Of a stretch of DNA of 6,786 bases, positions 1 to 6,786 are shown piece by piece. The position numbers and the translations under genes are program-made. The DNA lies in NCBI GenBank assembly GCA_020432595.1, contig JAGQGA010000297.1:1-6786 (forward strand), given 5' to 3'. The notes beneath the pieces are model-generated. The model did not search any database. It worked only from the letters and a program-made list of their open reading frames with translations, and was not told the origin of the DNA. This DNA is from Anaerolineales bacterium. Lineage in GTDB: Bacteria > Chloroflexota > Anaerolineae > Promineifilales > Promineifilaceae. Position 1 is the stretch's first letter. The number at the start of each line of letters is the position of its first letter.

Positions 1-153
1 AAAGATGTATTGCAATGTCTCGCGGTCGAATTGGTCAACGGATAAAATGTCTTGTCCGGCAAGACCGTTGGCATGGGGGCTATTAACGCCATTAACGGCC
101 GTTTTCCCCATCATCTCAAAATCAAACAGTGGTTTTAATTCGGTCACATTCAT
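1..153 (-). CDS. pyrB: Aspartate carbamoyltransferase, N-terminal fragment (partial, runs off the left edge)
   Basis: Only the first 51 codons are present. After a variable leader of about 31 residues, the translation contains LAGQDILSVDQFDRETLQYIF. This matches the way aspartate carbamoyltransferases begin: a short strand, then 'ILS..QF.R..L..IF' leading into the first helix of the carbamoyl-phosphate domain. The enzyme joins carbamoyl phosphate and aspartate in pyrimidine synthesis, in the cytoplasm. The catalytic S-T-R-T loop would lie beyond the window, so the call rests on the N-terminal motif alone. The start ATG (151-153) is supported by a strong Shine-Dalgarno sequence. The gene follows the ABC-F gene after 98 bases that hold a repeat hairpin. 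An ornithine carbamoyltransferase is a less likely alternative. Confidence 0.65.
   Translation of the reverse strand, partial: MNVTELKPLFDFEMMGKTAVNGVNSPHANGLAGQDILSVDQFDRETLQYIF
94..103. repeat. AACGGCCGTT palindrome, in pyrB
   Basis: Perfect copy, read as Thr-Ala-Val (KTAVN). Confidence 0.9.
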
Positions 154-162
154 GTTAGAAAT

Positions 163-169
163 CTCCTTT
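163..169 (-). promoter_or_regulatory. Ribosome binding site of the pyrB-like gene
   Basis: The minus strand reads AAAGGAG with a 9-base gap to the ATG at 151-153. It fixes the start codon of the partial gene at the left edge. Confidence 0.8.
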
Positions 170-183
170 CTAATCTGAGGTTT

Positions 184-252
184 GCAGGTGGCAAGTTACA
201 AGTGGCAGGTCGCCTTGACAAAGCAACTTGCCACTTGCCACCTGTTACTTGC
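184..252. repeat. Inverted heptamer array A (4 + 4 units)
   Basis: Four head-to-tail 7-base units occupy 184-211: GCAGGTG, GCAAGTT, ACAAGTG, GCAGGTC. After a 13-base loop (212-224), four units of the same consensus (RCARGTN) occupy 225-252 in the opposite orientation. The arms pair at 20 of 28 positions in register, so the array can fold into a cruciform or RNA hairpin. Its right end overlaps the ABC-F stop codon (252-254) by one base. It may end the ABC-F transcript, but no T-run follows, so a classic rho-independent terminator is not shown. Confidence 0.85.
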
Positions 253-1838
253 TACATTTCTGGAATCACTTCACCGCTGCCGGGCTGGGCCAGCAAACGG
301 CCGTTTTCAAACACCGCCAAAAAATCCACCGTCCTGTCCAAAAAGTAGCGGTCGTGGCTCACCACAATCAGGCTGCCGCTAAACTGGTCGAGAAAAGCCT
401 CCAATACGGCCAGCGTCTGTACATCCAGGTCGTTCGTCGGCTCATCCAGAATCAGCACGTTGGGCTGCTGCGCCAGCACGCTGAGCAAATACAGCCGCCG
501 CTTCTCCCCCCCACTCAGCGACGAAATCCACGCCTGCTGCTGCGGCCGAGGAAAGAGAAACCATTCCAGCATTTGCGCCGCCTCAATCCGCTCCCCCTCC
601 TGCGTGCGAATCAGCGGGGCGCGGTCGTTGATGAAGTCCAGCACCTTTTTGTCCAGCGGCAGCTCCCGGCTGTGCTGGTCGTAATACCCCACGACGACCG
701 TCTCCCCCCACGTCACTGTCCCGGCATCGGCCGGCAGCAGCCCCACCAAAATGTCGAGCAAGGTGCTTTTGCCCACGCCGTTGGGACCAATCAGCCCAAT
801 GCGATCCCCTTTTTCCAGCGTAAAATCAAGGTCTCGGAACAGTTCGTTTGTCCCAAACGATTTGGACAACCCTTTGGCCGTTAGCACCTTCGTTCCCAGC
901 CGACGGCTTGCCAGCGACATTGCCACCCGGTCATCGGCGCGGTCATAGCGAATTTGCTGTAGCTCTTCCACCCGCTGGATACGCGCCTTTTGTTTTGTCC
1001 CACGCGCAATGGCTCCTCGCTGTAGCCACGCCAACTCTCGCCGCAGTATTCCCTGCCGCTTTTCCTCGTCCGTCGCCAGCCGCTCCTCACGCTCGGCACG
1101 CTGCTCCAGATAGCGGGTATAGTTGCCGGGGTAGCTCACCAATTCGCGCCGGTTGAGTTCGATGATGCCGTTGGCAACCCGATCCAAAAAGTAGCGGTCA
1201 TGCGTCACCATCAGCAGCGCCCCCGACAAATTGAGCAAATGGGTTTCCAGCCAGTCTACGGTGTCGGCATCAATATGGTTGGTGGGTTCATCGAGGATGA
1301 GCAGATCGGCTGGGTCAACCAGCCCCTGCGCCAATGCCACCCGCTTGCGTTCGCCGCCGCTAAGGGTGCCAACTTTGGCCGCAAATTGGGTAATGCCCAG
1401 CCGCGTTAGCACCGCCTTGGCTTCGGCCTCGGCCGCCCAGCCGTTGCGCCGATCCATCTCGTCGCTGATGGCGGCAAACTGCTCCTGAAGCTGTTTTTGG
1501 CGCGGGTTGGCTTGCAGCAGGGCGGTCATGCGCTCATAGTCGCGCAGCAGCCGGATGTGAGGGGCATCGCTGGTAAACACCTGCTCCAGCACGGTCAGGC
1601 TATCGTCTAGCTCCGGCTCCTGGGGCAAATAGCGAATGCGAACGCCGCCCCAAACGGTGCGCTCGCCGCTGTCGGCGGGTTCCAGCCCGGTAATGATGCG
1701 GAGCAGGGTGGTTTTGCCGCTGCCGTTCACGCCAATCAGCCCCAGCCGGTCGCCGCTGTTGATTCGCAAATTGACCTGGGTGAGCAACGGCCGTTCGCTA
1801 AACTGTTTGCTGATGTTTTCCAGGGTGATTAAATTCAT
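252..1838 (-). CDS. ABC-F family ATPase, Uup type
   Basis: This soluble ATPase of 528 residues has two nucleotide-binding domains and no membrane segments, which is the ABC-F layout. Domain 1 has Walker A GVNGSGKT (36-43), signature LSGGERKR (159-166), Walker B LLILDEP (179-185) and switch His213. Domain 2 has GPNGVGKS (351-358), LSGGEKRR (441-448), VLILDEP (461-467) and His495. The charged linker around 244-300, with RRELAWLQRG and TKQKARIQR, resembles that of Uup. ABC-F proteins act on the ribosome in translation or antibiotic protection; Uup is also linked to transposon excision and ribosome assembly. The C-terminal coiled-coil domain of E. coli Uup is missing. The start was placed at MNLITLENIS, because the open frame upstream lies inside the protease gene and has no ABC-F character. 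That ATG overlaps the protease stop in an ATGA, implying translational coupling. Confidence 0.93.
   Translation of the reverse strand: MNLITLENISKQFSERPLLTQVNLRINSGDRLGLIGVNGSGKTTLLRIITGLEPADSGERTVWGGVRIRYLPQEPELDDSLTVLEQVFTSDAPHIRLLRDYERMTALLQANPRQKQLQEQFAAISDEMDRRNGWAAEAEAKAVLTRLGITQFAAKVGTLSGGERKRVALAQGLVDPADLLILDEPTNHIDADTVDWLETHLLNLSGALLMVTHDRYFLDRVANGIIELNRRELVSYPGNYTRYLEQRAEREERLATDEEKRQGILRRELAWLQRGAIARGTKQKARIQRVEELQQIRYDRADDRVAMSLASRRLGTKVLTAKGLSKSFGTNELFRDLDFTLEKGDRIGLIGPNGVGKSTLLDILVGLLPADAGTVTWGETVVVGYYDQHSRELPLDKKVLDFINDRAPLIRTQEGERIEAAQMLEWFLFPRPQQQAWISSLSGGEKRRLYLLSVLAQQPNVLILDEPTNDLDVQTLAVLEAFLDQFSGSLIVVSHDRYFLDRTVDFLAVFENGRLLAQPGSGEVIPEM
296..305. repeat. AACGGCCGTT palindrome, end of ABC-F gene
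   Basis: Perfect copy, read as Asn-Gly-Arg (ENGRLL). Confidence 0.9.
1786..1795. repeat. AACGGCCGTT palindrome, start of ABC-F gene
   Basis: Perfect copy, read as Arg-Pro-Leu (SERPLL), the third frame. Confidence 0.9.
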
Positions 1839-3001
1839 GAGGACTGGCTTTGATCCATAATCGCCTGTAGCCACGCTGCTTCGGCCAGGTTTGCCCCAGT
1901 CTGGGGGTAGTGGCGGAGGGTGTCGAGGCCGGTAGCGGCTCTGGCGCGAGCGGCGGAAAGCTGGCCTTCGCGCAGCAGCACGGCGGCTTCGGCACGGCAG
2001 GAGAGGGGATGGTTGGTGCTGCGCCGCCGCAGCCGTTCCAGCCATTCCCGCCCTTCAACGGGGTTGTTTTGCTGGCAGGCGAGCAGGTACGCTTTTTCCA
2101 AAGTAAAGCGGCCAATGGCTCCGGGGAAACGGCTGGCGCGGAGGGCAAAGGCATCGTCGAGGAGGAGGTGGGCTTGGGCAAAACGGCCGTTATCCACCGC
2201 CCACTGATAGACCAACAGCCGCGCCATCATCCCTTCCGAGGAGGCATCCAGCCCCGTCATCACCTGCTGCACCATTGTTTCGTCCCAGTCGCGGGGACGC
2301 TGCCCCTGCACATCGACCGAGTTAAGGGCAACCAAAGCGCACCAACGTTTGGCTTCGGCTCCGTTTTGCAGCAGCATGAGAATGCGGCCACCATCAGCGG
2401 GCATCCCATTGGGGTAAGTGCCGGGTTTCATGGAGGTGAGGAAGAAGATGAGGGAGTAAACGGCCGTTATTGCCGCACACTCCCCCACCCAAGCCGGTGC
2501 GCCGGTCGGCAGCCCATAAAACAATCCCCCTGCCAGCAGCGCCAGCAGCAGGCTTGCCAGCGGCCCACCCAGGGCAAACAGCAGCATTCGGCGGCGCAAA
2601 TCATAAATCTGTTCGGGAATGCTGGCCGCCAGCCCATTAAACGCTCCGCCCCGGCTTAGGCTAAGACGCAGCTTGCCCGTTTCGCGGCTAATCTTAAATG
2701 GCCCCACCACCAGCAAGTAAAAACGGAGCTTTGCCAGCCAGCCCCCCAGCAAATGCCCCAGTTCATGCACGGTTGAGGTTAGCAGCAGCAGTGCCGCCCC
2801 TACCACCAGCAGCCGCAAAAAGCTGCTAAACAAGCTGCTTTCCCCGGCCAGCCGTGCGCGAATGGCAATGCGGTTAATGTTGACCACCACGAGTGCCAAC
2901 AGCCCATAGAGTGTGAGGTTGAACAACCATGCCCACGCCGTCACCAGCCACGATTGCGGTCGGCGGCGGTGGGTTTGCTCTAGTTCGCTGTTAACACTCA
3001 T
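1835..3001 (-). CDS. M50 family site-2-type zinc metalloprotease with a helical (TPR-like) C-terminal region
   Basis: The 388-residue membrane protein has hydrophobic segments near 22-42, 60-78, 137-163 and 174-191. The zinc motif HELGH lies at 79-83 within the end of the second segment, and the third-ligand motif NGMPADGG at 198-205; both are hallmarks of M50 intramembrane proteases. Such enzymes cut substrates within the membrane, often anti-sigma factors; no substrate is evident here. Residues from about 210 onward are soluble, helical and Ala/Leu-rich, with TPR-like spacing (for example 255-360). This tail may hold partners, but I see no exact TPR consensus. The ATG at 2999-3001 was chosen because an upstream GTG (3037) would put the N-terminus inside a repeat. 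There is no Shine-Dalgarno, and a run of seven T abuts the ATG. The stop overlaps the ABC-F start by 4 bases. Confidence 0.88.
   Translation of the reverse strand: MSVNSELEQTHRRRPQSWLVTAWAWLFNLTLYGLLALVVVNINRIAIRARLAGESSLFSSFLRLLVVGAALLLLTSTVHELGHLLGGWLAKLRFYLLVVGPFKISRETGKLRLSLSRGGAFNGLAASIPEQIYDLRRRMLLFALGGPLASLLLALLAGGLFYGLPTGAPAWVGECAAITAVYSLIFFLTSMKPGTYPNGMPADGGRILMLLQNGAEAKRWCALVALNSVDVQGQRPRDWDETMVQQVMTGLDASSEGMMARLLVYQWAVDNGRFAQAHLLLDDAFALRASRFPGAIGRFTLEKAYLLACQQNNPVEGREWLERLRRRSTNHPLSCRAEAAVLLREGQLSAARARAATGLDTLRHYPQTGANLAEAAWLQAIMDQSQSS
2182..2191. repeat. AACGGCCGTT palindrome, protease tail
   Basis: Perfect copy, read as Asn-Gly-Arg (DNGRFAQ). Confidence 0.9.
2459..2468. repeat. 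AACGGCCGTT palindrome, protease membrane region
   Basis: Perfect copy, read as Thr-Ala-Val (ITAVYS). Confidence 0.9.
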
Positions 3002-3104
3002 AAAAAAACGTTTCACAGAGGTTCGCAGAGGAAGCACAGAGGTTCACAGAGAGCTTGATTCCCTCTGTGAACCTCCGTGCCTTCTCCGTGTTTCTCCGTG
3101 AAAC
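3002..3104 (-). terminator. Inverted repeat array D followed by a T-tract: probable terminator after mdh
   Basis: Arms at 3010-3051 and 3063-3104 (42 bases each, 11-base loop) match at 33 of 42 positions; several mismatches become G-U pairs in RNA. Each arm holds four copies of a CACRGAG core separated by 3-4 bases. Cores are at 3014, 3024, 3035 and 3045, and in reverse at 3063, 3073, 3084 and 3094. On the minus strand the closing stem GTGAAAC is followed by a C-G pair of bases and seven T (3008-3002), as in a rho-independent terminator. The array starts 4 bases after the mdh stop, and the T-tract ends directly at the protease ATG. Similar CACRGAG-type intergenic repeats are, to my knowledge, seen in varied environmental genomes. 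Confidence 0.75.
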
Positions 3105-3108
3105 TGCG

Positions 3109-4095
3109 TTATTTAGCTAATAAATGCGCCACAACATCGCGCTCTTCGCGCAGCTCGTTGAGCGTGGCCTGGATTTTGCTTTGGGCAAAGTCGTTGAGCG
3201 GCACATCTTGGACGATGCTGTAGCCACCTTGTCCGTCGCTGACTATCGGGAAGGAGAAGATGAGACCTTCGTCAATGCCATAGCTGCCGTCGGAGGCGAC
3301 AGCGGCCGAAAACCAGTTGCCGTCTGGGGTTTTGGCTTCAAAGCTGCGAACGTGGTCGAGGGCGGCGGAGGCGGCAGAGGCGGCAGAGGATTTGCCGCGT
3401 GCTTGGATGACAGCAGCACCTCGCTTTTGCACGACGCTGATAAATTCGCCGCGCATCCATTCCATGTCGTTGATGACTTCGGGGGCGGGACGGCCGTTAA
3501 TTTTGGCATTTTCCCCGTCGGGATACTGGGTGGCACTGTGGTTGCCCCAAATGGTAACGTTGCTTACCTCGTTGACCGTCACCCCGGCCTTTTGCGCCAG
3601 TTGAGCATAAGCCCGGTTTTGGTCGAGCCGGGTGAGAGCGCCAAACCGCTCACGCGGAATGTCGGGGGCGTTGTTCATGGCGATGAGGCAGTTGGTGTTG
3701 GCGGGGTTGCCCACCACCAGCACACGCACATCAGACGCGCCGCGCTGGAGTGCCTGCCCTTGCCCGGTAAAGATGGGACCGTTTGCCAAAATCAGGTCGC
3801 CGCGCTCCATACCGGCGCTGCGCGGGCGTGAGCCAACCAGCAGCGCCCAGTTCACGCCGTCAAAAGCAACGTTGGGGTCATCGGTGACAACCATTTTTTC
3901 CAGCAGCGGAAAAGCACAGTCGTCCATTTCCATAACCACCCCTTCCAATGATGGTAGTGCCGGGGTGATTTCCAGCAGATGCAGATGGATTTTGGTGTCC
4001 ATGCCAAAAACTTCGCCATTGGCGATACGCGGCAGCAGTGAGTAGCCAATCTGCCCGGCCGCGCCTGTAACAGCAACTTTAACAACTCGTGACAT
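3109..4095 (-). CDS. mdh: Malate dehydrogenase
   Basis: The protein has 328 residues, the usual length for the cytosolic-type (TIGR01759-like) malate dehydrogenases. It interconverts malate and oxaloacetate with a nicotinamide cofactor in the TCA cycle. The Rossmann motif GAAGQIG lies at 11-17. Glu42 at the end of the second strand suggests NAD rather than NADP (inference). Substrate arginines are R92 and R98 in the loop RPRSAGMER, with R161 in LDQNR. The catalytic pair is D158 (LTRLDQN) and H186 (IWGNHS). The start at 4093-4095 fits the family N-terminus [17 protein letters not shown] and has AAGGAG ten bases upstream; a possible GTG start 18 codons earlier adds non-homologous residues. The gene seems to be its own transcription unit, with a promoter at 4203-4230 and a hairpin after its stop. 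Confidence 0.96.
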
Positions 4096-4105
4096 GATGT
4101 TTTTT

Positions 4106-4111
4106 CTCCTT
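4106..4111 (-). promoter_or_regulatory. Ribosome binding site of mdh
   Basis: The minus strand reads AAGGAG with a 10-base A-rich gap to the ATG. It decides the start at 4095 over the GTG at 4149. Confidence 0.85.
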
Positions 4112-4118
4112 AAACCGG

Positions 4119-4168
4119 TTGGGGTTGCCAAGCTTTGTTCTGGCACCACTGCCTGCTCGCAACCCCAA
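4119..4168 (-). promoter_or_regulatory. Inverted repeat in the mdh 5' leader
   Basis: A perfect 10-base inverted repeat, TTGGGGTTGC at 4119-4128 and its complement at 4159-4168, encloses 30 bases. The interior holds a small stem of its own (GGCA 4142-4145 with TGCC 4150-4153). It lies between the proposed promoter and the mdh Shine-Dalgarno, so it would be in the leader RNA. No T-run follows in the mdh direction, so it is not an ordinary terminator. It could be a leader regulatory structure or a protein site. I do not recognise it as a known riboswitch. Confidence 0.5.
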
Positions 4169-4193
4169 TCGTTTTTTGTAAAGGTATCTCTTG

Positions 4194-4208
4194 GATAATG
4201 GGATTATC
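4194..4208. promoter_or_regulatory. Dyad over the mdh -10 region, possible operator
   Basis: GATAAT and ATTATC form a perfect 6-base inverted repeat around GGG. The right half is the proposed -10 box of mdh read on the other strand, and the left half lies at the expected transcription start. A regulator bound here would block RNA polymerase. No regulator gene is in the window. Confidence 0.4.
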
Positions 4209-4230
4209 GCCCATTGGCGTAAAGTGGCAA
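4203..4230 (-). promoter_or_regulatory. Predicted sigma-70-type promoter of mdh
   Basis: On the minus strand, TTGCCA (4230-4225, 5 of 6 to consensus) is followed after 16 bases by GATAAT (4208-4203, 5 of 6). Transcription would begin near 4196, giving a leader of about 100 bases. The promoter sits just after repeat array B and before mdh, as expected for a new transcription unit. Confidence 0.55.
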
Positions 4231-4234
4231 GTAC

Positions 4235-4318
4235 GGTAAACAGTAAACAGTAATCGGTAAACAGTAAACAGTAATCAGTTGGGGGTCACTGATTACCGAT
4301 TACCGATTACTGATTACT
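4235..4318. repeat. Inverted heptamer array B (6 + 4 units)
   Basis: Six tandem heptamers fill 4235-4276 in the order GGTAAAC, AGTAAAC, AGTAATC, then the same three again, so the left arm is also a perfect 21-base direct duplication. After a spacer (4277-4290, including a degenerate unit at 4284-4290), four inverted heptamers follow: GATTACC twice and GATTACT twice (4291-4318). The consensus unit is RGTAAWC. The right end overlaps the methyltransferase stop codon (4317-4319) by two bases. Just left of the array, 4222-4232 carries 11 bases identical (on the other strand) to array A units. Confidence 0.85.
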
Positions 4319-5111
4319 ATCCTCCCCGCTGGCGCACCACCTCGTAGAGCAGCAGGGCGGTGGCGGTGGATAGGTTGAGGCTGTCGGCGATGCCGTGCAT
4401 GGGGATAACGACGTGGGTGTCGGTTTGGGCAAGCCAGTCGTGGCCGAGACCGTGGGCTTCACTGCCCATGACGATGGCGACGGGGTCGTGCATGGGAACA
4501 TCGGTGTAGCTGGTTTGCCCGGCGGGGGTGGCGGCAATGATTTGGATGTGGCGTTGGCGGAGCCAAACGGCCGTTTCTTTTACCCCGCTCACCGCCACCG
4601 GCACATGAAACAGCGTCCCCAGGCTGGCTCGCACTACGTTGGGGTTAAATATGTCGGTGCTGCTGTCACCCGTCACAATCACCCCGTCCACTCCGGCGGC
4701 ATCGGCTGTACGCAGGATAGCTCCCAGGTTGCCCGGCTTTTCCACGTTGTCCACCACGACGTAAAATGGGTTGGCCGCTCGGGGCAAATCGGCCAGCCGG
4801 GTCGGCCAATAGGGGACGGTTAGCACCACGCCACCGCTTTCGCCACGATAGGCGATTTTTTGAAAAACGGCCGTTGTGATCTCCACCCACTCGGTTCCCC
4901 GTGCCGCCACCTGCCGCAGTTGTGCCGCCATTTCTTGGTTGGTGAGCAGTTCGGGGCAGACAAAAACGGCCGTTGGCACCACGCCCGCTGCCAATGCCCG
5001 CAGCACTTCACGCTCCCCCTCCACCAGCGTCAGCCGCGCCGCGTCCCGCTGCCGCCGGTTGTTGAGCTTAACAAGTTGTTTAATACGGCCGTTTTGCAAA
5101 CTAGAGATCAT
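4317..5111 (-). CDS. SpoU/TrmH family RNA 2'-O-ribose methyltransferase
   Basis: The 264-residue protein has the two-part layout of this family. Residues 1-100 resemble the substrate-binding (L30e-like) domain, with the typical opening 'I.S..N..IK.L..L..R' and LVEGEREV at 29-36. Residues 116-264 form the knotted SPOUT methyltransferase: motif 1 NVEKPGNLGAILRTADAAG (122-140; key N128 and R134), motif 2 VMGSEAHGLG (214-223), motif 3 IPMHGIADSLNLSTATALLLYE (236-257). It uses S-adenosylmethionine to methylate a ribose in rRNA or tRNA. The exact target cannot be read from sequence; RlmB- or TsnR-like 23S rRNA enzymes are closest. The start has no clear Shine-Dalgarno, but the N-terminal motif begins at once, so it is probably right. 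The gene carries three perfect and one near copy of AACGGCCGTT and lies between two repeat arrays. Confidence 0.92.
   Translation of the reverse strand: MISSLQNGRIKQLVKLNNRRQRDAARLTLVEGEREVLRALAAGVVPTAVFVCPELLTNQEMAAQLRQVAARGTEWVEITTAVFQKIAYRGESGGVVLTVPYWPTRLADLPRAANPFYVVVDNVEKPGNLGAILRTADAAGVDGVIVTGDSSTDIFNPNVVRASLGTLFHVPVAVSGVKETAVWLRQRHIQIIAATPAGQTSYTDVPMHDPVAIVMGSEAHGLGHDWLAQTDTHVVIPMHGIADSLNLSTATALLLYEVVRQRGG
4566..4575. repeat. AACGGCCGTT palindrome, methyltransferase gene, copy 1
   Basis: Perfect copy, read as Thr-Ala-Val (ETAVW). Confidence 0.9.
4866..4875. repeat. AACGGCCGTT palindrome, methyltransferase gene, copy 2
   Basis: Perfect copy, read as Thr-Ala-Val (TTAVFQK). Confidence 0.9.
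4965..4974. repeat. AACGGCCGTT palindrome, methyltransferase gene, copy 3
   Basis: Perfect copy, read as Thr-Ala-Val (PTAVFV), 99 bases from copy 2. A one-mismatch copy lies at 5084-5093 (QNGRIK). Confidence 0.9.
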
Positions 5112-5121
5112 TATTACTTGT

Positions 5122-5180
5122 TGAGATTGGAGATTAGAGATTGGAGATTAATCAGTGCCAATCTCCAATCTCTAATCTCT
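5122..5180. repeat. Inverted heptamer array C (4 + 3 units) with a 20-bp perfect stem
   Basis: Tandem heptamers TGAGATT, GGAGATT, AGAGATT, GGAGATT (5122-5149) face AATCTCC, AATCTCT, AATCTCT (5160-5180) across a 10-base loop. Bases 5130-5149 and 5160-5179 are perfect complements. The array begins 2 bases after the stop of the unknown gene and ends 11 bases before the methyltransferase ATG (5109-5111). It therefore fills nearly the whole gap. No T-run follows the stem, so termination is possible but unproven. Confidence 0.88.
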
Positions 5181-5182
5181 AT

Positions 5183-5686
5183 TTAAAGCAAAGTAATAAA
5201 CCCAAACTCCCGTTCCGTCCCCGTCAAAGCCTTGATGTAATCTTTGGCAAAGAAATTTTTGATTTGCAGGAACACCGCCTCATAAAACGGGTCGAGCTGC
5301 CCGCGCGCCCCTTCGGGAATGCGAATCTCACGCCCGTTTAGTCCCAGTTTGACAACAAAATGTTCACCTACTTTCTTGATGAAGAAGCTCAGCACAAAGG
5401 AGCTTGGATAGGAGCGCCCTTGATCATGCACCGCCAACTCTACGCCAAAGTGCCAAAATGACTCATCCCCCATCCGCATAGCTCCAGCAAGGGCATAAAA
5501 GCGATTGGAGGGGTCAAACTCTTCTCCCAGTGGAATGTAGGTGATCTCCTGGTCTTGCGGCCATTCGAGATAATCAACCATGCCAAAAACCAGTTCGCGC
5601 GCAAAATCGCGGCATGTTTCCTCATACTCATTAAACGTGCGCCGGGCTTGGCTATATGCCAGACAAATCTCCTCAAATTTACTCAT
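5183..5686 (-). CDS. Conserved-looking protein of unknown function
   Basis: I do not recognise this 167-residue protein. It has no signal peptide and no membrane segment, and is probably cytoplasmic. Residues 2-40 are charged and helical (EEICLAYSQARRTFNEYEE). Residues 45-125 alternate in a way that suggests beta strands (ITYIPLG, FWHFGVELAVHD, FVLSFFIKK, HFVVKLGLNGREIRI). Residues 131-155 look like a closing helix. An alpha-beta-alpha fold is likely. The start at ATG 5684-5686 has AAGGA seven bases upstream. A 300-base count (5341-5640) gives about 49% GC, against about 63% in samples of the ABC-F gene, and the AACGGCCGTT palindrome is absent. Both are compatible with acquisition or with relaxed constraint. 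It follows the ctaG-like gene by 47 bases and may share its transcript. Confidence 0.8.
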   Translation of the reverse strand: MSKFEEICLAYSQARRTFNEYEETCRDFARELVFGMVDYLEWPQDQEITYIPLGEEFDPSNRFYALAGAMRMGDESFWHFGVELAVHDQGRSYPSSFVLSFFIKKVGEHFVVKLGLNGREIRIPEGARGQLDPFYEAVFLQIKNFFAKDYIKALTGTEREFGFITLL

Positions 5687-5693
5687 GTAAACA

Positions 5694-5698
5694 TCCTT
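5694..5698 (-). promoter_or_regulatory. Ribosome binding site of the unknown gene
   Basis: The minus strand reads AAGGA with a 7-base gap to the ATG at 5684-5686. It supports this start and the reality of the gene. Confidence 0.65.
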
Positions 5699-5733
5699 GC
5701 CGTTGTGGTGGCATCAACAGGAAACCCTACGTC

Positions 5734-6570
5734 TTATGATTTTCGCCTTAGACCGGGTGCTGCCAGTGCCTCATCGCTTGACCAGGTGGAAATGGGGAGT
5801 GAAGGTTTGTCCTCTTCCGTTTTCAGCCAATCGCGCATGAGCAGAATGGTCGTGGTACTGAAAACGATGCCGCCCAGCACCCAAATCAGCATCGAGCCTA
5901 CATTATAGTCGTTGATGTCTAGCCCGGAAAAATGGAAGGTTTGGGGGTAGAGAAAAACGGTTTGGGGGTTGATGAGCAAGATTAACCCTACGATTTTGAT
6001 GGGTGCGGCTCCAATGATGGTGTAGGCGGCGCGAGCCAGGGGGGGGATGGGGGGATGCCAATATGGGTAAGCCTGGGTAATGTGCCACCAGTAGAGCAGC
6101 GCCGTCCCCAACAGCATCGGGATTTCGACCCAACGCAGCAGGGGGTGCAGAAGGGTAGCTTGGTGAATGAGCGGGTCGTACCAGAGCCAAAAGGTGGAGA
6201 TAAAGAGCAGCCAGGCGACACCGCGATTGGTAAACGGCCGTATTTTTGCCACAAACGGCCGTTTTTCCTCCAACCAACCCCGCCATCCATCCGGCAGCCC
6301 GGCCAAAATCTGTGGCAGCGGGTTGGCCGCCATCAGCAACGCCGGAATCCAGGCGATGAGCAGCAGATGTTGCGCCACGCGCAGAGAAAAATATTGGCTG
6401 GCAAGCTGATGAAACGGTGTTGCCAGGGCAAGCAGCAAAATGGCAATTCCGGCAGTGAAAGACGTGGCCGATAGCCTGCTGCTTGGCACCAGGTGACGAC
6501 CACGACCATAGTAAAAGGTGGTAGTCAATAAAACGGCCGTTATGCCTAATCGCCAAATCCAAATACCCAT
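5734..6570 (-). CDS. CtaG-type (caa3_CtaG) cytochrome c oxidase assembly membrane protein
   Basis: The 278-residue protein has about seven membrane helices, near 4-20, 36-53, 65-83, 116-132, 148-166, 181-201 and 224-245. The pattern fits the caa3_CtaG family: RVAQHLLLIAWIPALLM (64-80) with a conserved-type His68, a helix ending in YWWH (160-163), and a C-terminal DYNVGSMLIWVLGGIVF helix followed by a short polar tail. In Bacillus, CtaG is needed to form active caa3 oxidase, probably by helping copper insertion. No oxidase subunit gene lies within this window. An in-frame TAA lies four codons upstream of the ATG at 6568-6570, which limits the start. There is no Shine-Dalgarno, and the predicted promoter places the transcript start on the ATG itself. 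It carries two perfect palindromes and one near copy. Confidence 0.88.
   Translation of the reverse strand: MGIWIWRLGITAVLLTTTFYYGRGRHLVPSSRLSATSFTAGIAILLLALATPFHQLASQYFSLRVAQHLLLIAWIPALLMAANPLPQILAGLPDGWRGWLEEKRPFVAKIRPFTNRGVAWLLFISTFWLWYDPLIHQATLLHPLLRWVEIPMLLGTALLYWWHITQAYPYWHPPIPPLARAAYTIIGAAPIKIVGLILLINPQTVFLYPQTFHFSGLDINDYNVGSMLIWVLGGIVFSTTTILLMRDWLKTEEDKPSLPISTWSSDEALAAPGLRRKS
6254..6263. repeat. AACGGCCGTT palindrome, ctaG-like gene
   Basis: Perfect copy, read as Arg-Pro-Phe (KRPFVA). A one-mismatch copy lies 21 bases away at 6233-6242, also read as Arg-Pro-Phe. Confidence 0.9.
6532..6541. repeat. AACGGCCGTT palindrome, first codons of the ctaG-like gene
   Basis: Perfect copy, read as Thr-Ala-Val (ITAVLL). 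Confidence 0.9.
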
Positions 6571-6576
6571 TAGAAC

Positions 6577-6606
6577 ATTTTAGCAAGGGTAACGGCCGTT
6601 TGACAA
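6577..6606 (-). promoter_or_regulatory. Predicted promoter of the ctaG-like gene, leaderless
   Basis: On the minus strand, TTGTCA (6606-6601, 5 of 6) is followed after 18 bases by TAAAAT (6582-6577, 5 of 6). Six bases separate the -10 from the ATG, so the expected start point is the A of the start codon at 6570. That gives a leaderless mRNA and agrees with the missing Shine-Dalgarno. The palindrome AACGGCCGTT (6591-6600) lies in the spacer, directly against the -35. Confidence 0.6.
6591..6600. repeat. AACGGCCGTT palindrome, intergenic
   Basis: The only perfect copy outside a gene. It fills the promoter spacer upstream of the ctaG-like gene. Confidence 0.9.
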
Positions 6607-6611
6607 TGGGT

Positions 6612-6786
6612 TTACAGAATTCTTACTTGCCCCATGATCGTGACATCATAGCCAGGGAGAGCAGAAACGGCCGTTCTCACTCCCCCATCATGCAGCAAAT
6701 CCAGCAGCGGCTTCAATTGTTCGCTTTCATAGTGGGCAAGCGGGATAACCAGCTCATACTGCTCATGCGCCAGCGGCACAAAGCCG
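6612..6786 (-). CDS. C-terminal end of a PBP_like (molybdate/LysR-type substrate-binding) domain protein, partial
   Basis: The last 57 codons of a gene enter from the right edge. The residues FVPLAHEQYELVIP (2-15), a His/Tyr-Glu step, LKPLLDLLHDGG and ALPGYDVTIMG (42-52) match the closing part of the PBP_like domain (PF12727 type). That domain occurs at the C-terminus of some MoeA proteins and behind helix-turn-helix DNA-binding domains, where it is thought to bind molybdate or a related ligand. The fused N-terminal domain is outside the window, so MoeA-like and regulator forms cannot be told apart. The stop is TAA at 6612-6614, 41 bases before the ctaG-like start. Confidence 0.65.
   Translation of the reverse strand, partial: GFVPLAHEQYELVIPLAHYESEQLKPLLDLLHDGGVRTAVSALPGYDVTIMGQVRIL
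6666..6675. repeat. AACGGCCGTT palindrome, PBP_like gene
   Basis: Perfect copy, read as Thr-Ala-Val (RTAVSA). Confidence 0.9.

What the first reader, a model, noticed from the sequence alone, without database searches (positions are those of the whole stretch)
184..5180. A family of modular inverted repeat arrays, one design with four different units
Four gaps (184-252, 3010-3104, 4235-4318, 5122-5180) each hold tandem short units, a 10-14 base loop, then the same units inverted. Unit consensus differs: RCARGTN, CACRGAG with spacers, RGTAAWC and RGAGATT. Unit counts are 4+4, 4+4, 6+4 and 4+3. Each unit type has a position that toggles between A and G. Shared architecture without shared sequence suggests a process that builds or maintains such hairpins, not copies of a single mobile element. 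Heptamer STRR repeats of filamentous cyanobacteria are a partial analogy, but they are not known to me as paired inverted arrays.
Basis: partly seen in the sequence, partly recalled or inferred. Interest (0 to 1): 0.85.

Follow-up and report, generated by a model that had tools for sequence, protein, structure and literature searches.

The report
Swappable repeat hairpins after bacterial genes
Right after the ends of many genes, these Chloroflexota bacteria carry small DNA hairpins built from seven- or eight-letter repeats; related species usually keep a hairpin in the same place but sometimes with a different repeat, so place and shape can outlast the letters.

Summary
In detail: four intergenic hairpins made of short tandem units facing each other, at the stated places, well above chance. 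Correction: gap 2 has a ~10-base period. In 1.42 Mb sampled from four relatives the design occurs 101 times (0 in one Markov shuffle of the same stretches), period 7 in 66, period 8 in 31. Across five genomes 84-91% identical, gaps with an array keep one in 108 of 132 comparisons, against 23 of 70 for gaps without. Yet 6 of 17 slots hold a different unit in at least one relative. Arms tend to mirror each other. Best reading: slippage plus hairpin-templated copying builds and rewrites arrays in slots after stop codons. The kind is known: Xanthomonas GGGAATC heptamers also form convergent pairs near stop codons (PMC4692102). Here quadruplex motifs are nearly absent (1 of 105), many unit types share a genome, and units change in place. 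New variant of a known kind; mechanism and function are inferred.

The parts
184..255 (.). Array 1: RCARGTN-type 7-mers, inverted pair; overlaps the stop codon (252-254, minus strand) of the ABC-F-type ATPase gene
3010..3104 (.). Array 2: ~10-base units (CACRGAG plus spacer), 42-nt arms, 4 nt after the malate dehydrogenase stop codon
3002..3008 (-). Run of seven T on the gene strand, one base after array 2, as in an intrinsic terminator
   Evidence: sequence
4235..4318 (.). Array 3: RGTAAWC 7-mers, inverted pair; overlaps the stop codon of the SpoU methylase gene
5123..5181 (.). Array 4: RGAGATT 7-mers, perfect 20-nt arms (5130-5149, 5160-5179); 1-3 nt after the stop codon of the 167-aa ORF and 11 nt before the next start codon
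252..1838 (-). ABC-F-type ATPase gene, ends in array 1
   Evidence: PF00005, PF12848; the name ABC-F is my reading
1835..3001 (-). M50-like membrane protein gene, downstream of array 2
   Evidence: PF02163, below its cut-off
3109..4095 (-). Malate dehydrogenase gene, ends at array 2
   Evidence: PF00056, PF02866; lactate/malate dehydrogenase family
4317..5111 (-). SpoU-family RNA methylase gene, ends in array 3
   Evidence: PF00588
5183..5686 (-). 167-aa ORF without a Pfam family, ends at array 4

Best explanation
These are intergenic self-complementary short-repeat arrays: a run of 7- or 8-base units pointing inward from each side of a small loop, sitting in the spacer right after stop codons. 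Inferred mechanism: replication slippage adds and removes units; because the two runs pair, template switching inside the hairpin copies changes from one arm to the other and keeps the arms complementary and the units alike. A variant unit can so sweep through both arms, or part of an array can be recopied from another array in the genome, and the unit changes while slot and shape stay. Arrays survive mainly where a hairpin after a stop codon is harmless or mildly useful and are rare between divergent genes. Shown here: design, abundance, polarity, position, slot retention, unit change, partly mirrored arms. Inferred: slippage and template switching as the cause, and the tolerance or use of the hairpin.
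For: 101 periodic hairpins in 1.42 Mb of four relatives, 0 in one shuffle of the same stretches. Slots: 108 of 132 gap comparisons keep an array versus 23 of 70 for array-free gaps (202 of 282 comparisons, the 80 whose first gap was unclear or tandem-only left out). Unit change in place in 6 of 17 slots with an ortholog, e.g. TGATGCG in three genomes and GCAAGTGGC in two at one slot. Mirroring: permuting units within one arm, register re-optimised, lowers pairing in 39 of 53 arrays and raises it in 14; arms pair better with their own partner than with arms of the same family elsewhere in 51 of 68. A mirrored variant, GAGAATAG facing CTATTCTC, is in one of two sister genomes. On the gene strand G-T and A-C mismatches are equal, 73:75, as a DNA-level process would give. 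Pairing and unit likeness fall away from the loop (0.83/0.78/0.76 by thirds; 0.82 to 0.71). Template switching is known to create and repair hairpins (PMC8794818, abstract and opening read).
Against: Slippage and template switching alone do not explain the near-absolute polarity nor the preference for periods 7 and 8. They do not easily turn TGATGCG into GCAAGTGGC; that needs copying from elsewhere or loss and regain. Some slots hold hybrids whose two arms belong to different unit families, so pairing is not always restored. Shared slots could also reflect repeated gain in permissive gaps. The share of changed units does not rise with flank divergence (0.10, 0.27, 0.36, 0.18 at flank identity 75-85, 85-90, 90-94, above 94; 10, 59, 36, 11 comparisons). 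The fall from the loop may partly come from the hairpin finder. The mirroring effect is modest (17.1 against 16.0 in score).
Confidence: 0.5

Rival explanations
1. The hairpins are kept by selection for an RNA job at gene ends: stopping transcription, protecting the 3' end, or separating co-transcribed genes. Any unit will do as long as it folds, so the sequence drifts while the hairpin stays.
For: Position right after stop codons (69 of 105 within 30 nt) and few in divergent gaps (5 of 63 arrays in classed gaps; 168 of 664 gaps are divergent). At the malate dehydrogenase slot nine of twelve relatives show a hairpin followed by at least four T, one an 8-mer array plus such a hairpin, and the window an array followed by seven T (read by eye). 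T runs after arrays are somewhat commoner than background (14 of 86 versus 8.4%). In the window arrays 2 and 3 fold better as sense than as antisense RNA (-64.4 against -54.1; -41.3 against -32.1); over 62 arrays sense is better in 39 and worse in 20.
Against: No excess of G-U-tolerant mismatches on the transcribed strand (73 G-T, 75 A-C). Mean folding energy is the same for sense and antisense (-32.4 and -32.3 kcal/mol, Wilcoxon p 0.34). 72 of 86 array ends have no T run. Array 4 lies 11 nt before the next start codon, so it is unlikely to be a complete terminator. No expression data were available.
Confidence: 0.28
2. They are miniature mobile elements (REP- or MITE-like) that insert after stop codons; slots look conserved because insertion keeps hitting the same permissive gaps.
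For: The same units are scattered over a genome (244 matches of (RGTAATC)x3, overlapping ones counted, in G005) and patchy among relatives (10 of 59 genomes). Arrays are sometimes absent from a slot (3 of 61 comparisons). In one search, 23 of 70 array-free gaps have an array in the other genome.
Against: 30 loci (of 40 matches listed; at most 1.5 kb of flank) around Y1 transposase genes show no flanking 7/8-mer arrays; several show ordinary palindromes. G001 has arrays but no Y1 match (draft genome). Slot retention is well above that of array-free gaps. Hybrids of two families facing each other are not what whole-element insertion gives. Target duplications were not assessed.
Confidence: 0.17
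3. A reverse transcriptase or telomerase-like enzyme adds templated repeats to both 3' ends of a break, which are then joined head to head; this would explain the fixed polarity.
For: The polarity resembles two fused telomere-like ends (the analogy is mine). A bacterial enzyme, DRT10, makes tandem-repeat DNA with a noncoding RNA (PMC12632851, abstract read).
Against: G066, which has arrays at the compared slots, has no RVT_1 match; the other seven genomes have one to four (draft genomes). Many unit types in one genome would need many templates. No template was looked for.
Confidence: 0.03
4. The arrays exist because their units form G-quadruplexes, as proposed for the Xanthomonas and Nostoc repeats.
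For: Same size, convergent pairing and location as the GGGAATC repeats; in Xanthomonas transcripts start or stop more often at quadruplex-capable repeats than at shorter or mutated ones (PMC4692102, sections 10, 13, 15).
Against: Only 1 of 105 arrays has a four-run G3 motif, and 8 have a two-tetrad motif within one arm.
Confidence: 0.02

Closest known systems
GGGAATC / GGGGA(C/T)T heptameric repeats of Xanthomonas and Nostoc (Rehm et al. 2015, PMC4692102; abstract and sections 10, 13-16 read)
   Same: Tandem heptamers, mostly four units, intergenic, close to or overlapping stop codons, under-represented between divergent genes; in Xanthomonas 70 and 75 convergent inverted pairs; 83% at the same gene context in a second species; units of a similar form (GGGAATC, GGGGATT against GGTAATC, GGAGATT here).
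   Different: They studied one unit type per genome, with G-tracts and proposed quadruplexes; few pairs in Nostoc. Here many unit types per genome, no G3 quadruplex motif in 104 of 105 arrays, period 8 also common, and the unit replaced in place. Lone (unpaired) arrays were not counted here.
TAACTGA direct repeats of Beggiatoaceae and Cyanobacteria (MacGregor 2015, PMC4679880; abstract, section 10 and passages read)
   Same: Intergenic heptamer arrays, 7-nt length changes between strains, same flanking genes in near strains.
   Different: Direct repeats with a single inverted case in the main genome, mostly just upstream of start codons.
REP/BIME elements with RAYT transposases (PMC3733652, passages; PMC2817692, search listing only)
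   Same: Palindromic, often close to coding regions, may supply a stop codon.
   Different: Short palindromes with a GTAG or CGTC tag, not tandem units; in these genomes several Y1 loci carry other, ordinary palindromes.
Cyanobacterial STRR heptamers (recalled; three tandem heptanucleotides of Calothrix are mentioned in PMC4692102)
   Same: Tandem 7-mers between genes.
   Different: Not described as inverted pairs in what I read.
Intrinsic transcription terminators
   Same: Hairpin after the stop codon; array 2 is followed by seven T.
   Different: Arms built of tandem units; 72 of 86 array ends lack a T run.

Membership tests
GGGAATC-type heptameric repeats (Xanthomonas) | Tandem heptamers, several units | tested here: met
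   period 7 in 66 of 101 (8 in 31); median 3.1 units per arm
GGGAATC-type heptameric repeats (Xanthomonas) | Convergent inverted pairs | tested here: met
   by construction of the search, lone arrays were not counted
GGGAATC-type heptameric repeats (Xanthomonas) | Near stop codons, rare between divergent genes | tested here: met
   69 of 105 within 30 nt; 5 of 63 arrays in divergent gaps, 168 of 664 gaps divergent
GGGAATC-type heptameric repeats (Xanthomonas) | G-tracts able to form a G-quadruplex | tested here: not met
   1 of 105 arrays
REP elements mobilised by RAYT | Transposase gene flanked by the same repeat | tested here: not met
   30 Y1 loci scanned, no 7/8-mer array; L096 has a ~10-base-period pair about 1 kb from the gene
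REP elements mobilised by RAYT | GTAG or CGTC tag beside a short palindrome | not tested
   no tag search was run
Intrinsic terminators | Hairpin followed by a U tract | tested here: not met
   14 of 86 array ends, background 8.4%; met for array 2
TAACTGA repeats | Direct TAACTGA units upstream of start codons | tested here: not met
   units and positions
MITE | Target-site duplication and clean empty sites | tested here: inconclusive
   a few slots lack an array but the relatives are too far apart to read duplications
Known RNA family | Match to an Rfam model at its gathering score | tested here: not met
   0 matches in the window

The most novel reading that the evidence does not exclude
Bacterial chromosomes hold fixed 3'-end hairpin slots whose repeat cassette is exchanged in place: a directional copying process, acting from the loop outward and using a shared library of 7/8-base units, rewrites both arms in step while polarity, period class and position are kept. 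This would be a general, sequence-independent way of evolving and renewing gene-end hairpins.
Probability: 0.22. Interest if true: 0.85.

Novelty: new variant of a known kind. Interest (0 to 1): 0.6.

Why it matters
It shows gene-end hairpins whose place and shape can outlive their sequence, which bears on how long stems arise and stay paired. It also separates the heptamer-pair architecture from G-quadruplex formation: the same layout and location occur with units that lack quadruplex motifs. And it offers a natural laboratory (many slots, many units, graded relatives) for measuring hairpin-templated copying in bacteria.

Tried and rejected
RAYT mobilisation: 30 of 40 listed Y1 matches came as loci; none has a flanking 7/8-mer array. 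Reverse transcriptase dependence: one draft genome with arrays has no RVT_1 match; a template RNA was not sought. G-quadruplexes: rejected for most arrays. Canonical terminators: only a minority of arrays have a T run, and gene ends with an array are not clearly different in canonical terminators (4 of 47 versus 85 of 534). RNA-level pairing constraint: no G-T over A-C excess. A first mirrored-order test (1519 matched pairs against 1426 +/- 12) was biased by the register chosen by the finder, so I rely on the re-optimised one. Stop codons: the arm met first by a ribosome has stops in 2.0 frames (shuffled 1.4), the other in 0.5 (shuffled 0.7); this may explain polarity or follow from it, left open. 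Spread: (GAGATTR)x3-type pattern in 1 of 38 genomes not labelled Chloroflexota (38 of 68 such loci were given), although three of those 68 loci hold arrays of other units. The alignment of G001 with G002 was useless because one strand was not turned.

Limits of the counts. G030 was sampled because it was rich in the GTAATC unit and the G002 contig because it held a Y1 match, so densities are not averages; one 20-kb stretch of G010 (L130, with one array) was not used in the census. The automatic 'different unit' count (32 of 116) includes at least three misreads in which a GGTGGC repeat beside the array was picked (comparisons with G064 at L171:9168). Some 'different' units are near neighbours (CGTAATC and GGTAATC); the slot count is the safer figure, and there one of the three 'different' calls at L175:12843 (G066) is such a near neighbour. 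In one search an unclear second gap was counted as 'none'. 36 of 105 arrays were scored 'in ORF' by my simple ORF caller, probably because it extends genes to the first possible start; they are not in the orientation counts. I printed the region upstream of malate dehydrogenase in the relatives but did not work out whether the slots of arrays 1, 3 and 4 are orthologous there.
Full report
What is in the window. Six identified genes in a row on the minus strand (frames cut by the window ends were not examined), from a bacterium whose closest malate dehydrogenase relatives are Chloroflexota, 83% identical. Four short spacers each hold two facing runs of short units. Each array lies within 4 nt of, or overlaps, the preceding stop codon. 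Gap 2 has ~10-base units, the others 7-base units. At the strict setting three of the four are found and 0 of 20 Markov shuffles give any; folding z-scores are -3.8 to -10.7. Rfam gives nothing at its gathering scores.

How common. No genome is held for the window, so I sampled relatives. In 733 kb of G002, 240 kb of G011, 360 kb of G030 and 83 kb of G001 there are 34, 8, 57 and 2 periodic hairpins; one shuffle of each stretch gives none. G030 was chosen because it is rich in one unit, so its density is not typical. Period 7 accounts for 66, period 8 for 31, period 9 for 3, period 12 for 1. One genome carries many unit types: GTAATC, GAGATT, GATGCG, AGTGAGC and the 8-mers GTAATTGG, GAGATTRR, GATATTRR among others. 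The exact pattern (RGTAATC)x3 is in 10 of 59 relatives of G002, with 0 matches for the reversed control. Among 68 loci not labelled Chloroflexota, three hold such arrays with other units (L026, L034, L038).

Polarity. Each main unit type points toward the loop in one orientation: GAGATT 115:0, GATGCG 54:0, TAATTG 66:0, GTAAT 146:2, GTGAGC 17:0, GATATT 12:0, GAGGCG 9:0; two are less strict, GTGAAC 11:2 and GACGAG 12:4. Across types the first arm is richer in G than in C in 94 of 105, 10 the other way, 1 tie; for non-periodic hairpins it is 89 against 59 with 21 ties. RGNRATY appears 200 times in the inward orientation and once in the other. These 105 arrays are the 101 plus the four of the window.

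Position. With a simple ORF caller, 69 of 105 arrays lie within 30 nt of the stop codon of an ORF of at least 100 aa, many overlapping it. Of the 101 arrays outside the window, 38 are between codirectional, 20 between convergent and 5 between divergent genes, 36 were scored inside ORFs and 2 at edges; the gaps of 50 nt or more divide 367, 129 and 168.

Slot kept, unit changed. Three regions of G030 (2.5, 16 and 17.5 kb) were compared with G039, G064, G065 and G066, all 84-91% identical to one another. From 18 G030 arrays, 61 of 72 comparisons found the orthologous gap: 43 with a similar unit, 10 with a different one, 5 in between, 3 without array; 17 slots have an ortholog and 6 of them a different unit in at least one genome. 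The criterion was lenient; 4% of shuffled 95-mers pass it. Over all pairs of the five genomes, gaps with an array keep an array or tandem run in 108 of 132, gaps without have one in 23 of 70 (odds ratio 9.2, p 7e-12, but comparisons are not independent; 80 of 282 with an unclear or tandem-only first gap are left out). A smaller control from G030 alone gave 6 of 21. Looking back from G064, four of six arrays had an ortholog in G030: two like arrays, one array of ~10-base units, one unrelated palindrome. In the G002/G001 pair only two of four arrays had an ortholog: one the same unit, one an unrelated hairpin.

Examples. One slot has TGATGCG in three genomes and GCAAGTGGC, the type of window gap 1, in two. 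At another the closest pair, G030 and G039, differ (CGTAATC against AGTGAGC), while G030 looks like G065 and G039 like G064, against overall relatedness; more distant relatives have an 8-mer (G014) or AATGATG (G020) there, and G002 nothing. A third slot has 8-base units in three genomes and 7-base units of the same type in two. Some arrays are hybrids with two families facing each other, polarity kept.

Arms in step. Unit order is mirrored between arms more than chance: 39 against 14 of 53 arrays with the register re-optimised, a modest effect. Arms fit their own partner better than arms of the same family elsewhere in 51 of 68. Stem mismatches that read G-T and A-C on the transcribed strand are equal, 73 and 75, and sense and antisense fold equally on average (sense better in 39, worse in 20 of 62), so there is little sign that RNA pairing is what is kept. 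In the window itself arrays 2 and 3 do fold better as sense RNA (-64.4 against -54.1; -41.3 against -32.1), which points the other way.

What it does. At the malate dehydrogenase slot nine of twelve relatives have an ordinary hairpin with at least four T after it; L009 has an 8-mer array followed by such a hairpin, L006 what looks like an inverted AAGCTGATT-type array, L007 a hairpin without T run, and the window an array with seven T (read by eye; the finder did not report L006). So an array can stand in the place of a terminator. But only 14 of 86 array ends have a T run, and array 4 lies 11 nt before the next start codon. I take a mild gene-end role or plain tolerance as more likely than a strict terminator.

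What is known. Rehm et al. 2015 (PMC4692102; abstract and sections 10, 13-16 read) describe GGGAATC heptamers in Xanthomonas, with 70 and 75 convergent pairs, near stop codons, 83% retained at the same genes in a second species, with 'extensive length and sequence variation'. They propose quadruplexes and studied one unit type per genome. MacGregor 2015 (PMC4679880; abstract, section 10 and passages) describes TAACTGA direct repeats. 'Satellites in the prokaryote world' (PMC6749651; passages) notes (GATAGRA)n in Chloroflexus aurantiacus. REP families that can supply a stop codon are in PMC3733652 (passages). Template switching that makes and mends hairpins is in PMC8794818 (abstract and opening). 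I saw no report of unit replacement in conserved slots in ten searches, of which I read listings and the papers named; subscription papers are not covered.

Verdict. Real, widespread in these relatives and oddly regular; a new variant of the inverted heptamer-pair repeats already seen in Xanthomonas. New here, as far as these searches go: many unit types side by side, in-place change of unit, near-absolute polarity across types, and independence from G-quadruplex motifs. Mechanism and function remain inferred.

Noticed in passing
window, 15 copies, e.g. 4867-4874, 4966-4973, 6533-6540: The palindrome ACGGCCGT is strongly over-represented: 15 in the window, 1520 in 733 kb of G002 and 700 in 360 kb of G030 against about 18 and 8 expected from base composition; the next palindromic 8-mer is at least 11 times rarer there. 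Against a sixth-order Markov expectation the excess is small (1520 against 1222), since its inner words are enriched too. It resembles HIP1 of cyanobacteria (recalled). L007 has 1 in 13 kb.
   Followed up: partly
L089, L096, L100-L102 (Y1 transposase loci): Ordinary short palindromes (such as AACTTCCCGGAACCT or AACCTCCCGGAGGTT) lie beside Y1 transposase genes of several Chloroflexota genomes.
   Followed up: partly
L115, L117, L118, L197-L199 (G002): A second dispersed palindrome pair, AGACCCCAAGGGTTTG facing CAAACCCTTGGGGTCT with a spacer of up to 28 bases, recurs in G002 (first 40 non-periodic hairpins listed).
   Followed up: no
G005, contigs C19, C21, C25, C55: Contigs begin inside perfect GGTAATC arrays, so array length is probably underestimated in short-read assemblies.
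   Followed up: no
window 2999-3010: The seven T after array 2 run straight into the ATG of the M50-like gene, leaving no room for a ribosome-binding site; that gene's real start or promoter is unclear.
   Followed up: no
all 105 arrays: The arm met first by ribosomes from either side has stop codons in 2.0 frames on average (shuffled 1.4), the other arm in 0.5 (shuffled 0.7).
   Followed up: partly
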